NCBI RefSeq assembly: GCF_004751985.1
Contig: NZ_CP038492.1
Span: 930,001 to 994,000, forward strand
Source of the DNA: Rhodophyticola sp. CCM32
Lineage (GTDB): Bacteria > Pseudomonadota > Alphaproteobacteria > Rhodobacterales > Rhodobacteraceae
DNA: 64,000 bases
Reading direction: 5' to 3'
The notes under the pieces were generated by a model. That model was not told where the DNA came from and searched no databases. It saw only the letters and a list, made by a program, of their open reading frames with translations. The translations under genes and the position numbers were made by a program. This document shows, piece by piece, positions 1-64,000 of this stretch. Every line of letters begins with the position of its first letter. The stretch's first letter is position 1.

Positions 1-831
1 ACGCCCGAGGAACAGGCCGCCGATGATGCCGATCCGCTGTTTCGCGGGGCTTTCATTTTGTCGGATGAGACGCGGTTTTATACGGCGGTGCCGGTTGTGC
101 CCGCCGATGGCCGCCTGCCGATCCTGCTTTTTCCCGAAGATATCCCGCCTGTCGGGCGCAATCTGACGATCATTCAGGCCAGCCAGAAGATTGTGCCGCC
201 TGTGGGCGATGATCAGCCTTCGGTCATCTGTTTTACACCCGGCACGCGGCTGCGCACTGAAAACGGTGAGGTTGCGATCGAGGATCTGGGGCCCGGTGAC
301 CGGGTCCTGACCCGCGATGACGGCCCGCAAGAGGTGTTATGGTCCGGTCACCGCCGGATGTCGGGCGCCCGCCTGTTCGCGATGCCCGATCAGCGACCGA
401 TCCGCATGCGCGCAGGCGCGCTTGGTATCGACCGGCCTGATGAAGACCTGATTGTGTCGCCGGAACATCGCGTTCTGGTCAAGGGCCGCGCGGCGATGGA
501 TCTCTGGGCAGAACCCGAGGTTCTGGTGCGTGCCATTGATCTGGTGGGGGACCGGTTCATCACGGTCGACCATTCCTTGCGCGAAACCTTCTATGTGCAT
601 CTGATGCTGGACCGGCATCAGGTGGTCTGGGCCAACGGGCTGGAGGTGGAAACCTTTCACCCCGGGTTCATGGGGTTGGGCCATCTTGAAACAGATCAGC
701 GTGATCTGTTGCTGGAAACCCGGCCAGGCCTGCTGGACGACCCGCACAGCTATGGCCCCGCGGCGCGGCGTATGGTCAGCCGGGCCGAGGCCGCAATTCT
801 GATGCATAAGGCAAGTGCCGCCGCCCATTGA
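1..831 (+). CDS. Hint-domain protein, 5' end outside window
   Basis: The reading frame is open from base 1, so the N-terminus lies upstream; the TTG at 58 is only an internal codon. The visible part (276 codons) holds a Hint (hedgehog/intein-type) fold: it starts at a cysteine in CFTPGTRLRT, followed by the typical 'GxxAIEDLGPGDRVLTRD' element, a central HRV block (SPEHRVLV) and a distal 'VYVHLMLDRHQVVWANG'-like block. In Rhodobacterales such Hint_2 proteins are common and often sit at the C-terminus of RTX-type secreted proteins. An autoprocessing role is inferred from the family, not shown here. The next gene, rpsD, is 219 bp downstream and unrelated. Confidence 0.8.
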   Translation, partial: TPEEQAADDADPLFRGAFILSDETRFYTAVPVVPADGRLPILLFPEDIPPVGRNLTIIQASQKIVPPVGDDQPSVICFTPGTRLRTENGEVAIEDLGPGDRVLTRDDGPQEVLWSGHRRMSGARLFAMPDQRPIRMRAGALGIDRPDEDLIVSPEHRVLVKGRAAMDLWAEPEVLVRAIDLVGDRFITVDHSLRETFYVHLMLDRHQVVWANGLEVETFHPGFMGLGHLETDQRDLLLETRPGLLDDPHSYGPAARRMVSRAEAAILMHKASAAAH

Positions 832-1050
832 CACCCCCGTCGGGTCGTCTAAAAGGCGCGTTCTGTTCCGCCGGATATCTGGCGGGATATCCATTGGTGT
901 TGGTGGCCCCCGCAAGGGATCGCCTGTCGGCCGGAACGGGGGTATCCCGCAAGGCAAAGGACAACGCCCTTCATTGGTATCTGTGCCCCGAAACCTGTGA
1001 ACCGGTTTTAGGATCATGTGCAGAGCCGCTCAAAACGAAGGAGACCAGCC

Positions 1051-1671
1051 GTGACCAAACGCACGTCTGCCAAATACAAGCTTGACCGCCGGATGGGTGA
1101 AAACATCTGGGGTCGCCCGAAATCCCCGGTCAACCGCCGTGAATACGGCCCCGGCCAGCATGGCCAGCGCCGCAAGGGCAAGCTCAGCGATTTCGGTATC
1201 CAGCTGCGCGCCAAGCAGAAGCTGAAAGGCTATTACGGCGATCTGACCGAGAAACAGTTTCGCCGCATCTATGCCGAGGCTGAGCGGGTCAAAGGCGATA
1301 CCGGTGAAAACCTGATCGGCCTTCTGGAACGCCGTCTGGACGCCGTGGTCTACCGCGCGAAATTCGTGCCGACCGTGTTTGCCGCACGTCAGTTCGTGAA
1401 TCACGGTCATGTGCTGGTGAACGGCAAACGCGTCAACATCCCGTCTTACCGTGTGCAGGAAGGCGACGTGATCGAGGTGCGCGAGAAATCCAGACAGATG
1501 GCCGCAATTCTGGAAGCCGTGCAACTGCCCGAACGTGACGTGCCCGATTATATCGAGGCCGACCATTCCAAAATGACCGCCAGCTTCACCCGGACCCCGG
1601 GCCTGGGCGATGTGCCCTATCCGGTACATATGGAGCCGAACCTGGTCGTGGAATATTACGCCAAGAACTAA
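1051..1671 (+). CDS. rpsD: 30S ribosomal protein S4
   Basis: 206 residues beginning [20 protein letters not shown], the usual alphaproteobacterial S4 length. It carries the S4 N-terminal domain ([21 protein letters not shown]) and the S4 RNA-binding domain near residues 95-155 ([32 protein letters not shown]). S4 is a primary 16S rRNA binder that nucleates assembly of the small subunit. I chose the GTG at 1051 because GAAGGAG lies 7 bases upstream and the protein then matches the family start; a longer frame opens at 1018. It stands alone, away from the main ribosomal operons, as is usual in Rhodobacteraceae, and is followed directly by a clear terminator. Confidence 0.97.
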
Positions 1672-1708
1672 GCGCTTGGTGGGCGCTGCCCACCCCGTGT
1701 TCTGCTAT

Positions 1709-1741
1709 AAGGGCCGTGCCGATACTGGCGCGGCCCTTTTG
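1709..1741 (+). terminator. Rho-independent terminator of rpsD
   Basis: A hairpin with arms AAGGGCCG and CGGCCCTTTT encloses a GC-rich loop and ends in a T run, 38 bases after the rpsD stop codon. It separates rpsD from the RTX gene. Confidence 0.85.
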
Positions 1742-1839
1742 CTGTGATGCGTTGCATTTGTTCCGGTGCAGTATTTTGAACCGGCGGCATCCGCCCTTCG
1801 ACCCATAAGGGACACATCCCAATCGAAGGAGCCCATGTT

Positions 1840-2535
1840 ATGTATGCGATAGCCAGGAAGTTTGCCGCGATCAACGTCACCACCGATGATCGCAAAACCG
1901 ATGACGGCCCCATCTACAGCCATGTGATCTTTCAACCCGCCCGTGATCTGACGATCGGAGATGGCAGCCATGACGGTTATCCCGGCGGCATCCCTTCTTC
2001 GACAGAGGTGCATGGCACAGGCGGCGATGATGAAATCGACCATTTCGTAGTCGGGATCGGTCAAAACCTCTATGGGTTTGCCGGTGATGACGAGATCACT
2101 GCCGGTTACGCGGATGACAGGATCTTCGGGGGTCTCGGCGATGACACGATCTATGCCAATGCGGGTGATGACGTTGTCGTGGGGGATGATGGCAATGATT
2201 TCCTCTACGGAGAGGCCGGGAATGACTCGATCCACGCGGGAGACGGTGCTGACCATATCTCTGGCGGCATAGATGACGATTTCATCTTTCTGATCGACGA
2301 TGGGGATGTGGATATAGTTTATTTTCTGGCAGGTGATGGCCATGACGTGATCGACAATTTCGAGCTTGGTACTGATCAGGTGGCTTTGGGCAATTTCGGC
2401 TTTACATCTTTTGATCAGATTGATGCGCTGATCACCTATTCCGCAGATCAGGCGCTGCTGGATCTGGGCAATGGTGACACGATTATCTTCACCGGTCTGG
2501 ACGGGTCTTTGGGCGCAGAAGATTTCGTCTTCTGA
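1840..2535 (+). CDS. RTX (hemolysin-type calcium-binding) repeat protein
   Basis: 231 residues, acidic. Residues ~60-145 hold a run of glycine-aspartate nonapeptides of the GGxGxDxhx kind (GTGGDDEID, GFAGDDEIT, GGLGDDTIY, GEAGNDSIH, GGIDDDFIF), which fold as a calcium-binding parallel beta-roll. The C-terminal ~70 residues form a typical post-repeat segment (GDGHDVIDNFELGTDQV) that in RTX proteins carries the type I secretion signal. There is no Sec signal peptide, as expected for type I export. AAGGAG sits 8 bases before the ATG. No catalytic domain and no neighbouring type I secretion genes are visible, so its role outside the cell is unknown. Confidence 0.85.
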   Translation: MYAIARKFAAINVTTDDRKTDDGPIYSHVIFQPARDLTIGDGSHDGYPGGIPSSTEVHGTGGDDEIDHFVVGIGQNLYGFAGDDEITAGYADDRIFGGLGDDTIYANAGDDVVVGDDGNDFLYGEAGNDSIHAGDGADHISGGIDDDFIFLIDDGDVDIVYFLAGDGHDVIDNFELGTDQVALGNFGFTSFDQIDALITYSADQALLDLGNGDTIIFTGLDGSLGAEDFVF

Positions 2536-2632
2536 GGGTAATTTCTGCCATAGACCGCTCGGGCCGGATGGCTTGATGCGGTTTATGACAGACGGTTTTT
2601 CTGTGCAATCTGCCACCGCCGATCTGCATCAA

Positions 2633-2666
2633 AGCGGTTTTCGATTCAGATCAAACGCAAACCGCT
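2633..2666. repeat. 34 bp palindromic repeat, copy 1
   Basis: Arms AGCGGTTT and AAACCGCT enclose an 18-base centre. A second 34 bp copy with the same arms and 14 of 18 matching centre bases lies at 26807-26840. It looks like a dispersed intergenic (REP-like) element. Confidence 0.65.
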
Positions 2667-2723
2667 ATAAGCAACATGGGATCACCCTCGCCAATCTCTT
2701 CGTTCTGCGATAGGAGCCGGGCT

Positions 2724-3971
2724 ATGGCTCTTGGCGACAGTTTCCGCATCATCACGATGGAACAGGCAAAAACGCTGCCCCGCTGGCGGCGGCCTCAGAC
2801 GCTGTTGTTTGTGATGGCCTGTGCGATGCCCATTGCCTTCGCCACCTGGTCGGCGCTGTTGAATAATTTCGTGATCGAGATGGCGCAGTTTGATGGCTCT
2901 GACATCGGCTGGCTGCATACGGTGCGCGAGATCCCCGGGTTTCTGGCCATCGGGGTCATTGCCCTGATCCTGGTGATCCGCGAGCAGGTGCTGGGTCTGG
3001 TTGCCTTAATCCTGCTTGGCTTTGCCACGGCCCTGACCGCGCATTTCCCATCTCTTGGCGGGTTGCTGTTCGTCACCCTGCTCAGCTCGGTCGGGTTTCA
3101 TTATTACGAGACGATCAACCAGTCCCTGCAATTGCAATGGATTGACAAGAAAGCCGCACCGCAGATGCTTGGCTGGTTGCTCAGCATGGGTTCGGCGGCG
3201 ACGCTTCTGGCCTATGTGCTGATCGTGCTGACCTGGCGGGCCTATGATCTCAGCTATGACACGGTTTACTGGCTGGCCGGTGGCGTCACAGCGGCCATCG
3301 CGCTGATTTCGCTGATTGTCTATCCGCAATTCGAAAGTCCCAATCCGCAGGCCAAAAAGATGATCCTGCGGCGGCGCTACTGGCTGTATTACGTGTTGCA
3401 GTTCATGTCGGGCGCACGGCGGCAGATTTTCGTGGTGTTCGCTGCCTTCATGATGGTCGAACATTACAGCTATGAGGTGCATCAGATCACCGGGCTGTTC
3501 ATGACGACCCTGCTGATCAACATGGGTGTCGCCCCGGTTCTGGGGCGGGCGGTTGCGTTCTTCGGGGAACGCGCGGCGCTGATCTTTGAATATGCCGGGC
3601 TGACGCTGGTTTTTGTGCTTTATGCGGGCCTGTATTATTTTGACTGGGGGCCATGGATGGCCGCCGCTCTTTATGTGATCAACCATCTATTCTTCAGCCT
3701 CGCGCTGGCAATCAAAACCTATTTCCAGAAAATCGCCGATCCGGGGGATATCGCGCCCACGGCGGCGGTTGCGTTCACCATCAATCATATCGCGGCGGTG
3801 TTTTTGCCGGTGGGCCTTGGCTTTCTCTGGCTCAGCTCGCCGATGTCGGTTTTTGTGCTGGCGGCGCTGATGGCGGCCGTTTCGCTGATGTTTTCGCTTC
3901 TGATCCCGCGCCACCCCCAACCGGGGCAGGAAACCGTCTTTATGCGGCCCCTGCCGGCCGCTGCCGAATAG
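2724..3971 (+). CDS. MFS transporter
   Basis: 415 residues from the chosen ATG, with about 11-12 hydrophobic segments spread along the length (for example near LLFVMACAMPIAFATWSALL, FLAIGVIALILVI, LLFVTLLSSVGFHYY and a C-terminal VFVLAALMAAVSLMFSLLIP). The size and topology fit the major facilitator superfamily, inner-membrane secondary transport. No substrate can be read from the sequence. The ATG at 2724 is preferred over an upstream in-frame start because AGGAG lies 7 bases before it. The gene is followed by prmA after 9 bases, so the two are probably cotranscribed. A possible alternative start is ATG 2757. Confidence 0.85.
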   Translation: MALGDSFRIITMEQAKTLPRWRRPQTLLFVMACAMPIAFATWSALLNNFVIEMAQFDGSDIGWLHTVREIPGFLAIGVIALILVIREQVLGLVALILLGFATALTAHFPSLGGLLFVTLLSSVGFHYYETINQSLQLQWIDKKAAPQMLGWLLSMGSAATLLAYVLIVLTWRAYDLSYDTVYWLAGGVTAAIALISLIVYPQFESPNPQAKKMILRRRYWLYYVLQFMSGARRQIFVVFAAFMMVEHYSYEVHQITGLFMTTLLINMGVAPVLGRAVAFFGERAALIFEYAGLTLVFVLYAGLYYFDWGPWMAAALYVINHLFFSLALAIKTYFQKIADPGDIAPTAAVAFTINHIAAVFLPVGLGFLWLSSPMSVFVLAALMAAVSLMFSLLIPRHPQPGQETVFMRPLPAAAE

Positions 3972-3980
3972 GACATTGCG

Positions 3981-4841
3981 ATGCCGACCTTCACAGCCCT
4001 GACCACCTTGCCCGGCAAAGCCGCCGCATATGCGTTGAGTGAGGCGCTTGAGGCGCTGGAGCCCACCGGTGTGGGCGTGTTCGAGATTGAGGATGGTTCG
4101 GGCCTCTGGGAAGTGGGCGGGTATTTCGAGGCCGCCCCGGATGAGGTGGCGCTGGCGCTTCTGGCTGCGGCCCATGGCGCCCGCGATTTCGCGGTCTCGG
4201 AATTGCCGGAAACCGATTGGGTGGCGCAGGTGCGCCGCGAACTGCACCCGGTTTCCGCCGGGCGGTTCTTTGTCTATGGCAGCCATGATGCGGATCTGTT
4301 GCCCGAGGATGCGGTGGGCTTGCTGATCGAGGCGGCGATGGCCTTCGGCACCGGTCATCACGGCACCACCCAGGGCTGTCTTGAGGCGCTGGATGCGCTG
4401 ATATCCGAGGGGTTCGTGGCCGAAAACACCGTAGATATCGGATGTGGCACCGCCGTTCTGGCGCTGGCCGCGGCGAAAACCTGGCCCGCGCCGGTTCTGG
4501 CCAGCGATATTGATCAGGTGGCGGTTGACGTGGCCCGCGCCAATGCCCGGGCCAATGATCTGGGTGACTGCGTGATCTGTATCGAGGCGGCGGGGTTCGA
4601 TCATCCCCGGCTTGTCGAAGCCGCGCCGTTTGACCTGATATTCGCCAATATTCTGAAAGGCCCGCTGATCGCCCTTGCCCCGGATATGGCGCGGCATTCC
4701 GCAGCCGGCGGGCGGGTCATTCTGTCGGGGCTTTTGCTGGCACAGGCCGATGATGTGATTGCCGCCTATGTCACGGCAGGGTTCACACTGATCCGCCGGG
4801 CGGAACTGGGCGATTGGGCCACGTTGACCTTAGGTCACTGA
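3981..4841 (+). CDS. prmA: Ribosomal protein L11 methyltransferase
   Basis: 286 residues, a normal PrmA length. The N-terminal ~110 residues form the L11-recognition domain. The SAM-dependent methyltransferase core follows, with AFGTGHHGTT at 121-130, the SAM-binding VDIGCGT at 151-157, an acidic SDID at 175-178 and the catalytic-loop motif NILKGPL at 223-229. PrmA trimethylates amino groups of ribosomal protein L11 in the cytoplasm. The start ATG lies 9 bases after the MFS stop, with an AGGA ribosome site overlapping that stop codon. The two genes probably form one transcript. Confidence 0.93.
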   Translation: MPTFTALTTLPGKAAAYALSEALEALEPTGVGVFEIEDGSGLWEVGGYFEAAPDEVALALLAAAHGARDFAVSELPETDWVAQVRRELHPVSAGRFFVYGSHDADLLPEDAVGLLIEAAMAFGTGHHGTTQGCLEALDALISEGFVAENTVDIGCGTAVLALAAAKTWPAPVLASDIDQVAVDVARANARANDLGDCVICIEAAGFDHPRLVEAAPFDLIFANILKGPLIALAPDMARHSAAGGRVILSGLLLAQADDVIAAYVTAGFTLIRRAELGDWATLTLGH

Positions 4842-4858
4842 AAGGCTGGAAAGCTTCC

Positions 4859-4874
4859 TTAACTTCTGTTAACC
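4859..4874. promoter_or_regulatory. Paired TTAAC motif, possible CtrA-type site
   Basis: Two TTAAC half sites (4859 and 4869) sit 10 bases apart, about 45 bases before the next gene. This resembles the alphaproteobacterial CtrA box (TTAA-N7-TTAA) but the spacing is one base short, so it is only a weak suggestion. Confidence 0.25.
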
Positions 4875-4915
4875 AATGCGCAAGTGGGGGTAATACGTAA
4901 TACGAGTTGTCCAAA

Positions 4916-5275
4916 ATGAGTCGCCAAATTCACCATTTCAATCAAAGAATTAGCCGGATCGAGCGGGCGTATTCCGGTCGAATCCCCGGTATGTTCTCTA
5001 TATCCGAAGACGGGCTGGTCGTGCCGTGTGTGCGCAGCCGCCTGCGGTTCCGGTTTCCGTTTCGCGGCCTGATATCAGGGCTCGTCATGATTATCCTGAT
5101 CAAAGGTGCCCTGATCTACCATCTGGGTCAGGACAGCTATAGCGCCCGGATAGAGGCGATGCTGGCAGGCGTGGCCTATGAACAGGCCGCGGCCTATGTG
5201 CTGATGCCTGACTGGGCATCACTGCGGCTGTCGGAAGTCTGTACTCAACTGGTGAATTTCATGCGCCAGTCGTAA
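4916..5275 (+). CDS. Small membrane protein, unknown function
   Basis: 119 residues from ATG 4916 (an in-frame TTG lies at 4907). The N-terminal ~50 residues are basic (QIHHFNQRISRIERAYSGR, RSRLRFRFPFR). One hydrophobic helix follows (GLISGLVMIILIKGALIYHL), then a mostly hydrophilic C-terminal half. This fits a single-pass inner-membrane protein. I do not recognise the family; comparable short proteins are widespread in Rhodobacterales. The ribosome site is weak. It is followed by a strong bidirectional terminator, so it is a separate unit from the convergent DUF1127 gene. Confidence 0.6.
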   Translation: MSRQIHHFNQRISRIERAYSGRIPGMFSISEDGLVVPCVRSRLRFRFPFRGLISGLVMIILIKGALIYHLGQDSYSARIEAMLAGVAYEQAAAYVLMPDWASLRLSEVCTQLVNFMRQS

Positions 5276-5297
5276 ATGCGCCGGCCGGGGCGGAACG

Positions 5298-5335
5298 AAA
5301 AAGGCCGCATCTGAACAGGTCAGACGCGGCCTTTG
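5298..5335. terminator. Bidirectional terminator
   Basis: AAAAAGGCCGC pairs with GCGGCCTTT around a ~16-base loop, between two convergent genes. A/T runs on both sides let it serve both strands. Confidence 0.8.
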
Positions 5336-5360
5336 GCACCCCCTTAGAGGGGAGGATGTT

Positions 5361-5564
5361 TCAGCGGCGGTACTTGCCTGCTGCGATATCGTCGATATCA
5401 CCCCGGACCAGACCCAGATCGTCCAGTTCCCGATTGCTCAGGCGCGACAGGCTTGCGCGGGTCACGCGCGCGTCATTCCAACTGCCAAGTTTGGCCACAA
5501 GACCAGCGAAAAGAGTCGTAGCAGTGAAGCCAGTGCCCAACGGGCGGTTTGTGATGGTTGCCAT
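5361..5564 (-). CDS. DUF1127 family protein
   Basis: 67 residues from MATITNRPLG. The C-terminal ~40 residues contain the DUF1127 (YjiS-like) signature: an arginine-rich stretch, then LSRLSNRELDDLGLVRGDID. These small cytoplasmic proteins are frequent in Alphaproteobacteria and some affect RNA turnover or stress responses. The function here is not shown. The ATG at 5564 is chosen over an upstream frame extension because AAAGGA lies about 8 bases before it. The gene is monocistronic, convergent with the preceding membrane protein. Confidence 0.85.
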   Translation of the reverse strand: MATITNRPLGTGFTATTLFAGLVAKLGSWNDARVTRASLSRLSNRELDDLGLVRGDIDDIAAGKYRR

Positions 5565-5907
5565 CTGAGTCGTCCTTTCCGATCTCATGTGATGTCCAGT
5601 TGAGCATTTGCTCATAAACTGCAATTAAGGCGGAAAAACCGCCCAATCAAGCATCATTTTTTGCATGGGACGCATGCAATTTGTGCATGTCTTGAAAACA
5701 TCCTAAGCCATATTAATACATGGTAAATTCCATCTGAAACCTGTCGTTTCCAGCGTTTTCCAAGACGGTTTCAGACCGTTTTTCTGACACTGCCTCAAAA
5801 AGCGACATCCCGGTGCCGTTTTTCGTCTTTGGCTGGCCAATGTTCGCGTTTCGTGCTAGTGGTGCGCAAAAGTCGCAAAACAGGCGCGAAACAGGTGGTG
5901 ACGGGCA
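5565..5907. other. Intergenic region between DUF1127 gene and ruvC
   Basis: No convincing gene. It should hold the promoters of the DUF1127 gene (minus strand) and ruvC (plus strand). A palindromic cluster of GCATG/CATGC words lies near 5663-5687 (TGCATGGGACGCATGCA, then GTGCATG), possibly an operator for the DUF1127 gene; this is inference. Confidence 0.4.
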
Positions 5908-6414
5908 GTGATACGGATAATTGGAATTGATCCGGGGCTTCGATGCCTTGGATGGGGGGTGATCGAGGTTGACGGATCGCGCCTGCGGCATGTGGCAAAT
6001 GGCCAATGTGTCAGCGCGGGCAACGATCTGGCCCCGCGGCTGTTGTCGCTGCACGGGCAGTTGACCGATATTCTGGCCAGCCATCAGCCGACCCATGCGG
6101 CGGTGGAGCAGACATTCGTCAATCGTGACGGGGCGGGGACGTTGAAACTGGGTCAGGCCCGGGGCATTGCCATGCTGGTTCCGGCACAATTTGGCCTTGT
6201 CGTCGCTGAATATGCGCCGAATGCGGTGAAAAAGACGGTTGTGGGGGTCGGCCATGCGGATAAGCGCCAGATCGATCATATGGTGCGGATGCAACTGCCC
6301 GGTGCGGTGCCCGCAGGCGCCGATGCGGCCGATGCGCTGGCGATTGCGATCTGCCATGCGTTTCACACCCAGACCGCCGGGCGGCTGGCCCGGGCCGTGC
6401 AGGCCGCCTCATGA
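5908..6414 (+). CDS. ruvC: Crossover junction endodeoxyribonuclease RuvC
   Basis: 168 residues. RuvC cuts Holliday junctions at the end of homologous recombination, working with RuvAB. The four catalytic acidic residues are in place: D8 in GIDPG, E67 in VEQTF, and D139 and D142 in GADAADALA. The start is GTG 5908, which gives the usual [10 protein letters not shown] opening. The stop overlaps the ruvA start (ATGA), so ruvC-ruvA are translationally coupled and ruvB follows closely, giving a complete ruvCAB resolvase operon. Confidence 0.95.
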
Positions 6415-7097
6415 TCGGCAAGCTGACAGGCCGGGTGGATCACCGGGCGGCGGATCATGTGCTGCTGGATGTGAATGGCGTCGGCTATATCATCCATTGT
6501 TCTGACCGGACGCTTGCCGCCCTGCCGCAGGTGGGCGAGATGGCCGCGCTTTATACGGAATTGCTGGTGCGCGAGGATCTGTTGCAGCTTTTCGGGTTCC
6601 TGACCCTTTATGAACGCGAATGGCACCGCCTGCTGATCTCGGTTCAGGGGATCGGGGCCAAGGCCTCGATGGCCATTCTCGGCACGCTTGGGGCCGAAGG
6701 GATTGCGCGTGCGATCGCCATCGGGGATTGGGCCACAGTCAAGGCCGCCCCCGGTGTCGGGCCCAAAATCGCCCAGCGCGTGGTCAATGAGCTGAAAGAC
6801 AAGGCCCCGGCCACCATGGCCCTTGGGGGCAGCGTGCATGAGGCGCTTGGCGAGGCCCCGGTCGAGGTGATCGACAGGGCCGAGCCTGCCTCTCAACCCG
6901 TTGCCGCGCCCGGATCGACCGGGCAGGGAGCCACCCGGGCCCCCGTCCAGGCTGAGGCGCTTTCGGCCCTCCAGAACCTGGGCTATGCCCCGTCAGAGGC
7001 GGCAAATGCGGTCGCTACGGCGGCAAGTGACCTGCCCGAAGCGAATACCCCGGCCCTGATCCGTGCCGCATTGCGCCTGCTGGCCCCGAAGGAGTGA
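6411..7097 (+). CDS. ruvA: Holliday junction DNA helicase subunit RuvA
   Basis: 228 residues. RuvA binds four-way junctions and loads the RuvB motor. The N-terminal OB-fold domain ([31 protein letters not shown]) is followed by two helix-hairpin-helix motifs, [20 protein letters not shown] and [20 protein letters not shown]. An alanine/proline-rich linker leads to the C-terminal RuvB-contact domain ([16 protein letters not shown]). The linker is somewhat long, which explains the size slightly above E. coli RuvA. The ATG overlaps the ruvC stop by four bases. Confidence 0.95.
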
Positions 7098-7160
7098 TTG
7101 ACGGGCCGGGCAAACCTGCCTCTGGCAGAACCGCCCGACCTGCGCCATAACCCGATGCAG

Positions 7161-8195
7161 ATGACCGAACCTGATCCCACTCTGCGCCCCGACCGGCAAC
7201 CGGGCGAGGACAGCCCCGACCGGGCGCTGCGCCCGCAGGTTCTGTCGGAATTTATCGGGCAGGAAGAGGCGCGGGCCAATCTGGCCGTCTTCATCGAAAG
7301 CGCGCGTATGCGGGGCGAGGCGATGGATCATGTGCTGTTCCATGGGCCCCCCGGTCTGGGCAAGACCACGCTGGCGCAGATCATGGCGCGCGAGCTGGGG
7401 GTGAATTTCAGAATGACATCCGGCCCGGTTCTGGCCCGGGCCGGGGATCTGGCCGCGATCCTGACCAATCTGGAACCCCGGGATGTTCTGTTCATTGATG
7501 AGATTCACCGGCTGAACCCGGCGGTGGAAGAGGTGCTCTACCCGGCGCTGGAGGATTTCGAGCTTGATCTGGTCATCGGCGAAGGGCCCGCCGCGCGCAC
7601 CGTGCGGATCGAGTTGCAGCCCTTCACCCTGGTGGGGGCCACAACCCGGCTTGGGCTTCTGACCACGCCGCTGCGGGATCGTTTCGGCATCCCCACGCGG
7701 CTGCACTTCTACACGGTGCCGGAACTGCATGAGATTGTGACCCGGGGCGCGCGGCTTCTGAAGATTTCGGCCGAGCCGGATGGCGCGTTGGAGATTGCCC
7801 GCCGCGCCCGTGGCACGCCGCGCATTGCCGGGCGGCTGTTGCGCCGGGTTGTCGATTTCGCGCTGGTCAAGGGCGATGGCACATTGACCCGCGAGATTGC
7901 CGACAGCGCCCTGACCCGGCTTGGGGTCGATCATCTGGGCCTTGACGGGGCCGACCGGCGCTATCTGCGGCTGATGGCGGAGAATTACGGCGGCGGCCCG
8001 GTCGGGGTGGAAACACTGTCGGCGGCCCTGTCGGAAAGCCGCGATGCGATTGAAGAGGTGATCGAGCCGTTTTTGTTGCAGCAGGGTCTGATCGCGCGCA
8101 CGCCGCGCGGGCGGATGCTGGCGCAGAAGGGCTGGCAGCATCTGGGGCTGGAGATGCCGGGACCAGGGGATCAGACGGATTTGTTCGAAGGCTGA
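7161..8195 (+). CDS. ruvB: Holliday junction branch migration ATPase RuvB
   Basis: 344 residues from ATG 7161. AAA+ motor: Walker A GPPGLGKT at 62-69, Walker B FIDEIH at 111-116, a sensor region [18 protein letters not shown], and a C-terminal winged helix ([21 protein letters not shown]). It forms hexameric rings that pump DNA through the RuvA-bound junction. The frame is open to TTG 7098, but homologues begin M-T-E/D-P-D-P-T-L-R-P, which fits 7161; ATG 7155 is also possible and neither has a strong ribosome site. The stop overlaps the next start (TGATG). Confidence 0.95.
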
Positions 8196-8890
8196 TGTCG
8201 GATGCCTCCGGCGGAAGTATTTTTGAGATAGAGAAGCAGGTGGTGCAGGAACGCGGAAATCCAGGCCCTGAAGAGGTGACGGCGCTGTTTTCCCGTTCTG
8301 ACGGGGGGTATCTTTTTGCCCGCTGGGGCAGGCCGATTGCGCCTGTGGTGTTCGGGGTTGAGGATGCGACAGTTGCGATTTTCAAAGGCGCGGTGGAGGC
8401 GGTGGTGACCCTGGCCGGACATCAGATGGCCGAGACCGACCCGGAACTGGGCGCGAACCTGATGGTGTTCTTTCTGCGCGACTGGGCGGAACTGACCCAG
8501 ACCCCCAATCTGGACCGGCTGATCCCGGATCTGGGGTCATTGGTCCCCCGTCTGCAACAGGCCGATGCCAACCAGTATCGCAGTTTCCGCTTTGATGAGG
8601 CGGGTGCGATCAAGGCGGCTTTCGTCTTTATCCGCATGGACCGCGCCATGGCCGGGACCCCGGCCGAAACCATCGCACTGAGCCAGATGGTCCAGACCAT
8701 TCTGCTCTGGTCCGACACGGCATTTCTGGGCACTTCGCCGCTGGCGATCCTGAACGAGGGCGGCCCTGCGATGCTGAAACCCGGGATCGCGGCCCTGATC
8801 CGGGCGGGTTATGATCCGGTGATGCCGGCCATGGCCCGCGATCCCTCCCATGCCCTGCGTCTGGCCGCCCGGATCGGAGCCCTGCAATGA
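8195..8890 (+). CDS. Conserved hypothetical protein between ruvB and ybgC
   Basis: 231 residues, no signal peptide, no clear membrane segment. I do not recognise a named domain. The sequence is amphipathic and mostly helical, with an acidic middle ([25 protein letters not shown]). It overlaps the ruvB stop by one base (TGATG) and the ybgC start by four (ATGA), so it is translated as part of the ruv-ybgC-tol string. That position suggests a conserved but unstudied member of this cluster. Its first ~14 codons are made of a dispersed CCTCCGGCGG-type repeat (8201-8236), so the true start could lie further in. Confidence 0.65.
8201..8236 (+). repeat. Dispersed CCTCCGGCGG element, copy 1
   Basis: 36 bp beginning GATGCCTCCGGCGG and ending AGAGAAG, with an A/T-rich middle. 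The reverse complement of 60768-60803 has the same two ends, and the inverted repeats at 35131 and 37804 carry a related core. Here it overlaps the 5' end of a coding frame. Confidence 0.6.
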
Positions 8891-9299
8891 TCCATCGCTG
8901 GCCGATCCGCGTGTATTACGAAGACACCGATCTGGCGGGTCTGGTCTATTATGCCAATTACCTGAAATTCATCGAACGGGCGCGTTCGGAAATGGTGCGG
9001 GAGGTGGGCATCGACCAGATGGAGATGAAACGCGACCGGGGGTGGTGTTTGCCGTCCGCCGGGTTGAGGCCGAGTATCTGGCGGCGGGCCGCTATGATGA
9101 TGAGCTTGTGGTTGAAACCAGGGTTGATACGCTCAAAGGCGCCCGGTTCGACATGCCGCAAAAGGTGTTTCGCGACAAAGAGCTGATTTTTCAGGCCCGT
9201 GTCAGCATTGTCTGCATTGGCGCTGAAGGCCGCGCAGGGCGTCTTCCGGCGGATATTCGCCAAAAGCTTGAAACAATTTCGGTGATCACGGGCCGGTGA
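8887..9299 (+). pseudogene. ybgC: YbgC acyl-CoA thioesterase, single-base frameshift
   Basis: The Tol-Pal thioesterase YbgC (hotdog fold) is split across two frames. The first frame (8887 to ~9040) reads [28 protein letters not shown], with the family's [16 protein letters not shown] active-site segment. The rest ([24 protein letters not shown] ... ISVITGR) is in the next frame. The break falls at a run of five G at 9038-9042; six G would restore one open frame. So this is either a recent inactivating deletion or a homopolymer sequencing error. Location between ruvB and tolQ is the standard one. The start overlaps the upstream stop (ATGA). Confidence 0.85.
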
Positions 9300-9409
9300 C
9301 GCACAATCATTGGTGTTCCCCTTACAAGATGGTATTATGTGGCCTTAATGAGGCGCGATGACGAGAACCGCGCCCGAATTGGGCTGGGGCAGAGCAGGAA
9401 GATCAGGCA

Positions 9410-10102
9410 ATGGAATCTGAGACGCTGAGTATTGCGCAGGAGGCGGATTTTACCCTTCTGGCACTTTTCTTTCGCGCCTCCATCACGGTGCAACTGGTGA
9501 TGGTGGCGCTGTTGGTGGCCTCTGTATGGGTCTGGGCGATCACTTTCTCGAAATATGCGCTCTATCGCAGGGCGCGGGGGAATGCGGCGGCGTTTGACGC
9601 GGCCTTCTGGTCGGGCGAACCGCTGGATGAGTTGTATGATCAGGTGGCCGACACCCCGCGCAGCGCGTCGGAACGGGTGTTCGTGGCGGGGATGACGGAA
9701 TGGCGGCGGTCGCTGCGCGATGACGGGGCGCTGATCCCCGGGGTGCAGCAGCGGGTGGACCGGTCCATGGATGTGGCCATCGCACGGGAGAATGAGCGCC
9801 TGACCTCGGGGCTCAATTTTCTGGCCACGACCGGGGCCACAGCGCCGTTTGTGGGGCTGTTCGGCACGGTCTGGGGCATCATGCGGTCGTTTCAGGAGAT
9901 CGCGATTTCCGGCAACACGTCGCTGGCGGTGGTGGCGCCCGGTATCGCCGAGGCGCTTCTGGCCACGGGGCTGGGGCTTCTGGCGGCGATCCCGGCGGTG
10001 ATTTTCTACAACAAGCTGTCCTCGGACGCGGATCGGCTGATCGGCGGCTATGAGGGGTTTGCCGATGAGTTTTCCACCCTTCTGTCGCGGCAGCTTGACT
10101 GA
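9410..10102 (+). CDS. tolQ: Tol-Pal inner-membrane protein TolQ
   Basis: 230 residues. TolQ is the proton-channel scaffold of the Tol-Pal machine, which constricts the outer membrane at division. Three membrane helices are visible: near residues 24-46 (VQLVMVALLVASVWVWAITF), ~140-160 (FLATTGATAPFVGLFGTVWG) and ~172-196 (VVAPGIAEALLATGLGLLAAIPAVIFYN). The last two are the conserved MotA/TolQ/ExbB region. AGGAA precedes the ATG. Its stop overlaps the tolR start (TGATG), the first link of a tolQRAB-pal-cpoB operon. The 110-base gap after ybgC probably holds the operon promoter. Confidence 0.95.
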   Translation: MESETLSIAQEADFTLLALFFRASITVQLVMVALLVASVWVWAITFSKYALYRRARGNAAAFDAAFWSGEPLDELYDQVADTPRSASERVFVAGMTEWRRSLRDDGALIPGVQQRVDRSMDVAIARENERLTSGLNFLATTGATAPFVGLFGTVWGIMRSFQEIAISGNTSLAVVAPGIAEALLATGLGLLAAIPAVIFYNKLSSDADRLIGGYEGFADEFSTLLSRQLD

Positions 10103-10578
10103 TGGGGGCCTCTGTTGCTGCAAAAGGGTCCGGTGGTCGGAGACGGGGCCGCAGGGGCGGTGGCCGGGCGCGCCCGATGTCGGAAATCAACGTCACACCC
10201 TTTGTGGATGTGATGCTGTGCCTGTTGATCATTTTCATGGTGGCCGCACCGCTGATGACGGTGGGGGTGCCGGTGGAACTGCCGGAAACCGCGGCGGAAG
10301 CTTTGCCAACCGCCGACGAGGAGCCGCTGTCGATCACGCTGGCCGCCGATGGGCGGGTGATGATCCAGACAACCGAGGTGACGCTGGCCGATCTGATCCC
10401 GCGCCTGCAGGCAATCGCGGCCGAGCGGGACAGCAATCAGGTTTTCCTGCGCGCCGATGGTGGCATTCCCTATGAACAGGTGATGCAGGTCATGGGGGCG
10501 CTGAACGCGGGCGGTTTCCGCGAGATCGGGCTGGTCACGGATGCCGGCGGCCCCGCGCTTGACGGGTCCGGGGGGTGA
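10102..10578 (+). CDS. tolR: Tol-Pal protein TolR
   Basis: 158 residues, ExbD/TolR family. A basic N-terminus (GSGGRRRGRRGGGRARPMSEI) precedes the motif INVTPFVDVMLCLLIIFM, in which the membrane-embedded aspartate (D36) is the proton-coupling residue shared with TolQ. The remaining ~105 residues are periplasmic. The N-terminal extension before MSEINVTPFVDV is longer than in E. coli, as is common in Rhodobacterales. Coupled to tolQ by TGATG and followed by tolA after 7 bases. Confidence 0.94.
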   Translation: MGASVAAKGSGGRRRGRRGGGRARPMSEINVTPFVDVMLCLLIIFMVAAPLMTVGVPVELPETAAEALPTADEEPLSITLAADGRVMIQTTEVTLADLIPRLQAIAAERDSNQVFLRADGGIPYEQVMQVMGALNAGGFREIGLVTDAGGPALDGSGG

Positions 10579-10585
10579 GGTGGCA

Positions 10586-11719
10586 ATGCGCCGGTCCCTT
10601 TACGCCTCGGCGGGTCTTCATCTGGGCATCCTGTTATGGATGGCCATTGGCGGGCTTGTGCGCACCAGCGACCCGGTGGAATTTCAGGTGACCGGCGTGT
10701 CGATCCTCAGCACGTCGGATTTCGAGGCATTGACCCAACAGCCGCAGGTGCCCGAGGTGGCCGAGGCGCCGCAGGCCCTGCAACCGACGCCCGAGGTTGA
10801 AACCGCCATCGCGCCCGAGGCTGAGGCGGCGCCGCCCGAGGTGGCGCAACCGGCGGAACCCACACCGCCCGAGGCGGAGGCCACGCCGGATGTCAGCGAG
10901 TTGGAAACACCCCAGGCCGAGGTCACCGATCAGGTCGCGGTCCTGCCCAGCCCGCCCCAGGGGGATCCGGCGGCGGCCCCGTCCGACACACCCACGCCGC
11001 AGGATATCCCGCGTGTCGCGCCACAGCCTGCGCCGATCCCGGAACCCGAGGTGGAGACCGCACCCGATGTGGTGGAGCAGCCCACCACAGATGCGCCGAC
11101 CGAGGCCCCAGCCGATGAGGTCACGCCCACCGCACCCGAAGCGGCCACAACCGAGATTGTGACGGAAGCAGAGGATCCATCCGCCGGAAATGCGGGGCCT
11201 GCGACCTCGGTGCGCCCCACATCCCGCCCGGATCGTCCGGCCCCGGTGGTGGAGACAGCCACCCCCGCACCCGAGGCGGTGACAGAGCCACCCGCCGAAG
11301 ACCCGCTGGCCGCGGCGATCGAGGCGGCCGTGGAAGAGGCCAATGAGCCCGCCACCCCGACAGAGGCCCCCGCCGCGCCCGCGCAACCCTCGGGCCCGCC
11401 GCTGACACGGGGGCAGGAGGACGGGTTTCGCCTGGCGGTGGGCAGTTGCTGGAATGTGGGCTCTCTGTCCAGCGAGGGGTTGCAGACCACCATCATCGTG
11501 GCCTTTGGCATGAACCGCGACGGCACACCGGCCAATGATACGATCCGCCTGCAAAGCATCGTGTCAGGCACCGAGGCTGGCGCCCAAAGCGCATTTGAGG
11601 CCGCCCGCCGCGCGATTATCCGTTGCGCCCGGAACGGCTATGACCTGCCGGAAGAAAGCTATGAATACTGGCGTGAGGTCGAAGCAGTGTTCAACCCTGA
11701 TGGTATGAGGCTGCGATGA
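10586..11719 (+). CDS. tolA: TolA-like envelope protein
   Basis: 377 residues from ATG 10586; GAGG at the end of tolR serves as ribosome site. One N-terminal helix anchors it ([19 protein letters not shown]). A ~230-residue region of low complexity, rich in Pro, Ala, Glu and Thr ([20 protein letters not shown] and similar), would span the periplasm in an extended form instead of the coiled coil of E. coli TolA. The last ~95 residues ([20 protein letters not shown] ... [17 protein letters not shown]) are the TolA/TonB C-terminal domain that meets TolB and Pal. Identity is firm from position and architecture, although the middle region is poorly conserved. Confidence 0.9.
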
Positions 11720-11762
11720 CCTGTCCGATGACATATTTACCCCCAGACGGAATGAGGTTGAG

Positions 11763-13103
11763 ATGACCCGTTTGCTGATCCCCCTGACTCTATTGGCCTT
11801 GTTGATTGCGGGGTTTTTCGCCCCCGCCATGGCACAGACCAGCCCCGGCCCTCTCAGGATTGAAATCACCGAAGGGGTCATTGAACCGCTTCCTTTCGCG
11901 GTGCCGGTTTTCATCGCTGAAAACGCGGCGGCCTCGGATGTGGCGCAGGATATCACCCGCGTGATCTCGGCCGATCTTCGTGGCACCGGCCTGTTCCGCG
12001 AAATCCCGGCCAGCGCCCATATCTCCACGATCACCAGCTTTGACAGCCCGGTGCAATATGCCGACTGGAAGGCGATCAACGCGCAGGCCCTGATCACCGG
12101 TTCGGTGGAGCAAACCGCCAATGGGGAACTAGTCGTCCGGTTCCGTCTGTTCGACGTGTTTTCCGATCAGCCCCTGGGGGAGGGGCTGCAATTTGTCGGC
12201 ACCCCGGAAAGCTGGCGGCGCATGGCCCATAATGTGGCCGATCAGGTCTATGAACGGATCACGGGCGAGGGCGGGTATTTCGATACGCGTGTGGCCTTCA
12301 TCTCGGAAGACGGGCCCAAGAATGCCCGTCTGAAACGCCTGGCCATCATGGATTACGACGGTGCGAATGTGCAGTACCTGACCGATAGCCGGAACATCGT
12401 GCTGGCGCCGCGCTTTTCGCCCAATGGCGACCGGGTGATCTATACCAGTTATGAAAGCGGGTTTCCCCGGGTCTATCTGATGGATGTCGCGACTGTGCAG
12501 AACCGCCCGCTGGATGCGTTGCCTGATACGATGTCGTTTGCGCCGCGTTTCTCCCCCGATGGCAATCGCGTGGTCTATTCCGAGGAAGCCGGCGGCAATA
12601 CCGATATCTATCTGCTTGATCTGAACTCGGGCCAGCGCACCCGCCTGACCGAAGCACCCTCGATCGAAACCGGCCCCAGCTTTTCGCCGGATGGTTCCCA
12701 GATCGTGTTCGAGTCCGACCGGTCGGGCCGCCAGCAGATCTATGTCATGCCTTCCAGCGGGGGGGAGGCGCGTCGGATCAGCCAGGGTGAGGTGGGCCGT
12801 TATGGCACGCCGGTCTGGTCGCCGCGCGGCGATCTGATTGCGTTCACCTTCCAGAATGCGGGCCGCTTCCATATCGGTGTGATGCGCACGGACGGGTCAG
12901 AGGAACGGTTGCTGACCGCCTCGTTCCTGGATGAGGGGCCGACCTGGGCGCCCAATGGTCGGGTGATCATGTTTACAAGGGAAACCGCCGGGGCGGATGG
13001 GGCGCCTGCGCTTTATTCGGTCGATATCTCGGGGCGGAACCTGCAACGGGTGGCGACACCGGGCATGGCGTCTGATCCGTCCTGGTCGCCATTGCTGCCT
13101 TAG
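11763..13103 (+). CDS. tolB: Tol-Pal periplasmic protein TolB
   Basis: 446 residues. A Sec signal peptide is clear ([21 protein letters not shown], cleavage before QTSPG). The N-terminal alpha/beta domain is followed by a beta-propeller built from repeated 'FSPDGxxIVYxS' blades ([54 protein letters not shown]). TolB is the soluble periplasmic partner that cycles between Pal and TolA. It follows tolA after 43 bases, with an additional in-frame-looking ATG cluster and a GAGG site just before the start. Confidence 0.96.
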
Positions 13104-13188
13104 GGCGGATGTGATTTGCACGAACGCCCGCCCATGTTACCCTGCGCGACAAAAGCGCAATTTATTTGAGGAATGAGGAAAGAGCATA

Positions 13189-13680
13189 ATGAAAATTCTG
13201 ACAAAAACGATCCTGCTGGTGGCGGCTCTCGGCCTGTCGGCCTGTGCCCAGGGCGGGTTGCGCGGCGGTAACGGCGCAGGTCTGAACGGCAATACGGGCG
13301 GGCAGGACCCGACCTCGCCTGCCTATTTCAACCAGACCATCGGAGACCGGGTACTGTTCGCGGTCGACGAATCAACGCTTTCCCCGGCATCCCAGTCAGT
13401 GCTGGACGGTCAGGCGCAATGGTTGCAAAGCAACAGCGAATATACCGCGCTGATCGAAGGCCATGCGGATGAGCAGGGCACCCGTGAATATAACCTTGCC
13501 CTGGGGGCCCGCCGGGCCAATGCGGTTGAGGAATACCTGATCAGCCGGGGCGTTGCCGCCAACCGCCTGCGGACCATCAGCTATGGCAAGGAACGCCCGC
13601 TGGAGATCTGCTCGGACGAAAGCTGCTACATGCAGAACCGCCGTGCGGTGACGGTGATTGCTGCCGGTGCGGGGGTCTGA
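13189..13680 (+). CDS. pal: Peptidoglycan-associated lipoprotein Pal
   Basis: 163 residues. The lipobox LSAC places the lipidated cysteine at residue 19, and the next residues (AQ) favour outer-membrane sorting. After a glycine/asparagine linker comes the OmpA-like peptidoglycan-binding domain, with GHADEQGTREYNLALGARRANAV and YGKERPLEICSDESCYMQNRRAV. Pal links the outer membrane to the cell wall and is the docking target of TolB. It is followed after 6 bases by cpoB. GAGGAA-type ribosome sites lie just upstream of the ATG. Confidence 0.96.
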   Translation: MKILTKTILLVAALGLSACAQGGLRGGNGAGLNGNTGGQDPTSPAYFNQTIGDRVLFAVDESTLSPASQSVLDGQAQWLQSNSEYTALIEGHADEQGTREYNLALGARRANAVEEYLISRGVAANRLRTISYGKERPLEICSDESCYMQNRRAVTVIAAGAGV

Positions 13681-13686
13681 CCGAAG

Positions 13687-14508
13687 ATGCTGCGCGCGCT
13701 GGCCCTGTCTGTTGCCCTGATCCTGCCCGTGACCGCCACGGCGCAGGATCAGACCCAAACCCTGGCTGACATCCGTCAGGAACTGTCGGTTCTCTTTGTC
13801 GAATTGCAACGCCTGCGGGGGGAGTTGAACACAACCTCCGGCGCGACCGGCACCGGGGCAGAGGGCGGGCCGCTGCAACGGCTGGATGCGATCGAGGCCG
13901 AATTGCGCCGGATGACCAGCCTGACCGAAGAATTGCAGTTGAGGATTGATCGGGTTGTCCGGGATGGCACCAACCGTGTTGGCGATCTGGAATTCCGCCT
14001 TTGTGAGCTGGAAGCGGAATGCGACATTGCCGATCTGGGCGATACACCCAGCCTTGGCGGTGAAGAACCCGCAGGGTCAGGCCCGGTGACCCCTGTTGTG
14101 CCCTCTACCGGCGGCGCGGCTTTGGCCGTGGGGGAGCAGACGGATTTCGACCGGGCGCAAGCCGCCTTTGATGCAGGGGATTACCCCGAGGCCGCGCAGC
14201 TTTTCGCCGCCTTCACACAAACCTATCCCGGCGGCCCGTTGAGTGCCGAGGCGCATTTTCTGCGCGGCGAGGCCGAGGCCGCACAAAGCAACTGGAGTGC
14301 TGCGGCACGGGCCTATCTGGACAGTTTTTCCGGCGCGCCGGACGCACCGCGCGCACCGGAAAGCCTGACCAAACTGGGCACCAGTCTGGGCCAGTTGGGC
14401 CAGAGCGAAGAAGCCTGCCTGACCCTGGCCGAGGTTGAACTGCGCTACCCGTCCTCGCAGGCGGTCACGGATGCCCGCGCGGCGATGGCCAGCCTTGGCT
14501 GCTCTTGA
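13687..14508 (+). CDS. cpoB: Cell division coordinator CpoB (YbgF)
   Basis: 273 residues. Signal peptide at 1-20 (LRALALSVALILPVTATAQD). Residues ~25-100 form a coiled coil (LADIRQELSVLFVELQRLRG, DAIEAELRRMTSLTEELQLR), interrupted by a Gly/Thr/Ala loop. The last ~125 residues are TPR repeats (FDRAQAAFDAGDYPEAAQLF, AHFLRGEAEAAQSNWSAAAR). CpoB couples Tol-Pal to peptidoglycan synthesis at the septum. It completes the tol-pal operon, and its stop overlaps the tilS start. Confidence 0.92.
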   Translation: MLRALALSVALILPVTATAQDQTQTLADIRQELSVLFVELQRLRGELNTTSGATGTGAEGGPLQRLDAIEAELRRMTSLTEELQLRIDRVVRDGTNRVGDLEFRLCELEAECDIADLGDTPSLGGEEPAGSGPVTPVVPSTGGAALAVGEQTDFDRAQAAFDAGDYPEAAQLFAAFTQTYPGGPLSAEAHFLRGEAEAAQSNWSAAARAYLDSFSGAPDAPRAPESLTKLGTSLGQLGQSEEACLTLAEVELRYPSSQAVTDARAAMASLGCS

Positions 14509-15773
14509 CCCCCGAAAGCCGTTTCGCCGCAACGCTTGACCGGCTTCTGCCGGAGACCCCTGTGGGCTGCATCGGGGTTGCGGTGTCCGGCGGCGGCGAT
14601 TCTTTGGCGCTGCTGATGCTGACCATGGGCTGGGCCCGGGCCCGGGGGCCTGATGTTGTTCCGCAGATTCAGGCAATCACCGTCGACCATGGCCTGCGCA
14701 AGGATAGCGGGGCCGAAGCCGCATGGGTTGCTGCCCGGGCCGCTGAGCTTGGCGCGGATCACGTAACACTGCGCTGGCAGGGCTGGGACGGGCAGGGCAA
14801 CCTTCAGGCAGAGGCCCGCGCGGCCCGGTATCGACTGATGGGGGACTGGGCCCGGGCCGAGCGGCCGGATATGCCGGTCATCCTTCTGGGTCATACACGC
14901 GACGATCTGGCCGAAACCTTTCTGATGCGGCTTGCCCGAGGCTCGGGCGTTGATGGGCTGGCCGCGATGGCAGAAACCAGTGACAGCGATGGGGTCAGGT
15001 TTCTAAGGCCGCTTCTGTCGGAACGGCGCAAAGCCCTTCGGGACGTCCTTAACGACAAGGGGCTCACCTGGCTTGACGATCCCTCCAACGACGATCCGAA
15101 ATTTGACCGGATCAGGGTTCGGCAGGCCCTTGATCTGCTTGGACCTCTTGGCGTGACAGCCGACCGGCTGGCAGACACCGCCTGCCATATGTCCCGCGCC
15201 CGCGCAGGGCTGGAAGCCCATGCCGCAGACACCGCCACCCGCATCGTGACCGAGCCACTGCCCGGTGTGATCCTGTTCGACCGCCCGGCTTTCGCGGCCA
15301 CGGATCGTGAAACCCAGCTTCGCCTGCTGGCCCATGGGCTGCAACGCCTGGCCTCTGCCGCCTACCGCCCGCGGTTGAAATCGCTGGAAACGGCCCTTGA
15401 TGATGCGCTGACCGGCAAGGGCAGCACTTTGCATGGCGGGCACATCCTGGCCACCGGCACCGATATCCTTGTGACCCGGGAACATGCCGCTGTGGCGGAT
15501 CTGGAGGTTCCCGCCGATGGCCATGCCAAATGGGACAGCCGCTGGCAGGTGCGCGGCACCCGTCTGCAGGGCTGCACCATTCGCGCGCTTGGGGCTGCCG
15601 GGGCCAGCAAAATCGACCGCCCGCCCGGCCTGCCCCATGCGGCGCTCATATCATATCCGGGGGTCTGGAGCGCAGAGACCCTTGTCGCGGCGCCAAACCT
15701 CTGGCATGGGGCGCTGTGTCAGGCGATCTATGCGCCGCAAGCGGGGTTCCACCGAACCATATTACCGCATTGA
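14505..15773 (+). CDS. tilS: tRNA(Ile)-lysidine synthase
   Basis: 422 residues. TilS converts cytidine 34 of the CAU-anticodon tRNA-Ile to lysidine, using ATP and lysine. The PP-loop ATP-binding motif SGGGDS lies at 28-33, and the downstream HTRDDLAETFLMRLARGSGVDGL segment is the typical TilS helix. The start is taken as TTG 14505, which overlaps the cpoB stop by three bases and leaves the PP-loop at the usual distance; no ATG lies between. In Rhodobacterales tilS and ftsH commonly follow the tol-pal genes, as here. Confidence 0.92.
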   Translation: MTPESRFAATLDRLLPETPVGCIGVAVSGGGDSLALLMLTMGWARARGPDVVPQIQAITVDHGLRKDSGAEAAWVAARAAELGADHVTLRWQGWDGQGNLQAEARAARYRLMGDWARAERPDMPVILLGHTRDDLAETFLMRLARGSGVDGLAAMAETSDSDGVRFLRPLLSERRKALRDVLNDKGLTWLDDPSNDDPKFDRIRVRQALDLLGPLGVTADRLADTACHMSRARAGLEAHAADTATRIVTEPLPGVILFDRPAFAATDRETQLRLLAHGLQRLASAAYRPRLKSLETALDDALTGKGSTLHGGHILATGTDILVTREHAAVADLEVPADGHAKWDSRWQVRGTRLQGCTIRALGAAGASKIDRPPGLPHAALISYPGVWSAETLVAAPNLWHGALCQAIYAPQAGFHRTILPH

Positions 15774-15850
15774 AGTTGATGAATGCGTGGCTATCTTACT
15801 GAGATGTGCCTGCGTGGGCCTTCCCCGGCGCTGATTTGAGGAGAATTCTT

Positions 15851-17764
<1,914 letters not shown>

Positions 17765-17793
17765 AGCAGAATAAACGATTTTTCTGTCAGATA

Positions 17794-17826
17794 TTTTGCG
17801 GTGTCAGTTTCACTGAAGCCGCAAAA
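17794..17826. terminator. Long hairpin after ftsH, likely bidirectional terminator
   Basis: TTTTGCGG pairs with CCGCAAAA, and inside it TCAGT pairs with ACTGA around a three-base loop, giving a nearly continuous stem. It lies between ftsH and a convergent 26-codon ORF. T-run after the stem is short. Confidence 0.65.
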
Positions 17827-17830
17827 GACA

Positions 17831-17911
17831 TCACACCATCAGCGCCACGATCAGGCCCAAAGCCATCCCGGTTAAAAACCCGCCATACATCAGAACCATT
17901 GGTGCAGACAT
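17831..17911 (-). CDS. 26-residue putative membrane peptide
   Basis: An ORF below usual length cut-offs. It encodes a peptide starting MSAPMVLMYGGFLTGMALGL and ending in VALMV; essentially the whole length is one hydrophobic helix with a GxxxG-like GGFLTGMALG face. AAGGAG lies 7 bases before the ATG at 17911, a strong ribosome site. Two further in-frame ATG codons exist upstream or inside, but this one has the best spacing. It ends just before the long hairpin that also follows ftsH. No family is recognised; by size it resembles regulatory small proteins that sit beside membrane complexes. Expression is unproven. Confidence 0.5.
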   Translation of the reverse strand: MSAPMVLMYGGFLTGMALGLIVALMV

Positions 17912-18060
17912 TTCCATTCTCCTTCAGCCGTTTCTGTAAGAACGTCTGAGCGGGGAAAGGGTTCAAATAATCTGCGGTTCGCTTTGCTGAAGCCTGCCCT
18001 CACGCAGGCAAAACCGATGCGGGTCTGCCCGGAAAAGGGCAGGGTCCACGGCCCTGCCGG

Positions 18061-19506
18061 CTATCTGCGCGTTGCATCTGCCAGATGGCGCACGAAGCCC
18101 TGGGTTTTTCGTGCCGCCTCGATCCGCCATGTCAGGATTTCCTTTTCAAGGCGCAATCTGACATCCTGATATTCCGGGTCATGCCAAAGCGACACACGCT
18201 CGCCCGGGTCATCCTCCAGATTGAACAACTGGCCATCCTCGTGATCGACGAAATGCACCAGTTTCCAGGGCCCCTCACGCACCATCGTCATGAAATTGGT
18301 GCCATTCAGCAGCCCGTCATCGGCGGCTTCGGTAAAGACGCGGGGGCGGTCAACATCGCGCTCCCGAAATACCACATCATAGAGTGATTGCGCTTCCATC
18401 CAGTCTGGTACGTCACAGCCTGCAATCTCCAGAATGGTGGGGCCGAAATCCATCAGCGACACAAGTTCAGGCACCTTCACCCCGCCGGAGATCCTGCCGG
18501 GCCAGCACATGACCGCCGGCACATGAACGCTTTGTTCATACATGTTCCATTTCTGCGAATGGCCGTGATCATTCAGGCAATCGCCATGGTCTGTTGTGAA
18601 GATGATGACCGTATTGTCCAGCACATCCATGGCCTTCAGCTTTGCCACGATCTGGCCGACCTGTGTGTCGATCATCGTCATATTGGCATAGTAATACTGC
18701 CGTTGCCGGTACATTTGCTCATCTGTGGGATTTTCCAGATGAACCACGGCGTCATGAGCATGCAGCGTGTGGTTTTTGCGCAATTGACGCAGCGGCGCAG
18801 GCTGCGTGTCCAGATCATAATCGCGGATCGGTTTGGGCAGGTCGCGGCCCTCATATAGGTCGACATAACCTTGCGTCGGATCATAGGGCGGGTGCGGCCC
18901 CGGAAACCCGATCTGCAGAAAGAACGGTTTGTCGCCGCGGAAGCGATCCAGCCACCAGCAGGCGGTTTCGCCCACAAACACATCCGGGTGCAGATCCTCA
19001 TCCTGTTCCCAGATGAAGGCGCCAAGCCGTTCCTCATAATCCGGCAGATCCGGGTAATGGACATATCGCGAGGGTTTATAGGCCTTGCGCGCCTGAAGCG
19101 CCTTGTCCCAATTGTCGAGGAAGAAGGGCAGCCCGGGATGATCACGATCCTTGTTTTCGACAACATGACGTTCGTGGAACCCAAAGGATGCCTCCATCGG
19201 GCAGGTATGCATCTTGCCGACATTCACGCAGTGATAGCCTGTATCGGCCAGCGCGCCGACCCAGGAATAATTCCAGGGTTCATCATTGCGGAACACGCCG
19301 TTTGTGTGCGGATAAGTGCCGGAGAACAGCGAGGCGCGGGACGGGGAACAGACCGGCGCCGTAACATACATGTTTTCAAAGACCGCGCCCTGATGCACCA
19401 GCGCATCCAGATGCGGGGTGGTCATGTGGTCAAAGCCATTGGCCGCGATCGTATCCAGCCTTTGCTGATCGGTGATGATGAAAACAATGTTTGGTTTGTC
19501 GGTCAT
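18061..19506 (-). CDS. Sulfatase (formylglycine-dependent)
   Basis: 481 residues from ATG 19506 (MTDKPNIVFIITDQQRLDTI). The alkaline-phosphatase-like fold begins with the metal-binding TDQQ. The sulfatase signature CSPSRASLFSGTYPH places the cysteine that becomes formylglycine at residue 53, and a second metal site is seen in TTDHGDCLNDHG. A separate anaerobic or FGE-type maturase is needed but is not in this window. There is no signal peptide, so the enzyme is probably cytoplasmic. Substrate unknown; a sugar or choline-type sulfate ester is likely. An upstream frame extension (to 19590) lacks a ribosome site. It is divergent from a glycoside hydrolase gene, suggesting joint use of a sulfated carbohydrate. 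Confidence 0.88.
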   Translation of the reverse strand: MTDKPNIVFIITDQQRLDTIAANGFDHMTTPHLDALVHQGAVFENMYVTAPVCSPSRASLFSGTYPHTNGVFRNDEPWNYSWVGALADTGYHCVNVGKMHTCPMEASFGFHERHVVENKDRDHPGLPFFLDNWDKALQARKAYKPSRYVHYPDLPDYEERLGAFIWEQDEDLHPDVFVGETACWWLDRFRGDKPFFLQIGFPGPHPPYDPTQGYVDLYEGRDLPKPIRDYDLDTQPAPLRQLRKNHTLHAHDAVVHLENPTDEQMYRQRQYYYANMTMIDTQVGQIVAKLKAMDVLDNTVIIFTTDHGDCLNDHGHSQKWNMYEQSVHVPAVMCWPGRISGGVKVPELVSLMDFGPTILEIAGCDVPDWMEAQSLYDVVFRERDVDRPRVFTEAADDGLLNGTNFMTMVREGPWKLVHFVDHEDGQLFNLEDDPGERVSLWHDPEYQDVRLRLEKEILTWRIEAARKTQGFVRHLADATRR

Positions 19507-19866
19507 GCAAAAGCTTCCAGTCGCCGCAACGATCACGTCATTTCCAGACCGGATGCGAGGTTCTAATGTTCCAGATGCCGCATCTTTCACAGGCGGTCAC
19601 ATCTGTGCAAGGGGGTGGTGGCGGATTGGGCGTTCGGCTTTGCAGCCCCCCGCCTGTAACCTGAACCATGACGTATCGCCAATGTGCCCCAGAGCGCCGA
19701 AGGCGGGGCAGGGTATTGGGGAGGCAGGGTCAAGGCGGGGTGCTGTAGGCCTCAGTTTTGCCTTGCACTTTTCGGGGCAGACTTGCAGCTTCGCCACAAT
19801 GAATTGCCCCCATACGCGACCGATCTGACAGGTCGGGTTGGACACAGATAATCAGGAAGAGTTTAT
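19507..19866. other. Divergent intergenic region, sulfatase / glycoside hydrolase
   Basis: No gene is supported. It must carry the promoters of the two divergent genes and contains copy A of a ~90 bp dispersed repeat (19660-19748). Confidence 0.5.
19660..19748 (+). repeat. ~90 bp dispersed repeat, copy A
   Basis: Shares CCATGACGTATCGCCAATGT, GCAGGGTATTGGGG and CAAGGCGGGGTGCTGTAG, in the same order and spacing, with copy B at 21058-21147; overall about 85% of bases match by eye. The two copies flank the glycoside hydrolase gene in direct orientation. Confidence 0.75.
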
Positions 19867-20973
19867 ATGACAGTTTTGGAGACGAACCGCTGGTCTGCTG
19901 ATCGGGTAAATGCCTGGTATGATGCCCAGGACTGGCCCTGCGGGTTCAATTACATGCCAAGTACAGCGGTGAATTTCGCCGATATGTGGCATGCTGAAAC
20001 ATTTGATGCGGATCGCATCGCGACAGAGATGGGCTGGGCCGAGGCCATTGGCTATAATTCGGCGCGGGTGAATATCCAGTTCATTCAGTGGAAGACAGAC
20101 CCGAAAGGGGTACTTGCGCGGGTAGATCGCTTTATGGACATCGCCGCGAAACATGGCGTTTCAACGGTTCTGTGCCTGTTCGACGATTGCGGGTTTTCCG
20201 GGGTGGAACCAACTGCCGGGGTGCAGCCGGACCCGGTACCAGATAAACATAACAGTCGCGCGCTTGCCAGCCCCGGGCGCGATGCGGTGCTGGATGAGAC
20301 CCAATGGCCGGATTATCTGGATTATGTGAAAGACGTGGTCACGACCTTTGCCGATGACCCGCGTATTCTGTTCTGGGATCTGTATAACGAGCCCGGCAAT
20401 GACAGTATTTTTCTGACTGATGTGACCGAAGACCGGTATAGCGATGCGCTTTGGGCCAAATCCTTTGCCCTATGCAAGAAGGTCTTTGCCGAGGCACGTG
20501 CGATCAACCCCAGCCAGCCGGTCACATCGGCGGCCTGGATGCTGGAGCATGCCTGGGAAAACGAAGAAGGCATCGGCACGGCCTATCAGAACGAGATTGA
20601 CCAGTTCCTTCTGGATGCGTCTGATATCATCAGCTTCCATGCCTATTGCCCGCTTCCCTGGTTCACCAAAATCATCGGAACCCTGCAGGAATTCGGTCGG
20701 CCCATCATGTGTACCGAATGGCTGGCACGCCCCGCTGGCAGCATCATGTCGGAACAATTGCCGCTGATGCATGACCACCGGATCGGTGCCTATCAATGGG
20801 GTTTTGTGAACGGGCGCAGCCAGACAAATATCCCCTGGCCGAACCTGAAAGCGAAAATCCGGAATTTCGACGCGACGACAAGCCCCTGGTTCCATGATGT
20901 CCTGCGTGAAGACGGGTCACCCTATGATGCGCATGAAATGGAATTGGTAAGCAGGCTGACATCAAAAAGCTGA
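19867..20973 (+). CDS. Glycoside hydrolase, clan GH-A (GH5-like)
   Basis: 368 residues, a (beta/alpha)8-barrel hydrolase. The putative acid/base is E175 in FWDLYNEPGN and the nucleophile E284 in MCTEWLARP, spaced as in clan GH-A. Other barrel landmarks are RVNIQFIQW and HAYCPLPWF. There is no signal peptide, so it would act on oligosaccharides inside the cell. The exact family (GH5 or a relative) and substrate cannot be set without a search. The gene is flanked by two direct repeats and next to an IS110 remnant, and is divergent from a sulfatase, so it looks like an acquired carbohydrate-use patch. Confidence 0.8.
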   Translation: MTVLETNRWSADRVNAWYDAQDWPCGFNYMPSTAVNFADMWHAETFDADRIATEMGWAEAIGYNSARVNIQFIQWKTDPKGVLARVDRFMDIAAKHGVSTVLCLFDDCGFSGVEPTAGVQPDPVPDKHNSRALASPGRDAVLDETQWPDYLDYVKDVVTTFADDPRILFWDLYNEPGNDSIFLTDVTEDRYSDALWAKSFALCKKVFAEARAINPSQPVTSAAWMLEHAWENEEGIGTAYQNEIDQFLLDASDIISFHAYCPLPWFTKIIGTLQEFGRPIMCTEWLARPAGSIMSEQLPLMHDHRIGAYQWGFVNGRSQTNIPWPNLKAKIRNFDATTSPWFHDVLREDGSPYDAHEMELVSRLTSKS

Positions 20974-21050
20974 GATTTGACCTGAAAGATCATACACGGG
21001 CTTATGTTTACATGTCATGCTGTCGCAGAGCGCTATTTCTTACAACGACC

Positions 21051-21147
21051 TGCCTTGAACTTGAGCCATGACGTATCGCCAATGTGCCCCGGAACGCGAG
21101 GGCGTGGCAGGGTATTGGGGATGCAGGTTCAAGGCGGGGTGCTGTAG
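21051..21147 (+). repeat. ~90 bp dispersed repeat, copy B
   Basis: Second copy of the element at 19660-19748. Its ends are inverted: GCCTTGAAC (21052-21060) and GTTCAAGGC (21127-21135), so the unit could fold into a long stem or be a miniature mobile element. Confidence 0.7.
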
Positions 21148-21191
21148 CTATTTGAATTGTCTGCCGTCAGCGCCTATGGGTCCAAATAGGG

Positions 21192-21392
21192 TTATTCCTC
21201 TTGTTTCGTCAGTAGCGCCCAGATGACCCGGGCGGATTTGTTGGCCATGGCGACTGTCGCCAGCCGGAACGGCTTTTCGTCTAGAAGCTTCGCCGTCCAG
21301 GTGTCGGCTTTCTCCGGGCTGTTCTTGGCCATGAGTGCGCGCGACGTCATTCCGATGATCAGCAGTTTTCGGATGTAACGGTCAGGCGACAC
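21192..21392 (-). pseudogene. IS110-family transposase remnant
   Basis: A 66-residue frame reads RYIRKLLIIGMTSRALMAKN ... FRLATVAMANKSARVIWALLTK, which matches the C-terminal part of IS110/IS116/IS902 transposases (the 'RxLLxxGxxA ... KPxxxAxVALANKxARxxWALL' region). The N-terminal catalytic part is absent and the flanks are not transposase-like, so this is a decayed 3' fragment. It marks past insertion next to tRNA-Thr. Confidence 0.7.
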
Positions 21393-21572
21393 TCTGACAA
21401 ATCAGCGGCCACCTCAGGGAGCGTTCGAAGAAAAACTAGAACTCGCTCTGCAATTCCTCTCAAACCCTTGGAAACTTTGGGAAAGAGATCACGTCGCAAC
21501 GAAGCGATTGGTGCTCAAACGCGCCTTCCAGAGCCCCATTGCACACGACCGAATTGGGAGTGATTTGAAGAA

Positions 21573-21647
21573 TGGTGCCGCAGGGGAGGATTGAACTCCC
21601 GACCTCGTCATTACCAATGACGCGCTCTACCACTGAGCTACTGCGGC
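21573..21647 (-). tRNA. tRNA-Thr (GGT anticodon)
   Basis: On the minus strand a full cloverleaf is readable: acceptor GCCGCAG pairs with CTGCGGC, D arm AGCTCAGTGGTAGAGC, anticodon stem CGTCA/TGACG with loop TTGGTAA (anticodon GGT, threonine ACC), T arm GGGAGTTCAATCCTCCC, and an encoded CCA end (21573-21575). Confidence 0.95.
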
Positions 21648-21739
21648 GCTGCCTCGTGTGGGCGGTGGATTAGACGCTATTGCCCAATGACGCAAGCGCA
21701 ATCTGGACCCTGTCGCGCGGCTGCGGTAGAGGAAAGGTT

Positions 21740-21901
21740 ATGGAGCGGAAGACCTCAAAACCCGGGCGGTCCGACAGGGCCAAATCCACAGGCAAGACCC
21801 GCGAAGACAGGTTGAAATCGGCGTTGAAAGCAAACCTTCAGCGCCGCAAGGCACAGTCGCGTGCGCGTATCACCGCGGCGGAGCAGGACACCAAAGATTA
21901 G
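21740..21901 (+). CDS. Small basic protein upstream of murA
   Basis: 53 residues from ATG 21740 (MERKTSKPGRSDRAKSTGKT), rich in Lys and Arg, with a helical segment DRLKSALKANLQRRKAQSRA. Ribosome site GAGGAAAGG directly upstream. It ends 12 bases before murA, so it is likely cotranscribed with it. I recognise no domain; short basic proteins at this position are typical of Rhodobacterales. A frame extension to 21680 exists but has no support. Confidence 0.65.
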   Translation: MERKTSKPGRSDRAKSTGKTREDRLKSALKANLQRRKAQSRARITAAEQDTKD

Positions 21902-21913
21902 AGGCAGGACATT

Positions 21914-23185
21914 ATGGATTCGATTGTTGTACAGGGCAACGGGCCGCTTTCAGGGCAGATCCCAATCTCGGGCGCCAAGAACACCTGTCTGAAACTGATG
22001 ACGGCGGCGCTTCTCAGCGAGGAACCGCTGACATTGACCAATGTGCCCCGCCTGTCCGATATCCGCACGCTCAGCACGCTGCTGGCCTCCCATGGGTGCG
22101 AGGTGGCGCTGCTGCAGGACGGTCGGGTGATGGCACTTTCCGCCCGGCAGATCACCAACCGGCGCGCGGATTATGAGATTGTGCGGAAGCTCCGCGCGTC
22201 CTTCAATGTGCTTGGGCCCCTTCTGGCCCGCGAGGGGGAGGCGATTGTGTCTTTGCCCGGCGGCTGTGCCATCGGGGCACGCAAGGTTGATCTGCATATG
22301 ATGGCGCTGGAAAAACTGGGCGCCAGCATTGTGCTGGAAGAGGGGTATGTCCATGCCACGGCGCCAAACGGGTTGACCGGGGCGGTGATCGACTTCCCGT
22401 TTGTCTCTGTCGGGGCCACGGAAAACGCGCTGACAGCCGCCACATTGGCCAAGGGCACCACGGTGATCAAGAACGCCGCGCGGGAACCCGATACGGTCGA
22501 TCTGGCGAAATGCCTGAGCGCGATGGGGGCGAAGATCAGTGGGGCGGGCACCTCCGAAATCACCATTGAAGGGGTGGAGCGGCTGCATGCAGCCACCCAT
22601 CAGGTGATCCCCGACCGGATTGAGCTGGGCACCTTCATGATTGCCCCGGCGATCTGCGGTGGCGAGGTGGAACTGATCGGCGGCAGGCGCGATCTGCTAT
22701 CGGCATTCTGTGACAAGCTGGAAGCCGCCGGGATCGAGATTGCCGAGACTGACCTGGGCCTGAAAGTCGCCCGCAAAAACGGGCCGGTGAAAGCGGTTGA
22801 TGTGACAACGGCGCCATTCCCGGGGTTCGCGACGGATTTGCAGGCGCAGTTCATGGCGCTGATGTGTACCGCTGAAGGGGTTTGCGTGTTGGAAGAGACG
22901 ATCTTTGAAAACCGGTTCATGCATGCGCCCGAATTGATCCGCATGGGGGCCGATATTGATGTTCATGGCGGCACCGCGACGGTGACCGGTGTCGCGGGCC
23001 TGACCGGCGCGCCGGTGATGGCGACTGATTTGCGGGCCAGTGTCAGCCTGATCCTTGCGGGTCTGGCGGCAGAGGGGGACACCACGGTGGCGCGGGTCTA
23101 TCACCTTGATCGCGGGTATGAACGGATTGAAGAGAAACTGTCAGCCGTGGGTGCCAGAATTGAGCGGGTGCGGTCTGATGGGTGA
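21914..23185 (+). CDS. murA: UDP-N-acetylglucosamine 1-carboxyvinyltransferase
   Basis: 423 residues. First committed step of peptidoglycan synthesis: transfer of enolpyruvate from PEP to UDP-GlcNAc, in the cytoplasm. The N-terminal [20 protein letters not shown] includes the conserved KN pair (22-23). The catalytic cysteine is C118 in [13 protein letters not shown], i.e. the fosfomycin-sensitive type. Later landmarks are [15 protein letters not shown] and [17 protein letters not shown]. It overlaps the DUF2948 gene by 8 bases. Confidence 0.97.
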
Positions 23186-23645
23186 AGATGCGCGGTTTGA
23201 AGATGGCGGGGACATGCCGCTGGCGTTGAAAGCGCTGGATGCGGAGGATCTCAAGGTGATCTCGGCGCTGGTGCAGGATGCGGTATTCCCGATCACCGAG
23301 ATGACCTGGGACCGCAGCAAACGCCGCTTCGCGGTTCTGCTCAACCGGTTCCGCTGGGAAGACAGGGGCCGCGCCCGGGCACCGGAACGGGTGCAGGCAG
23401 TGTTGGTTTTCGAGGATGTGATGGCGGTCAGCAGCCAGGATCTGGACCAGAGCGATCATGATCTGATCCTGTCGTTTTTGTCACTGGACTGGACCCCGGG
23501 CGAAGATGGCATGGGCCGTATAACACTGGTGCTGGCCGGTGACGGGATTGTCGCGGTCGAGGTTGAAGCGCTGGAGGTCACGCTGAAAGACGTGACCCGG
23601 CCTTATGGCGCACCCTCGAAAAAGATGCCGACCCACCCGGAATGA
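23178..23645 (+). CDS. DUF2948 family protein
   Basis: 155 residues from ATG 23178. Sequence [24 protein letters not shown]... followed by [21 protein letters not shown] and, near the C-terminus, [20 protein letters not shown], matches DUF2948, an alphaproteobacterial family of unknown function that regularly sits between murA and hisD. No signal peptide or membrane helix. It overlaps murA by 8 bases and the following GNAT gene by 4 (ATGA), so all three are coupled. An alternative start is ATG 23214. Confidence 0.8.
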
Positions 23646-24163
23646 AAATCCGGCGGCTGACAGCGGCGGATGCGGCGGCGTTCCGCGACATCCGGTTGCT
23701 GATGCTTCAGACCGACCCCGCGGCCTTTGGCTCCACCTATGCGGATTGGGCCGCCAAGCCCATGGCCGAGATCAAGGCCTGGATCGAGATGATGCATCTT
23801 TTCGCGGCGATGGAGGGGGATCAATGTCTGGCCACGGCTGCATGGCATCGTTTCAAGGGCGATACTGTCAGCCACCGGGGCCATGTGATTGCGGTCTATA
23901 CACGGCCGGAAGCACGCGGTCAGGGCCTGTTCCGGCAGATCATGGCCGCCCTTGAGGCGGATGCCCGGGCCGAGGGCGTCTTGCAACTGGACCTGGATGT
24001 CTCGGTCAGCCAACCCGCCGCTTTTGCAGGGTATCTGGCCCTTGGCTATACCGAACTGGGCCGCTGCCCCCGGGCGCTCTGCCATGACGGGGTCTATTCC
24101 GACAAGATCATGATGCAGAAGCTGTTTGAGCCCGGTGCCGAGACGCTTCTGCCCCGCGCGTGA
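23642..24163 (+). CDS. GNAT family N-acetyltransferase
   Basis: 173 residues. N-terminal [20 protein letters not shown] is the standard GNAT opening. The acetyl-CoA binding loop is seen as VIAVYTRPEARGQGLFRQIM (R/Q-x-x-G-x-G/A type). C-terminal LALGYTELGRCPRALCHDG is the usual last strand. The substrate cannot be told from sequence. ATGA overlap with the DUF2948 gene. A ~107-base gap follows before hisD. Confidence 0.85.
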   Translation: MKIRRLTAADAAAFRDIRLLMLQTDPAAFGSTYADWAAKPMAEIKAWIEMMHLFAAMEGDQCLATAAWHRFKGDTVSHRGHVIAVYTRPEARGQGLFRQIMAALEADARAEGVLQLDLDVSVSQPAAFAGYLALGYTELGRCPRALCHDGVYSDKIMMQKLFEPGAETLLPRA

Positions 24164-24270
24164 GCGATGAGAGGGGCAAGACATCCGACCATCGGCAGGC
24201 CAATGGTTAAGCGGTTGAGGCTGCTGCTGCGGCGCGGTATGGCTCCCGCGGGCGGTCAGGAGGCGTTGAG

Positions 24271-25596
24271 ATGCCGGTTTTTCTGAACAGTGGCGATGCC
24301 GGGTTTGAGGCGCGCTTTGCAGCACTTCTTGAGATGAAGCGCGAAGATGCGCCCGAGGTGGATGATGTGGTGGCCGGCATCATTGCGGATGTCCGGGCGC
24401 GGGGCGATGCAGCAGTGATTGCGCTGACCGAGCAGTTTGACCGGCTGAAACTGACCGCCGGGACGCTGGCCTATACCCGTGCCGAGATCGACGAGGCGAT
24501 TGCGCATGTGCCCGCCGATGAACGGGCGGCGCTGGAACTGGCGGCGGACCGGATCCGCGCCTATCACACGCGTCAGATGCCCGGTGATGCCAGTTGGACA
24601 GACGCGCAGGGCGCCACCCTTGGCTGGCGCTGGACGCCGGTGGACGCGGCCGGTCTTTATGTGCCGGGGGGGCTTGCCTCTTACCCGTCTTCGGTTCTGA
24701 TGAACGCGATCCCGGCGCAGGTGGCGGGGGTGGAAAATCTGGTGATTTCTGCGCCGACACCTGATGGGGCGGTGAACCCGCTGGTGCTGCTGGCCGCCCG
24801 TCTTTCAGGGGTCGACACCGTGTATCGCATCGGCGGTGCGCAGGCCATTGCCGCCATGGCCTATGGCACGGAAACGATCGCGCCTGTGGACAAGATCACC
24901 GGGCCGGGCAATGCCTATGTGGCCGCCGCCAAGCGCCGGGTTTTCGGCAAGGTCGGGATCGACATGATTGCCGGGCCGTCCGAGATTCTGGTGATTGCGG
25001 ATAAAGCCAATGACCCGGACTGGATTGCCGTCGATCTGTTGAGCCAGGCAGAACATGACGAAAGCGCACAGGCGATCCTGATCACCGATGATGCGGAATT
25101 TGGCCGGACGGTTGCGGCAGCCGTTGAAACCCGGCTGCAAACCCTGACGCGGCGGGCTATCGCCGGTCCAAGCTGGCGCGAGTATGGGGCGGTCATCACT
25201 GTGGGCGATCTGGCCGAGGCCGCCGCCCTGTCTGATCGCATCGCCCCTGAACATCTGGAACTCTGCGTGGCCGACCCCCATGCGCTGCTGGCGCAGATCA
25301 GACATGCGGGCGCGATTTTTCTGGGGCAATGGACGCCGGAGGCCATTGGCGATTATATCGGCGGGCCGAACCATGTGCTGCCCACCGCGCGCTCGGCCCG
25401 GTTCTCGTCAGGTCTGAGCGTGATGGATTTCCTGAAACGCACCACTCTGGCAGAAATGACACCTGCGGCTTTGCGCGTCATAGGCCCGGCGGCCGAGCTT
25501 CTGGCACGATCAGAAAGCCTGGAGGCGCATGGATTGTCCGTGCGGGCGCGGCTGGACCGTTTGAATGAAGGCCCCCAGGACAGAGGCCGAGAGTGA
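24271..25596 (+). CDS. hisD: Histidinol dehydrogenase
   Basis: 441 residues. Catalyses the last two NAD-dependent oxidations of histidine synthesis (histidinol to histidine), with a bound zinc ion. Recognisable blocks are GLYVPGGLASYPSSVLMNAIPA, the nucleotide-binding KITGPGNAYVAAAKRRVFGKVGIDM, SQAEHDESAQAILIT and IAPEHLELCV, and the C-terminal GPNHVLPTARSARFSSGLSV. AGGAGG lies 9 bases before the ATG. It overlaps the UPF0262 gene at its stop. The other his genes are not here. Confidence 0.96.
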   Translation: MPVFLNSGDAGFEARFAALLEMKREDAPEVDDVVAGIIADVRARGDAAVIALTEQFDRLKLTAGTLAYTRAEIDEAIAHVPADERAALELAADRIRAYHTRQMPGDASWTDAQGATLGWRWTPVDAAGLYVPGGLASYPSSVLMNAIPAQVAGVENLVISAPTPDGAVNPLVLLAARLSGVDTVYRIGGAQAIAAMAYGTETIAPVDKITGPGNAYVAAAKRRVFGKVGIDMIAGPSEILVIADKANDPDWIAVDLLSQAEHDESAQAILITDDAEFGRTVAAAVETRLQTLTRRAIAGPSWREYGAVITVGDLAEAAALSDRIAPEHLELCVADPHALLAQIRHAGAIFLGQWTPEAIGDYIGGPNHVLPTARSARFSSGLSVMDFLKRTTLAEMTPAALRVIGPAAELLARSESLEAHGLSVRARLDRLNEGPQDRGRE

Positions 25597-26078
25597 TGAC
25601 AATGCATTTGACACATATCGAGATTGATACCACCGGCTTGCCCGCTCCCACGCCCGAGATCGAGCAGGAGCGCAAAGTCGCGATTTTCGACCTGCTGGAG
25701 GAAAACTCCTTCAATCTGCCCACCCGTGAGGACCGTGCGGTTCCTGCCGGGCCTTACCGTCTGGTATTGGCGATCCGCGAGCGGCGGCTGGTCTTCGGTG
25801 TGACAACCGATGACGGTCAGGCTGCCAGCGAATTTCACCTGTCGCTCAGCCCGTTCCGGCAGGTGGTCAAGGATTACTGGCAGATCTGCGAAAGCTATTT
25901 CGATGCAGTGAAAAAACTGCCTCCCAGCCAGATCGAGGCCATTGATATGGCGCGGCGCGGTATCCACAACGAAGGTGCGCGTGTGCTGCAGGAACGGCTG
26001 GAAGGCAAGGCGGATGTGGATATGGACACGGCAAGACGCCTGTTCACGCTGATCTGTGTTCTGCATTTCGGGGTCTAG
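25596..26078 (+). CDS. UPF0262 family protein
   Basis: 160 residues. The string LTHIEIDTTGLPAPTPEIEQ ERKVAIFDLLEENSF ... FHLSLSPFRQVVKDYWQICESY and a C-terminal LFTLICVLHF identifies UPF0262, a conserved alphaproteobacterial family usually downstream of hisD. Function unknown; no membrane segments. The start ATG 25596 overlaps the hisD stop (TGATG); ATG 25602 is an alternative. A low-molecular-weight phosphatase gene follows 6 bases on. Confidence 0.88.
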   Translation: MTMHLTHIEIDTTGLPAPTPEIEQERKVAIFDLLEENSFNLPTREDRAVPAGPYRLVLAIRERRLVFGVTTDDGQAASEFHLSLSPFRQVVKDYWQICESYFDAVKKLPPSQIEAIDMARRGIHNEGARVLQERLEGKADVDMDTARRLFTLICVLHFGV

Positions 26079-26084
26079 GACGCG

Positions 26085-26558
26085 GTGTTTGCGGGCTTCC
26101 CAAATTCGGTTCTGTTCTGCTGCGACCACAACGCCACCCGGTCCCCCATGGCCGAAGGCCTGATGAAGAAATTCTATGGCCACCGGGCCTATGTGCAATC
26201 TGCCGGGGTGAAACATGAATTGGAGATTGACGGTTTCGCCGTGGCTGTCAGTCAGGAACTGGGGATCGAACTGGCCCGCCATCAGGTGCGCAGCTTTGAC
26301 GAGATGCAGCAATGGGGCGATGACCTGTCCGGCTTTGATCTGGTGGTTGCGCTGTCGCCTGCCAGTCAACGCAAAGCCCTTGAGTTTACGCGCCATTACC
26401 ATCTGCATGTCGAATACTGGCCGATCATGGACCCGACCGGGCTGGGGGAGAGTCGCGAGGCGAAACTGGATGCCTACCGTCAGACCCGCGACCAGATCGT
26501 CACCTGCATGCAGGACCGGTTCGGCCCGCCAACCGAGGTGGAAGAGACCTCAGAGTGA
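26085..26558 (+). CDS. Low molecular weight phosphatase family protein
   Basis: 157 residues, GTG start. The LMW-PTP / arsenate-reductase-like P-loop is C13-D-H-N-A-T-R19-S-P (CX5R) near the N-terminus, followed by MAEGLMKKFYGHRAYVQSAG, and the distal acid motif is seen in WPIMDPTGLGES (D-P). These features give a cysteine-based phosphatase or reductase fold. In Rhodobacteraceae this gene commonly follows the UPF0262 gene. Substrate unknown. No ars genes are nearby, so arsenate reduction is less likely than phosphatase activity. Confidence 0.83.
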   Translation: MFAGFPNSVLFCCDHNATRSPMAEGLMKKFYGHRAYVQSAGVKHELEIDGFAVAVSQELGIELARHQVRSFDEMQQWGDDLSGFDLVVALSPASQRKALEFTRHYHLHVEYWPIMDPTGLGESREAKLDAYRQTRDQIVTCMQDRFGPPTEVEETSE

Positions 26559-26710
26559 TCTTTGACCGCACTGCGGGCTCTCTGACGATAGCGGTTTGCG
26601 TTTTTATATGAGGCAGTCCCATCTTTAAAACTGCCTTTGAACCGAAGGTGATGGCTTCGGACTGAAATTCCGTGCCAACCCGCAGCATCTTCCCGCCCGG
26701 CGGCACCGCC

Positions 26711-26750
26711 GGGCAGCGCCCGTACCGCCCCCACGGGGCGGGCGCTGCCC
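26711..26750. repeat. GC-rich palindrome
   Basis: GGGCAGCGCCC and GGGCGCTGCCC form a perfect 11 bp stem around an 18-base loop. No T run follows on the plus strand, so it is a dispersed palindrome or factor-dependent stop, not a classic terminator. Confidence 0.6.
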
Positions 26751-26806
26751 TCTGCGCAATGCATATATGTATACGTTTCAAAACTTGGGGCGGGCGCTTG
26801 AGCGGC

Positions 26807-26840
26807 AGCGGTTTGCGATGCAGTTCAAAGGCAAACCGCT
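26807..26840. repeat. 34 bp palindromic repeat, copy 2
   Basis: Same arms (AGCGGTTT / AAACCGCT) and length as 2633-2666, with 14 of 18 central bases matching. Confidence 0.65.
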
Positions 26841-27075
26841 TCAAGGAAGGCCCCCGGGTCCTGCCATGGGACGCGCGACAAGCTGCGCGCTATGGCTGTG
26901 ATCCCCCTGTTCATCCCGTTGCCACCTTCATACATGCTTGGGCAGAGCGTGCGACCTACAGGGTGATCAGCAGGCCAAACCCGACGCGGGTGCAGATTTG
27001 CCTTGAAAACCGGACGCTCAGGGCGCATTTAGCCGCTACCCGCAAAATTGGCGGGTCGATATGTATGGAGAGACT

Positions 27076-27294
27076 ATGGCCAAGGAAGAAATGCTCGAAT
27101 TTCCCGGCGTCGTGAAGGAGCTCCTGCCGAATGCGACATTCCGGGTCGAGCTTGAAAACGGCCATGAGATCATCGCACATACGGCAGGAAAGATGCGCAA
27201 GAACCGGATCAGGGTTCTGGCAGGCGACAAGGTTCAGGTGGAAATGACGCCCTATGACCTGAGCAAGGGCCGCATCAACTATCGCTTTAAATAA
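27076..27294 (+). CDS. infA: Translation initiation factor IF-1
   Basis: 72 residues exactly, the standard IF-1 length: one S1/OB domain with [40 protein letters not shown] and [20 protein letters not shown]-1 sits in the 30S A site during initiation. ATG 27076 is preferred over 27061 because GGAGAG lies 4-9 bases before it and the protein then starts MAKEEMLEF like the family. Downstream maf, RNase E/G and yacG genes follow in the order usual for Rhodobacteraceae. Confidence 0.97.
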
Positions 27295-27352
27295 ACATGA
27301 CCGTGGCCCGTAAACTGGGGTTTGGTTCTGGAATATGTCGTGGGATCGGACC

Positions 27353-27928
27353 ATGAAACTGATCCTCGGATCGGGCAGCCCTCGCCGGAAAGAGCTTCTG
27401 GCGGTTCTGGGTGTGACGCCCGATGCCATCGCCCCGCCGGATATCGACGAAGACCCCGACCCGGGTGAGCTGCCACGCCCCTATTGTCGCCGCGTGGCGC
27501 GTGAAAAGGCACTGGCAGTGGCCGCGGGGCCGGAGGATATGGTGCTGTGCGCCGATACCACCGTTGCCATGGGGCGCCGGATCATCGGCAAACCTTCCGA
27601 TGCGGGGGACGCGGCGGCGTTTCTGCTGGCGCTCTCCGGGCGGCGGCATCGGGTGATCACCGCTGTGGCATTGCGCAAGGGCGACAGGCTTTGGGAACGG
27701 GATGTGGAAAGCCGGGTGCAGATGAAGCGCCTCAGCGATGTGGAACTGAACGGGTATCTGGCCACGAATGACTGGCAGGGCAAGGCGGGCGCTTATTCGA
27801 TCCAGGGACCTGCGGGTGCCTTCATTCCCTGGATCAGCGGCAGCCATTCGGCGATCATGGGCCTGCCCCTGGCTGAAACCGCCGCTTTGCTACAGGCGGC
27901 GGGCTGGCCGGTCTGGCGGCAGGCATGA
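27353..27928 (+). CDS. maf: Maf family nucleotide pyrophosphatase
   Basis: 191 residues from ATG 27353 ([20 protein letters not shown]). The SxSPRR active-site motif at 7-12 and the [20 protein letters not shown] segment with the catalytic aspartate identify Maf/YhdE-type pyrophosphatases. These remove non-canonical nucleotides such as dTTP, UTP or modified bases and are linked to septum control. An in-frame start at 27335 has no ribosome site. The stop overlaps the RNase start (ATGA). Confidence 0.92.
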
Positions 27929-28968
27929 AAGGCCGGATTGTTCTGCTGGATGAGGTGGCGGGCCGTAAGGCCGCCGCGCTGATGGTCGATGGGCGGCTGG
28001 AGGAATTTGCGCTGGACCCAACGGAAGGGGCGCCGCCAGCCCCCGGAACCATCCTGCGCGCGATCTGTGACCGTCCCTTGAAAGGACAGGGCGGGATGAT
28101 CCTCAAACTGCCCAATGGCGCGGGGTTTCTGCGTCAGGGCAAGGGGTTCAGGCCCGGTCAGCCGGTTCTGGTGCAGGTGACCGGTTTGGGGGAGGATGGC
28201 AAAGCCACGCCGGTCACCACCCGCCTGCTGTTCAAAAGCCGCTATGCGATTGTGACGCCCGGGGCGCCGGGGTTGAACATCGCCCGTTCGATCCGCGATG
28301 AGGCAGAGCGGGACCGGCTGCTGGAGATTGCCCATGCCTCGATGGAAGCCGGTGAAGACCTCGGGCTGATCCTGCGCAGCGCGGCGGAGGGCGTGGCCGA
28401 GGAGGCTCTCGCCGATGACATCACCGCCATGGCGGGTCTGGCCAAGGCGGTTCTGGATGACAGGGACGGCCCGCCGGAATGCCTGCTGGATGCGCCAGAC
28501 GCCCATCTGACCGCCTGGCGGGACTGGTCTGTTCCTGACCCGGACGACGTGCTGGAGCAGCCCGGCTGTTTCGCCGATGCCGGTGTTCTGGAAGCAGTCG
28601 AGGCTTTGCTGGTCCCGCAGATGCCCTTGCCCGGCGGCGCCTCGGCAATGGTTGAACCAACCTCGGCACTTGTCGCTGTCGATGTGAATACCGGCCCCGA
28701 TACCTCGCTGGCGGCCGGTCTGAAGGCCAATTTTGCCCTGGCCCGCGACCTGCCGCGGCAATTGCGCCTGCGCGGGCTGGCCGGGCAGATCACCCTGGAT
28801 GTAGCCCCGATGCCGAAGAAGGACCGCCGCCAGTTCGAGGATGCCCTGCGCCGGGCCTTTCGCGGCGATGCCACCGACACGGTCCTTGCCGGCTGGACGC
28901 CGCTGGGCCATTTTGAACTGCAACGCAAACGCGACCGATGGCCGCTGACGGAGCTTTGGCCCGGATGA
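27925..28968 (+). CDS. Ribonuclease E/G family protein (short)
   Basis: 347 residues. It keeps the RNase G catalytic core in reduced form. 5' part: [20 protein letters not shown], an S1-like region. Catalytic metal site: LVAVDVNTG, with the second acidic residue in [13 protein letters not shown]. The end is [11 protein letters not shown]. It is shorter than E. coli RNase G (about 490) and lacks the zinc-link CPxC motif and the E-type C-terminal scaffold. It is a common companion of maf and yacG in Rhodobacterales and probably processes rRNA or mRNA. Coupled on both sides by ATGA overlaps. Confidence 0.85.
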
Positions 28969-29159
28969 CCTGCCCGATCTGTACAAAAAAGACCGACCCG
29001 AAATACCGCCCCTTCTGCTCACGCCGATGCGCAGATATTGACCTGGGCCGTTGGCTGACTGGTGGCTATGCGATCCCCTCGACCGACCCGGAAGATGCGG
29101 ATGACCTGCCCGAGGCCATGGAAAACGCAGCAAAATCCTCTCCCGACCGCCCTCATTGA
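28965..29159 (+). CDS. yacG: DNA gyrase inhibitor YacG
   Basis: 64 residues. The zinc-binding pattern C3-P-I-C6 ... C18-SRR-C22, followed by ADIDLGRWLTGGYAIP, is diagnostic for YacG. This zinc protein binds GyrB and blocks DNA binding by gyrase. ATG 28965 overlaps the RNase stop (ATGA). It is the last gene of the infA-side cluster before tRNA-Phe. Confidence 0.93.
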   Translation: MTCPICTKKTDPKYRPFCSRRCADIDLGRWLTGGYAIPSTDPEDADDLPEAMENAAKSSPDRPH

Positions 29160-29264
29160 CGACCTGGCCCAAGAGGCGAAAAAAACGCCCCCCAACCTAT
29201 GGACAGCCCCCGCCCAAACCCCTAGAACGCCTGCACCCTTGGCGGGCTGATCCGCCAAACCCGT

Positions 29265-29339
29265 GCCCGGGTAGCTCAGGGGTAGAGCAGTGGATTGAAA
29301 ATCCTCGTGTCGGTGGTTCGATTCCGCCCCCGGGCACCA
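29265..29339 (+). tRNA. tRNA-Phe (GAA anticodon)
   Basis: Cloverleaf: acceptor GCCCGGG pairs with CCCGGGC, D arm AGCTCAGGGGTAGAGC, anticodon loop TTGAAAA (anticodon GAA) on a GTGGA/TCCTC stem, T arm GGTGGTTCGATTCCGCCCC, and encoded ACCA end. The 3' 45 bases double as the attachment site of the integrated element. Confidence 0.96.
29295..29339 (+). repeat. attL of the tRNA-Phe element (45 bp)
   Basis: From the anticodon loop to CCA, bases 29295-29339 are repeated perfectly at 42572-42616 in the same orientation. The next base differs (C versus T), which sets the limit of the core. Confidence 0.92.
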
Positions 29340-29370
29340 CTTAACAAGCTGATATGTATGTGTTTTCTGC

Positions 29371-30483
29371 TCATGACTGATCCTCGTTTCGGTCAGGTTT
29401 GACGCTTTTCTGCGAAGGTTTGACACTTTCCGCCCGTCTTCGGTTCTCTTCTTCCAATGTCGCCATCGTCTCGCGGTTCTTGTCGGCAAGGTTTGCTGAC
29501 CGCGAATAGTGCCGCGCCATGGACGGTGTTTTCTGCCCCAGAAGGTCCGCGATGCGCCGTTCATCCAGCCCCGCCTCGCGCAAAGTCGTGGCGACCGTGT
29601 GCCGCAAGCCCTTGAGGGTCAAGCCTTTTTCGATGAGGCTTTCTTTCTCAAGGACGGATTTGAAGCGGTGCCAAACGGTTGAAAAGCCGTTGTACGTCCA
29701 CGCCTCGCCGCGAGAATTGGAAAGCACGGTTGCGGCGTCGTGGTTAGGCATGCGGTCAAGAGCCGCTTGAAGCGTCGGGCTGACCGGAATCGCGACTTCC
29801 TCGCCCGTCTTGCCGCGCACCCCCCAGATCGTACCCCCATCGACCTGATCCTTCCGTAATCGCAGGGCGTCGGATGGATCGAGGCCGGTGTTCATCATCA
29901 AGGCTAGGGCGACGCGCACATGAGGCTTTGCCTTCCCCAAGACGGTGTCTCGTTCCTCAATCGTCCACGGGCGGTTGGCATAAGCGCGGCCGCGCGGGCG
30001 GCGCTTTGGAATGACATCTTTGGCAAAGTTGGCAGAGATCAGACCCTTAGGGATGTTGTAGCGAAAAACCTCGCTCAGAAGCGTGCGGACCATGTTTGCC
30101 CGTCGCCAACCAATCTTCTTTGCGGCTTTGTCGTGGATACCTGCGATTAAGGGTGTATCGATCACGTGGATCGGCGTGTCGCGGATTGGCTCTAGGAAGT
30201 CGGCGCACTTGCGGTAGTCGCGCCGGGTGGCTTCGGCCAAATCCTGGTAGTGTTCTGTCTCGAAGTAGGACTGGATCAACCCGCCAAGAGTTCCGGCTTT
30301 GGGCGCTTTCGCTCTCTGTGCCTCGGCAATAGCTCGGATTGTATCACATTCGGCGAAGAACTCGGCTGAGCCGACAGGCGCGTGGGTCAGGTCCACCTTG
30401 TGGCCAGTTTTGCGATGGTAGCATCTTTGCTTCCCATGTCGGTCCTTGAAAATCTTGAACCCTTTGACCCGCACCTGTGTCAT
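29371..30483 (-). CDS. int: Tyrosine-type site-specific integrase
   Basis: 370 residues. N-terminal ~170 residues form the arm/core-binding domain (SYFETEHYQDLAEATRRDYR). The C-terminal catalytic domain shows the LRHTVATTLREAG box with Arg294 and the nucleophile Tyr326 in ARHYSR, preceded by His325. Two usual catalytic positions look altered: Asp202 in TGLDPSDALRL, where most relatives have Arg, and Lys291 in place of the box-II His. A family with 'TG-x-x-P-x-DAL-L' at this site exists in Rhodobacterales, so this may be a normal variant. It lies 31 bases from tRNA-Phe and its start overlaps the small HTH gene upstream (TGATG). Confidence 0.9.
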   Translation of the reverse strand: MTQVRVKGFKIFKDRHGKQRCYHRKTGHKVDLTHAPVGSAEFFAECDTIRAIAEAQRAKAPKAGTLGGLIQSYFETEHYQDLAEATRRDYRKCADFLEPIRDTPIHVIDTPLIAGIHDKAAKKIGWRRANMVRTLLSEVFRYNIPKGLISANFAKDVIPKRRPRGRAYANRPWTIEERDTVLGKAKPHVRVALALMMNTGLDPSDALRLRKDQVDGGTIWGVRGKTGEEVAIPVSPTLQAALDRMPNHDAATVLSNSRGEAWTYNGFSTVWHRFKSVLEKESLIEKGLTLKGLRHTVATTLREAGLDERRIADLLGQKTPSMARHYSRSANLADKNRETMATLEEENRRRAESVKPSQKSVKPDRNEDQS

Positions 30484-30719
30484 CAAAGGCGACCCAGAAT
30501 AGTGTCGCGCGTCTCGGTCACAGCCCCGGATTTAACATCATCGATCCAGAGATCGAGATCGCGGCGATCCCAGAGTTGCATACCTTGCTTCAACTCCACC
30601 GGTCGAACCGGGCAGGTGGCTTTGAAATGCCTTACTGGTAAGCCGGCATAGCTCGCAGCCTCAGACTGCTTCAACATACGCTTGTCGATCACACTGATAT
30701 TGAGATTCGTCGTCGGCAT
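30483..30719 (-). CDS. Small HTH protein, excisionase/AlpA-like
   Basis: 78 residues. MLKQSEAASYAGLPVRHFKA is a winged-helix turn typical of excisionase and AlpA-type proteins ('L-x-x-x-E-A-A-x-Y-x-G-L/V'), and LWDRRDLDLWIDD is the matching C-terminal wing/helix. Such proteins bind att arms and steer the integrase towards excision. Its stop overlaps the integrase start, so both are made from one message; transcription should start upstream near 30.8 kb or further at the XRE-controlled region. Confidence 0.7.
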   Translation of the reverse strand: MPTTNLNISVIDKRMLKQSEAASYAGLPVRHFKATCPVRPVELKQGMQLWDRRDLDLWIDDVKSGAVTETRDTILGRL

Positions 30720-30792
30720 TAGTTGACCTCCCTACTCCACGTATCTGCATCAACCTGTTCCAGCTGCGCTTGAGTTGTAGCGAATGGCATCC

Positions 30793-30993
30793 TCACCGCT
30801 CAGCGTTCTGCTGCCCGGGTACGACCATGTTTCTTTGCACGAAGTCAGAAACGGCATCTTCAGGTAGGAAAAACGTGGATCCGATCTTTAGGTGTTTGAT
30901 CTGCTTAGAGGCAATCAACGAACGGATGCGACGTTCGGGCCAACCACTTTTCTCGGCAAGTTCTTTTGGGGAAAGTAGTGCACAATTGGACAT
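30793..30993 (-). CDS. HTH DNA-binding protein, MerR/excisionase-like
   Basis: 66 residues from ATG 30993 (MSNCALLSPKELAEKSGWPE). A helix-turn-helix (PKELAEKSGWPERRIRSLIASKQIKHLKIG) is followed by TFFLPEDAVSDFVQRN, the 'helix_turn_helix, DNA-binding domain, excisionase family' pattern. GAGGAAG lies 6 bases before the ATG; an in-frame extension to 31152 covers the operator region and is not credible. It is divergent from the XRE regulator and reads towards the AlpA-like gene and integrase, so it may be a second directionality factor. Confidence 0.7.
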   Translation of the reverse strand: MSNCALLSPKELAEKSGWPERRIRSLIASKQIKHLKIGSTFFLPEDAVSDFVQRNMVVPGQQNAER

Positions 30994-31019
30994 TTCACTT
31001 CCTCTTCTCGGCACAAGGC

Positions 31020-31083
31020 GGTAACATTTGTTCAGAATGCAGCAAGGCGCGAACGTTACCAATAGTAGGGCACGTATGTTACC
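31020..31083. promoter_or_regulatory. Repeated GTTACC operator between divergent HTH genes
   Basis: GGTAAC at 31020-31025 and GTTACC at 31055-31060 and 31078-31083 (the last directly touching the XRE start codon). One site is inverted relative to the other two. The spacing between two divergent regulators suggests binding by the XRE protein, with autorepression and control of the int/xis side. Confidence 0.5.
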
Positions 31084-31512
31084 ATGACAAGCCAAAACGT
31101 CCCCATAGGGCAGCGGATGCGCGAAACACGTGAAGGAACGGGACATTCGCAAAGCAAATTTGCAGCCATGCTGGGGCTGTCTGATCGCGCATACAAAAAC
31201 TATGAGCTAGGTAAACGAGAGGTCCCGTTGTCGACTTTGATCAAATTCGCTCAAGAGTTCGAAGTTGAGTTCGATTGGCTAGTTTTTGGAGATCAGATGC
31301 AACCAAAAGACGCAAAGCTAATGAATCTGGCGGTACAAACCAGTGAGGCAACGTATGCGCTGGCAACGGACCTCAAAGAGAAGCCCATGAGCATAGAACG
31401 CTACGTCAAATTCTTTGAGTACGTTCTTGATCAAAGCCGAGTAAAGGTTTCGATCCCGTCGCATGAAGCAAGAGCAGTCTTTGAGTTGATTAGGAGTGAA
31501 AATGCTAAGTGA
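31084..31512 (+). CDS. XRE-family transcriptional regulator
   Basis: 142 residues. The lambda-Cro-type HTH is at 10-65 (MRETREGTGHSQSKFAAMLG LSDRAYKNYELGKREVPLST). The remaining ~75 residues form a helical C-terminal domain of unknown fold, probably for oligomerization. It starts an operon with two membrane proteins, an ImmA/IrrE peptidase and a Beta-family protein. XRE plus ImmA/IrrE is a known pair in ICEBs1-like elements, where the peptidase cleaves the repressor on DNA damage or a cell-density signal. That link is inferred here. GTTACC repeats upstream are its likely operators. Confidence 0.85.
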   Translation: MTSQNVPIGQRMRETREGTGHSQSKFAAMLGLSDRAYKNYELGKREVPLSTLIKFAQEFEVEFDWLVFGDQMQPKDAKLMNLAVQTSEATYALATDLKEKPMSIERYVKFFEYVLDQSRVKVSIPSHEARAVFELIRSENAK

Positions 31513-31777
31513 GCCAAACGAAATGCGACGCGAGAGTGATCGCCAACTAGCACGAAACACCACACGGCTTGAATTGGGGGCGGTTGTTGCTGGCGGGATT
31601 GCATTGCCTGCTTCTCTAGCACTACATCAATCGGAGCACTCGGACGCCGGATTTGCGGCCGGATTTCTTTTGATCGTTTTTGTGCTGTGTCTCGGCCTGG
31701 CAACAGTTATTCGGTGCGTCCGAAGACTTCATCTCCGTTTTACTTCGATCACTCCTGAAGATGAGCGTCAGTTTTGA
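31502..31777 (+). CDS. Small membrane protein of the XRE/ImmA module
   Basis: 91 residues from ATG 31502, overlapping the XRE stop. Two hydrophobic helices are visible: LGAVVAGGIALPASLALH and AAGFLLIVFVLCLGLATVIR. The N-terminus (SEPNEMRRESDRQLARNTTR) and the short C-terminus are hydrophilic. No family is recognised. It overlaps the next gene by 17 bases. In a module of this make-up small two-helix proteins may act as membrane sensors or pore-forming effectors; this is inference only. Confidence 0.6.
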   Translation: MLSEPNEMRRESDRQLARNTTRLELGAVVAGGIALPASLALHQSEHSDAGFAAGFLLIVFVLCLGLATVIRCVRRLHLRFTSITPEDERQF

Positions 31778-32429
31778 TTGCGGCTCAAGGAAATTTCTTT
31801 TGAACGAACGGCCTCAGAATTCTTCGTCGCCAGCGCGGCCGGTATTTTTTGGGTATCTACTGTGCGCGGTGGTGACTTCAATCCTACTGCTTGGCCTTTT
31901 GGCTCTAGTGTTCTTGCACTACGTGGACATCAGTTTCTTGTCGGAGGCTTCCTGCCGCCACATTGATGCGACCGGAAATAGGTCTGCGTACACCTACTGC
32001 TTCTATGGAGAGGATTGGGACGAGTCCACGTATCTGTCGGCCGTCAGCGGGTTTTATTCGACTGTTATCGGGTTTTTGGTAGCGGTCCAAGCTCTAGTCT
32101 CGACGCTAGCCTTTGTCTTCGTTCGGAGCACAAATCGAAGAGCCATTGAAGACGAAGTTGAGATCCAGCTTCCAGCATATTTCGGAACGACTAAGGCAGC
32201 TTCGGAGATCGAGGTTGTTGTCGGCCAAGTGAGCGGGACTGCAATCGAGCAAGCAGTCGTCCAGCGGACAACTGAGCTTCAAGATAAGCTCTCAACTCTC
32301 GAGGAGAATTTTTATGGGTTGCAGGGTGAGTACGAGGCTCTGAGAGCGGTTGTTGCGGAACTTAACGATGAGGCACCCGAAGAAACGATTGAGGACGATG
32401 AACCGGCAGCGGAGGGAAAAATTGAATGA
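31761..32429 (+). CDS. Membrane protein with coiled-coil tail
   Basis: 222 residues from ATG 31761. Two membrane helices (VFFGYLLCAVVTSILLLGLL and, after a ~50-residue external loop with three cysteines, TVIGFLVAVQALVSTLAFVF). The cytoplasmic tail of ~95 residues ends in a coiled coil (TTELQDKLSTLEENFYGLQG EYEALRAVVAELN) and an acidic end. Unknown family. It overlaps both neighbours (17 bases upstream, ATGA downstream), so translation is coupled in the module. Confidence 0.6.
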   Translation: MSVSFDCGSRKFLLNERPQNSSSPARPVFFGYLLCAVVTSILLLGLLALVFLHYVDISFLSEASCRHIDATGNRSAYTYCFYGEDWDESTYLSAVSGFYSTVIGFLVAVQALVSTLAFVFVRSTNRRAIEDEVEIQLPAYFGTTKAASEIEVVVGQVSGTAIEQAVVQRTTELQDKLSTLEENFYGLQGEYEALRAVVAELNDEAPEETIEDDEPAAEGKIE

Positions 32430-32992
32430 TGAGAAAAGCTCCCAGAAGACCGATTTCTCAAGCGGCAGCATCCACGCCACCGCTGGACATTGACGCACTC
32501 GATACCACAAAGCGAGTCATTGATTTTTGCGTTCAGAATGGACTGATCGATGGCGTCAGCACAAACATAGAAGGTCTTATTGAACGGGACCCTAACCTTG
32601 AACTGGTAAAGGTACCACTTCCAGATGGCGTTGATGCTTTCATTAAGGAAACCACCCCCGGCAAATTTCAGATAGGCGTGAACTCAAAGCACAGCGCCAC
32701 GAGGCAAAAGTTCTCGATGGCTCACGAGTATGCTCATTATAGGTTGCATCAAGGTAACCTGGCTGCCTTGGCTGAAGGTGAACGTATCCTCCATCGCTCG
32801 GACGAGTGGAATATCTTGGAACAGCAGGCCAATAGTTTTGCAGCTGAGATTTTGATGCCTGAGGATCATTTTCGTGAAGAGGTCCGGCGCACGGGCGGCG
32901 ATGTTGATGAACTCGCGAAGCGCTTTGGTGTCTCAACACTTGCACTAAGATATCGGGCTAAGAACCTCGGGATGAGAGGGCACGGTGTCTGA
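32426..32992 (+). CDS. ImmA/IrrE family metallopeptidase
   Basis: 188 residues. The zinc-binding motif is HEYAH at 100-104 (KFSMAHEYAHYRLH), with the third ligand in EQQANSFAAEILMP, the standard ImmA/IrrE (DUF955) arrangement. Enzymes of this family cleave XRE-type repressors in mobile elements. Here the XRE gene lies four genes upstream in the same operon. The C-terminal tail (VDELAKRFGVSTLALRYRAK) is the HTH-like segment common in the family. Overlaps the next gene by 8 bases. Confidence 0.9.
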   Translation: MMRKAPRRPISQAAASTPPLDIDALDTTKRVIDFCVQNGLIDGVSTNIEGLIERDPNLELVKVPLPDGVDAFIKETTPGKFQIGVNSKHSATRQKFSMAHEYAHYRLHQGNLAALAEGERILHRSDEWNILEQQANSFAAEILMPEDHFREEVRRTGGDVDELAKRFGVSTLALRYRAKNLGMRGHGV

Positions 32993-34187
32993 AAATTACT
33001 TTCTGTTGTTCAAGACTGCCGACGCAGAAAAGCGGGCATGGCGAAACCTAGCTCAAGAGCGGAAGAAGGCGCTGTTCCCCATCATCGAGCTCACACGCGG
33101 CAAACAGAACCGGGGTGCTGGCAAAGACGCTGATGGTAAGCCCCTAACTGCTGAAGAGCTTCGCAACACTGCGAATATCTATGGTTTCGAGAAGAATTAC
33201 CGTTCCACACTCGATTTGATGAAACCTTGTGAGGAGGTCTTCGTCGACCTTACTCGCGAACCCAGCCTGAGTTGTTTCGAAACGGATAAACTTAGTCTAT
33301 CAGCAGATGGATATGCCGTTTGGGTGAAGTTTTTGACAAACTTGCAGAACGATTGGCCGAACGTTGTTCCTACGCTGATTGTGAATCCTTCTGAGGACGA
33401 AGATGAAGCCCAGTATGGGGAAAACCTCGCTGGCCAGTTCGACGCACTCGCTGCTGCATTTGGGAAGATCCTCTACCGCGTGTCAGTTCTTGAAGACAGT
33501 GAATTCATCTATGATATTAGGCTGCTGAGCGATAAGATCAGCTCATTTGTAGAGGACGGCGGTACGTTTTTTGTTGCCCTCGATCACGAATATATACGGC
33601 CGAGAAATGGCCAGGTCCACGCGAAACGGACCTCGCAGATTATCACTTCAGTCTTGGAGGCCGCCCCAAGCGTCGAGATAATTTGCCTTGCAACTTCTTT
33701 TCCAAAATCGGTGACGGACATAGGAGATGAGGACTACGATATCTTTCCGGTTGAGGAGAGCTACCTTTACAATATGATCGCCAGTGAACACGAAAACGTG
33801 CAATATGGTGACTACGGCTCGATCAACCCAATTAGAAACGATGAAGTTATCATCACTCAAGGTTGGCGCCCCCGAATTGACTACGTATCGGCGCACGAGG
33901 GTCTACAGACCTACTATTTTCGAGAGAAGCGCGACGTCTTGGGTAAGGACCCGCGAACCCGAAAAAACATTCTTGCTCCGTACTCGCGGCACTACCGTTC
34001 AGTGGCGGGAAAAGTCCGTCAGCACAGCCCTTACTACGAGGATCTACCAATGTCTTGGGGATGTGATGAGATAAAAGCCGCCGCCTTGGGCGATGTGCCG
34101 AGCAATTCGCCGTCACACTGGATATCAGTGCGAATGGAAATTCACATTGTGAGATTGTTGAGGCACTTGCAGCTGGACCCGATTTGA
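32985..34187 (+). CDS. Beta-family (sce7725-like) protein
   Basis: 400 residues, no membrane segment. The opening YFLLFKTADAEKRAWRNLAQ ... LFPIIELTRGK, the central FVDLTREPSLS and FVALDHEYIR, and the end YEDLPMSWGCDEIKAAALG match the 'Beta protein' family first seen in T4-like phages, of which sce7725 proteins are the bacterial type. In other genomes sce7725 and sce7726 genes are neighbours, and that pairing holds here. Molecular function is unknown. The genetic setting (XRE, ImmA, mobile element) suggests defence or element stability. Confidence 0.75.
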   Translation: MSENYFLLFKTADAEKRAWRNLAQERKKALFPIIELTRGKQNRGAGKDADGKPLTAEELRNTANIYGFEKNYRSTLDLMKPCEEVFVDLTREPSLSCFETDKLSLSADGYAVWVKFLTNLQNDWPNVVPTLIVNPSEDEDEAQYGENLAGQFDALAAAFGKILYRVSVLEDSEFIYDIRLLSDKISSFVEDGGTFFVALDHEYIRPRNGQVHAKRTSQIITSVLEAAPSVEIICLATSFPKSVTDIGDEDYDIFPVEESYLYNMIASEHENVQYGDYGSINPIRNDEVIITQGWRPRIDYVSAHEGLQTYYFREKRDVLGKDPRTRKNILAPYSRHYRSVAGKVRQHSPYYEDLPMSWGCDEIKAAALGDVPSNSPSHWISVRMEIHIVRLLRHLQLDPI

Positions 34188-34838
34188 CTAGGCTGCGATT
34201 TTTGCAACCCGCCTGAGTAGAAGCAGGTCTTCTCTATTCAATTTACCGTCTGTTTCCGCCAAAAAAGCTTCGGATGAGCGTTTGTAGCGTTCCCGTAGTC
34301 CATTCAGAAACACCGTTCTCAGTTCAGTGGCGCTAAGGACTTTGATTGCGGCAATCTGTAGGTCACGAAGGGAAGAAGATGATCTTGCATTTGGGACATG
34401 TTGTAAGAGCCCGCCTTTGTCGCAGCCCATCGCCAAGTGCACTTTTGATAACCTAGCAAATCTCTTCGGTTGTCGGACTTGGGTAAGCTCTCCCTTGCTG
34501 AGGACATTAAGCCCAACTTTTGGCGGAACAATACTGCGCACGCTGCCAAGGTGACGGTTGGTGGTAACGACAGATACGAAATCAAAAGTGCAAACGTAGT
34601 CTGATATTTGGTCAGGGAGGCGGCTCAAGCTATCGAAATCCGACTTGATTTCAAAAGCATGGCTGGATTCTTCAACAACAAGAAAGTCAGCTCTTCGGTC
34701 TATCGGCCCGTATCGCACTTCACTAGCAAAAACAGTCCCATAGCCATAGAACCGCTGCTTCATTTTCAGCGCGAGTGCTACACGTAGGCAGCTCTCGTGG
34801 ACTGACACATCTTGTAAAGTCTGTCTTGAACGTCTCAA
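34188..34838 (-). CDS. sce7726-like protein with PD-(D/E)XK nuclease motif
   Basis: 216 residues on the opposite strand, its stop touching that of the Beta gene. Residues 36-65 read FASEVRYGPIDRRADFLVVE ... HAFEIKSD: E40, D51 and E63-x-K65 give the PD-(D/E)XK nuclease arrangement. The following FDSLSRLPDQISDYVCTFD segment is the sce7726 hallmark. The C-terminal half is helical and basic. The convergent layout means two promoters. A DNA-targeting effector is the most economical reading, but cleavage has not been shown. Confidence 0.7.
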   Translation of the reverse strand: MRRSRQTLQDVSVHESCLRVALALKMKQRFYGYGTVFASEVRYGPIDRRADFLVVEESSHAFEIKSDFDSLSRLPDQISDYVCTFDFVSVVTTNRHLGSVRSIVPPKVGLNVLSKGELTQVRQPKRFARLSKVHLAMGCDKGGLLQHVPNARSSSSLRDLQIAAIKVLSATELRTVFLNGLRERYKRSSEAFLAETDGKLNREDLLLLRRVAKIAA

Positions 34839-34922
34839 TTTGTTCTCTATTTGTTCTTAACTTTCCACACCCTATCTTGCAGGGAGCCACTTGGTCAATA
34901 GAAGCTTTCTATGCTCAGAATG

Positions 34923-35105
34923 TCAGATGTCCCGATATCCCAATAGTGTTTCAGTGCCATCGGGCGCAACCCTGACCCACTCTCCATCTTCGCGTCTCTG
35001 GACCAGATGAGCGCCTTCAGACTGCAGTTTACGAAGATGCTCTTCCTGAGTTTCAGCGAACCAAGGTACCCCATCCAACTTTGCGCTTTCAGACTGTTTG
35101 GGCAT
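34923..35105 (-). CDS. Small hypothetical protein
   Basis: 60 residues (MPKQSESAKLDGVPWFAETQ ... GTETLLGYRDI), hydrophilic, mixed charge. AGGA is 6 bases before the ATG. No recognised family. It stands alone between the sce7726 gene and the inverted repeat. Moderate chance of being real. Confidence 0.45.
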   Translation of the reverse strand: MPKQSESAKLDGVPWFAETQEEHLRKLQSEGAHLVQRREDGEWVRVAPDGTETLLGYRDI

Positions 35106-35130
35106 CCGTATCCTATTCTATAGTCAGTTT

Positions 35131-35219
35131 GCTAGAACCGTTGACACCATCCGGGTTTTTCATCTTGCCCTAACATCCTCGGGGGAGCGCCCGCAGGGCG
35201 CGGGGGCAGACAGCCCCTA
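35131..35219 (+). repeat. Left copy of ~90 bp inverted repeat
   Basis: Pairs with 37804-37894 in inverted orientation. Shared blocks include AGAACCGTTGA, TTTTCATCTTGCCC, and ATCCTCGGGGGAGCGCCCGC plus AGGGCGCGGGGGC. It contains the palindrome GCGCCC-GCA-GGGCGC. The right copy includes the natural 3' end of the virB6 gene; this left copy carries the same last codons without the gene. Confidence 0.8.
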
Positions 35220-35408
35220 ACTGCTGGAACTGCTGGCTCAGCATGACCGAGAGAGTGCCTATAACAAAAGGCTACCCTCCGCTAACCGTAACGTAAATCC
35301 ATTGGACATCTGCTTCGAACCCTTACCTCCCGAATGCTGCGCCATCGACGAACGTCCGCTCAGCGTTTGCATCGGGTCGAGCATGCCCGCAATACACTTG
35401 TCCTCCGG

Positions 35409-35816
35409 TCAGGCATTAGGGAGAAAGATCGCCGCTAGGCCATTTGCCAAAGCACGGGATTGTCTGCACCCAGCCAGCCCCACGGAACACACAAAGTATA
35501 TGTATTGCCGATCATCGCCCGAAACGATCGTTGCAACCGCTTCGTTGCTCAGCCCGGGGGCGTGAACCTGCTGCAAAAGAAGAAGCCCGTCCAGCTTCCC
35601 TGCGCGGACGTCCTCTGGATCGTTCGAGGTCACAGGCAGCGCGATGTGAGTGTGAAGGTCAGCAAAGCCTCGCGGCCAGCCTTCAGGCAGGTAGCCCCGC
35701 AGATCGTCACCAATGCCAATCTGAAGCTTTCGACCGGTCAAGGCAGGTGCAATCACTTCGGTTGATCGCGAAATGATCCGAAACGCTTTGCTCAGCTCTG
35801 GCAGATATGCGTCCAA
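35409..35816 (-). pseudogene. LysR-type regulator, effector-domain fragment
   Basis: 135 codons. TGRKLQIGIGDDLRGYLPEG ... VRAGKLDGLLLLQQV matches the first half of a LysR effector-binding domain, preceded by part of the linker helix (LPELSKAFRIISRSTEVIAP). The N-terminal winged-helix DNA-binding domain is missing; its place is taken by the start of an aminotransferase fragment on the other strand (junction ~35797-35816). The 3' end is also odd (RQSRALANGLAAIFLPNA). A broken gene, not a functional regulator. Confidence 0.65.
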
Positions 35817-36654
35817 CTATCTCGCCTTTTTGCAACAGTCACGGCGTCTTGGATTCGAAATTGATCTTGTACCGTCTGATGCGTCAGGCCAGATCGACGT
35901 TGCGGCTTTGGACAAAATGATCGGTCCAAAGACAAAACTCATCGCGATCACCCATGTGCCGACGCAAGGCGGTCTGGTGAACCCTGCTGTCGAAGTCGGG
36001 AAGGTCGCAAAGAAGCATGGCGTCCTCTACATGCTGGATGCGTGTCAATCTGTCGGGCAGATCAAGGTCGATGTCGCAGAGATCGGCTGCGACATTCTCT
36101 CCGGCCCCGGACGCAAGTTTCTGCGCGGCCCCAGAGGGACGGGGTTTCTCTACGTCCGACAGGACATCCTCGATCAGATCGACCCGCCATTTGTTGATCT
36201 GCATTCCGCGACCTGGACCGAGACAAACGGATACGAACTGGCGAAAGATGCGAGGCGGTTCCAGAACTGGGAAAGCTACGTCGCGGGTCGCGTTGGTCTG
36301 ATGGAAGCCGTGCGATACGCCCGCGCCGTAGGCGTGGCTCATATTGAGGCTCACGTTGCCGAACTTGCGCAAGATCTCCGCGATGAACTCTCAACGATCA
36401 AAGGTATTGCGGTGCATGACCTGGGCCAAAATAAATCAGGCATCGTCACATTCACGAAAGATGGCACCGACTCCAAAGCGATTGCCGCAAACCTCAGAGA
36501 ACAGACGATAAACGTATCTGTCGCACCAGTCACCGCAGCTCGTCTTGATTTCGAAGCCCGGAACCTCCCGGCAATGATCCGGGCCTCGGTGCATTACTTC
36601 AACACACACGATGAGATCGCTCGGTTTGTCGATGCTGTGAAAACTACTGACTGA
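35797..36654 (+). pseudogene. Aminotransferase class V, N-terminally truncated
   Basis: About 285 codons of a PLP-dependent class V aminotransferase (cysteine desulfurase-like fold): YASNYLAFLQQSRRLGFEID, AITHVPTQGGLVNPAVEVGK, DACQSVGQIKVDVAEIGCDI, and SGPGRKFLRGPRGTGFLYVR, in which K of GRKFLRGP is the PLP-binding lysine. The first ~100 residues of the family are absent: homology begins abruptly at YASNYLAF, exactly where the LysR fragment starts on the other strand. An ATG at 35773 lies in the LysR part. Probably non-functional. Confidence 0.75.
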
Positions 36655-36845
36655 AAGCGGGCGTTGATCTTTCGGGATTGAACGGCAGCAAAGTCCCGCA
36701 TTGCAGCAGTTCGTTGAGACCGACCCAATGTCGGGTTTACGAGTTCCTGGAAGCTTGCTGACAGCCACAAATCAACATGCTAACTGAAGCCATGATCTGA
36801 CTGTTCTCCTTCTAGCCGCACTCAACACGGAGGTCTCCGTGACGC

Positions 36846-37154
36846 TTGGGTTGCGCAAATGAAAGGCAAACATATGAAACTTCCAAACCACCCCCGATCC
36901 AAGGCAAACGCTTCGATTTCGAAACGCTTCAGTACAATGCGATAAGCCTGATGAAACAGGCAAATGATGGTCCGACTTTCCTGCGCCACGCAGGGCGCGT
37001 GACCCATGTGGTTATGACCGAGGAACTGTTTGACGAGCTTTGGCCAGACCCGCGGCGAGCCTGGAGCGTCTATGAAATGCCACTCCGCATGGAGCAGCTC
37101 CTCTTCGAGGCCATGGACAAGTCGCTCGCTGAAACTAAAGAAGACGACAGCTAG
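36846..37154 (+). CDS. Phd/YefM-like antitoxin candidate
   Basis: 102 codons from TTG 36846, the first start after a stop. The segment FDFETLQYNAISLMKQANDG PTFLRHAGRVTHVVMTEELFDEL resembles the prevent-host-death fold (N-x-A/I-x-L...GP-x-x-x-x-x-x-G-R-x-x-x-V-x-x-x-E). A GGAGG site lies 12 bases upstream. There is no matching toxin gene next to it. The start is uncertain and the 5' end may be damaged, as it lies in the rearranged segment. Confidence 0.45.
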   Translation: MGCANERQTYETSKPPPIQGKRFDFETLQYNAISLMKQANDGPTFLRHAGRVTHVVMTEELFDELWPDPRRAWSVYEMPLRMEQLLFEAMDKSLAETKEDDS

Positions 37155-37288
37155 GAATTTGACGTCAATCCGGGCGCTGCGGTTCCGTTACAGCGTCCGG
37201 ATCATCGCAACCCATGAATGTTTGGCACAGCCTTAACGAAATGCGCACGTCGCTGAACGGATGGTATGTTCACCGCCCCGGGGTTGAG

Positions 37289-37726
37289 TCAGTCCGGCTC
37301 GGCGGGATCGTCGAAATCGTTAAGCAGATCGAGGATCCCCTGCTTCTTCATCCGGCGGATCGAGGATACATGCTGTAGCGCCTGATCAATCTCATGAGCG
37401 TCACCGCTTGCGTATGCGTCCGTGATCGTTTCCAGTTGCGCCTCAAGGTCATTCGCAAAGGCCGGGTCATCGGCTTTCTTGTCGAGTACGGGCGCATCGT
37501 ATGTGGCCTGCAAGTGTTCCCAGAATTCAGGGGTCGTGCGGAAGCGGCCACCAAGGGCACGACATAGGTCGGCAGTTAAGGCCCGCTGGCCATCCAGAAC
37601 ATCCCAGAAGTCAGCAATAGATATGCCCAAATCTTGGGCGAGAGTCGTCACGTCGAGCGCCAGTGGAATGACGAACTCGTCCTTGATGATTTCGCCAGGG
37701 TGCACTCGGTTTCTGAGCTTTGTCAT
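37289..37726 (-). CDS. higA: HigA-family antitoxin (HTH)
   Basis: 145 residues. RVHPGEIIKDEFVIPLALDV TTLAQDLGISIADFWDVLDG is the HigA/VapI-type HTH start (HPGE-x-I/L-x-x-EF). The last ~65 residues are an acidic helical extension. A HigB toxin gene would be expected just upstream (beyond 37726 on this strand), but only ~80 bases remain before the inverted repeat and they do not encode HigB. So it is an orphan antitoxin, perhaps cut off from its toxin by the rearrangement. Confidence 0.7.
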   Translation of the reverse strand: MTKLRNRVHPGEIIKDEFVIPLALDVTTLAQDLGISIADFWDVLDGQRALTADLCRALGGRFRTTPEFWEHLQATYDAPVLDKKADDPAFANDLEAQLETITDAYASGDAHEIDQALQHVSSIRRMKKQGILDLLNDFDDPAEPD

Positions 37727-37803
37727 CGCCTTTTCCTACCAGTGATGTTCGGCCAAGAAGCCGCATGTAAATGGCCCGCCATCCAAGCAAACAACCACTT
37801 TGT

Positions 37804-37894
37804 TGGGGGCTATCCGCCCCCGCGCCCTGCGGGCGCTCCCCCGAGGATATTTCGGGCAAGATGAAAATGCCCGGACGACATCAACGGTTCTGGC
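37804..37894 (-). repeat. Right copy of ~90 bp inverted repeat
   Basis: Reverse-complement partner of 35131-35219. It covers the last codons and stop of virB6 and ~75 bases beyond. Contains GGATATTTCGGGCAAGATGA, related to the CCTCCGGCGG-type element at 8201 and 60768. Confidence 0.8.
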
Positions 37895-38891
37895 TCAGCC
37901 GTCGGACCCTCTCTAATTGTTGGAGGTAGACTTGTCCCATGTTGGTGTTGCTTTCTGGCTGGCGAGGCGGCTGTTGAACCTCGCGAGGCGCAGATCGTGT
38001 CGTCCGGCTTAAGTTGCTGAATGGCGTCACGCGCTGGTAGGCCCCACGCATGATTGCACCGGTCGCAACCGCCGCGAAACCAGAATTGATGTCGCCGGAA
38101 ATCGTCCGGACGATCACCGGGATACCTGCGATCAGTGCGAGTGAGAGCATGATCATGGCCAGAAATGGCAAGGCGGCACCGATGTTCTGCATGTCGCTGG
38201 GATCACCAACCGCGGCAAGCATTTGGTTCAACAGCCCGAACGTGATGGAAAAGACTCCCGCGATCACGACAGGATATAAGGACCAGGCAATCAGCGCAGA
38301 CAGCCATCGTTGGAAAAACCCTTCTGTCGCCCGGAAGAGCGTCAGGCTGATCATGATGGGTGCAAGACCGATCAAGAGCGTCACGACCATCTTGGACAGC
38401 ACCAACATCAGTGCCGCGAAACCGCTGAACACGGCCAAGAGCGCCGCCATGAACACGCTCATCACGGCACCGCCGACCCAATTGAGGTTCTCGCCGATGG
38501 CATTCGCATGATCAGCGAGGTCATCGGCCAGTTGATCAAAACGGGCAGCAAAGAACGTGGGGCCTGAACCTGTCTCGCCAGTGATCGAACCGATCAACAT
38601 CCCGGCGATATTGTCGAGGCCGTCGATGATCGCCCCTGAGAGCCTGTCGAACTGTACCCAGTTGAATGCGAAGATGATGATCAGGCCGATCTTGATCAGC
38701 AAAGGAACCAGGGTGGCTACATCAACCGGATGCACCTGCAAGATCATGTTTGCGATGATCAACAACAGAGCAATTGTAGCTGCCAGCATTACGACTGTGC
38801 CGATGCTGCCCGCAACAAGAGCGAACTGGCTTGAGGCCATGCTGGACAAGGCGCTTTCGGCTCTTTCCACGATGAAGGATACAGTTCCCAT
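37881..38891 (-). CDS. VirB6/TrbL-like conjugal membrane protein
   Basis: 336 residues from ATG 38891 (TGATG overlap with the preceding gene, GGGGGAG upstream). Six or more hydrophobic helices: VAGSIGTVVMLAATIALLLI IAN, LLIKIGLIIIFAFNWVQF, VMSVFMAALLAVFSGFAALM, MVVTLLIGLAPIMISLTLF, AWSLYPVVIAGVFSITFGLL, FLAMIMLSLALIAGIPVIV. This is the TrbL/VirB6 topology, the polytopic inner-membrane channel part of type IV secretion. No other T4SS core gene is in the element. Its stop lies inside the right inverted repeat. Confidence 0.85.
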   Translation of the reverse strand: MGTVSFIVERAESALSSMASSQFALVAGSIGTVVMLAATIALLLIIANMILQVHPVDVATLVPLLIKIGLIIIFAFNWVQFDRLSGAIIDGLDNIAGMLIGSITGETGSGPTFFAARFDQLADDLADHANAIGENLNWVGGAVMSVFMAALLAVFSGFAALMLVLSKMVVTLLIGLAPIMISLTLFRATEGFFQRWLSALIAWSLYPVVIAGVFSITFGLLNQMLAAVGDPSDMQNIGAALPFLAMIMLSLALIAGIPVIVRTISGDINSGFAAVATGAIMRGAYQRVTPFSNLSRTTRSAPREVQQPPRQPESNTNMGQVYLQQLERVRRLSQNR

Positions 38892-39265
38892 CAGTTTGCT
38901 CCCCCACACATGTCTTGAACGGTTCTGCGGAGGTCAGCGATCTGCGGGCTGTAGACTTCAGATGACCAGTCTCGATAGGCCGATGACGGGCCAGTCGAAA
39001 ACCCAAGCGCTTCGAACATCTCTAACGTTTCGGTCCAATCTGGACGCAAAACCCCACAGTCGCAGGTGCCAACTTCAACGGCGTTCTGATGCCGCGTAAG
39101 ACTGTAGAGCCTGTCGGCAGCGATGCTGCGCCAAGCGTCGGAAAAGCCGTTGAAAGTCAGCTCCGCCGGTCGGTCGAGGATTTCGCATCCAAAGCGACCC
39201 ACTTCAGCACCCTGCGCCAAGCCACTGTTTGAAATGCACAAAAATACTACGATCAAAGCTCTCAT
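38891..39265 (-). CDS. Secreted/periplasmic small protein upstream of virB6
   Basis: 124 residues from ATG 39265 with a signal peptide (RALIVVFLCISNSGLAQGAE). The mature part has four cysteines (C in RFGCEIL, CDCG, DMCGG), suggesting disulfides. Several in-frame ATG codons exist upstream (39274, 39280); the chosen one gives the cleanest signal peptide. Its stop overlaps the virB6 start (TGATG). Position suggests a VirB5-like or entry-exclusion role, but there is no sequence proof. Confidence 0.55.
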   Translation of the reverse strand: MRALIVVFLCISNSGLAQGAEVGRFGCEILDRPAELTFNGFSDAWRSIAADRLYSLTRHQNAVEVGTCDCGVLRPDWTETLEMFEALGFSTGPSSAYRDWSSEVYSPQIADLRRTVQDMCGGAN

Positions 39266-39266
39266 C

Positions 39267-39584
39267 CTATTCATCCTCATCCTGATTGTCGTGAAGTGCG
39301 TAGATCGTGCGGCGATGGTGTTCGCCGTTCTGCCATCCTCTGATCGCGTCAGGATCGCCATGTTCGTTAAGAATCATGGCAATCCCCATCCGTATCCCAG
39401 GCGAACACTGATTGGCGATGCGTCTGATTTGAGTTCCCAGTTCGAACGCGTAGTCACCAGCCAAAGTCTCGCGGGAGCGGATCAGGACAGAAACGCGTTC
39501 CAAAACGTCCGTTGCTGGATCGATGCCGGGGTACCAACGGCCCCACGGATCATCGACCAAGTCTACATCAATGTCGCAACCCAT
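39267..39584 (-). CDS. Hypothetical protein of the mobilization operon
   Basis: 105 residues (MGCDIDVDLVDDPWGRWYPG ... ALHDNQDEDE), acidic, soluble, unknown family. A perfect AGGAGGAG site lies 5 bases before the ATG, which itself overlaps the end of the relaxase frame by 17 bases. It ends 2 bases before the next start, so the whole mob-virB6 string is one operon. Confidence 0.65.
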   Translation of the reverse strand: MGCDIDVDLVDDPWGRWYPGIDPATDVLERVSVLIRSRETLAGDYAFELGTQIRRIANQCSPGIRMGIAMILNEHGDPDAIRGWQNGEHHRRTIYALHDNQDEDE

Positions 39585-41127
39585 GGGGCTCCTCCTGATG
39601 CAGTCGCGTCTCGTCCTGGTCGTCTAGTCCATCTTGATCCCATCCAGATGTCGTGCGCTCTCTGCGAGCCTCGGCGACAACTGCTCTGAGCTGATCTGTT
39701 GCTCGATCCAGCCTTTCAACGACACCACCAACGACTGTTGAGAACGCGCGAGCGAAACCATTGAACATTTCAATGAAGCGATGTCCGTTTGGGTCTCTTT
39801 GACGGAGTGCTGCTCCAAGTCCTTCAAAGCTCGCGCGGACATTTCCGACGCTTCGGTCAACCGCTCCACGTAGCTCAGCAACTCGCGCTCTAACGCTGTC
39901 AGACCATCCATCGCCTACTGCTCCTCGATCATCAGGCAATCGACTGTCTGCGTCCCAAGACGGCAGCGGGTCAGCGTCGTCGTATCCCGGAAAGGGATCA
40001 AGTAAGTCGCTTCTGGTCGCTCGATCATCTTGATCCCCAGAGACTGCATGCTCGGTGTCAGCCAATTCAGAACGGTCCAGGTTGAAAGCGAGCTGCTGAT
40101 CATCAGCGCGCAGGCCAGCAGCACTGGATAAATCATCGCCGTCCACTCCGGACGCGCCGCGTTCGCGCTCTGCCGCAGCAGGTGTTTCCTCACGCGCAGC
40201 AGATACCCTTCCGTATCGGTCTTGATTGTAGCCAACGCGCTTTCGGCAGTGATCTTCAAATCGTTCCTGAAGCTCTGCAACTGAGTGGCGATCAAGGCGG
40301 CGTTCTCTGTGCGCATCTGCTCCATGTCGGCTGCCAGCTTCTCGCTCAGCCGTGGTTTCTGCGGTCCACTCTTCATTGAAAATCTCTCCCTTCAATCGCC
40401 ACCTCTCACCGGTGTCGGGGTCTTTCACTGTCAGATAGTTTTTGCCCGCTCTGGGCACTTCGAAGCCTGCCTCTTTGAGTGCTTCGGTCATCACGGCACG
40501 GTCCGTGATCAGACCCAAAGATATCTGATCACGGATCCAGCCGTGGAGTTCGTCCCGACCTTGCGCCCGAGTGGGGGCTTCGGTGACGGTTTTCACCTCG
40601 GCCGAGCGTTCGACGTCCATGGGGTCGGCCCAGCCGTGCATCTTGTTCATCAGGTCACGGAGGCTGTCGAAGGCGCGTTCATATCCGGGTGGGGCGATAT
40701 TGAGGCTCCGCCCACTCTGAAGCTCCATCCGTGGCGTGCAGAAATGCAGCTCAACCCGGTCCTCGTGGGTGTGCCGGACCCAGAGGCAGGCGCAGCGGTC
40801 AGCATCGAGACCCGCGAAGGCAATCTCCTCGAAACGGTCGATCACTTCCTGCTGCTGATCTTCGGTCGGGGCGTCTTCGCGGGCGAAACTGACGACGCCA
40901 GCGCGATAGGTCCATTTGTGCGGGCATGCGTCGATTAGGTCGATCATGCCGTCGGCGTCGCCCCTTACTACCTCCGGCGGCGGTTCGCGCGTCACGGTTA
41001 TCGGCTGGCCCGCTGCATCGCGGATCAGGTCGCGGTTGTCGTCATAGGCAAGCACGGTGCGAGCGGTCAGATACTCGACCGGGCCTGCGCCGCCGCCTTT
41101 GCCGTTGGGGAAGAACTTGATCAGCAT
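39568..41127 (-). CDS. mobA: Relaxase (mobilization nuclease)
   Basis: 519 residues from ATG 41127; the open frame continues upstream over mobC but lacks support. The N-terminal domain opens MLIKFFPNGKGGGAGPVEYL and carries a HUH-like metal motif H119-T-H-E-D-R-V-E-L-H128-F. The second half is hydrophilic with Asp/Arg-rich low complexity and is where two other genes overlap in a different frame. Relaxases nick oriT and lead the strand into the recipient. The start overlaps the mobC stop by 7 bases. Order mobC-relaxase-nested genes recalls ColE1-type mobilization regions. Confidence 0.85.
   Translation of the reverse strand: MLIKFFPNGKGGGAGPVEYLTARTVLAYDDNRDLIRDAAGQPITVTREPPPEVVRGDADGMIDLIDACPHKWTYRAGVVSFAREDAPTEDQQQEVIDRFEEIAFAGLDADRCACLWVRHTHEDRVELHFCTPRMELQSGRSLNIAPPGYERAFDSLRDLMNKMHGWADPMDVERSAEVKTVTEAPTRAQGRDELHGWIRDQISLGLITDRAVMTEALKEAGFEVPRAGKNYLTVKDPDTGERWRLKGEIFNEEWTAETTAEREAGSRHGADAHRERRLDRHSVAELQERFEDHCRKRVGYNQDRYGRVSAAREETPAAAERERGASGVDGDDLSSAAGLRADDQQLAFNLDRSELADTEHAVSGDQDDRATRSDLLDPFPGYDDADPLPSWDADSRLPDDRGAVGDGWSDSVRARVAELRGAVDRSVGNVRASFEGLGAALRQRDPNGHRFIEMFNGFARAFSTVVGGVVERLDRATDQLRAVVAEARRERTTSGWDQDGLDDQDETRLHQEEPHGLRH
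39624..39911 (-). CDS. MbeD/MobD-like protein nested in relaxase gene
   Basis: 95 residues in a different frame inside the relaxase 3' half. MDGLTALERELLSYVERLTE is close to the ColE1 MbeD start pattern (LE-x-x-LL-x-x-x-x-x-L) and the rest is a helical coiled-coil protein. In ColE1 plasmids mbeB and mbeD lie within mbeA in another frame, exactly as here. It starts 4 bases after the MbeB-like stop. The pattern argues that this is real and not a shadow frame. Confidence 0.6.
   Translation of the reverse strand: MDGLTALERELLSYVERLTEASEMSARALKDLEQHSVKETQTDIASLKCSMVSLARSQQSLVVSLKGWIEQQISSEQLSPRLAESARHLDGIKMD
39915..40376 (-). CDS. MbeB/MobB-like protein nested in relaxase gene
   Basis: 153 residues, in the same alternative frame as the MbeD-like gene and directly upstream of it. 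The N-terminal half is a coiled coil (LSEKLAADMEQMRTENAALI ATQLQSFRNDLK). A single membrane helix follows (AMIYPVLLACALMISSSLST), then a short C-terminal domain. The membrane helix recalls MobB-type proteins that tether the relaxase to the secretion channel. Fully covered by the relaxase frame. Confidence 0.6.
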   Translation of the reverse strand: MKSGPQKPRLSEKLAADMEQMRTENAALIATQLQSFRNDLKITAESALATIKTDTEGYLLRVRKHLLRQSANAARPEWTAMIYPVLLACALMISSSLSTWTVLNWLTPSMQSLGIKMIERPEATYLIPFRDTTTLTRCRLGTQTVDCLMIEEQ

Positions 41128-41603
41128 CCGCGCGGCCTCCGATACTGCGCGACGATCTCCGCCAACCGCCGGTCGATGCCCACGAGCGCCGCTGCGACAC
41201 GTATCGCCTCGATGTCGTTGGCGCGACCGGCGCGGGTCGCCGTGTTGAGCCACCGTGCGATCTGGTTGAGGTTGCCGCCATAGCGGGACACGGCCAGCAC
41301 GAGAGCGGGATCGACACGAGGTGTAAGCTTTCGTCGCTTTGGAGCCGCACCCGTGGCGAGTTGCCGAAGTAAAGCGGACATTGACAGCCCGCGGTCCGCA
41401 GCCGCCTGCCGGATCAACGCCTTTTCTTCGGAGGAGCAATAGAAGAACACCGCTTCTTGCTTCTCCGAAACCGCGCCGGGCGCGGTCTGGTTGGGGTTCG
41501 AAGGGGAGGCGTGCCGCCCCTCGCAAGGTCCCGGTTCGCAGGTCGCAGACCTAGAACTGGGTCGCCTTGCTGTTTGCGTATCGCTGGAAGGTGCGCGGCT
41601 CAT
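41121..41603 (-). CDS. mobC: Mobilization accessory protein MobC
   Basis: 160 residues. The C-terminal two thirds fit MobC/relaxosome proteins: EEKALIRQAAADRGLSMSAL LRQLATG (ribbon-helix-helix-like) and SRYGGNLNQIARWLNTATRA, the conserved 'GxNLNQIAR-x-xN' box. The first ~45 residues are a disordered, Ser/Pro/Arg-rich tail. MobC helps the relaxase open oriT. Starts within the stop of the RepA-like gene (ATGA) and overlaps the relaxase start. Confidence 0.88.
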   Translation of the reverse strand: MSRAPSSDTQTARRPSSRSATCEPGPCEGRHASPSNPNQTAPGAVSEKQEAVFFYCSSEEKALIRQAAADRGLSMSALLRQLATGAAPKRRKLTPRVDPALVLAVSRYGGNLNQIARWLNTATRAGRANDIEAIRVAAALVGIDRRLAEIVAQYRRPRGC

Positions 41604-42457
41604 GATCTTAGACCTGCGGCTTGGATTTGAGCCGGTGTGACCAGTTCTGCGGCCAAGAGCGCATCAACCTGGCTGGGCGTGATGTGGCGGCAAAGAGGGT
41701 GGCGATCCGTCACCCAATTCATCAAGCCCGCCAGCATCTCGGCTTCTTTGGTCTTGGTCTCTTCCCGGTTCATGGCGATGTCCTCGACGTAGCTGCGCCA
41801 GCGTCCTGACTTGAACCAGTTGTCCGAGAAACAGACCTTAGACCGGGTGAAACCCGCGCTCTCGGTTGCGTAGGCCTTCACGGCCTGCACCATGTCTTCC
41901 GGGCTAACACCTTTGTCCAACGCCTCATTAATCCACCTGAGACAGGCCGCCTTCCCGCGCAGACGGTCGGGCGGATAGGCGGTCAGGATCTTCTCAGCCT
42001 CTTCAACCTCCGCCACCGCGTACTCGCGCGTAGGAGGTTTATGGATGGTTTTAGGATGGTTTGGGGGCCGTGGTGGCCCCGGTACCCCGGCCACTGTGGT
42101 CCCCGTTCCGGGTCCAGTCTGGACCGGGTCCACTATGGCCCCGGTCTCAAAGTCTGGTTCCGCTATGGTCTCCAGCAACTCAATTTGAGCCAAATCGATC
42201 CGGTACACGACGGTGAAGCCGTTTTTGCATCTCCTCCGCGTTCCGGTCTCAACTAGGATGCCCTCCTTCAGGAAGTCCCGCATCGTCCGCTTGACCGTCG
42301 TCCCGCCCAACTCTGTGTGCCGCTGGATCGTCCCCTTCGAGCACCAGATGCCCGAGCCATCATCCGACGCCTTGTCCGCCAGAAACATAATGATCTGCTT
42401 GCGTGTCGCACTCCCGAACTTCCGTTCCGCACACGCATTCGCCACACGCCAGCTCAT
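41600..42457 (-). CDS. RepA-like replication/HTH protein
   Basis: 285 residues. An N-terminal winged HTH: FGSATRKQIIMFLADKASDD GSGIWCSKGTIQRHTELGGT TVKRTMRDFLKEGIL, common to replication initiators and phage-type regulators. A Pro/Thr-rich linker is followed by a helical C-terminal domain (LTAYPPDRLRGKAACLRWIN). Proteins of this make-up precede mobC in many alphaproteobacterial mobilizable plasmids and IMEs. A role in autonomous replication after excision is plausible but unproven. It heads the mob operon and reads away from attR. Confidence 0.65.
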   Translation of the reverse strand: MSWRVANACAERKFGSATRKQIIMFLADKASDDGSGIWCSKGTIQRHTELGGTTVKRTMRDFLKEGILVETGTRRRCKNGFTVVYRIDLAQIELLETIAEPDFETGAIVDPVQTGPGTGTTVAGVPGPPRPPNHPKTIHKPPTREYAVAEVEEAEKILTAYPPDRLRGKAACLRWINEALDKGVSPEDMVQAVKAYATESAGFTRSKVCFSDNWFKSGRWRSYVEDIAMNREETKTKEAEMLAGLMNWVTDRHPLCRHITPSQVDALLAAELVTPAQIQAAGLRS

Positions 42458-42478
42458 CGGATGGCCGCGGGGACAAGG

Positions 42479-42525
42479 TTTGACAATTCGCCGTTAAGTG
42501 CTTGACGCGCCGTTGTGGGTTTGAC
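42479..42525. repeat. Short TTTGAC-type direct repeats near attR
   Basis: TTTGAC (42479), CTTGAC (42501) and TTTGAC (42520) with CCGTT between the first pairs, in the ~110 bases between the RepA-like gene and attR. Could be iterons of an origin or part of oriT; the spacing (22 and 19) is irregular. Confidence 0.3.
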
Positions 42526-42571
42526 AGATTTCCCAGTCTTAAGCGCTTGAGATTTCTCAAAAAGCCTAGGT

Positions 42572-42616
42572 TTGAAAATCCTCGTGTCGGTGGTTCGATT
42601 CCGCCCCCGGGCACCA
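42572..42616 (+). repeat. attR of the tRNA-Phe element (45 bp)
   Basis: Perfect copy of tRNA-Phe bases 29295-29339, lacking the 5' half of the tRNA. Marks the right end of the element. Confidence 0.92.
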
Positions 42617-42793
42617 TTTACACTGATTTTATTGAATTTTTTCCGCCCAGAGGGGGCATTTGAGGGGGCGAATCATTACCGATAGCCCTTCGTTAAGCCG
42701 AATGTCATTCCGTTTTGGCGAAATACTACGACACAAGCTTGGGTGCAGCGAATTCGGTGCTGCGAAGGTGGCGCAACCACGGATCATCGCGTA

Positions 42794-43840
42794 ATGATTG
42801 AAGAAAAAAGGGAGCGGTCGAATTCTGTGGTGACTGATTTATCAAACGTATTGGAACAAATGCGGCTACGGTCGCAAAGCGAGTTTGAAAAGGGCGAGTA
42901 TTTTGAACGCCTCGTGAAGGTGTTCTTGGAAAACGATGACCTTCAAAGCCAATTCTATGACAGGGTTTGGCACTACCGAGACTGGGCGACCGAGAGAGGC
43001 CTGCCCGCAAAAGATATCGGGATCGATCTCGTCGCAAGCCACGCGGATGGTTCTGGTTTCTGTGCCGTTCAATGTAAGTTCTACGCGCCTGACCACAGCA
43101 TCCAAAAAACTGACATAGATTCATTTGTGTCGGCGGCTTCGACGAAAGACTTCGTAAGTCTTGTTCTGGTGGACACAACGCTTCGCGATTTAAGTCCAAA
43201 TGCTCAAGCGGTTTTCGACAACGTGGATCGCGAATACCACCGGATCGCGCTCGCTGACCTCGAAAAGAGTCGGATAGATTGGGCGACATATCTTCGCGAG
43301 GAGCGGATCGCGTTCGCTGAGCCCAAGACCTTGCGCGACCATCAAGTCAAAGCGCTTGAGGCTGTCCGCGCTGGGCTTGCTGAGGATGATCGCGGCAAGC
43401 TTCTCATGGCTTGTGGAACCGGCAAGACGTTCACGGGCCTAAAAATAGCGGAAGACCTTGCAGGCAAAGGCAAGACCGTTCTCTTTATGGTTCCATCTCT
43501 GGCTCTGATGTCCCAGTCCGTTAGAGAGTGGAAAAACGATTGCGCCGACGAGTTCCTAGCTTTCTCAGTTTGTTCCGACGTTAAAGTCGGCAAGCGCCAG
43601 AAGAGTGGCGACGCCATTCAATTCACAGTTCACGACCTTGCTTTTCCAGCGACCACAGACCCAGCCAAAATTGCCGAACAGGTAGGCGAGGCCGACAAAG
43701 ACAAGATGACGGTCGTCTTCTCAACCTATCAGTCTATCCAGACGATCTCGGAGGCTCAGCAAGTTCACGGGCTGCCAGAATTCGACCTGATTATCTGCGA
43801 CGAGGCACACAGAACCACAGGCGCGACTCTGTCGGGCGAA
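42794..43840 (+). pseudogene. Mrr-helicase restriction enzyme (type ISP-like), truncated
   Basis: About 350 codons of a much larger family. Residues ~50-100 form an Mrr-type nuclease domain (DIGIDLVASHADGSGFCAVQ CK: D...QxK). A superfamily 2 helicase follows: LLMACGTGKTFTGL (motif I), VPSLALMSQSVREW (Ia) and IICDEAHRTTG (motif II, DEAH). Sequence similarity stops right after TLSGE; the remaining 29 codons to 43927 are out of frame junk. Type ISP enzymes have nuclease, helicase, methyltransferase and target-recognition parts in ~1,500 residues, so everything after helicase motif II is lost. The start is uncertain. Confidence 0.75.
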
Positions 43841-43935
43841 CCCAGCCTATCCGCTCAAACTCTTCCAACGCGTCATCACGGTCAGCCTTCGCACGCTGGA
43901 TATCGTCGAAAGCTTGCCGCGTCTTGATATTGACT
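43836..43935 (-). other. Coding-like remnant meeting the restriction gene
   Basis: On the minus strand one frame reads NIKTRQAFDDIQRAKADRDD ALEEFERIGW, clearly protein-like (helical, charged), up to the junction near 43836, where it changes to nonsense. It has no start codon of its own. It seems to be the broken end of another gene fused to the truncated restriction gene by deletion. Confidence 0.35.
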
Positions 43936-43939
43936 GAAC

Positions 43940-45583
43940 CTATGCTGCTGGCGTTGGTATGAAGCGAAGGGACACGTTGTAAGCCATACCCCGCAAGGTG
44001 CGGCTTTCATCTCGCAGCGTGATCCGGCTGAAAAACGGGATCATGAACGTCCCGTCGTTACGTGGCGCGTCGACAATATGGAACTCAACCTTCCAGTCGT
44101 TCATGGCGTCGCCCATGGCGGCTTCCAGCGCGTTTCCGGTCGGTTCGTCAGTCAAATCCTTCACCTTTTCGACGAGTGCTGCTCGCGCCTCCGGAATGGT
44201 CTTCAATATACGAGCCGAGTTGCTGCCCTGTTTGAAGAAATGGCTCAGTACACTGGACTGACGCGAACTTTTCTTCACATGGATCAAGCGCTTGCCTTCG
44301 ATGTCGAGCAGATCGCAAGCTTCAAATTTGCCGTAAGGTGTGGCGGGTACGGTCAATATTTTCTGGTCAAGAAGAACCTGACCGTACTCTTCCGCGCAAC
44401 GTTCGTTGTATGAAAGCTCGCTCTCGAAACCGGTTTTCTTGCCGTCATCCGATACCTTTTTGATGATCATCAAAGGCGGGTCGGGCCAATCCTCTTTGAG
44501 GGTCGCAAAGCCCGCATCGACGTCCGTCTTGAATTGTTGGTCTAAGCGGTACCATTCCCCTTCGCTGATTGCGTACAGGCCACCGTCTTCCACAACCGAG
44601 CCGACAAGTGCTTTCTTCACGCTCCAACGTTTTTTGACAGCAGCATCGTTGTTAAACTCAGCAACAACACCGTGCTTCCGAATGGTTTCTACGTCGAGAT
44701 CACTGAGTTTAGCGCCCAGCGCATCTCGGTAATTGGACATCAGCAGGTCCGGAAATCGGCCCTTCAACCCCGGGCCATGAAGCCCAAAATACACCACGTC
44801 ATCCTCAGACCATCCGGGCATTGATAGTTCGAAGTTGTCGGCACCGGCCTTGATGATATCGACTGCCTTCTGGTCGAGCGCTGCAAGCACAAGCTTGTCC
44901 AAGATAGGGCGTACCTTGTCGATTATGTAGAAGCCGGTGTTTTGGTAGTCTGTGGACTGCGAGCGCGTCAGCGCCTCTTCTGCCGTTTCTGGAAGGTCCC
45001 CGAACTCCATCTCTCTGGTTATTTTCAAACCAGTAGCGCCAGAGATGCTATTTGCGAATTCATCGTCTTCGACACGGCCCGAAATACGCCTGACAAGATC
45101 AAGGGCTTCATCCACGCCGAACGCTTGTAGATCACGCTGAAATGCCGACTGAGAAACACCTTTGATCGCTTCTCCTAGATGGCTGCTGTCGATCCTTTTG
45201 ACCTTCGAGTCATCAAGCGAATTGATTGCAACCTTCAACCCGAAATCGGACTCGATTTTGGTGTCGTCTAGATACTGCCATCCATGGGCAAAGGCGGTGA
45301 CGAATAAACGATCAACATGTTTGAATACAACGACAGCGCACGAAGACCGGTTTGTCAGAGCAGGAGTGCCAGCGAAAACGGTGTTGATGTCTGCCAACCA
45401 ACTTGGCGGCTTTGGTGGGCTAGGAAAGATATAGACGGTTGCTTCGTCGCCGAGATCATCGGAGTCGCTCAAAACAGCGTCGCCAGCTTGGATTTTCTCT
45501 TTGGCGGACTCGGTGAACACGTCTTCAAAGTTCTCGATGTCTGCCTTCACGAGATAGAGGGAATAACTTTTTGTCTTGGGCAA
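43940..45583 (-). CDS. TIGR04141-family (DUF6119) sporadically distributed protein
   Basis: 547 residues. The opening KTKSYSLYLVKADIENFEDV, the internal SCAVVVFKHVDRLFVTAFAH GW and the later LIHVKKSSRQSSVLSHFFKQ GSNSA are the marks of the TIGR04141 family. Function is unknown; the patchy distribution and frequent placement beside restriction or other defence genes suggest a defence role. Here it borders a truncated Mrr-helicase gene on the opposite strand. No membrane helix or signal peptide. It is full length and looks intact. Confidence 0.8.
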   Translation of the reverse strand: MPKTKSYSLYLVKADIENFEDVFTESAKEKIQAGDAVLSDSDDLGDEATVYIFPSPPKPPSWLADINTVFAGTPALTNRSSCAVVVFKHVDRLFVTAFAHGWQYLDDTKIESDFGLKVAINSLDDSKVKRIDSSHLGEAIKGVSQSAFQRDLQAFGVDEALDLVRRISGRVEDDEFANSISGATGLKITREMEFGDLPETAEEALTRSQSTDYQNTGFYIIDKVRPILDKLVLAALDQKAVDIIKAGADNFELSMPGWSEDDVVYFGLHGPGLKGRFPDLLMSNYRDALGAKLSDLDVETIRKHGVVAEFNNDAAVKKRWSVKKALVGSVVEDGGLYAISEGEWYRLDQQFKTDVDAGFATLKEDWPDPPLMIIKKVSDDGKKTGFESELSYNERCAEEYGQVLLDQKILTVPATPYGKFEACDLLDIEGKRLIHVKKSSRQSSVLSHFFKQGSNSARILKTIPEARAALVEKVKDLTDEPTGNALEAAMGDAMNDWKVEFHIVDAPRNDGTFMIPFFSRITLRDESRTLRGMAYNVSLRFIPTPAA

Positions 45584-45770
45584 TGGACTAAAAACTCGAA
45601 ATCAATTCAGGGTTGATTGTTGCAGAGCAAGGATCGTCCGTCAACGAAGCCGCGTTTCACTGCCTTCAAAGTAGACAAGCATATGCTTGAAATGGCCCTT
45701 TGCGATTCGGTGCTGTCTCTTGCTTGTGCTATACTGGTGCTGAGCAAAAACAGGCAAAGAGAGCAGAAAA

Positions 45771-46007
45771 TTGACGAGCGAATTTACTATCACGCGGGAA
45801 CAGATCGCTGGGGTTGTCCCCCGGCGCAATGATTGGATTTCCGGCCTTTTGCGAGCGCTGGAATTTAGGTTGAACCCAGACAAAGCGGGCCAAGTGCGAT
45901 TTTACCGCCTCGTCGATATTGTGGCCGCGTTGCGTGAGCGGGGTATCGGCGAAGAAATCGTTGACCAATTGATGTCTGGGACGAAGGAGCATGCCGATGC
46001 GCAGTGA
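45771..46007 (+). CDS. Small DNA-binding-like protein
   Basis: 78 residues from TTG 45771 (TSEFTITREQIAGVVPRRND WISGLLRALEFRLNPDKAGQ). The pattern looks like a short winged HTH (ITREQIAGVV ... FYRLVDIVAALRERG), as in small terminase-type or regulator proteins; the family is not identified. It overlaps the following gene by 11 bases, so both probably form one unit. Start codon uncertain. Confidence 0.45.
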   Translation: MTSEFTITREQIAGVVPRRNDWISGLLRALEFRLNPDKAGQVRFYRLVDIVAALRERGIGEEIVDQLMSGTKEHADAQ

Positions 46008-46434
46008 CGACGCAGAACGCGGACGCCAAAAGCTTGCTTCTATGGGTCCGTCTGAGCGGGCAAAGTTCGATGCAACTTTCAGCGATATCAAGGTAAGGCT
46101 CGCCGAACTGTACGGGGAGATTGATGAACTGGTTGTTTCCAATATCCAAGCAAGGGCAGCGATCAATCTCGACGTACAAGCCCGCGTAGCGGGTGCAACA
46201 CCCCTCTGTGCAATTGAAGACACGGCCCAGCAATTGGCGGACAGCGAGCCGTGGCTTGGCGCGTATATTGACAGTAAGAACGAGAAGCTGAAACGGCAAC
46301 TTGAGGCGAATGCACTGTCAGAGCTTCCGGCACATATGCGCATGTCCATGGAACGGAGCGGCAAGCTCGTTTCTCACTTGCAGAAGAAGGTGGATGAGGG
46401 ACTTGCAGACAGGCAGGCCCAGCGCCTCAACTAG
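45997..46434 (+). CDS. Helical protein of unknown function
   Basis: 145 residues from ATG 45997; AAGGAG is 8 bases upstream, better than the in-frame ATG 45991. Mostly helical and charged (RAKFDATFSDIKVRLAELYG EIDELV; SKNEKLKRQLEANAL). No recognised family. The final base of its TAG stop is the first base of IS copy 1, so the insertion did not change the protein. Possibly a pair with the small DNA-binding-like protein upstream. Confidence 0.5.
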   Translation: MRSDDAERGRQKLASMGPSERAKFDATFSDIKVRLAELYGEIDELVVSNIQARAAINLDVQARVAGATPLCAIEDTAQQLADSEPWLGAYIDSKNEKLKRQLEANALSELPAHMRMSMERSGKLVSHLQKKVDEGLADRQAQRLN

Positions 46435-47200
46435 GCAGCGGACTCATAAAACTGGCACCATAGCCTGACGGATGCGAGTTTGATCATCGCCAAGAAGTTG
46501 GCAGATGTCTTTTCGTATCGGGTGGCTATACGGCGGAAGGAAGCTTTGAGGCGGCCAAAGAACCGCTCGATCTTGTTGCGCTCGCGATAGATATCGACGT
46601 CGAACTCGGCGGGCAGTTTGCGGTTGGATTTGGACGGGATGACGTCGATGGCGCCCTGTTCCCAGATCATCTTGCGGATCGAATCCGCGTCATATGCCTT
46701 GTCAGCCAGAACGTATTGGCCAGGTTGCAGCCCGTCCAAAAGCTGTTCGCATGGGGGTGCATCGTGGGCTTGGCCCGGCGTCAGTTCATAGCGGATCGGC
46801 AACCCGTCCTGATTGGTAAGTGCATGTATTTTCGTGGTTAACCCACCCCGCGACCGGCCCATGCAACGACGCGGGTCGTTTTTTTGAGCGTCGCTGCAGA
46901 ATGGTGAACCCGAACCGATGTGCCATCCACCATCACGGTGTCGATATTGTGCGCATCGGCGACCGCCTCCATTACCCGATCCCAAATGCCCGCATAAGTC
47001 CATCGGTTGAAACGGTTGTAGATCGTTGTGTAGGGGCCGTATTGATCGGGCAAATCGCGCCACGGGATGCCTGTGCGCAAGACATAGAAGATGCCATTGA
47101 TCACACGCCGATCATCGACACGCTTAACCCCTCGGCTGTTATTTGGGAGCACTGCTTTGATGAACTCCCACTCCAAATCGCTCAAATCTGACCGCGCCAT
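46431..47200 (-). CDS. IS5-family transposase (two frames), copy 1
   Basis: The first frame (start MARSDLSDLEWEFIKAVLPN at 47200) contains the N-terminal DUF4096-type domain and the first catalytic Asp (TVMVDGTSV). The second (KNDPRRCMGRSRGGLTTKIH ... LADKAYDADSIRKMI ... NKIERFFGRLKASFRRIATR) holds the second Asp and the Glu of the DDE triad. A run of seven T/A at 46875-46881 at the overlap is a slippery site for programmed frameshifting into one protein. The stop codon is completed by the host TA plus one flanking base (TAG here). Confidence 0.88.
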
Positions 47201-47279
47201 TCCACTGCTCCGCATATTGTCTTGCGGGAAATGAATCATAACAGGCTGGAAACGTGAAGCTCTTTGTAAGTACGCTGCC
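46434..47279 (-). mobile_element. IS5-family element, copy 1
   Basis: 846 bp with terminal inverted repeats GGCAGCG / CGCTGCC and TA on both sides as target duplication. One transposase split over two frames (IS427-like organisation). The insertion site is the centre of a short palindrome (TCAAC-TA-GTTGA). Confidence 0.9.
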
Positions 47280-47539
47280 TAGTTGAAGAATAGCCCAGTT
47301 GATCCTTTCTCCGACGGCTGGGCGATGCGAGGGAAGCCGAGTGCGACCGTCAAAGGTCATGGCTACTTGGCCCGGCGACAGGTGGACTTGGGCTTGCTTC
47401 CAATGTGAGGTCTTCCTGTTGCCGACTTCCCTCACAACTGAATATCCCAGCGTTAATGGCGCGTGCGCTGGGGTCCCGATTTAGCGCCTTCCCCATATCC
47501 TTGGACCCGACGAACAGGAGTAATCATCATGGAAGTATA

Positions 47540-47890
47540 ATGACACAATACCAACCAACAGACCCCGCACACACCCGCGCCTTTGAATGCGCTCTGCATG
47601 ACCATCGTACCGTACTTTGGGAGCTTCTGACGTGCGCAGAGGCCCTGCAAGACGCAGTGTATGAGGCCCTTAGCGACACGGATGTCGAGGGGGTGGAAAT
47701 AGCTATGGCACAGCTTGAAACAGCGCTGGGCTGTGGAACCGAAGCAGCGGTGGTCGCGGCAAAAATGGCGGGCTTTCATCAGGCTGGTGACGCGCGCTGG
47801 TACACAGCATTGGAAGGTGACTGCGCTTTCCTCAATGTCCCGCAAGCACTTCTGTCAGACCATCTGAAATCAGTTGCCGACGCCATTTGA
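47540..47890 (+). CDS. Hypothetical protein inside the transposon
   Basis: 116 residues from ATG 47540 (MTQYQPTDPAHTRAFECALH DH), GGAAG just upstream; an in-frame extension to 47405 has no support. Acidic, helical, probably a small bundle (LWELLTCAEALQDAVYEALS; VEIAMAQLETALGCGTEAAV). No known family. It lies between IS copy 1 and a strong hairpin. The 260 bases before it (47280-47539) show no gene that I can support. Confidence 0.5.
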   Translation: MTQYQPTDPAHTRAFECALHDHRTVLWELLTCAEALQDAVYEALSDTDVEGVEIAMAQLETALGCGTEAAVVAAKMAGFHQAGDARWYTALEGDCAFLNVPQALLSDHLKSVADAI

Positions 47891-47956
47891 TCGGCACCCA
47901 ATTTAGGTCATGACCCGTTACCTTTATTGGATTTCCAGAATCTATCATAAAAAAGA

Positions 47957-47994
47957 AAAACGGGCGCGGCCCAACCAAACAGCCGCACCCGTTT
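47957..47994. terminator. Strong hairpin terminator
   Basis: AAACGGGCGCGGC pairs with GCCGCACCCGTTT (one mismatch) round an 11-base loop. The minus strand has a long T-rich tail (CGTTTTTCTTTTTT), so it is best as a minus-strand terminator but may also end the hypothetical gene. Confidence 0.7.
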
Positions 47995-48082
47995 AGTACA
48001 GGAACTTATGGGATTAATATCCCATGTTTTTCCTGAAATTTCAATCTTTAACGGTCCCAAAAGGGCCATTACAGGAACCATT

Positions 48083-48250
48083 ATGAATGTTGTATCAATG
48101 AGAGCCTCGCGGCTCTCCGAACCCGCACGCGTACGCGGCATCGACAATAACTCCTCAGAAACCCAGATCAGTGAAGAGATCAAAAGGCTGCTCAAAACCA
48201 AGCCAGATCGAACCGAAAAGAAGAGAGCAATCGATCAACTGGTACAGGGC
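48083..48250 (+). pseudogene. Short gene truncated by IS remnant
   Basis: From ATG 48083 (AGGAA upstream) the frame reads MNVVSMRASRLSEPARVRGI DNNSSETQISEEIKRLLKTK ... AIDQLVQG, a basic, helical, protein-like sequence. After ~56 codons it runs into the IS5-type remnant. Unknown family. Confidence 0.4.
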
Positions 48251-48850
48251 TTTATTCCCCTGTCATTAAGGGCTTCGCGGAACCAGTCGGCGTCATAGCC
48301 TCGATCTCCCAGCAGCCAGTCAGCCGATGGCAGACTGTTCACCAGAGCCCTGGCGCCCGTGTAATCGCTCACCTGCCCAGCGGATATGAAGAAGCGGATG
48401 GGGCGTCCCAGACTGTCAGTAACAGCGTGCAGTTTCGTATTCATACCACCCTTGGTGCGCCCTATCAGCCTGCCACGCCCCCCTTTTTCAACCGCAGGCT
48501 GGAAGCCGTGCGGTGCGCTTTGAGGTATGTTGCGTCAATCATGATGGCCTTATGATCGGTTCCCTGCGCAGCCAGCCCGTTCATGATCCGAGCGAACACA
48601 CCCATATCGCTCCATCGTTTCCAGCGATTGTACAGTGTCTTTGGCGGCCCATATTCGCGCGGCGCATCGGACCAACGTAACCCATTGCGATTGATGAAGA
48701 TAATTCCACTCAGAACGCGTCGATCATCAACCCTCGGCTTACCATGGCTCTTTGGAAAGTAAGGCTGAAGCCGCGCCATCTGCTCGTCAGTCAACCAGAA
48801 TAGATTGCTCATGTTATACCCCTGAAACTCACGGGTATGAATCACGCAGG
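48243..48850 (-). mobile_element. Second IS5-family element, 3'-truncated remnant
   Basis: The transposase is in two frames: 48812-48465 (MSNLFWLTDEQMARLQPYFP ... MIDATYLKAHRTASSLRLKK) and 48444 downward (NTKLHAVTDSLGRPIRFFIS ... GDRGYDADWFREALNDRGIK). It stops abruptly after GIKPC near 48243, so the ~65 C-terminal residues with the DDE glutamate and the left IS end are missing. It differs from the flanking IS copies and must be older. The exact right end is not determined. Confidence 0.75.
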
Positions 48851-48979
48851 CGGGATGACGGCAACCAAATTAATAGGTCCAGAACCTAGCCAAGAAACAC
48901 TTTTAGGTGTATTCTGTTATGACAACTAATTGCAAATTTGCGAAGACTTAGGTTGTCTTTAAATTGCATATTCAGGAGT

Positions 48980-49489
48980 ATGGAATTGGATTTAAAGGTT
49001 TTTATTGGCGGGCCAATTCAATACGCCATTGCTGGCGGCGAATTCCAGCGCGAGTTGAAAGTATTAATTGAAGAGGTCCTGAGCACCATCGAGCGCGCTG
49101 GATACCAGGTCTTCTCTGCGCATCGCTTCGAGAAGTTTGGCGAACTTGATGTCGACGGCCAACACTTTGAGGTCACGCAACGCGATTTTGCGTGGATGCA
49201 GTCGTGCGATGTATTCATGGCGATCTTGCCGAACGAAGCGCCTGGCGTGTCTATACGAACTGACGGCACTTGCGTCGAACTTGGTTGGGCTTCGTCTCTT
49301 GGACGCCCCATCATCATCGTGCGTGACCTCGACACTGGGCACAGCCATTTAATTAAGGGCTTAGGTTCAGTTGCGCGGGTGGAGGAGATTGCTCTCTCCA
49401 CTGTGTTGCAAGACCCCGAGGTTGCCGTTTCGGCGATAGAGAGCGTGGCGCGGGTGGCGGTAGAGCCGCCGCGGGACCCGGTGCAATGA
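48980..49489 (+). CDS. Nucleoside 2-deoxyribosyltransferase-fold hydrolase (BlsM/MilB-like)
   Basis: 169 residues from ATG 48980 (TTG 48986 has better ribosome-site spacing after AGGAG). KVFIGGPIQYAI at 6-17, SAHRFEKFGEL at 46-56, CDVFMAILPNEAPG at 76-89 and DGTCVELGWASSLGRPIIIV at 95-114, with catalytic Glu100, fit the NDT superfamily. The spacing of GGP...SAHR-x-E-x-x-G...D-V-F-x-A...GT-x-V-E-x-GWA-S is that of the CMP N-glycosidases MilB and BlsM, which free cytosine from (hydroxymethyl-)CMP. The next genes are the same as in those pathways, so a CMP-type hydrolase is the best guess. Overlaps the radical SAM start (ATGA). Confidence 0.75.
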   Translation: MELDLKVFIGGPIQYAIAGGEFQRELKVLIEEVLSTIERAGYQVFSAHRFEKFGELDVDGQHFEVTQRDFAWMQSCDVFMAILPNEAPGVSIRTDGTCVELGWASSLGRPIIIVRDLDTGHSHLIKGLGSVARVEEIALSTVLQDPEVAVSAIESVARVAVEPPRDPVQ

Positions 49490-50466
49490 GGGAGAAGTAT
49501 CTCTTCGTCCGAATCCTTGAGGCCTGCAATGCCAACTGTTTCATGTGCGATTTTGCCTTGTCGAAAGACCGTTACCGCTTCACTCCAGCGGAGCTCTCAA
49601 CGTTCCTGGTCGAAGCAGAGCGATACGGGGTAAAATATGTCAGGTTGACCGGTGGCGAACCTCTTATTCATCCAGACATTTGCGAGTTGGTCGAGATCAT
49701 TTCCAGTGCTGGTATGAAGAGTTCGATAATTACTAATGGCTCCGCATTACCGTCTCGAATAAACGCACTTGCCAAGAGCGGGCTTTACCAGATTATCGTC
49801 AGCATTGATGGGCTCGACAGCTCTCATGACGATATCCGCGGTTTCGCTGGCCTTTTCAACCGTTGCGCGGAAGGCCTGACGAAAGCCAAGTCATTAGGTA
49901 TGAGAACGAGGGTGAACACCGTGGTGGGCCCGCACAACTACCGCGACATGCCGGCCTTGCAACGTATTCTGACCGATCTCGGCGTCGATCAGTGGGAACT
50001 CTCCGCAATTAAGTTGGATCGGCACATTGCCTACAGTGATAGGCAGGACGTCATCACCGTTTGTGAGCCAATCTACAAATCTCCCCCTGGATTGCTGGTA
50101 CCGACCGGTCACCGATTCTACGGCGAGACCCGCGAAGCACAAAACGCCTTCTTTAATCTCGGCACTTGCCCGAAGCCTAGCGGTCAGCGGTGCAACCTAA
50201 TGGGCGACGTAATCTACTTCGACCCCAAAGTAGACCGTGCCTTTGGCTGCAGCTTGCTGCCGCACCGCACAGGAGACGGTAAGGCCAATGGCGCGATCAT
50301 TCGTACTCCGGATGGCGCTTGGTCTCTGAATTCTTCGGCTTGGCTTGATCATGTGAGCCACTACGCCTCGACAGGGCACCGTGGTTGCAAGGGCTGCTCA
50401 ACAACGGCGGCAGGTTATAGCGATGCGGTAGATACGGGCGACGAGATAGCGGACCTCGCCTTCTGA
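49486..50466 (+). CDS. Radical SAM enzyme, cytosylglucuronate decarboxylase-like (BlsE/MilG type)
   Basis: 326 residues. The [4Fe-4S]-SAM cluster motif is C14-NAN-C18-FM-C21, followed by LTGGEPL at 55-61. Further cysteines at 228, 236, 255, 301 and 304 (CKGCSTTAAGYSD) could bind an auxiliary cluster, as in SPASM-type enzymes. The overall pattern (LFVRILEACNANCFMCDFAL; TRVNTVVGPHNYRDMP; WELSAIKLDRHI) agrees with BlsE, which decarboxylates cytosylglucuronic acid in blasticidin S synthesis. The match is from memory of the family, not a search, but the flanking genes support it. Operon position two; 25 bases before the aminotransferase gene. Confidence 0.75.
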   Translation: MREKYLFVRILEACNANCFMCDFALSKDRYRFTPAELSTFLVEAERYGVKYVRLTGGEPLIHPDICELVEIISSAGMKSSIITNGSALPSRINALAKSGLYQIIVSIDGLDSSHDDIRGFAGLFNRCAEGLTKAKSLGMRTRVNTVVGPHNYRDMPALQRILTDLGVDQWELSAIKLDRHIAYSDRQDVITVCEPIYKSPPGLLVPTGHRFYGETREAQNAFFNLGTCPKPSGQRCNLMGDVIYFDPKVDRAFGCSLLPHRTGDGKANGAIIRTPDGAWSLNSSAWLDHVSHYASTGHRGCKGCSTTAAGYSDAVDTGDEIADLAF

Positions 50467-50491
50467 ACCAAAAATTCTGGGAAAACACTCG

Positions 50492-51715
50492 ATGCGACAA
50501 AAGACCACCGACCCAATTTTCCAAGCCGATGAAGGTCTTGCAATTCATGGGGGCACTCCCGCACGTGCCGAGGCAATCTTTACCGGTGTTTGGCCATCAA
50601 ATAATGCGCGCGCTCAGGTTGCTGAGATGATGAACTCGGGGCTACTTTCGAATTACTATTCTGGTCCATGGGCGCGAAAGTTTGAACGTGCCTTTGCTGC
50701 CTATTTTGGTCCGGAGTATCGAGGCGTTTCTGTCAACTCCGGCACATCGGCGCTGCACCTTGCACTGACAGCTGCGGACATTGGCTCGGGTGATGAGGTC
50801 ATCGTCCCGGCATTCTGTTTCGTCGCGGCGGTGACAGCCATCGTCCAGAATGGCGCTATTCCTGTGATCTGCGATGCCGAACCCGCTTCACTGACAATGT
50901 CCGCCGACCGGATCAAGGAGTTGATTACTCCGCGTACTAAAGCCGTTCTGGTCGTACACTTCTGGGGCCACCCTGCAGAGATGGATGCCATCACCAAGCT
51001 CTGCCATGATAATGGCGTGAACCTAATCGAAGACTGTGCGCAGGCCTTCGGCGCGCAGGTTCTTGGTCAATCTGTCGGCACCTTTAGTGATTTCGTAACC
51101 TACGCCTTTTCGGTGCGCAAACACATCTCTTGCGGCGAAGGCGGCATGGTCATGTGCAATGGCGAAGCGCATCACGAGCGATTGCGCGTGCTGGCTAACT
51201 ACGGCAAGGGTCCAGATTGGGATGACTACGACAGCGCCGGTTTCAGCTACAGAATGGCGGAGTTTCCAGCCATTGTGGGCCTAGATGGACTTGCGCGCCT
51301 CGATGACGAGATCGCTGCGCGTCAATATGCCGGTGATTGCTACGCCCAAGTTCTGCCCCGCGAAGGGCTGGAGCCTGTGGTCGACCCAGCCTGGGGTAGA
51401 AGTGCTTTTTTCAAGTGTCCGGTCATGGTGCCGGATTCCGCAAAGAAAATCCGCGGGGAACTAGTCAAGGCCATTGGTGCTGAGAACATTAGCTGCCGCA
51501 TCCCGCACCGCCCGCTTTTCCGGATTGAATGGTTGAATGCCTACCTTCAAGAAAAAGGTGCCTTGATGACTGCTGACGACTGCCCGATCGCTCGTGATGC
51601 CCATCCCCGCCTTATCGAGCTCGAAACAGGGCCCCATCTTCCTCCTCCAGAGGTCGCCGTAAGCTGCGAAGGAGCACTCAAAGTCTGGCGCCACTTTGCC
51701 AATTCGGGCTCGTAA
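50492..51715 (+). CDS. DegT/DnrJ/EryC1/StrS sugar aminotransferase
   Basis: 407 residues. PLP fold type I: SGTSALHLALTAADIGSGDEV IVPAF near 83-107, LIEDCAQAFGA with Asp181, and the Schiff-base lysine K210 in AFSVRKHISCGEGGMV. Family members move an amino group to a keto-sugar. In blasticidin S synthesis a related enzyme (BlsH) aminates C4' of the hexose after the BlsE step, so the same role is proposed here: amination of the 4'-keto hexosyl-cytosine. The C-terminal domain (PHRPLFRIEWLNAYLQEKGA) is complete. Six bases separate it from the next gene. Confidence 0.88.
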   Translation: MRQKTTDPIFQADEGLAIHGGTPARAEAIFTGVWPSNNARAQVAEMMNSGLLSNYYSGPWARKFERAFAAYFGPEYRGVSVNSGTSALHLALTAADIGSGDEVIVPAFCFVAAVTAIVQNGAIPVICDAEPASLTMSADRIKELITPRTKAVLVVHFWGHPAEMDAITKLCHDNGVNLIEDCAQAFGAQVLGQSVGTFSDFVTYAFSVRKHISCGEGGMVMCNGEAHHERLRVLANYGKGPDWDDYDSAGFSYRMAEFPAIVGLDGLARLDDEIAARQYAGDCYAQVLPREGLEPVVDPAWGRSAFFKCPVMVPDSAKKIRGELVKAIGAENISCRIPHRPLFRIEWLNAYLQEKGALMTADDCPIARDAHPRLIELETGPHLPPPEVAVSCEGALKVWRHFANSGS

Positions 51716-51721
51716 ACCCTT

Positions 51722-52855
51722 ATGTCCCGCCCCCTATCACGCACTGCTAAGACACTCGTCATTGCTGCCTGCCACTTTGGCTGGGGCAGTCTTGGCAAGC
51801 TCAGGCTGATACTCGAAGAGCTTCCGCCGCATCGGTTGATACTGTACGATATGCCGCCGATGACCACAAAAATCCTTTCGCTAGAAGCTATGCACCACGA
51901 GATTGTCAGCAGTCCGCCCGCGACAGCTGACGCTGCACTCGTCATTAATGATCCAGGCCAGGCCAATGCTTTGGTCGGCCTTGGCCTCGCTGTCGTCTAC
52001 GTCGACAGTCTGCCTTATATGTGGGCGAGCGTGGATGAAGTGCCCGCGGCCGGTACCACTGTTGTCTACTGCGCGCAGCGATACCCGAAGGATGTGCTGC
52101 CGCTCGCCGCCTGCCTTGCCTCACGGCCAGATTTGCGCTGGGTTGATCCTATAGTCCCAGGCTCGCACCGCCGGACGGGCGGAGCAGGAGTGTTGGTCAA
52201 CGTTGGCGGGGTGCACAGCCACCTTTCGGGAGATAACACGTTCGACTATGTGGAGCTTGTGTTGCCTGGTGTCCTCGACGGTCTCGCGGAAGCCGGGGTG
52301 CAGGTGGCTGGTGTGTGCGGCAACATCGGTGGCGACTGGGAGGCTGAGGTGAAAGTGCGCTTCGGTAATGCTGTCGCCACTGGCGTGCAGAGCGGTTCTG
52401 TCTTTGAGCGTCTTCTCAAGAGCTGCGACTTGTTGGTGACATCGCCCGGCAGTACCACTGTCTTGCATGCGATGCAGATCGACTTGCCTACACTGCTTCT
52501 TCCGCCGCAGAATCTCAGCCAAATACTGAACGCGCAGCTCTACCTTAGGGCCGACAGCACTGCCTTTTCGTGGCCCGAAAGCGTGCTCTCGATGCCCTCA
52601 ATTGCCGCGCTGCGACCCATGGGCGAAGAAGCCGTCGTTCATGCCATCTACTCTGCCCTTTCCAAGGCTCGGCGGGATGAGTTGCTTAGTAATGAGACCA
52701 CTGAATACCTGCGTAGCGCATTCAACCCGATTCAAGCCGAAGGTCACACCTGCACTTTCTTCGACCGCGATGGAGCCCGTGGAGCACACCAGGTGGCGCA
52801 GATCGTGCGGCAGGTTTGCCTCGCTCCTTTTGCGTTTACCAAAGGATCTTCCTGA
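51722..52855 (+). CDS. GT-B glycosyltransferase, cytosylglucuronate-synthase-like
   Basis: 377 residues. Two Rossmann-like halves: VIAACHFGWGSLGKLRLILE at the N-terminus and GVLVNVGGVHSHLSG ... CDLLVTSPGSTTVLHAMQ ... LPTLLLPPQNLSQILNAQLY in the C-terminal nucleotide-sugar domain. The 'SPGxTT-x-x-x-A' loop is that of MurG/UGT-like enzymes. The likely counterpart in known pathways is BlsD/MilC, which joins free cytosine and UDP-glucuronic acid. Together with the NDT hydrolase (cytosine source) and the radical SAM enzyme (next step), this is the expected third partner. Assignment by context and fold, moderate confidence. Confidence 0.7.
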   Translation: MSRPLSRTAKTLVIAACHFGWGSLGKLRLILEELPPHRLILYDMPPMTTKILSLEAMHHEIVSSPPATADAALVINDPGQANALVGLGLAVVYVDSLPYMWASVDEVPAAGTTVVYCAQRYPKDVLPLAACLASRPDLRWVDPIVPGSHRRTGGAGVLVNVGGVHSHLSGDNTFDYVELVLPGVLDGLAEAGVQVAGVCGNIGGDWEAEVKVRFGNAVATGVQSGSVFERLLKSCDLLVTSPGSTTVLHAMQIDLPTLLLPPQNLSQILNAQLYLRADSTAFSWPESVLSMPSIAALRPMGEEAVVHAIYSALSKARRDELLSNETTEYLRSAFNPIQAEGHTCTFFDRDGARGAHQVAQIVRQVCLAPFAFTKGSS

Positions 52856-52858
52856 GCC

Positions 52859-53869
52859 ATGGGCGACCGCGATATCGTGCTGGTAATTCGCCACCATGGC
52901 TTGGGTGACCTGATGACGGCACAACCGGCGCTGCGGGCGTTGCGGCGCGCCTACCCAAACCACTGGCTCGTTACGACCTGCCCATCTTGGCTATGCGATT
53001 TGGCGCGGCGCCTAGAGTGCGCGGATGAGTTCATTCAAGACCAACCGCATAAAGGCACTATCGGTCCGACCGATCATCAGGCTGCCGACCCCGAAATCCT
53101 AGCAAAAGTTTCCGCGCTTAAGGGCCGAGTGGACCGGCTTGTCTCGCTCCGCACCCCTGGGCCCGAATTGTTGCCGCTGATCGATGCAGTCTCACCTAAG
53201 CACGTTCTGAGTTATCGTTACCCCTTGTTACCCCAAGCTCGGACCTCTCCTGACCTCGATTTTGCCGACCCCATTCATACTCGCTGGGCACGGCTGTTGA
53301 TCAAGTGGGATGTCCATCCGAATCCTAAAGAACTGTTTTTACGTGAACTGCAGCCGCTCAATCCTAGCGCTCCTGTAATTATTCATACCGGCGCTGGTAG
53401 CCCCGCCCGGTTGTGGCCGGAGGATCGTTGGGCTGAGGTCATCCAATGGCTTGCCGCGGACGGTTGGGGGGTCTTACTCACGGGTACCGAGCGCGAAAGG
53501 GCGCGCATCACCAGAATTGCAGAACTTGCGCTGCTGAGTGAGCAGTGCATTGCTGCGGGCGAAACGACGGCCTGTGGCATGCTGGACCTTGTCGCTGGTG
53601 CCACCTGTGTCGTCTCAGTCGACAGCGGCGTAGCGCATTTGGCTACTGCCCTGCGCACCCGTGCAGTGACGCTTTTCGGCCCAGTCCCGCCTGCCTGCTG
53701 GGGTCCCCCGGCGCAATGCACAGAACACATGACGCTCTGGACCGGGCAGGAGAATAATCCTTATGGAGAGACTACGGACAAAGGGCTGCTTCAAATCTGG
53801 CCGCAAGACGTGACCGAAGCACTGAGGCAGGCATTGAGCTTCGTTCGGCCTGAATCTCATGCCGTCTAA
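52859..53869 (+). CDS. GT9 (heptosyltransferase-type) glycosyltransferase
   Basis: 336 residues. VLVIRHHGLGDLMTAQPALR at the N-terminus and PVIIHTGAGSPARLWPEDRW AEV, LTGTERE, and VVSVDSGVAHLATALRTRAV TLFGP in the C-terminal half are the GT9/ADP-heptose:LPS heptosyltransferase signature, including the D-S-G-x-x-H acceptor of the nucleotide-sugar. No known blasticidin-type pathway uses a GT9 enzyme, so a decoration of the nucleoside with heptose or another sugar is inferred. Overlaps the surE-like gene by 11 bases. Confidence 0.82.
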   Translation: MGDRDIVLVIRHHGLGDLMTAQPALRALRRAYPNHWLVTTCPSWLCDLARRLECADEFIQDQPHKGTIGPTDHQAADPEILAKVSALKGRVDRLVSLRTPGPELLPLIDAVSPKHVLSYRYPLLPQARTSPDLDFADPIHTRWARLLIKWDVHPNPKELFLRELQPLNPSAPVIIHTGAGSPARLWPEDRWAEVIQWLAADGWGVLLTGTERERARITRIAELALLSEQCIAAGETTACGMLDLVAGATCVVSVDSGVAHLATALRTRAVTLFGPVPPACWGPPAQCTEHMTLWTGQENNPYGETTDKGLLQIWPQDVTEALRQALSFVRPESHAV

Positions 53870-54692
53870 CCCGCCGCTCATCCTTGTGACGAACGACGAT
53901 GGGCCGGATACGCCCGGTCTTCTGGCCGCTGTCGAGGTAGCGCGGCGGTTGGGTGAGCCGCTGGTTGTCTGCCCAACCGAGAACCAGACTTGCATGTCGC
54001 GCGCATACTTGCGGCATCCGAATGCGGGCGCGATCAACCCACACCACTTCCCAACTTCGGGCGGTGACGTAGCTGGCTATACTGTTTCGGGCGCGCCTTG
54101 TCAGGTCGTCTCGCACGCACTTATAGAACTAGCGCCACGTCAGCCAGATATCTGCTTGTGTGGCATCAACAAAGGCGAGAACCTGGGCTATACAGTGCAC
54201 TTGAGCGGGACGGTCGCGGCGGCGGCAGAGGCGGCCAACCACGGCGTGCCCGGCTTGGCCGTGAGCTTGGGAGACGATGGCGCTCATTTCGGGGTCGCAT
54301 TGGACCACTCCCTTTGGGCCTACCCTATTGACGTTACCACCGAGCTTGTACTCTTGGCACTAAAACACGGACTCGGCCCGGGCGTCTCTTGCCTTAACGT
54401 CAACATCCCGAGCGACGCCGAAGCAAGTGCCGGCTGGCGTGTCTGTCCGCAAAGCTCAATGGACCCTTACCGCCCACAAGCACCAGGCGTCCGCGATCTG
54501 GCTGCGCCGCACCAATTCACCTTCGCCGCGGCCTACACCGAAGACCAGATCGTGGAAGGTTCCGATCTGGACGTTTTCTGGCGCCAGCGGAGCGTTGCCG
54601 TTACCCCGCTCGCCTTCGATCTCACCGCGAGAGGCAGCGGTGGCAACGTTGTTCAGCCATTCGCAAACCTACCTTCAGGTCAAAGGTTATGA
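53859..54692 (+). CDS. SurE-like 5'/3'-nucleotidase
   Basis: 277 residues. VTNDDGPDTPGLLAAVEVAR with the metal pair D13-D14, NQTCMSRAY, and CGINKGENLGYTVHLSGTVA AAAEAANHGVPGLAVS are the SurE motifs. SurE removes phosphate from nucleoside monophosphates. Within this cluster it could act on a phosphorylated nucleoside intermediate or product, a possible self-protection or release step. The C-terminal part (SSMDPYRPQAPGVRDLAAPH) is longer than in housekeeping SurE. This is a second, mobile-element copy of the family and is not linked to pcm or rpoS as the core surE often is. Confidence 0.85.
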   Translation: MPSNPPLILVTNDDGPDTPGLLAAVEVARRLGEPLVVCPTENQTCMSRAYLRHPNAGAINPHHFPTSGGDVAGYTVSGAPCQVVSHALIELAPRQPDICLCGINKGENLGYTVHLSGTVAAAAEAANHGVPGLAVSLGDDGAHFGVALDHSLWAYPIDVTTELVLLALKHGLGPGVSCLNVNIPSDAEASAGWRVCPQSSMDPYRPQAPGVRDLAAPHQFTFAAAYTEDQIVEGSDLDVFWRQRSVAVTPLAFDLTARGSGGNVVQPFANLPSGQRL

Positions 54693-55624
54693 CCCCGTCG
54701 TTACGCATCCTGCAAATCGCTACAACGCTGCATGAGCCCTGCGGCATCGGCTATTTCGCGCAGCGGATGGGGACTGCGCTCAGCAAAGCGGGTGCACAAG
54801 TGCGTACGGTCGACGGCTTCGTCGAACAGCAAGCCGATGTGATTATCGTCCACCACCACGGCGAACTCGTGCCAAGTGCCACATTGCGCGCATTTGCCTA
54901 CCAAGCCCGCGCGCCGGTCGTCCTAATGCCGCACGACGATACGTGCGGGTCGCTTTATGGCGATGTTTCTGCCGTCGTTGCGCTCACGCCCGAACTCATC
55001 GCCGGGGCCAAACGATCCTATTGGTTCCCGCATCCCTCCGAGACATTCCGGACGGGAACCGCCCGCTCCAAATTGCGCGAAAGGTATGGCTTGCCCAAGG
55101 AAAAGCTGATCCTTGGAACCAACGGATTCCTAAAGTACGAACGTAGCTTCGATATAGTTACCGCGGCAGTGCTGAAAGCTCTCCCGGAGGTCGCTGTTTC
55201 TCTCGTACTTAGCCCCTGGAGGCTGCCCTCTCCTGGTCTGTTAGAAAAGCTTGTTGTACTTTGCGAGTCGCACCCTGGTAGGCTTAATCTAGCTTACGAG
55301 AAATGGAGCGACCAGGAGCGCTTCGACCGCCTTCGCGCGTGCGATCTCCTTTGGTGCTGGGTCGATGCGCCGTCTTCTCCATACGCCAGCGGCGTCGTCT
55401 CAGATCAATACGCCTCGGGTACCCGCTTGGTCACCACCGACAAATCCCAACATCGACACGTTCTCTCATTGCCAAATGTTGTGACAGCCCCACCAAACCT
55501 CGAAGGTTTCCTCGATACTTTGATTGCCGCCGCCCGCCAGCCATGCCTCCGGCACGACCCTGAGGTCATCGCCTGGGAGCGGCAGATGCCGGGGCTGTTG
55601 GAGTTTTTGGAGTCGCTTACCTAA
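54689..55624 (+). CDS. Glycosyltransferase (GT4-like)
   Basis: 311 residues. RILQIATTLHEPCGIGYFAQ RMGTALSKAGAQV is a GT-B opening of the GT4 type (usually binding the acceptor). VVLMPHDDTCGSLYGDVSAV VALTPELI and ILGTNGFLKYERSFDIVTAA correspond to middle and donor-domain elements, and SPYASGVVSDQYASGTRLVTT to the donor-site loop. The donor is not predictable. Last gene of the cluster, coupled to surE by ATGA. About 100 bases later IS copy 2 begins. Confidence 0.7.
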   Translation: MTPSLRILQIATTLHEPCGIGYFAQRMGTALSKAGAQVRTVDGFVEQQADVIIVHHHGELVPSATLRAFAYQARAPVVLMPHDDTCGSLYGDVSAVVALTPELIAGAKRSYWFPHPSETFRTGTARSKLRERYGLPKEKLILGTNGFLKYERSFDIVTAAVLKALPEVAVSLVLSPWRLPSPGLLEKLVVLCESHPGRLNLAYEKWSDQERFDRLRACDLLWCWVDAPSSPYASGVVSDQYASGTRLVTTDKSQHRHVLSLPNVVTAPPNLEGFLDTLIAAARQPCLRHDPEVIAWERQMPGLLEFLESLT

Positions 55625-55723
55625 ATGCTGGGAACAGTAACTAATGCTACCCGTGGTATTTCAGCGTATTACGTATTCCCAGTCCAATTAGGAATATGAA
55701 GAGCGCTGATATGAGGCCCTGAC

Positions 55724-56493
55724 TTAGGCAGCGGACTCATAAAACTGGCACCATAGCCTGACGGATGCGAGTTTGATCATCGCCAAGAAGTTGGCAGATG
55801 TCTTTTCGTATCGGGTTGCGATGCGGCGGAAGGAAGCTTTGAGGCGGCCAAAGAACCGCTCGATCTTGTTGCGCTCGCGATAGATATCGACGTCGAACTC
55901 GGCGGGCAGTTTGCGGTTGGATTTGGACGGGATGACGTCGATGGCGCCCTGTTCCCAGATCATCTTGCGGATCGAATCCGCGTCATATGCCTTGTCAGCC
56001 AGAACGTATTGGCCAGGTTGCAGCCCGTCCAAAAGCTGTTCGCATGGGGGTGCATCGTGGGCTTGGCCCGGCGTCAGTTCATAGCGGATCGGCAACCCGT
56101 CCTGATTGGTAAGTGCATGTATTTTCGTGGTTAACCCACCCCGCGACCGGCCCATGCAACGACGCGGGTCGTTTTTTTGAGCGTCGCTGCAGAATGGTGA
56201 ACCCGAACCGATGTGCCATCCACCATCACGGTGTCGATATTGTGCGCATCGGCGACCGCCTCCATTACCCGATCCCAAATGCCCGCATAAGTCCATCGGT
56301 TGAAACGGTTGTAGATCGTTGTGTAGGGGCCGTATTGATCGGGCAAATCGCGCCACGGGATGCCTGTGCGCAAGACATAGAAGATGCCATTGATCACACG
56401 CCGATCATCGACACGCTTAACCCCTCGGCTGTTATTTGGGAGCACTGCTTTGATGAACTCCCACTCCAAATCGCTCAAATCTGACCGCGCCAT
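55724..56493 (-). CDS. IS5-family transposase (two frames), copy 2
   Basis: Protein sequence identical to copy 1 in both frames (start at 56493; slippery T/A run at 56168-56174). Stop codon again completed by the flanking bases, here TAA and not TAG. Presumably functional, like copy 1. Confidence 0.88.
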
Positions 56494-56572
56494 TCCACTG
56501 CTCCGCATATTGTCTTGCGGGAAATGAATCATAACAGGCTGGAAACGTGAAGCTCTTTGTAAGTACGCTGCC
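55727..56572 (-). mobile_element. IS5-family element, copy 2
   Basis: 846 bp, same ends and orientation as copy 1, flanked by TA. I found three differences, all within seven bases (55817, 55820 and 55823 versus 46524, 46527 and 46530), each synonymous. Confidence 0.9.
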
Positions 56573-56601
56573 TAGAAGTCCAAATTAGCGAGGGTCCTCT
56601 T

Positions 56602-56742
56602 TCATTTCTTTTTTGGCGGCTTGCTAGATTTGCTAGGCTTGAGAGACGGTGTATTCCCTGGTGTGGTTTTGTTGTCACGACGGCGCTGATCTGGTTTCCC
56701 TGTTGATTTTGCTATCGGCTTTGGTCCTGGTTTAAGGGCCAT
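56602..56742 (-). CDS. Very basic small protein
   Basis: 46 residues from ATG 56742 (MALKPGPKPIAKSTGKPDQR ... SKSSKPPKKK), about one third Lys/Arg with many Pro. GGAGAG lies 5 bases before the ATG. It resembles a disordered nucleic-acid-binding tail. No family recognised. It lies just right of IS copy 2. Confidence 0.4.
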   Translation of the reverse strand: MALKPGPKPIAKSTGKPDQRRRDNKTTPGNTPSLKPSKSSKPPKKK

Positions 56743-57151
56743 GAATGCTCTCCATTTTTTCGGTCTAAAATTAAGCCTGCACGTTCTTTCTGGCTGGATG
56801 ATACGGCACAGCGACACTGTGTGAGTGTCCACTCGAGTTCTGACTTAAGTCAAGGTCAAATGGATATTCATACACTACCAACAAAGGCGCGTTGCACCGT
56901 TGTCGAGGTGCTTACCACTCGGTGGCAGCATCCGGATCATCTCAGGGTCAAACCAGATCGAAAGCGATCCGCGTTGCTTCAAAGCTGCGTTATACGACGG
57001 CCAGTTCTTGGGCTTGTACGTCGACGGGACCCAACTGCTCATGATCCCCAGCTATCATGCTGGCTTCATACAGTGAACCCCTAAGCCATTTGTGCAACAA
57101 AGCCACCTGCCTCCTGAGTTCCCGCGGTCTTCAGTTGGCTCTGTTCAGGTT
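56743..57151. other. Stretch with no supported gene, possible IS end
   Basis: 409 bases. Frames here show no family features. Bases 57073-57104 end in TTTGTGCAACAAAGCC, whose reverse complement GGCTTTGTTGCACAAA resembles the terminal inverted repeat of some IS5-group elements, so a decayed IS end may mark the limit between the island and the nuo region. Confidence 0.35.
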
Positions 57152-57538
57152 CTATCTTGCTGTAATGTGAGACGTCTGGGTATTTAACGGGGCGATCGAC
57201 AGGGCCTTGCGGGTCACGCGCAGTGTTTCCAGAAATCTCTGGGACGCGGCAATGCGGTCTTCCACCTCGGCAATCTTGTCCGCAAGAAAGGCGTCGCCAT
57301 CGAAACTGTCTGAATCTTCGGCCGCCAGTTGAGATAGAATGATCGACAGATCCCCGATACTTACGCCTGCGGCCTGTGCATCACGCACGACCTCCAAAGT
57401 CAGAACCGCCTCTTCGGGATAAGACTTGTAGTTGTTCTCACCCTCACGTGTGTCAGCGCTGATAAGCCCATTGCGTTCATAAAACCGTATGGCATCGCGG
57501 CTGAATCCGCTGCGTTTTGCAAGTTCGCCGATCCGCAT
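57152..57538 (-). CDS. MerR-family transcriptional regulator
   Basis: 128 residues. The N-terminal winged HTH is MRIGELAKRSGFSRDAIRFY ERNGLI; a dimer helix follows in DKIAEVEDRIAASQRFLETL RVTRKAL. No cysteine pair for metal sensing is seen in the C-terminal part, so a metal effector is unlikely. It is divergent from the zinc-ribbon gene across a 71-base gap that holds two direct repeats, so it probably controls that gene and itself. Confidence 0.88.
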   Translation of the reverse strand: MRIGELAKRSGFSRDAIRFYERNGLISADTREGENNYKSYPEEAVLTLEVVRDAQAAGVSIGDLSIILSQLAAEDSDSFDGDAFLADKIAEVEDRIAASQRFLETLRVTRKALSIAPLNTQTSHITAR

Positions 57539-57548
57539 GTCTAAAACC

Positions 57549-57582
57549 GTTGACTGTTGTCCATTGTTTATAGTTTACTGTT
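57549..57582. promoter_or_regulatory. Direct-repeat operator, MerR / zinc-ribbon
   Basis: GTTGACTGTT (57549-57558) and GTTTACTGTT (57573-57582) match at 9 of 10 bases, 24 bases apart, in the divergent promoter region. TTGACT at 57550 could be a -35 with TTTACT at 57574 as -10 (18-base spacer), typical length for a MerR-controlled promoter. Confidence 0.4.
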
Positions 57583-57609
57583 TTGCAGCAGCGGATCAAG
57601 GAGAGATAT

Positions 57610-57864
57610 GTGGGACAGCGGTGCCAGAGTTGTGGAATGCCCCTGAACAAAGACCCCGAAGGTGGGGGGCGCGAGGCGGATGGCCGCCGCAGTGCCACAT
57701 ATTGCTCGCTATGCTATGACGCAGGCTCTTTTCGGCATCCCGATGTCTCCGTTGAGGAATTTCAGGCCCATTGTGTCGATGCACTTACGGCCAAGGGCAT
57801 GCCGCGCATCATGGCCTGGGCCTTTACGCGCACAATTCCAAAACTGGATCGCTGGAGGCCGTGA
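57610..57864 (+). CDS. Zinc-ribbon domain protein
   Basis: 84 residues from GTG 57610; AAGGAGAG precedes it and a frame extension to TTG 57583 would run over that site. MGQRCQSCGMPLNKDPEGGG ... TYCSLCYDAGSF: C5-x2-C8 and C32-x2-C35 bind zinc (zinc_ribbon_2 type). The C-terminal half (EEFQAHCVDALTAKGMPRIM AWAF) is helical and lacks known motifs. Divergent from MerR, 134 bases before nuoA. Function unknown. Confidence 0.75.
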   Translation: MGQRCQSCGMPLNKDPEGGGREADGRRSATYCSLCYDAGSFRHPDVSVEEFQAHCVDALTAKGMPRIMAWAFTRTIPKLDRWRP

Positions 57865-57998
57865 TGCCGCAAACCTGCCTCCGGGAAACGCGCCTTTGCC
57901 GCAGCTCCTTTGGTTGACCGGCCTGCGTGCCGGGGATAGACGTGACCCTAACCGGACCGATGGTCCTCAGGCGTGCGTAACGGCCCAGGAGATCACAG

Positions 57999-58888
<890 letters not shown>

Positions 58889-58918
58889 GGCGTTTGACGC
58901 CTCTGAGGAATGACTGAT

Positions 58919-59530
58919 ATGAGCGATGCCCTGCGCGAACTGGCCGAGTATATTGCCGAGAAACAGGCCGATGCCGTGGTCGGGACGTCGATTGCCTTTG
59001 GGGAATTGTCGATCGAGATCACCGCGACCGAGGCGGATGAATTCATCGAGTTTCTGAAAGCCGACCGGAATTGCGGGTTTTCCACCCTGATCGACATCAC
59101 CGCGGTGGACCATCCGACCCGGGACAAACGGTTCGATCTGGTCTGGCATTTCCTGTCCATGTATCAAAACCACCGCATCCGGGTGACGGCGCAGCTGCGC
59201 GCCGATCAGATCGTGCCGTCGATCACCGGTATCCACCCCTCGGCCGACTGGTATGAGCGTGAGGTGTTCGATATGTTCGGCATCCTGTTCTCAGGCCATC
59301 CCGATCTGCGGCGGATTCTGACCGATTACGGCTTTCGCGGCCATCCGCTGCGCAAGGATTTCCCGACCACGGGCTATACCGAGGTGCGGTATGACGAGAA
59401 GCTGAAACGCGTGGTCTATGAGCCGGTGAACCTGGTGCAGGAATACCGGCAGTTCGATTTCATGAGCCCCTGGGAAGGGGCCGAATACATCCTTCCCGGC
59501 GATGAGAAATCCGAGGAGGCAGCGAAATGA
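58919..59530 (+). CDS. nuoC: NADH-quinone oxidoreductase subunit C
   Basis: 203 residues from ATG 58919. Central [25 protein letters not shown] and the C-terminal block [41 protein letters not shown] identify the 30 kDa peripheral-arm subunit. A separate nuoC (not fused to nuoD) is the alphaproteobacterial form. ATG 58910 lies in frame but sits too close to the GAGG site. The stop overlaps nuoD (ATGA). Confidence 0.96.
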
Positions 59531-60756
59531 TGGATGGCGGCAAGGATATCGGGCGCGGCTATCAGGACGCGCGGACCGGTGAACAGCAGATCCGCAATTT
59601 CAACATCAATTTCGGGCCGCAACACCCGGCGGCCCATGGTGTGCTGCGGCTGGTGCTGGAACTGGACGGGGAGATTGTGGAGCGCTGCGATCCCCATATC
59701 GGCCTCTTGCACCGGGGCACCGAAAAGCTGATGGAAAGCCGGACCTATCTGCAGAACCTGCCCTATTTCGACCGGCTGGATTATGTGGGCACGATGAACC
59801 AGGAACATGCCTGGTGTCTGGCCATCGAGAGGCTGACCGGCACCGAGGTGCCGCGCCGGGCGCAACTGATCCGGGTCCTGTATTGCGAGATCGGGCGGAT
59901 TCTGAACCATCTGCTGAACGTGACCACCCAGGCGATGGATGTGGGCGCGCTGACCCCGCCGCTCTGGGGGTTCGAGGAACGCGAAACGCTGATGACGTTC
60001 TATGAACGCGCCAGCGGTGCCCGGCTGCATGCGGCCTATTTCCGGCCCGGTGGCGTGCATCAGGACGTGCCGCCGGATCTGGTGGAGGATATTGACAGCT
60101 GGGCGAAAAAATTCCCCAGAGTGCTGAATGATATTGATGAGCTTCTGACCGAGAACCGGATTTTCAAGCAACGCAACGCCGATATCGGCATTGTCACCGA
60201 AGAGGATATCCAGAACTGGGCCTTCTCGGGGGTGATGGTGCGCGGCTCGGGCCTGGCCTGGGATCTGCGGCGCGCGCAGCCCTATGAATGTTATGACGAG
60301 TTCGACTTCCAGATCCCCGTGGGCAGGAACGGCGATTGTTATGACCGCTATCTCTGCCGCATGGCCGAGATGCGGGAATCGATCAAAATCATCCATCAGG
60401 CCTGCGAGAAACTGCGCAATGAACCCGGCGAGGTGATGGCGCGCGGCAAGATGACCCCGCCCACACGCGGCGACATGAAAACCTCGATGGAGGCTTTGAT
60501 CCACCATTTCAAACTCTACACCGAAGGGTTCCACGTGCCCGAGGGGGAAGTCTATGCCGCCGTCGAGGCGCCCAAGGGCGAGTTTGGCGTCTATCTGGTG
60601 GCCGATGGCAGCAACAAACCCTACCGCGCCAAACTGCGCGCGCCGGGCTATCCGCATTTGCAGGCGATGGATTACCTCTGCAAGGGGCACCAGCTGGCGG
60701 ATGTGTCGGCAGTGCTGGGCTCGCTCGATATCGTGTTTGGCGAGGTGGATCGGTAA
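59527..60756 (+). CDS. nuoD: NADH-quinone oxidoreductase subunit D
   Basis: 409 residues. The 49 kDa subunit: [51 protein letters not shown] and the C-terminal [20 protein letters not shown]. It lines the quinone pocket together with NuoB. GAGGAGG is about 8 bases before ATG 59527 (ATG 59530 also possible). A 96-base gap with a dispersed repeat separates it from nuoE. Confidence 0.97.
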
Positions 60757-60767
60757 TATTCCCCATG

Positions 60768-60803
60768 CTTCTCTGCTTGATAAATATCCCCGCCGGAGGC
60801 ATC
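60768..60803 (-). repeat. Dispersed CCTCCGGCGG element, copy 2
   Basis: Reverse complement shares both ends with 8201-8236 (GATGCCTCCGGCGG and AGAGAAG). Lies in the nuoD-nuoE gap. Confidence 0.6.
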
Positions 60804-60852
60804 TGCGCATGCCACGCAAGCCCCGGCTTGATGCATAAGGACCGCGCCTGAC

Positions 60853-61902
60853 ATGCTCCGTCGTCTTCACCCGGATCAGCCCGAGAGTTTTGCTTTCACG
60901 CCCGCCAATCAGGCCTGGGCCGAGGCGCAGATCACCAAATACCCCGAGGGCCGTCAGGCCAGCGCGATCATTCCGCTGCTCTGGCGCGCGCAGGAGCAGG
61001 AGGGCTGGCTGACCCGGCCCGCAATCGAACATGTCTGCGATATGCTAGGGCTGGCCCATATAAGGGGGCTTGAGGTTGCGACCTTCTACTTCATGTTCCA
61101 GCTGCAACCGGTTGGATCTGTTGCCCATATCCAGATCTGCGGCACGACCTCCTGCATGATCTGCGGCGCCGAAGACCTGATCGGCACCTGCCAGGACAAG
61201 ATCGCCAAACGGCCCCATCAACTGTCTGCTGATGGTAGGTTCTCCTGGGAAGAGGTGGAATGCCTTGGCGCCTGTACCAACGCGCCCATGGCGCAGATCG
61301 GCAAGGATTATTACGAGGATCTGACATCTGAAAAACTGGTCTGGATCCTTGACGAGATGGCCGCAGGCCGGGTGCCCACACCGGGGCCGCAGAACGGGCG
61401 CTACGCGTCGGAACCGGCCAGCGGGCTGACCTCGCTGAAAGCCCATGAGACGGGCCGGGACAGCCTGAACATCTCGGCCAGACGGGCCACGGATATCGGC
61501 GACACGATCAAACGGATCGACGGGACCGAAGTGCCGCTGATCGCCAATTGGGGCCGCCAGTCCGGGGATGTGGCCACTGCACCCGCGCCTGCGAAGCCTG
61601 CAACCAAACGGAAAGCGGCCCCAAAACCTGCGCCCAAGCCTGCTGCGCCTGCGAGTGTGGCAGAAAGCGCGCCCGAGACTCTGAAAGCGCCCCGGGGCGG
61701 TGTGGCCGATGATCTCAAGAAAATCACCGGCGTTGGCCCGAAACTGGAAGGACTGCTGAACGAAATGGGGTTCTGGCATTTCGACCAGATCGCCGCCTGG
61801 ACCCCGGAACAGATCGCCTGGGTCGATGCGCGGCTGACCTTCAAAGGCCGGATCGAACGGGATGATTGGGTCTCTCAGGCCCAAAGCCTTGCATCTGCAT
61901 AG
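60853..61902 (+). CDS. nuoE: NADH-quinone oxidoreductase subunit E with C-terminal HhH-like extension
   Basis: 349 residues. The first ~180 are canonical NuoE (24 kDa), with the [2Fe-2S] ligands C96, C101, C137 and C141 (CGTTSC, CLGAC). E. coli NuoE ends there. Here a disordered Ala/Pro/Lys linker (~240-275) leads to a ~65-residue domain: [45 protein letters not shown] ... [11 protein letters not shown]. This helix-hairpin-helix-like fold recurs in the next two genes. Rhodobacterales NuoE proteins are known to be long. Electron path from NADH (NuoF) runs through this subunit. Confidence 0.95.
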
Positions 61903-61974
61903 AAGACGCTTCAAACTTCCTGTATTAAACCCGTGATCGCATGATGGCGGATCATATTTGCGAGGAGTGATGGG

Positions 61975-62595
61975 ATGACTTCAAAAGACAGCGGTATGAG
62001 CTGCCCGGTCTTGAGTTTTATAATCGGTGGGGCGATCGGGCTTTCCCTGGGTGTCTTGCTGATCATTTTTGGTGACTGGAGGCTGTTGTCGGCCCTTCTT
62101 GTCGCGATTGTCATCGGTGCGGTTCTGGGCATCGGGTTCATGATGTTCCTCTGTGGCGAAACCTCAACACCAGCCGCATCCGAGGCCCCAATGCCTGCCC
62201 CGGAAACGCCGGTACCGCCTCCTCCCGCGTCGGCCCCTGAACCTGCACCGGCGCCTGCAGCCACCACACCACCGGCTGCGAGTTCTGCGCCTGATCCTGC
62301 CGAAGCTGGCACACGCCCCGCTGGTATGGATACCGCACGCGGTGGCCAGCCTGATGATCTGAAACGGATCAAGGGGGTGGGCCCGAAGCTGGAGCAGCAA
62401 CTGTTTTCGCTGGGCTTTCACCATTTCGACCAGATCGCCGCCTGGACCGCAGCAGAGGTCGCCTGGGTCGATGACAATCTGAAAGGCTTCAAGGGCCGGG
62501 TCAGCCGCGACAACTGGGTTGAACAGGCGACGCTGTTGGCCGCAGGGGGTGAGACAGAATTCTCTAAGAAAGTTGACGAAGGGGATGTATACTAG
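61975..62595 (+). CDS. Membrane protein with NuoE-type HhH C-terminal domain
   Basis: 206 residues. Two membrane helices (VLSFIIGGAIGLSLGVLLII F and LLSALLVAIVIGAVLGIGFM MFL), a long Pro/Ala/Glu linker (~70-120), then [66 protein letters not shown], almost the same as the end of NuoE. Located between nuoE and nuoF, where Rhodobacter nuo operons carry unassigned ORFs. A complex I assembly or tethering role is plausible. GAGGAG precedes the ATG. Confidence 0.8.
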   Translation: MTSKDSGMSCPVLSFIIGGAIGLSLGVLLIIFGDWRLLSALLVAIVIGAVLGIGFMMFLCGETSTPAASEAPMPAPETPVPPPPASAPEPAPAPAATTPPAASSAPDPAEAGTRPAGMDTARGGQPDDLKRIKGVGPKLEQQLFSLGFHHFDQIAAWTAAEVAWVDDNLKGFKGRVSRDNWVEQATLLAAGGETEFSKKVDEGDVY

Positions 62596-62640
62596 GCTGC
62601 TATGGGAGGGTATCTGTGACCACCGCTTTAGGAGAGCGCT

Positions 62641-63141
62641 ATGAAAATGGCAGAAAACCTGTGGCTGGGGGCGTTAACGGCCCAGCAAAACCTTCTTCAC
62701 ATCGTCAACTTTTCCGGCGCCTTTTATGGCACGGCGGCCTTGCAGGGGCTTAATCTGGGCTTAAGCGCCCCGTTGAATTTCTGGTCCGCCCTGTCGCGGG
62801 TCGATGCGCCCCGGGAAGCCAATCTGGACACAACCCCGCTGGACACAGCCCCGCCGGAAGAGGCTGCACCATCCCCCCCGATGCCTGAGCCGGTGGCCAT
62901 GTCCAGCCCGCATCTTCTGGATGCGCCCCGGGGCGGCGTTGCCGATGATCTGACATCAATTTCAGGCATTGGTGCGAAACTGGCCCTGACGCTGAATGAA
63001 TTCGGCATCTATCATTATGACCAGATCGCCACGCTGGATGAGACGGGCATCGACTGGCTGAACAATCAGCAATCGGGTTTCAAGGCGCTTGTGGCGCGGT
63101 TCGATCTGATCGGGCAGGCCAAAGATCTGACGGCAGGGTGA
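62641..63141 (+). CDS. Phasin-like protein with divergent NuoE-type HhH domain
   Basis: 166 residues. N-terminal WLGALTAQQNLLHIVNFSGA FYGTAALQGLNLGLS is amphipathic and not clearly membrane-spanning. A Pro/Glu linker (~70-95) leads to [60 protein letters not shown], a more diverged copy of the domain in the two genes before it. Ribosome site AGGAGAG. Function unknown, likely linked to complex I by position. Confidence 0.7.
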   Translation: MKMAENLWLGALTAQQNLLHIVNFSGAFYGTAALQGLNLGLSAPLNFWSALSRVDAPREANLDTTPLDTAPPEEAAPSPPMPEPVAMSSPHLLDAPRGGVADDLTSISGIGAKLALTLNEFGIYHYDQIATLDETGIDWLNNQQSGFKALVARFDLIGQAKDLTAG

Positions 63142-63241
63142 TTCACATATTGGCGGGGTCGCAAGGCCCCCCATGCCATACCCGAGCTTGCATCAACGGC
63201 CCGGGGATACGACCCCGCACCAAGCGGATCAGGAGCGTGCT

Positions 63242-63454
63242 ATGACTTTTGACTGGCATTCCGACCCGATTTTCCGTGAGACATCTGTAACCGTTCACTA
63301 CAGGAATACTCAAAATGTCCGCCGGTTTCTCATTTCGGAATGTGGGGGTGATTTTAAATTTGACCGTCCATTCATGTCTTGGATCAAGGATGGGACGGAC
63401 AAGACAATGGGTGACGTTGTGAAGGAATGGAAAAAGCGCAACGGGGTCACGTGA
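63242..63454 (+). CDS. DUF6434-like small protein
   Basis: 70 residues from ATG 63242, GGAG ~9 bases upstream. FDWHSDPIFRETSVTVHYRN TQNVRRFLISECGGDFKFDR PFMSWIKDGTDKTMGDVVKE W matches the DUF6434 pattern (YxNTQNVRRF...F-x-F-x-R-x-FM-x-W). Function unknown. It lies inside the nuo operon; an in-frame extension to 63173 is not supported. Confidence 0.7.
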   Translation: MTFDWHSDPIFRETSVTVHYRNTQNVRRFLISECGGDFKFDRPFMSWIKDGTDKTMGDVVKEWKKRNGVT

Positions 63455-63457
63455 CAC

Positions 63458-63712
63458 ATGCAAGGCCAACCTGACCCCGACCGCCGCAATCTGCGCCAGA
63501 TTCGTCTGGCGGCGATTGTCATGGCTGCAACCATGGTGATCTGGATGGGTGCGCAACTGCTTGGCCGCAATCTGGGCCTGCCCGTGCGCTATGTGTTTTT
63601 GTTCGACCTTGCGGCAATCGCGGCTCTGGTCTGGGCTATGTTTGTGACGTATCAGGTGCATAAGGCGCGGCGCGGTCAAACCTCGCAGGGCGCGACAGAC
63701 AAGGACAAATAG
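63458..63712 (+). CDS. DUF5337-like membrane protein
   Basis: 84 residues. Two membrane helices (LAAIVMAATMVIWMGAQLLG and YVFLFDLAAIAALVWAMFVT YQ) with a basic C-terminal tail. This family (DUF5337) is usual in nuo operons of Rhodobacterales, just before nuoF. Starts 3 bases after the DUF6434 gene and ends directly at the nuoF start, so translation is coupled. Confidence 0.75.
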   Translation: MQGQPDPDRRNLRQIRLAAIVMAATMVIWMGAQLLGRNLGLPVRYVFLFDLAAIAALVWAMFVTYQVHKARRGQTSQGATDKDK

Positions 63713-64000
63713 ATGCTCCAGGACAAAGACCGGATTTTCACCAATCTGTACGGCATGCATGACCGGACGCTGGCAGGGGCCAGGGCGCGGGGCCATTGGG
63801 ATGGCACCGACAAGATCGTGCAGCTTGGCCGGGACAAGATTGTGGAGATCATGAAAGCCAGCGGGCTGCGCGGGCGCGGCGGAGCCGGGTTTCCGACTGG
63901 TCTGAAATGGTCGTTCATGCCCAAGGAAAGCGATGGTCGCCCGTCCTATCTGGTTGTGAACGCGGATGAATCCGAGCCCGGCACCTGCAAGGACCGCGAG
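63713..64000 (+). CDS. nuoF: NADH-quinone oxidoreductase subunit F, 3' end outside window
   Basis: The first 96 codons of Nuo[21 protein letters not shown], then the glycine-rich NADH/FMN motif [20 protein letters not shown] and [14 protein letters not shown]. NuoF oxidises NADH and passes electrons to FMN and cluster N3. ATG 63713 touches the stop of the DUF5337 gene. The frame is open to the last base. Confidence 0.96.

What the first reader, a model, noticed from the sequence alone, without database searches (positions are those of the whole stretch)
48980..55624. Mobile cluster resembling the early cytosine-nucleoside antibiotic pathway (blasticidin/mildiomycin type) in a marine alphaproteobacterium
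Seven coupled genes: an NDT-fold hydrolase with the MilB/BlsM motif spacing, a BlsE-like radical SAM enzyme (C14-x3-C18-x2-C21), a DegT aminotransferase (K210) and a GT-B enzyme fitting cytosylglucuronate synthase, then GT9, SurE and a GT4-like enzyme. The first four would make cytosine, couple it to glucuronate, decarboxylate and aminate it. The peptide-side genes of blasticidin (lysine aminomutase, arginine ligase, N-methyltransferase) are absent, so the product should be a different, glycosylated aminohexosyl-cytosine. Such a pathway in Rhodobacteraceae is, as far as I know, undescribed.
Basis: partly seen in the sequence, partly recalled or inferred. Interest (0 to 1): 0.93.

Follow-up and report, generated by a model that had tools for sequence, protein, structure and literature searches.

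The report
Split cytosine-nucleoside antibiotic cluster with ribosome genes
A bacterium, probably a marine alphaproteobacterium, carries genes for the first steps of a blasticidin-like antibiotic pathway, and a second stretch of its chromosome holds likely partner genes, including a sugar-making set and two spare ribosome-related genes that may protect it from its own product.

Summary
In detail: seven intact, tightly coupled genes at 48980-55624. The radical SAM protein matches the BlsE-type model at its cut-off (400 bits) and a solved cytosylglucuronate decarboxylase at 4e-103; the first glycosyltransferase matches the CGA-synthase model below its cut-off (211.8 of 300); the hydrolase's six PDB matches are all CMP-hydrolase/BlsM entries. 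None of 294 other sampled family genomes has a comparable BlsE. In a Lysobacterales MAG the last six genes lie in the same order and run on into RlmB-like, radical SAM/SPASM, HldE, GmhB and GmhA genes. Here that second half (minus SPASM, plus an extra EF-P) sits 276 kb away among transposase-like ORFs; a shared 14,326-base contig length of the nearest relatives suggests the halves are normally joined. Best reading: a heptosylated 4'-amino-cytosyl nucleoside acting on the ribosomal P site, with self-protection by an RlmB paralogue and by EF-P copies that two hosts recruited independently. The biosynthetic core is well supported; product, target and protection are inferred.

The parts
48980..49489 (+). 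BlsM/MilB-type CMP N-glycosidase homologue (NDT fold); start codon uncertain
   Evidence: PF05014 5.7e-11; the six PDB sequences matched at E<=0.001 are named CMP N-glycosidase (4jen), CMP/hydroxymethyl CMP hydrolase (4jem, 4ohr, 4jel, 4ohb) and Blasticidin M (5vto); E100 in DGTCVELGWAS aligns with the Glu of GTHVEIGWAS
49486..50466 (+). BlsE/MilG-type radical SAM enzyme
   Evidence: TIGR04466 8.8e-120, 400 bits against cut-off 400 (399.4 bits, marked not over); PDB 7vob/7voc cytosylglucuronate decarboxylase 4e-103; 51-54% to annotated blsE of Streptomyces and Kitasatospora plasmids
50492..51715 (+). DegT/DnrJ PLP sugar aminotransferase, perosamine-synthase-like
   Evidence: PF01041 1.2e-86; best PDB 3bn1 perosamine synthetase 2.1e-53; Lys210; 67% in L014, 57% in L015, 52% in L016
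51722..52855 (+). cytosylglucuronate-synthase-family glycosyltransferase
   Evidence: TIGR04467 1.7e-62, 211.8 bits, below cut-off 300; many homologues named hydroxymethylcytosylglucuronate/cytosylglucuronate synthase by JGI, one by NCBI
52859..53869 (+). GT9, heptosyltransferase-like
   Evidence: PF01075 1.4e-23; best PDB ADP-heptose:LPS heptosyltransferase II 1psw 2.3e-15
53859..54692 (+). SurE-like nucleotidase/phosphatase
   Evidence: PF01975 3.6e-38; PDB SurE 3ty2 7.5e-18; NDDG motif
54689..55624 (+). GT4-like glycosyltransferase of a cluster-linked family
   Evidence: AlphaFold pLDDT 96.2, glycosyltransferase neighbours in PDB; 67 homologues including itself, 11 of 66 non-self contig lengths shared with CGA-synthase homologues
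46425..47290 (.). left IS copy (transposase ORFs on - strand)
   Evidence: direct copy at 55718; at least 17 near-full copies in the genome
48465..48845 (-). transposase-like fragment next to the hydrolase (named by eye)
   Evidence: ORF; family not searched
55718..56580 (.). right IS copy (transposase ORFs on - strand)

Best explanation
These genes are one half of a proteobacterial cytosine-nucleoside pathway. The hydrolase frees cytosine from CMP; the CGA-synthase homologue joins cytosine to UDP-glucuronate; the BlsE-type radical SAM enzyme acts on cytosylglucuronate, most likely giving a 3'-deoxy-4'-keto sugar; the DegT enzyme aminates C4'. The GT9 enzyme then most likely adds a heptose from an ADP-heptose, made by GmhA, split HldE and GmhB encoded 276 kb away; the GT4-like enzyme adds a further sugar; SurE removes a phosphate at an unknown step. 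The product probably binds the ribosomal P site as blasticidin S does. The producer protects itself with a dedicated RlmB-like 23S rRNA 2'-O-methyltransferase and an extra EF-P. Shown by sequence: families, synteny, copy number, tree placement. Inferred: every reaction, the product, the target and the self-protection.
For: Families. Same gene order rSAM-DegT-CGAS-GT9-SurE-GT4 at 56-67% in L014 (Lysobacterales MAG) and rSAM-DegT-CGAS-GT9 at 39-57% in L015 (Desulfatitalea MAG). In L014/L051 the cluster continues into a pentapeptide protein, RlmB-like, SPASM, HldE II, HldE I, GmhB and GmhA. The own genome holds the same block at C1:1261651-1266633, minus SPASM and plus an EF-P. The HldE kinase there is the only strong match in the genome (277.7 bits, itself below the 345 cut-off; next 34.6); EF-P has two copies; one NDP-sugar dehydrogenase over cut-off exists. 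The cluster RlmB copies form one clade (support 1.000) apart from the other RlmB-type copies of the same genomes. Two cluster EF-Ps are each sister to their own host's other EF-P (0.98, 0.964). In L015 the RlmB and BlsE-type ORFs are 4 bases apart on one strand. Contig-length linkage. Papers (passages): blasticidin interacts with G2252 or G2253 of the P-loop (PMC4085065) and distorts the P-site CCA end (PMC8287960); RlmB modifies G2251 of the P-loop (PMC12123411); EF-P interacts with the P-site CCA end through its KOW loop (PMC11611912); ADP-heptoses are intermediates of septacidin nucleosides (PMC10948575).
Against: CGA synthase is under its curated cut-off and BlsE sits at it; GmhA, GmhB and HldE I are below theirs. 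The hydrolase has no match in the L014 and L015 genomes, both MAGs, so it may not be a constant part. SurE and GT4 have no match in L015. No EF-P lies in the L014 cluster. SPASM has no counterpart here, so this strain may make a truncated or different product. No transporter was recognised by ORF reading in either half. GT9 and heptose genes also serve LPS. Many RlmB-like relatives, including Rhizobiaceae MAG proteins, lie on contigs not seen with a CGA synthase. RlmB already makes Gm2251 in E. coli, so the paralogue would need another site or a host without it. No expression or chemistry data.
Confidence: 0.62

Rival explanations
1. The cluster makes a cytosine nucleoside (amino-CGA or its glycoside), but the RlmB and EF-P paralogues are passengers of a heptose/translation island and not self-protection.
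For: EF-P is beside cluster genes in 2 of 3 proteobacterial genomes and absent from the L014 cluster; RlmB-clade genes also occur on contigs without a seen CGA synthase.
Against: RlmB sits with the cluster in L014 and L015 and in the second half here; 10 of 45 RlmB-relative contigs over 10 kb share a length with a CGA-synthase or GT4-family contig (control mean 0.06), 8 of 43 without the two query loci; the RlmB and BlsE-type ORFs are 4 bases apart in L015.
Confidence: 0.2
2. The genes make a cytosine-containing surface glycan or lipopolysaccharide decoration, not a diffusible antibiotic.
For: GT9, a GT4-like enzyme, ADP-heptose genes and a GT4 in the second locus; no exporter recognised.
Against: No polymerase, flippase or lipid carrier gene was recognised in either half (ORF reading plus the family searches; not every ORF was searched); extra EF-P and RlmB point to the ribosome.
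Confidence: 0.12
3. The locus in this strain is a decaying relic of a working cluster found in relatives.
For: Halves 276 kb apart, surrounded by transposase-like ORFs (named by eye), pentapeptide gene truncated, SPASM gene absent.
Against: All seven genes here and EF-P, RlmB, HldE I/II, GmhB and GmhA there are open without stops.
Confidence: 0.2
4. Ordinary polysaccharide enzymes with superficial likeness to BlsE/BlsM.
For: DegT and GT9 are common in polysaccharide loci (established knowledge).
Against: TIGR04466 8.8e-120, TIGR04467 1.7e-62; best PDB hits are BlsE-type and CMP hydrolases.
Confidence: 0.03

Closest known systems
Blasticidin S / mildiomycin / arginomycin clusters (Streptomyces)
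   Same: CMP hydrolase, CGA-synthase family enzyme, BlsE-type radical SAM, a DegT aminotransferase; annotated examples on Streptomyces and Kitasatospora plasmids
   Different: DegT only 28-30% identical to those; no separate blsF-type gene, aminomutase, ligase or N-methyltransferase among these seven genes; GT9, SurE, GT4-like, ADP-heptose, RlmB and EF-P genes instead
Heptose-bearing CGA-type locus of Plantactinospora mayteni (L016)
   Same: hydrolase 47%, rSAM 48%, DegT 52%, CGAS 43% and gmhA-, hddA- and gmhB-like genes
   Different: no GT9, SurE or GT4 match in the 21 kb held; GHMP-type kinase instead of HldE; no RlmB match in L016, best in that genome 34%
Septacidin/spicamycin nucleosides
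   Same: ADP-heptose used for a nucleoside antibiotic (PMC10948575, passage)
   Different: adenine nucleosides (recalled); no CGA or BlsE step (recalled)
RlmB and SPOUT resistance methyltransferases AviRb, Tsr, NHR
   Same: substrate-binding plus SpoU domains; TIGR00186 163 bits against 160.15; related enzymes confer antibiotic resistance (PMC12123411, passages)
   Different: own clade, 29-37% to the other RlmB-type copy of its own genome; target site unknown
Elongation factor P / EfpL
   Same: all three EF-P domains; TIGR00038 224.2 bits over cut-off, EfpL model below cut-off
   Different: second copy in this island; loop reads TGKSG instead of PGKGG

Membership tests
BlsE/MilG cytosylglucuronate radical SAM (TIGR04466) | score at or over curated cut-off 400 | tested here: inconclusive
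   400 bits against 400; 399.4, marked not over,
BlsE/MilG cytosylglucuronate radical SAM (TIGR04466) | CxxxCxxC cluster motif and GGEP motif | tested here: met
   C14/C18/C21, GGEP at 56
BlsE/MilG cytosylglucuronate radical SAM (TIGR04466) | acts on cytosylglucuronate | not testable with these tools
   needs enzyme assay
CGA synthase (TIGR04467) | score over curated cut-off 300 | tested here: not met
   211.8 bits, positions 71-380 of 382; so called a family homologue only
CMP N-glycosidase (BlsM/MilB) | nearest solved relatives are CMP hydrolases, catalytic Glu kept | tested here: met
   6 of 6 PDB sequences at E<=0.001; E100 aligned (catalytic role of that Glu is recalled)
Blasticidin S-type cluster | peptide-side genes (aminomutase, ligase, N-methyltransferase) | tested here: not met
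   none among the seven genes; rest of the genome not searched for them
ADP-heptose pathway | GmhA, HldE kinase, HldE adenylyltransferase, GmhB over their curated cut-offs | tested here: inconclusive
   HldE II 182 over 181.5; GmhA 152.8 of 209.45, GmhB 93.8 of 149.6, HldE I 277.7 of 345, all below, but near full-length and adjacent
RlmB | score over curated cut-offs | tested here: inconclusive
   own copy TIGR00186 163 over 160.15, but NF008386 139.1 of 366; L015 copy 176.8 over, L014 copy 141.2 below; modification of G2251 not testable here
EF-P | score over TIGR00038 cut-off 185.8 | tested here: met
   224.2 bits
Composite transposon | two IS copies bounding the segment, empty site, target duplication | tested here: inconclusive
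   flanking IS present; at least 17 near-full copies genome-wide; synteny breaks at 57888/57895; no empty site or duplication shown

The most novel reading that the evidence does not exclude
Proteobacteria make heptosylated amino-cytosine nucleosides that attack the ribosomal P site, and their producers protect themselves in a way not known before: a dedicated RlmB-clade P-loop methyltransferase carried with the cluster, plus a duplicate of the host's own elongation factor P, recruited independently in at least two lineages, that holds the P-site tRNA CCA end against the drug.
Probability: 0.35. Interest if true: 0.92.

Novelty: new variant of a known kind. Interest (0 to 1): 0.8.

Why it matters
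Cytosylglucuronate chemistry is known from Streptomyces; here it appears in this genome and in Lysobacterales and Desulfatitalea MAGs, with a heptose branch. If EF-P duplication is self-protection, it would be a new resistance principle that can be tested with in vitro translation. A blasticidin S analogue, P10, has been isolated from marine sponges (PMC12911931; abstract, introduction and discussion read); the sections read name no gene cluster for it. This locus lacks the peptide-side genes and is not claimed to make P10, but it suggests that such chemistry is not confined to actinomycetes.

Tried and rejected
Viral origin: 32 stretches matched the patterns in viral contigs, none was a relative. 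Plasmid carriage of this cluster: CGA-synthase relatives on only 4 plasmid records, all actinobacterial, 28-33% identity; DNA of the cluster matches three actinobacterial plasmid records weakly, over 2-6% of the query. RlmB on plasmids: 83 records, none at 60% identity or more; the 8 listed are Klebsiella and E. coli at 36-37%. Polysaccharide-only reading: disfavoured. One recruited EF-P gene shared by the clusters: rejected, the two cluster EF-Ps group with their hosts' other EF-P. Shared IS between the two halves: none found by blastn between L023/L024 and the window. SPASM remnant here: none found. An MilB Arg23-to-Gln argument for CMP over hydroxymethyl-CMP was considered but rests on recall and was left out. 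The first alignment of EF-P and RlmB copies took wrong-strand ORFs and was discarded; one search replaces it. On re-reading, a claim of a good ribosome-binding site before 48980 was dropped (spacing one base).

Limits: contig-length matching uses the longest contig per cluster, the best 120 of 199 CGA synthases (119 with a length) and 120 of 6927 RlmB relatives; contigs L014 and L015, which supplied two of the three query sequences, are included in the 10 of 45 (without them 8 of 43); of the 13 shared lengths the three under 10 kb may be chance (control mean over all lengths 1.37, maximum 7). How common a second EF-P is in this bacterial family was not measured. The trees have 8 EF-P and 10 RlmB-type sequences; 'housekeeping' in my notes is my label for the non-cluster copies. 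The BlsE search used a sample of the family.
Full report
OBSERVATION. The seven genes at 48980-55624 are real, intact and tightly packed. The start of the first gene is uncertain, because AGGAG ends one base before its ATG. More than chance: TIGR04466 (cytosylglucuronate decarboxylase) scores 8.8e-120 and TIGR04467 (CGA synthase) 1.7e-62. The curated cut-offs are 400 and 300 bits; the radical SAM protein sits at its cut-off (400; 399.4, marked not over) and the glycosyltransferase below it (211.8). The hydrolase matches six PDB sequences at E<=0.001, named CMP N-glycosidase, CMP/hydroxymethyl CMP hydrolase (four) and Blasticidin M. The radical SAM protein matches the solved cytosylglucuronate decarboxylase 7vob/7voc at 4e-103.

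RARITY. Of 295 sampled genomes of the family (own included), 289 have some radical SAM protein with a match to TIGR04466, but only the own genome has a strong one (399.4 bits; next 75.9). A scan of 84,980 species genomes with a CGA-synthase profile of 34 sequences (A1, chosen from 120 listed) returned 7 loci from 66 pattern matches: a Lysobacterales MAG (L014, 62%), a Desulfatitalea MAG (L015, 39%), Plantactinospora mayteni (L016, 43%), a Pseudonocardiales MAG (35%), a Streptacidiphilus (35%), S. coeruleorubidus (36%) and a Firmicutes MAG (26%). The pattern step limits sensitivity, so this is a floor; indeed one search found four more actinobacterial plasmid records.

THE OTHER HALF. L014 carries rSAM-DegT-CGAS-GT9-SurE-GT4 in the same order as the window at 61, 67, 62, 56, 57 and 56% identity. 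After the GT4 come a pentapeptide-repeat protein, an RlmB-like methyltransferase, a radical SAM/SPASM protein, the two HldE domains as separate genes, a transposase-like ORF (named by eye), GmhB and GmhA. Searching the own genome with the L014 methyltransferase gave a 62% match 276 kb from the window's cluster. Around it (G000:C1:1261651-1266633, L023) lie a pentapeptide-protein fragment, an EF-P, the RlmB-like gene, HldE II, HldE I, GmhB and GmhA, in the same order as in L014; identities are 57-64%, the pentapeptide fragment 36%. SPASM has no counterpart here; EF-P is extra. The nearest database relatives of the CGA synthase (81%), the GT4 (80%) and the RlmB-like protein (91%) all give 14,326 as their longest contig, which suggests that one contig carries both halves. 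That is inference from equal lengths, not a read sequence. So the split in this genome is probably secondary; transposase-like ORFs surround both halves, but no IS is shared between them by blastn.

HEPTOSE. The HldE kinase in the second half is the only strong match in the genome (277.7 bits against a cut-off of 345; next 34.6). HldE II is over its cut-off (182 against 181.5); GmhA and GmhB are near full-length but below theirs. The window's GT9 has ADP-heptose LPS heptosyltransferase II as best PDB match. The Plantactinospora locus also has gmhA-, hddA- and gmhB-like genes near the CGA-type genes. An ADP-heptose donor for the GT9 is therefore the most economical reading; precedent for ADP-heptose in a nucleoside antibiotic is septacidin (PMC10948575, one passage). 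One NDP-sugar dehydrogenase over cut-off could supply UDP-glucuronate; its substrate is not shown.

CHEMISTRY. In the 2013 paper BlsE decarboxylates cytosylglucuronate to cytosylarabinopyranose (PMC3715490, abstract and passages). [quoted passage not shown] Under dehydration the carboxylate stays and a 3'-deoxy-4'-keto-hexuronate results (recalled), which a perosamine-synthase-like DegT enzyme could aminate at C4'. The DegT protein is 28-30% identical, in local alignments, to the DegT genes of two annotated blsE clusters (L059, L061) and the S. coeruleorubidus locus (L019), and 52-67% to those of L014-L016, so it is probably not the same gene as in the classical clusters.

RIBOSOME GENES. RlmB methylates G2251 of the 23S rRNA P-loop (PMC12123411, passages). 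Blasticidin interacts with G2252 or G2253 of the same loop (PMC4085065, passage) and distorts the P-site tRNA CCA end (PMC8287960, passages). EF-P interacts with that CCA end through its KOW loop (PMC11611912, passages). The RlmB-like copies of the own genome, L014 and L015 form one clade (support 1.000; 54-64% identity) and are 29-37% identical to the other RlmB-type copy of their own genome. In L015 the order is EF-P, RlmB, BlsE-type, DegT, CGAS, GT9, all on one strand, with 4 bases between the RlmB ORF and the next ORF. EF-P has two copies in the own genome and in the L015 genome; the L014 genome has two, both on contigs other than the cluster's. The own cluster EF-P is sister to the own genome's other EF-P (47.6%, support 0.98), and the L015 one to its genome's other EF-P (54%, 0.964): two separate recruitments, on a small tree of 8 sequences. 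Among 119 distinct contig lengths of RlmB relatives, 13 equal a length in the CGA-synthase or GT4 lists; over 10 kb it is 10 of 45 (8 of 43 without the two query loci), against a control mean of 0.06 and maximum of 2 in 2000 jittered sets. So most long contigs with such a gene were not matched: the link is strong but not exclusive, or the lists are too short. For the GT4 family it is 11 of 66 non-self against a control mean of 0.35, maximum 4.

LITERATURE. Full-text searches of the open PMC library returned no paper whose title or shown abstract start describes a CGA/BlsE cluster in Proteobacteria or an EF-P self-resistance gene; only listings were seen except where passages are cited, 7 of the 17 papers were not listed, and most subscription papers are not held. 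PMC12911931 (abstract, introduction and discussion read) reports a blasticidin S analogue, P10, isolated from marine sponges; the sections read name no cluster for it.

VERDICT. Biosynthetic core: about 0.85 likely. Heptosylated product: about 0.65. Ribosomal target with self-protection by RlmB and EF-P: about 0.5. Main thrust of the whole mechanism: 0.62. New variant of a known kind.

Noticed in passing
L015:12040-13488: A protein whose N-terminal part looks glycosyltransferase-like by eye and whose C-terminal part has only a weak radical-SAM-activase-type match (3.4e-4); it lies between the GT9 and SPASM genes. Unusual fusion.
   Followed up: no
L060 (Rhodococcus sp. 2G plasmid p1): Nucleoside 2-deoxyribosyltransferase, CGA-synthase-like protein (28%) and NDP-hexose 2,3-dehydratase genes, no annotated blsE in the 25 kb shown; an amicetin-like possibility is recalled only.
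   Followed up: no
L061 (Kitasatospora sp. NBC_00039 linear plasmid): Blasticidin-like set on a plasmid: CGA synthase, blsE, blsF, arginine 2,3-aminomutase, DegT, ligase, NDT.
   Followed up: no
proteins P0231, P0244, P0257, P0275: RlmB-clade relatives in Rhizobiaceae MAGs at 57-63% identity on contigs not seen with a CGA synthase; the clade may serve other inhibitors too.
   Followed up: no
L023:11651-11992 and L014:13900-15273: Pentapeptide-repeat protein beside the cluster in L014 and an N-terminal fragment of a relative here (36%); role unknown.
   Followed up: partly
window 57888: Synteny with four same-genus genomes stops just upstream of the nuoA-like ORF; nothing to the left in the window matched their fetched 18-19 kb stretches by blastn at 1e-8.
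   Followed up: partly
G298:C4:3870825-3871377: EF-P match in two pieces (positions 2-75 and 75-184) in the Streptacidiphilus genome: frameshift or sequencing error.
   Followed up: no
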